From the NCBI GenBank assembly GCA_027943245.1, contig JANDJZ010001129.1, positions 1 through 11,296 of the forward strand: 11,296 bases of DNA. The letters are read 5' to 3'. Made by a program: the position numbers and the translations under genes. This document shows, piece after piece, positions 1 through 11,296 of this stretch. The stretch is from Acanthamoeba sp. SK_2022b. Taxonomy: Eukaryota > Discosea > Longamoebia > Acanthamoebidae. The notes under the pieces were generated by a model. It ran no database searches, had not been told where the DNA came from, and saw only the letters and a program-made list of their open reading frames with translations. Every line of letters begins with the position of its first letter. The first letter of the stretch is position 1.

Positions 1-184
1 CAGACGAAGCTGATGCAGGGGTGGCTGGGGCAAGCGAAGGAAAGGGCGGGGGCGCTCCCGATGCGGGGGTACCGCCGTCTGTGGAGGAGCGCAGAGCGTT
101 GGCGGGGGAGGCCACGGCCTGAAGCGCATTCTCGAGGTTGATGCTCGCCGGCAGATTCGACTTGATTTTGTTGTACCACGACAT
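1..184 (-). CDS. Unrecognised protein, first exon, truncated by the left edge
   Basis: An open frame starts at the ATG at 184-182 on the minus strand and stays open to base 1 (61 codons plus one base). It begins MSWYNKIKSNLPASINLENA, a plausible amphipathic N-terminus, and then becomes low-complexity and rich in Ala, Pro and Ser (for example PPPFPSLAPA), which looks disordered. There is no signal peptide or membrane segment. I do not recognise the family; a coiled-coil or trafficking protein with a short N-terminal helix is only a guess. The start fits because it is the first ATG of the open frame and faces the adenosine kinase gene across a short divergent spacer. The exon may end or continue to the left of the window. 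Confidence 0.5.
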   Translation of the reverse strand, partial: MSWYNKIKSNLPASINLENALQAVASPANALRSSTDGGTPASGAPPPFPSLAPATPASASS

Positions 185-367
185 CGTGCGGTGTCACCCC
201 AACCAGGAACTTCTAAACTCCTCTTTCTTGGTTCTTTTTCGCTTGCTGTTGGTCCAAGTCAATCTAACTGCTCTGCCAGCCGCTCAGCATGCGTAACTCG
301 ACGATACTCTTTGTTAAAGTTGGAATTTCTTTTGCATTTTCTTCTTTTGCTCTTTGCTGGCGTGGAG
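185..367. promoter_or_regulatory. Divergent intergenic/promoter region
   Basis: This 183-base stretch separates the minus-strand start at 184 from the adenosine kinase ATG at 368, so it should hold the 5' UTRs and promoters of both genes. It is pyrimidine-rich on the plus strand (runs of CTTTTTC, TTTTCTTCTTTTGC), unlike the flanking coding DNA. I see no convincing TATA box. ORFs that cross it (for example one from 191) are read-through and not coding. Confidence 0.5.
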
Positions 368-917
368 ATGGACGACGTGGCCGGTGCCACCTTGGCGCTT
401 GTGGGGCTGGGGTGCCCCATCCTCGACATCAAGGCGGCAGTAAGCGAGGAATTCTTGGCCACGTTCGTTACCACCCAAGCCCAAAGCCTGCAATTAATCA
501 AGAAATAATAATTAAGACAACCTGTTCGTTGCGCAGAAGGGGTCTGGCGTTGGGCCAGTTCAGCGTTGCAACCGACAGCCGCGTCCACGCATTGTACGTC
601 ATCTGATCTGCCATTGCCCTAAACGGGACACGAACTAATGGCCGCGTATTCCGCACACAGGCACGACGAGGCAGTGGACTCCGGGGCGAGCGTCCAGTAC
701 TCGGCCGGCGGTTCCACACAGAACGTCATACGAGTGGCTCAGGTGCGGCCAACACCACCGTCCGCGCCACCGCTGGCTCTTTCACGGATGCTGAGTGGTG
801 AGCCACGGCTCGACACGCCAGTGGTTGATGGGCGAGGAGCACAGGTGTGTCTTCGTGGGCAGCGTAGGCGACGATTCCTTTGCACAGCTTCTTCGGTGAG
901 TTCCACATCGCCTTGAG

Positions 918-994
<77 letters not shown>

Positions 995-1172
995 CGTGCG
1001 TGCGCGTAAGTTGGGCTGAAGGGCTTGCGCGCGAACCAGAAATGAGGTGGAAGGGGAACTTAGCGCGGCCACGTTTCGCTACATCAACACTCCGGGGCAC
1101 GCCACCGGCGCTTGCCTGGCGCTGACGCTCGCTGGCGACAGAGAGGACCGGAGGTGTGCCCACCTTGCCTCG

Positions 1173-1241
<69 letters not shown>

Positions 1242-2231
1242 CACAATTACGTGCGTTCCGCTTCATCACCACTCTTCTGATCAGACATCAGCTATTCACT
1301 GCCGGTGCCTCCGAGACGTTCGACCTGGCTGCGCTCGACGACGACACCAAGCAGGTACCCCGTGCTTCCACACGGGGGAGGCGTAGCCCGTAGCTCCTCT
1401 TAGCTCTCTAACCGACGAACGTGACCGTTTCGGTCCCAAACCGCACAGATGATCGATGGAGCAACGCACCTCTACCTGGAATGCGCATTCCTGTCCTTTG
1501 CGGCGGACCAGCTCGTCGCGCTGGCTCGCCGATGCAAAGAGCAGGGCAAGGTGTGCGTCGACTCTCTCTCTCTCTCTCTCTCGCTCTCTCCCGCTACGAA
1601 AGGAGTGTCGGCGTCGACGCTGCAGCTCACGCGTCGGGATGGGGGTGTCGGCGCAGTGCGTCATCGTGAATCTCTCCAACATCTCGGTGGTCAACAGGCA
1701 CCGCGACGCCATGCTCCGACTGGTGACGTTCGCCGACGTCGTCTTTGCCAAGGAGAAGGAGGCGCTCGCGCTGGCCCAGGCCACCACTCCCGAAGAGGCC
1801 GCCATCGGCCTCTCCTCGTTCGGCCAGCAGCAACAAGGCGCCCTCCCCGCCACGCCGCATACCAAGACAGTGGTGGTCACACGAGGCACTCTCCCCACCA
1901 TCGTCGCCTCTGAAGGCCAGGTATCACGCACACACGCACACGCACACGCACGCACACGCACGCACACGCACACGCCCGCAGGAAACTGATCCTCCCTCGC
2001 CAGTCCGCTGCGTTTGCGGTGCCGGTGGTGCCGAAGGAGAAGATCGTGGATTTCATAGGCAGCGGCGATGCCTTCGTTGGCGGCTTCCTCGCCACATTCG
2101 TACGGAGCGACGACCGACGACCGGACGACGTAGCCCCATGGCTGGCGCGATGCGTGGCGAGTGGACACTACGCCTCCTCCGAAGTCATCCAACACGCAGG
2201 ATGCACCTTCTCTCCACGTCCCAATAAATAG
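368..2231 (+). CDS. Adenosine kinase-like PfkB family sugar kinase, nine exons
   Basis: Predicted to phosphorylate adenosine to AMP in purine salvage in the cytosol. Exons 368-462, 537-593, 661-742, 822-895, 1040-1153, 1285-1354, 1449-1550, 1657-1920 and 2004-2231 join with consistent phases to a 361-aa protein, normal for the family (about 345 aa). Landmarks in order: VGLGCPILDI near the N-terminus; SAGGSTQNVIRVAQW, the PfkB Gly-Gly substrate motif; CVFVGSVGDDSFAQLL; HATGACLALTLAGD; VVFAKEKEA where kinases usually have FGNETEA; IGSGDAFVGGFLA with the catalytic Asp; and the C-terminal HYASSEVIQHAGCTF, typical of adenosine kinase. Oddities: the usual Asn of GNPLLD is Cys, the Asn of the NxxE motif is Lys, and DTNGAGD is DFIGSGD, so substrate or metal handling may differ. 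Introns 4, 5, 7 and 8 carry microsatellites. The exon 1/2 junction is the weakest. Confidence 0.88.
920..1006 (+). repeat. (GT)n microsatellite in adenosine kinase intron 4
   Basis: Perfect GT dinucleotide run from 920 to 990 (71 bases), followed by a degenerate CGTG tract to 1006. It lies inside intron 4 (896-1039), 24 bases after the GTGAGT donor. Alternating purine-pyrimidine DNA of this length can adopt Z-form. Transcribed, it gives a (GU)n run complementary to the (CA)n run of intron 5. Confidence 0.98.
1174..1245 (+). repeat. (CA)n microsatellite in adenosine kinase intron 5
   Basis: Perfect CA run 1174-1234 (61 bases) with one CA-to-GC break, then more CA to 1245. It lies inside intron 5 (1154-1284). 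In the pre-mRNA it is complementary to the (GU)n of intron 4, on the other side of exon 5. Confidence 0.98.
1562..1590 (+). repeat. (CT)n microsatellite in adenosine kinase intron 7
   Basis: CT dinucleotide run of about 29 bases with one G interruption at 1583, shortly after the GTGTGC donor at 1551 and inside intron 7 (1551-1656). It makes the intron pyrimidine-rich but lies 66 bases before the acceptor, far for a polypyrimidine tract. Confidence 0.95.
1925..1974 (+). repeat. Interrupted CA/CG repeat in adenosine kinase intron 8
   Basis: CACG/CACACG units of variable length fill most of intron 8 (1921-2003), starting only a few bases after the GTATCA donor. It is less pure than the other CA tracts, as if older or interrupted by point changes. 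Confidence 0.93.
2223..2228 (+). terminator. Poly(A) signal AATAAA directly upstream of the adenosine kinase stop
   Basis: AATAAA at 2223-2228 is the last two codons (Asn-Lys) before the TAG at 2229-2231, so signal and stop form AATAAATAG. A second AATAAA at 2276-2281, in the duplicated block, sits 45 bases after the stop and may be the functional one. Confidence 0.55.
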
Positions 2232-2241
2232 GTATTATTGT

Positions 2242-2247
2242 TTTATT
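2242..2247 (-). terminator. Candidate poly(A) signal for the RasGEF-V4R gene
   Basis: TTTATT on the plus strand reads AATAAA on the minus strand, about 140 bases after the stop codon at 2385. If used, the 3' UTRs of the two convergent genes overlap in 2232-2384. The 153-base gap holds no gene. Confidence 0.45.
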
Positions 2248-2384
2248 TCTTTATGCACCGTTCGCTACCCGTACCAATAAATAGGTGGGTATTATTGTTT
2301 TAATCTTATTCCTTGAAGAAAGCGGTCATCGCAAGCATGGGCTAATGGTATGGCTACATCTATTTAATGTGAACGACTCCTTAC

Positions 2385-3120
2385 TTACTTGCGCGTCTTG
2401 CCTCCTCCCTTGTCGCTTTTCCTCTTGCCGCCGGCGTCGAGTTCGGCCTTCTCCTTGGCCACGTGGATGTCCACGAGCGGCACGCTGGCTAGCGCGCCTA
2501 TGCCGCCTCGACCGCGGCTCTCCAGGTAGGCCTTGGCGCACCGCTCCACCTGGCTACGGAGGCACACCACGAACTCGCAGCTGTCGTGCCCCAGCGCTCG
2601 ACACGAGAGCTCCACCACCGCCAGCTGCACGGGTCGCGAGCTCGGTCAGTCGCCGTGAACACGCTCTAAGAGAAGGGAAGGGGGGAGGAGGAGGGGCATA
2701 CGTCGGGCAGAGGAGTGTTGGCGGCGGCGGAGGTGGAGGGAGCCTTGGAGCTGCGCATGTGGCCGATGGTGGACCCCCTGCCGCTCCTGAAGCTCTCGAG
2801 TGGCTCGCTTTCGACTACCGCCCCGAGCTCGCCACTGTTGATGGGCGTCGCGGCCCCGCTGCTACTGCGGGCCTTGCGGAAGGAGAAGAGAGGCGTCGCC
2901 TCCGAGTACCTCTGCCAGCACTCGTTGAGGAATCCGTTGACGTAGCCCGCGGCCATCACGCACGCCGGCGTGCGCAGGTCCCTCCTCTCCCTCTTCCTCG
3001 CTGCCGTCGCCGGGCCGCCCCGGTCTGCGCCGTCCTTGGGCTCGGCCTTTGCCTTTGTCGCCTCCTCGCCTTCCAGTTCTTTCAAGTATACTATACGTAT
3101 CACAGATCAACGTTAGTTTG

Positions 3121-3153
<33 letters not shown>

Positions 3154-3764
3154 GAAGCCTCCATAGAGTTATCCATGACGAAGAGGACGTAGAGGCTCGG
3201 CGGAGCAAAGGAGCAGCTGAGTGTCGAGTAGTCAAACTTGACGCTGCCCCAGCCGGTGTAGGCCATCACGGTGGGAAGGCCAAACAGCAACAGGTCGGAG
3301 AACATCGACGGCGCGGCGTTGGCCCCGTTGCGGCCCGAGCTACCGCTGCCACTGCCGCTGCTGCTGCTGCTGCCGCCGTGATAGAGCGAGGAGAGGTAGT
3401 TGATGTCGACGCTCTTCTCGCTGACGAGCTTGTTGAGGAAGTCCTTTTGGTCGCTGCTCCCCATGGACGAGGCGAAATCGAAGAGGAAGTTGGTGGCAAA
3501 GACCTCGGCGCTGCGGCGCAGGTCGTCACGCTCGCGGTCGTCGCGTTCGCGCTCGGCGGAGGGGTCGTCGAGAGCCAGGCGCATGCTCGACCCGCGTCGC
3601 TTGAAGTCGCGCGCCGACATGGACGACTCGCCCTCCTGCTTCTGCTCCTCGAGCACCTTCTCCACGAGATCGACGAACTCGAGCGAGATCGAGCTGCCCC
3701 GCACAAAGATGTGTCGTTCGTTGTTGAGTCGCACCTCGCCTCTGGTCGGATCGCACGATATCTC
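2385..3764 (-). other. V4R domain 2, with long insertions
   Basis: Three exons (about residues 1128-1540) repeat the V4R-1 layout: GEVRLNNERHIFVRGSSISL; VFATNFLFDFASSMGSSD; GLPTVMAYTGWGSVKFDY; LFVMDNSMEAS; PACVMAAGYVNGFLNEC; LAVVELSCRALGHDSCEFVV. The Cys and Glu-x2-Cys-x7-Cys residues are all kept. It differs from copy 1 in low-complexity insertions: a charged stretch (SAERERDDRERDDLRR), a Ser/Gly run (about 3346-3374) and about 66 extra residues between the first Cys and the Glu. The protein ends in a Lys/Arg/Gly-rich tail (KRKSDKGGGKTRK). Confidence 0.82.
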
Positions 3765-3804
3765 CTGTGGCCGCGTCGTCCCATTACCAATCAGACCTAC
3801 GCAC

Positions 3805-3869
<65 letters not shown>

Positions 3870-6800
3870 CCTGGAACAGCTTGGAGAATTCTCGCCCCAC
3901 TTTGTGTTGCACGCTCCTGAGCTGCTTTAGCTGGTCCGGAACGAGGATGGGCTTGGGTCGTAGCTCCTCGTCCTGCCTGGGCGTGGCCGCGGTGAGCGAA
4001 TCGCCACTGGTCGAGGAGAGCTGGGCCGAGGGCTTTGTGGGGCTCCCCGGCGCGCTTCCGCTGCTGCTGAGCAGCGTGCTCTTCCCTGTGTTGGCCGCAC
4101 ACACACCCAACTGAGGAGTCAGCGGCGATTCGTAATATCTTGGATCGTGCACGAGGGCGTATGACCTTTGATGGACAACTTTCGCCTGAGCTTGGCGGCG
4201 GCCGAATCGGTATTGAGGCGAGGCGCCGTCGGGAGGTAGGTCTGCGGCCGAACGAAAAGAGGGGAGCAGAGCTCACATGTGAGTACTCGTGGGCAGGAAT
4301 CAAATTCGGGTTCGGCCTCGAGATCGGAGGCGGGTAGGTACCTGGGTGGTCGATAGGAACTGGGGAATGTACAGCGCCTCCTTGTGTCCCGGAGCCAGAT
4401 GCTTGTTCTCTGCAAAAAATCTGACGCAACCAACACCAGAGTGAGAACGGCCCTGCTGCTGGCTTGCTGAATGTCGCTGCACCGCTGCGCAGAGCGTTTC
4501 TCACAGGTGGTGTACCTAGTGATGTGGTCATTGATCTTGTTTTCAGTGGCCATCACGAATAGGCATCGCTCGTCGCCTGCGGAAGAGGATCAGGTCAGTC
4601 GACCTGGCCAGGACATGAAGGTAGAGCAGAGCACATGGGTGGATGTCTCACCCTTGGCTTTACACAGCAGCTCGACGGCGAGCAGCTCCGTCGGGAAGTT
4701 GAAACAGGAAGAGACCCAGCCGCTGCTGTAACCAGCGCCCAGGATGCACACGGGTCCCTTGGGCACGTTCTCCATCGTCTGTGGCGGCCACAATTGAATT
4801 TTGTTGAGCGAAGTGAACAACCAACCAACGCAATTCGACTCAACGCACGTTGTTGTTCTTTGTCGACGCCCAAGCGTCGGCTTCAAAGGAGAAGATGTGA
4901 TCGGAGTAGAGGAAGAAGGAGTCTCCTGCCTCGGGCCTGCCAGAATACGTATGGACCTCAGGGTTAGACGACAAAGCCCTTATGATATCCTTCGCTGCAC
5001 GAGATTGCTGCATGATCGAGCTGCGTACCTGGCCTGCAAGATTTCAATAAAGGCCCACCCAGTGTATGAAAAGTAGATGGGGCCAGCCAGCATCGTGTCA
5101 ACGCCTGGAGCGTTTTTAAGGAGGCACACGAGTGAGACAGAGCAACAGTATCCAGCCATGCGTGGGCGGAGGTCGGCTGAGGGGTACCGTTGGGGCACGA
5201 GGACTTCCGGGAGAAGTTGGTGGCGTCGGATTTGCCGAGGGCGTGCGCAAAGTCGAACAGGAACTGGAAGGCAAAGTCCTTGCTCTTGTCTCCAAAGTTG
5301 TCCTTCACCGCCTGGAAAAACTCTGCCGAGAGTGCCGAGGCCCTGTGTCCGCGAGCGGGCAGGAGTGAGACCCGAGTTCGCCCACTGGCATGTGCGGATT
5401 GCATCGCTCTGCAGGATACGTGAGCCCTACCTGAACAAGAGATACCGCTCGCCGCACACTTCGATGGTTCCGTTCTTGGCCGACTGTGAAGGGATCAAAG
5501 TAAGAAGAATCCAGTACAACGCAAAACAAACGCCAAGAATTTTTTAACCTGATAGCACTGGGCAAAGTATCGGTCGACGAGCGTCTCGGCTTTGGCCATT
5601 TGGTCCATGAGCTCCTCGGGGCCCTGGCAACGCGGGGCGTCATGGCCGTCCTTGTGTCGTCGCTGACGCCGTGACGACGACGACTTCTTGGGCTCGTCTG
5701 GCGTGGAACAAGATAAAACGTCAGCGAAAAGTGTTGAGTAAGATGGGACCCAACATCGAGGGATGGCTGCCAACCTTTGTGTGACCTCCTCTCTGTCGAC
5801 TTACGCGCGTCCCTATCCCGAGAGGCTTCTCGATCTCGATCCCGCTCCCTATCTCGGTCTCTGTCGCGATCGCGGTCCCTCTCGCGGTCCCTCTCCGAGG
5901 AGGACTTGTCCTTCTCTCGATCTCGGTCTCGTTCCCGAGAATCCGCTCGGATATCGCGAACCTCGCGCAGACCGGATGGAGTGCCGCCCTTGGGTGAATT
6001 GCCATCGCGGGGCGACGAGACCGAACGTCGGTCGTCACCGAGGGTGGCGTCGACGTTGAGCCGACTCAGCGACCGCTCCCTCGGTTCTCTCTTCTCTCGG
6101 TCTCGCTCTGACCGAGGCCGTTTCTCTTTGTCGCGTCCGATACTCGAGCGCTCCTTGCTACCGCTGCCAGACTTGGCTTCGCCATCCTTTCCCTGGAGGT
6201 CCGTGCTGGTCCCGACCGCTTGATCATCCACCGCGTCTGCTTCCAACGAATCCGAGCTGTCCCATCGTAAGTGCTCGTCCAGATCGCCCGAGTTTCGCCT
6301 AGGCGTGGAAAGTAACATGTACGGAACATGAACCATCAAGTTAGGGCGATGGTGATGGCTAGTCGTTGCAGAGATCGCACTTACCCTTTGGACCTCCTGC
6401 TTTCCTCTTTGGTGTTCCGCACCGGTGGAGGCTGCGAAGAGGAGCGCGGCGAGCTGGGTGATCGTCGAGCTGGCGAGGATGACAAAGTCTTGCCGTTGCT
6501 GCTGCTGGCCGTGACTGGCTTTGGCTTGGTCGATATTGAATCTCTCGAGGTCGGCCCAGTGAGGGAGATAGCAGGCACGTTGTTGCTGGACGTTTGTGGC
6601 GAACCACTTACAGCCGCCTGCTCTGATGACGCGGAATTGCCGGATGCGAGCGGTGGCGGTAAAGGGACGTTGATGGGTATCGCCAGGGGTGTCGACACAG
6701 CCGAAAGGGAAGACCAAGATGTGGACGGCGACAGCCCAATGGGTTGGGAGAGAGAATCCGTATCGTCGTCCTGCAGGCCAGCAGCTTGGTGAGCTGTGGG

Positions 6801-9069
6801 AAACCAAATGCGGGCGAAGCATGCGTACGGATTGAGTGTTATTGCTCTCGCTCTCGGTCTCGAATGATGCAGTGGCGTCCACCGCCGCATGTTCCGATCT
6901 GTTGTGCGAGACCAAGGGAGGGAAATTAGCAGCAATGCAGACACAAGAGCGGCGAGGCACAAAACGTACTTCTTCACCGTGGTCCAGAGGCTTGGCTCAG
7001 CCTTAAGCGAGAGCATGTAGAGGTCATCCTGTTGGGTCTCGCGTCGGTTAGGGTGTGTCTGTGTATGCATGATGAGAGAATGGAAACGCACCTCATTGTG
7101 AGAATCGTAGGCAGACAAAGCCTGCAGCTTCTGTTGTATCCTCTCGTCCTCCAGAATGGGGTAGTTCAAACTTTGGTATTTGGTGATGTCCTGCGTTCGT
7201 TCATAGAGCAGGCTAATAAGGTCAAAATTGATCGAGTTATCGGCCAAATAGGTCTGGTTGCCGTCGTAGATGAATGTAAAGTCGCGCAGATACAGTCCTG
7301 CACCCAGAAAAATGAGTCAGGCCTGGAAGAAGATGCATCGCACGCTGTACGACGTACCAAAGTAAGGAAACGCTGGGAGAGGTCTTGAGTTGAGCTCCTG
7401 TCTGTATTGTCTGAAGTTCTGCTTCGTGCCCATGATGGCCTCCAACTCGGAGAACTTGGTCTCATACTTGGTGGACAAGTTCTGTCGATGCGCAGAAGTT
7501 GCCGCAAAGAAATGATACGTTCAGCTTGGGGTGAAATAAAAGGTGTAGGAGTGCAGGAGCGTACCTCCCACAAACGCTTGAGACGTTGAACAGAGGAGTT
7601 GTTCAGGCCAGATAGGATTTCCATGAAAGAGTTGAAGTTGCTCAAAGACAGGCATTCTTCACCAGGCCGATAATTCAAAAATCGGTCAACCGCTTCAGAC
7701 AGGAGATGGAGAAGAGGAAAGGCAGTACCAGCAGCAACCTGAATGAACTTCTTTACAATTGTCAATTGTTCCTTCAAGCCCTTCGCCTGCACTATCTCGG
7801 TGGCAACCCAGTAGCCCACCTGTTGATGGAGAATGTGAGTACGCTTAGCGCACAGCAGTTGCAAACCTTAAATCAAGCGCTACCCTATTGAACTGTTCTA
7901 TCATGGCAGTGATGTTGGGCGCTACAATGCTCTTGCTGTCCTTCTTCCATCGCTGATTGAGAAACTCATCAGGCTTGATTTGGCGGAAGATGTTGAACTC
8001 GAATATCGTCAACTGTGCAGCGAGAGCCGCGGAAGGAAGCTGCAAGAGCTCAAAATCCTGTGGCAAATTCATCTGGCGACGCGTAAGAGCCAAACGTCGA
8101 ACAGGTCTGAGTAACAGCAAGCGAGACTCTCACCTTGCCTCTTCCGGTCAACAGTGTATCAGTGCTGACGGCTGGGAAGGCAGAACTTGACGCTCCGGGC
8201 ATCGGGGAGGTGGGTATGGGAAGAACGTTTAGTGCCCTCTCGTACGCGGTGAGCGCGTCCTCGGCCTGTCTAGGCGACGATCCCGGCTTTGATTTTGGTT
8301 TGGCCCTGTGCCAGCATGCGTCAGTACGAGGCGATGCTGCGCAGGCAGGAGGCTAGAGTGTCAGTGTACGGCTTCCATGCACGCTGCCGTGCGCGCATGC
8401 GTATGTACAGTAGCTTGAACTCGTTTGTGATGTCAATCCCTGACTGAAGGAGAGGTGAGCGTCTTCCCTTGCCAATCCAAGGAGAGTGAGCATACCCTCT
8501 CTTGTATTATCCGGAACATCTGTAGCAGCTCTGTGCGCACGAAGGACACTTGATGTTTGTCCAACCATTCTCGAAGGAAGGTAAGCATCCTGTTGCGGCC
8601 ATAGTCAGCCAATCAGCTTTCCTCATCGAAGATGTGCGTGAACGTGACAGCATTACCTTTGCGTCACAGATTTGCTCACAGGCTGGGGTAGCACGGTGGC
8701 CAGCGCGAGCTCAGAAGCCGTGCAGAGTTCTTCCCCCTTCGTTCGGGGTGCGAGCACAAACGTACGAAGTGGTTAAGGAAATCAAGTAATTCAATTATTT
8801 TGATGGTCTGGAGATTTAAGAGGGGTGGGGGGATGTTGAGGATATTCTTCCATCCATATTCGCAGGAGAAGTGACGGGGCTACATCCAGAATGCGATAGT
8901 TTTGGAGGAACGCTCGCACATTACCTGCCGCATTTGCACAAGGGATAAGATTTTGCGCGGGAACGGTAGGAAGCGTGCACGTACGAAGTTCGTCTTCCTC
9001 TTGCATGAGCCGCTTGGCCAGAGCTTGAAAACTATTCCTCCTCACATCCTCCACCGTGAGGGCTTCCAT
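2385..9069 (-). CDS. RasGEF protein with two C-terminal V4R domains, 29 exons
   Basis: One gene, about 1540 aa: a predicted Ras guanine-nucleotide exchange factor carrying two small-molecule-binding V4R domains. Exons, in transcript order: 9069-8985, 8924-8884, 8807-8766, 8709-8657, 8589-8496, 8443-8409, 8305-8134, 8072-7884, 7819-7729, 7656-7565, 7481-7358, 7297-7092, 7028-6970, 6898-6829, 6770-6385, 6298-5805, 5697-5549, 5483-5431, 5342-5188, 5104-5029, 4936-4849, 4778-4652, 4576-4516, 4420-4342, 4285-4166, 4110-3871, 3764-3152, 3090-2702, 2624-2385. All junctions are in phase and the total (4623 bases) divides by three. Domains: RasGEF_N (about residues 30-115), RasGEF (175-427), disordered linker (428-794), V4R-1 (795-1007), linker (1008-1127), V4R-2 (1128-1500). 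The start is the first ATG after an in-frame TAA. Weak points are the start, exon 25 (alternative acceptor at 4241) and the exon 28 acceptor. No signal peptide or membrane segment, so probably cytosolic. Confidence 0.85.
3123..3151 (-). repeat. (GT)n microsatellite forming the donor of RasGEF-V4R intron 27
   Basis: CA on the plus strand, so GT in the transcript. The run begins exactly at the exon boundary (exon ends TCAG at 3152), so the 5' splice site GTGTGT is part of the repeat. Length is 29 bases. Confidence 0.9.
3807..3867 (-). repeat. (CA)n microsatellite in RasGEF-V4R intron 26
   Basis: GT run of 61 bases on the plus strand, CA in the transcript, starting three bases inside intron 26 (3870-3765) after the donor GTTCAC. 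It is complementary in the pre-mRNA to the (GU)n of intron 27 across exon 27. Confidence 0.97.
3871..4285 (-). other. Ser/Pro-rich linker between the V4R domains
   Basis: Two exons give about 120 residues of low-complexity sequence (LSSSGSAPGSPTKPSAQL) ending in a more regular, probably helical piece (PDQLKQLRSVQHKVGREFS) that leads into V4R-2. The first exon is uncertain. Starting at 4285 keeps both phases correct, but a better-looking acceptor (CGGCCGCAG) lies at 4242 and would need a 41-base downstream intron instead. Confidence 0.6.
4342..5483 (-). other. V4R domain 1
   Basis: Seven exons (about residues 795-1007) form a complete XylR_N/V4R-type domain. Order: TIEVCGERYLLFR; FAFQFLFDFAHALGKSDAT; AGPIYFSYTGWAFIEIL; LYSDHIFSFEADAW; PVCILGAGYSSGWVSSC; LAVELLCKAKGDERCLFV. 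The last two blocks are the V4R signature: GYxSGW, then Glu-x2-Cys-x7-Cys-x-Phe. In bacterial phenol sensors of this family the equivalent Cys, Glu, Cys and Cys bind zinc and the domain holds an aromatic ligand; all four are present here. The fold is related to the TRAPP subunit Bet3. Confidence 0.88.
5549..6898 (-). other. Disordered linker with Ser/Pro and Arg-Asp/Arg-Glu repeats
   Basis: Four exons encode roughly residues 428-794 between the RasGEF and V4R parts. The first part is Ser/Pro/Thr-rich (SSSPARRSPSSPRSSSQPPP). The 494-base exon 6298-5805 moves through KEKRPRSERDREK into a long run of RD, RE and DR dipeptides (DRERDRDRDRDRDRER). This resembles the alternating-charge repeats of SR-like and U1-70K-type proteins, or a single charged helix. 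The junctions 6385/6298 and 5805/5697 preserve frame on both sides, which ties the RasGEF and V4R halves into one gene. Confidence 0.85.
6970..8072 (-). other. Catalytic RasGEF (CDC25 homology) domain
   Basis: Six exons encode about 253 residues matching the full length of a RasGEF domain. Visible landmarks: an opening PQDFELLQLPSAALAAQLT then FEFNIFRQIKPDEFL; MIEQFNRVGYWVATEIVQ; KKFIQVAAECLSLSNFNS and MEILSGLNNSSVQRLKRLWE, the most conserved block; LEAIMGTKQNFRQYRQEL; PYFGLYLRDFTFIYDGNQ; and the closing LYMLSLKAEP. No key block is missing, so exchange activity on a Ras or Rap family GTPase is expected (inference). Confidence 0.93.
8305..9069 (-). other. RasGEF_N (N-terminal Ras exchanger) region
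   Basis: Seven short exons give about 117 residues of helical sequence, then a Ser/Pro-rich spacer. NVRAFLQNYRIL followed by KIIELLDFLNHF resembles the family pattern of FLxTYRxF followed by ELLxxLxxRF. MLTFLREWLDKHQVSF followed by TELLQMFRII resembles the VLxVLKxWVExH segment. This module usually supports the catalytic domain structurally. Similarity is weaker than for the catalytic half, and exons as short as 35-53 bases make boundaries less certain. Confidence 0.65.
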
Positions 9070-9526
9070 CGTGTCGATTTGTTAAGGAACTCCTCTCCTG
9101 AATCTACCGCTAGGCCTCCCGCGGCCGAGGTTCAAACCATTCAAAGATAACTACAACCTTTTCTCTCTCTCAAGAGGAGCGCAGCGCAGCCACCTGTCTT
9201 GAAGGTTGATATTGTTGGTCTGTATCTCCATCGTGCTAGCCAAAGAAAGACATATGGACGCAAAAGGAAAACTTACCAAATCAGAAAAGGAGAGGTTGGC
9301 TGTATCAAAAGTTGATGTTGGTAAGTACCAACTCCCAGTTGTCCCCTGAAACAGGATGAAATTTTGAACCGCTTTAAGAATTGGTTCCACCAGGCAGCTG
9401 TTCTTGTGCGTGGGTCAAACGTTCATCGCTTCAGGTTTTACTTCTCACTTCACCTTTTATGAGACATTTACAACGCGGGGGAAAGAGGTAAACGTAGACA
9501 GGAAGCACTTGGTCGATGATGACGCG
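9070..9526. other. Spacer between phosphatase and RasGEF-V4R genes
   Basis: About 457 bases between the phosphatase stop (9527) and the RasGEF-V4R start (9069), both on the minus strand. It must hold the phosphatase 3' UTR and the RasGEF-V4R promoter and 5' UTR. A good donor (GGTAAGTTTTCC on the minus strand, near 9275) and acceptor-like CTAG/CAG sites suggest a 5' UTR intron. Short open frames such as 9390-9151 match no family I know. I see no confident coding exon here. Confidence 0.45.
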
Positions 9527-10413
<887 letters not shown>

Positions 10414-10512
10414 CTCTTCTGCTTCTTGCTGTTGCGACAAGATAAACAAATATAATTATTTTTTTTTTATTATTATTTGAGGAATTTCACCGTCGTCCAA
10501 CGCGGGGGTGCA
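10414..10512. other. AT-rich spacer between NMNAT-like and phosphatase genes
   Basis: 99 bases with a T-rich run (TTTTTTTTTATTATTATTTG near 10461-10480, plus strand). It should contain the 3' end of the upstream gene and the phosphatase 5' UTR. No gene is visible. Confidence 0.5.
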
Positions 10513-11267
10513 TTACTTGGCGAAGAGCTTGTGGAGTTCGTTCTGGAAGATGTATTGCGACACCGCCGGTCCGGTGAGATCCTCTACGCCCTCTGAGGCA
10601 GCCAGCCTGTTGTATGTTAGCGTAGCGTAAAGCAATTGCCAACCTAGTCAGATAAATGAAGTTGTACCTCGTTCGTATGGCCGTTGAGCTGAGGTCCTCC
10701 GTCTCCATCTCCACCAAGAAACACCTCCCCTCTGTTCGCTTGAGCTTGGTCACCCGTTCAGTATATCCGGGTCTGTAAACGCGATGAATGAACACCATCG
10801 GATGATGAGAAAACTCACACTAGGCGTGAGCAGATTACGGAGTGGCCGGCAGGCCACGACCATACCTTGCCACTGCCACCACTGGAATGGCGTCTGAGAT
10901 GCCGTGCAGTAGACCGCAATTGAAGGCATGATCAGCACCGCAGAGGTACATGACCACGACGTTGGGTGCTTCCTTGCGCAATGCAGCCCTAACCCCGAAC
11001 AGTCAGCTAATGGTGAAGGCACCACGCATGACCATTCAGCAGCGGACGTACGTTATGAATGCTGAGTGCGCCTGAGCCACATCGGGGAAGTCCAGGAACC
11101 CCGACTGCTGCGACTCCCACTCGCTGACTTCGAGCCAGGGCGAGTCTCTGCGTGTCGGTCAGACGTGATTCTTGTTTCAATTGGCTGGCATGCAGGGGAG
11201 AGCTTACTGCAAGCCAAGGCGACACATGGCGACCCGGTGCTTGATGTTAATATGCGCTACCCCTTGC
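10513..11267 (-). CDS. NMN/NaMN adenylyltransferase-like protein, 3' part
   Basis: Probable nucleotidyltransferase joining nicotinamide (or nicotinate) mononucleotide and ATP to make NAD(+) or its acid form. Five exons fit in phase (11267-11208, 11147-11052, 10988-10866, 10772-10668, 10606-10513) and encode about 158 residues. Landmarks: HRVAMCRLGLQDSPWLEVSE followed by WE, like the family's HRxxMxxLA...W..VxxWE; VVVMYLCGADHAF, like LLCGAD; IPVVAVARPGYTE; and METEDLSSTAIR, the ISSTxxR ATP-binding motif. The N-terminal GxFxPxHxxH motif would lie beyond the right edge, as the first exon here begins at an acceptor close to it. The tail after the motif ends ISSTxxR-style with YIFQNELHKLFAK. Another family in the HIGH-type nucleotidyltransferases is possible. 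Confidence 0.7.
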
Positions 11268-11296
11268 CTTTTCATCTACACAAGGCGACCAGGTTC

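Follow-up and report, generated by a model that had tools for sequence, protein, structure and literature searches.

Few Ras exchange factors are controlled by a small molecule within the same chain, as Epac is by cAMP and RasGRP by diacylglycerol. In Epac (RapGEF3/4), which is gated by cAMP, the REM and Cdc25 core is under the control of a ligand-binding fold that belongs to the same polypeptide. SOS, Cdc25 and RasGRP have the catalytic core in common with the protein described here, and their regulatory parts have no V4R match that we know of. On the bacterial side, the closest described systems are MopR, PoxR and DmpR/CapR, in which an XylR_N and V4R module is coupled to a sigma-54 activator output. 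The MopR-type zinc site consists of three Cys and one Glu, and the phenol hydroxyl is anchored in MopR by His106 and Trp134 (both from excerpts of PMC10715001); in DmpR, the sensor domains interlock as dimers and the signal passes through a coiled coil (PMC7264223, in part). TRAPP Bet3/TRAPPC3, a V4R relative, occurs in Rab exchange complexes, and in mouse TRAPPC3 the zinc site is replaced (PMC10933270, in part).

The window analyzed here, namely the whole 11,296-nucleotide contig JANDJZ010001129.1 of Acanthamoeba sp. SK_2022b, carries a gene in which two units of this kind lie in tandem in one chain whose output, unlike that of the bacterial activators, is a Ras exchange factor (Table 1). The hand-refined spliced model (9069-2385, minus strand) has 29 exons, GT-AG introns throughout (median 76 nt) and a single terminal stop, and it agrees with the exon count and the junctions read in an earlier note on this DNA. 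Intron style, base composition and the close fragments P0037, P0038, P0040 and P0041 are in keeping with Acanthamoeba. A spliced alignment driven by P0001, a relative from EukProt, agrees with the model in most conserved parts: the RasGEF exons were recovered identically (one with a later start), together with most of V4R1. Most N-terminal exons were missed, exon 5 being recovered, and the linker junctions were left unsettled, with exon 15 skipped and a 12-nt exon placed between 5805 and 5697. CA/TG dinucleotide runs lie near the donor sites of introns 26 and 27 (3806-3866 and 3124-3151). The neighboring frames encode a Y_phosphatase2 (PF03162) family phosphatase on the minus strand (9527-10413; 179 bits, exons joined by eye) and, convergently on the plus strand (1914-2231), a match to the C-terminus of a pfkB-type sugar kinase (46.9 bits).

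Table 1. Features of the RasGEF-V4R gene, in window coordinates. Zinc ligands are predicted.
Feature	Positions	Strand	Basis
Whole gene: 29 exons, 1508 aa, RasGEF and tandem XylR_N/V4R	2385..9069	minus	Spliced model, Pfam, P0001-driven alignment
RasGEF_N (REM)-like region, exons 1-6, aa 1-107, weak by sequence	8409..9069	minus	Reading frame alone for exon boundaries, except exon 5
RasGEF (Cdc25) catalytic domain, aa 182-356, exons 8-12	7221..8024	minus	Pfam, 205.6 bits; PDB 2ije, Epac2, SOS1
Low-complexity linker, exons 14-17 (part), about aa 419-761, Ser/Pro- then Arg/Asp-rich	5621..6898	minus	Translation
V4R1 (XylR_N and V4R module), aa 762-998, exons 17-24	4342..5620	minus	Pfam, alignment
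Zinc ligand C920 of V4R1 (MopR C155)	4746..4748	minus	Alignment
Zinc ligand E945 of V4R1 (MopR E178)	4671..4673	minus	Alignment
Zinc ligand C948 of V4R1 (MopR C181)	4662..4664	minus	Alignment
Zinc ligand C956 of V4R1 (MopR C189)	4563..4565	minus	Alignment
V4R1-V4R2 linker, exons 25-26 (part)	3913..4241	minus	Translation
V4R2 with long low-complexity insertions, aa 1082-1470, exons 26-29	2502..3912	minus	Pfam, profile comparison
Zinc ligand C1343 of V4R2	2960..2962	minus	Alignment
Zinc ligands E1434, C1437, C1445 of V4R2	2577..2612	minus	Alignment

The window protein carries a canonical RasGEF catalytic domain (PF00617, 205.6 bits against a cut-off of 23.1, covering profile positions 2-178 of 181), with 2ije (RasGRF1) among its PDB matches at E 3.6e-35, next to Epac2 and SOS1; exchange activity is predicted from this match. 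The RasGEF_N domain that the earlier note had also called was not recovered, since PF00618 (cut-off 28.3 bits) gave no match in the window protein at E <= 0.1. P0001 itself reaches 19.4 bits, below the threshold, and profile comparison for the REM region gave 65%. The structure model of P0001 aligns with REM and Cdc25 chains over residues 22-428, the REM part being of low to middling model confidence, and its best Foldseek match by E-value is Epac2. The likeness to Epac would lie in a putative REM and Cdc25 core joined to a predicted ligand-binding fold in one chain, while the sensor in the window protein is C-terminal and of another fold; no Pfam cyclic-nucleotide-binding domain was matched in the 1508-residue protein at E <= 0.1.

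Submitted to the profile search, the V4R assignment was accepted, and it stands in one gene with the RasGEF domain as had been claimed: V4R (PF02830) scores 45.4 bits over the whole protein, in two stretches, against a cut-off of 31, the single units scoring 22.7 and, for V4R2, 30.7 bits, each below the cut-off. XylR_N (PF06505) reaches 18.3 bits at residues 786-877, under its cut-off of 23, and 24.4 bits in the bacterial relative P0015. A profile built from four V4R2 units matched the bacterial XylR_N/V4R profile at 99.9%; the structure model of V4R2 in P0001 is poor, and the fold class is taken from models of relatives of the window protein. Bet3/TRAPPC3 is not the nearest relative of the window V4R, and a TRAPP-derived origin of the pair was rejected on both fold and sequence.

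The predicted zinc ligands (Cys, Glu, Cys, Cys) are kept in 49 of 49 aligned rows, comprising 13 amoebal units, MopR and 35 bacterial proteins, in an alignment that is without three V4R2 units, those of C785, where the contig ends, and of C257 and C671, which could not be cleanly modelled. We take the MopR ligands to be C155, E178, C181 and C189, numbers that fit the chain numbering. For DmpR, Cys151, Glu172, Cys177 and Cys185 are printed in the DmpR paper; the three Cys fit the MopR spacing, and the Glu is numbered two away from the column used here.

The ligand pocket gives a different picture from that of MopR, PoxR and DmpR/CapR. The His106/Trp134 anchor is absent from the window protein in our alignment, its positions being occupied by Phe and His in V4R1 and by Met and Met in V4R2, and phenol is not supported as the ligand. 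Every one of the 35 bacterial rows has Phe and His at these columns, as do 4 of the 8 amoebal V4R1 units, that of the window included; the columns vary in the other four and are non-polar in V4R2 units. The bacterial-type proteins P0015-P0035 and P0042-P0057 (minus P0046 and P0056) form an XylR_N-V4R subfamily in which Phe/His replaces the His/Trp of MopR and the pocket is nearly invariant (LPFAVYHYSWCAF). C433 V4R1 keeps 12 of these 13 bacterial pocket residues, window V4R1 keeps 9, and V4R2 units keep 3 to 5. When the pocket was compared with columns equally conserved in bacteria, no special conservation was found in the 13 amoebal rows: control draws of 13 columns reach the observed pocket identity in between 27% (C433 V4R1) and 99.7% of cases. 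Nothing here thus points to special selection for any one ligand, and the pocket is no ground for claiming that the ligand has been kept, even for C433 V4R1. In V4R2 units, P0001 V4R1 and C785 V4R1, the pocket columns tend to exceed the control columns in divergence.

Bacterial XylR_N-V4R proteins are 35-44% identical to the window module (21 near-full-length matches), and those examined carry one unit per protein, in contrast to the two of the window protein. Some have PAS/histidine kinase or sigma-54 outputs and others none (P0015, P0042 and P0052 being examples of the group); many have no Pfam domain besides the module, which thus does not always come with an output.

The fusion of the two parts is confirmed at the level of sequence. 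P0001 is a complete ORF on a single Trinity transcript, with RasGEF, V4R and V4R in the order of the window gene, and is the only V4R-bearing protein among the 14 matches of its search. A search of the 45 Mb genome that contains the window with the bacterial V4R protein P0015 yielded exactly five contigs (C109, C433, C785, C257 and C671; 13 rows, E <= 0.05), and two more protein queries added none. Three are paralogs of the RasGEF type: C433 encodes RasGEF-V4R-V4R; C785 encodes RasGEF and V4R1 and runs into V4R2, where the contig ends; and C257 encodes RasGEF and V4R1, joined by a weaker linker with one in-frame stop as read, and a partly modelled V4R2. On all five contigs a Ras-regulator domain stands beside V4R. 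The genome-wide Pfam V4R search found C671 alone, under the cut-off, probably because the exons are short, and the remaining loci were found by the protein queries. Linker exons 15 and 16 are stop-free in their own frames, and the longest open run in 6900-5549, which lies in a single frame and does not by itself span all the junctions, is 450 codons long, compared with a maximum of 354 in 500 shuffles. Transcript, paralogs, Ras regulators and stop-free linker exons together indicate that the fusion is no chance neighborhood.

In this genome, 133 RasGEF exon matches on many contigs point to a large family, and V4R is found on four such contigs. In a RasGEF tree of 15 hand-picked rows out of the many loci of this genome, the V4R-bearing GEFs form one group (99/95) with C523, which has no V4R within the 9.9 kb examined.

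The tandem is not confined to activators. C671 carries, at about 16.7-21.9 kb, a RasGAP-V4R-V4R gene that mirrors the window gene on the off side of the switch; its RasGAP domain (48.4 bits when spliced), also found in place on the contig, lies directly upstream of the V4R tandem. Outside this genome, the RasGEF-V4R-V4R order is found in P0001; in two proteins of the centramoebid Balamuthia mandrillaris, P0046 and P0056, a RasGAP (47.2 and 63.7 bits) takes the place of the RasGEF ahead of two V4R units, the first marked by Pfam and the second placed by alignment. The source names one of the two Neurofibromin 1. They account for 2 of the 16 matches of their search, the other 14 carrying bacterial signalling domains. 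The RasGAP part of P0056 has low model confidence, and in the fold comparison of RasGAP-V4R no RasGAP chain is among the matches listed, which are filled by the V4R unit and so have no bearing on the RasGAP fold. The same tandem module is thus found on a Ras on-switch and off-switch. Another eukaryotic tandem V4R protein is likely encoded by P0039 (JGI, 1.9 kb contig), where the last part of a V4R unit is followed by the first part of another.

In the V4R trees, which hold many long amoebal branches and for which the program warns of joined long branches, a single group holds the V4R2 units from both GEFs and GAPs (99/98). The best tree also unites the V4R1 units, those of GEF and GAP being intermixed, but its support for this is uneven (88/90 if MopR is the outgroup, 46/92 without it). 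Trees holding GEF-V4R1 or GAP-V4R1 together were not rejected (AU p 0.227 and 0.312), nor was a single origin of all amoebal V4R units (p 0.435). These results would be consistent with the tandem having been shuffled as one piece among activators and inactivators of Ras, with separate GEF and GAP lineages not rejected.

We assign a probability of about 0.58 to the following reading: the window protein would be a Ras- or Rap-type exchange factor in which tandem XylR_N/V4R sensors that bind a small hydrophobic or aromatic molecule determine activity or location. By its fold and by the bacterial use of the module, the V4R pair may bind such a compound and, once bound, could control the REM-Cdc25 core in a manner reminiscent of Epac, with the aromatic-sensor fold replacing the cAMP-binding one. 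Within one chain the two units would probably form a pair comparable to the homodimer of DmpR-type sensor domains, V4R1 being the likelier ligand reader and V4R2 a more diverged partner. The linker between RasGEF and V4R1 is of low complexity and longer than 300 residues in the window protein, compared with about 85 in P0001, which makes a stiff coiled coil as in DmpR unlikely as the signal path; it is likelier that the V4R pair would block the catalytic face directly, or govern location or pairing, than that it would act through a stiff rod. Since the tandem also occurs on RasGAPs in this genome and in Balamuthia, the module may be a shared input to the Ras switch.

That presence on GEF and GAP alike would be expected of a shared address tag, and the V4R pair could be a structural or targeting module which places Ras regulators through dimerization or membrane/lipid binding, with no ligand switch. 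The V4R2 pocket is diverged and non-polar, the linker is long, and V4R and Bet3 share a fold (fold comparison; PMC2253512, in part), Bet3 binding palmitate in TRAPP. We regard this as a serious though less likely alternative. It is improbable that the pair is a degenerate remnant, folded and zinc-bound but neither binding nor regulating: the pockets that diverge more than the control columns would agree with decay, but the zinc site is intact in 13 of 13 aligned amoebal rows, the window gene, C433, P0001 and the Balamuthia RasGAPs all preserve the tandem order, and C433 V4R1 retains most of the bacterial pocket, though not above control columns. Finally, a RasGEF gene and an adjacent V4R gene joined in our model, an artefact that an in-frame ATG just upstream of V4R1 in exon 17, the unsettled linker junctions and a splice model drawn from genomic DNA might suggest, is rejected as highly implausible on the single P0001 transcript, the same adjacency and order in C433, C785 and C257, the annotated Balamuthia RasGAP-V4R proteins and the open linker exons with their 450-codon run.

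A full-text literature search, with most subscription journals outside its coverage and judged on its listings, found no description of V4R on RasGEF or RasGAP, or of such proteins in amoebae, and none of the annotated Balamuthia RasGAP-V4R-V4R proteins; the main text of the A. castellanii genome paper (PMC4053784) contains none of the terms RasGEF, RasGAP, V4R and XylR. The parts are known, and their combination and its occurrence on both GEF and GAP look new.

The Ras pathway steers feeding and movement in amoebae, and the domain architecture points to a possible direct setting of Ras by small molecules in these cells. More tentatively, a sensor module acquired from bacteria might serve in centramoebid amoebae as a common chemical input on RasGEF and RasGAP, by which one class of hydrophobic or aromatic metabolites, perhaps from prey bacteria, would set Ras-GTP directly and bypass surface receptors, paralogs with diverged pockets reading different compounds. 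If true, a bacterial aromatic-sensor module on RasGEF and RasGAP would amount to a direct chemical line into Ras. It would provide a case in which the capture of a bacterial sensor and the shuffling of signalling domains can be tested, and nature's own template for Ras switches under chemical control.
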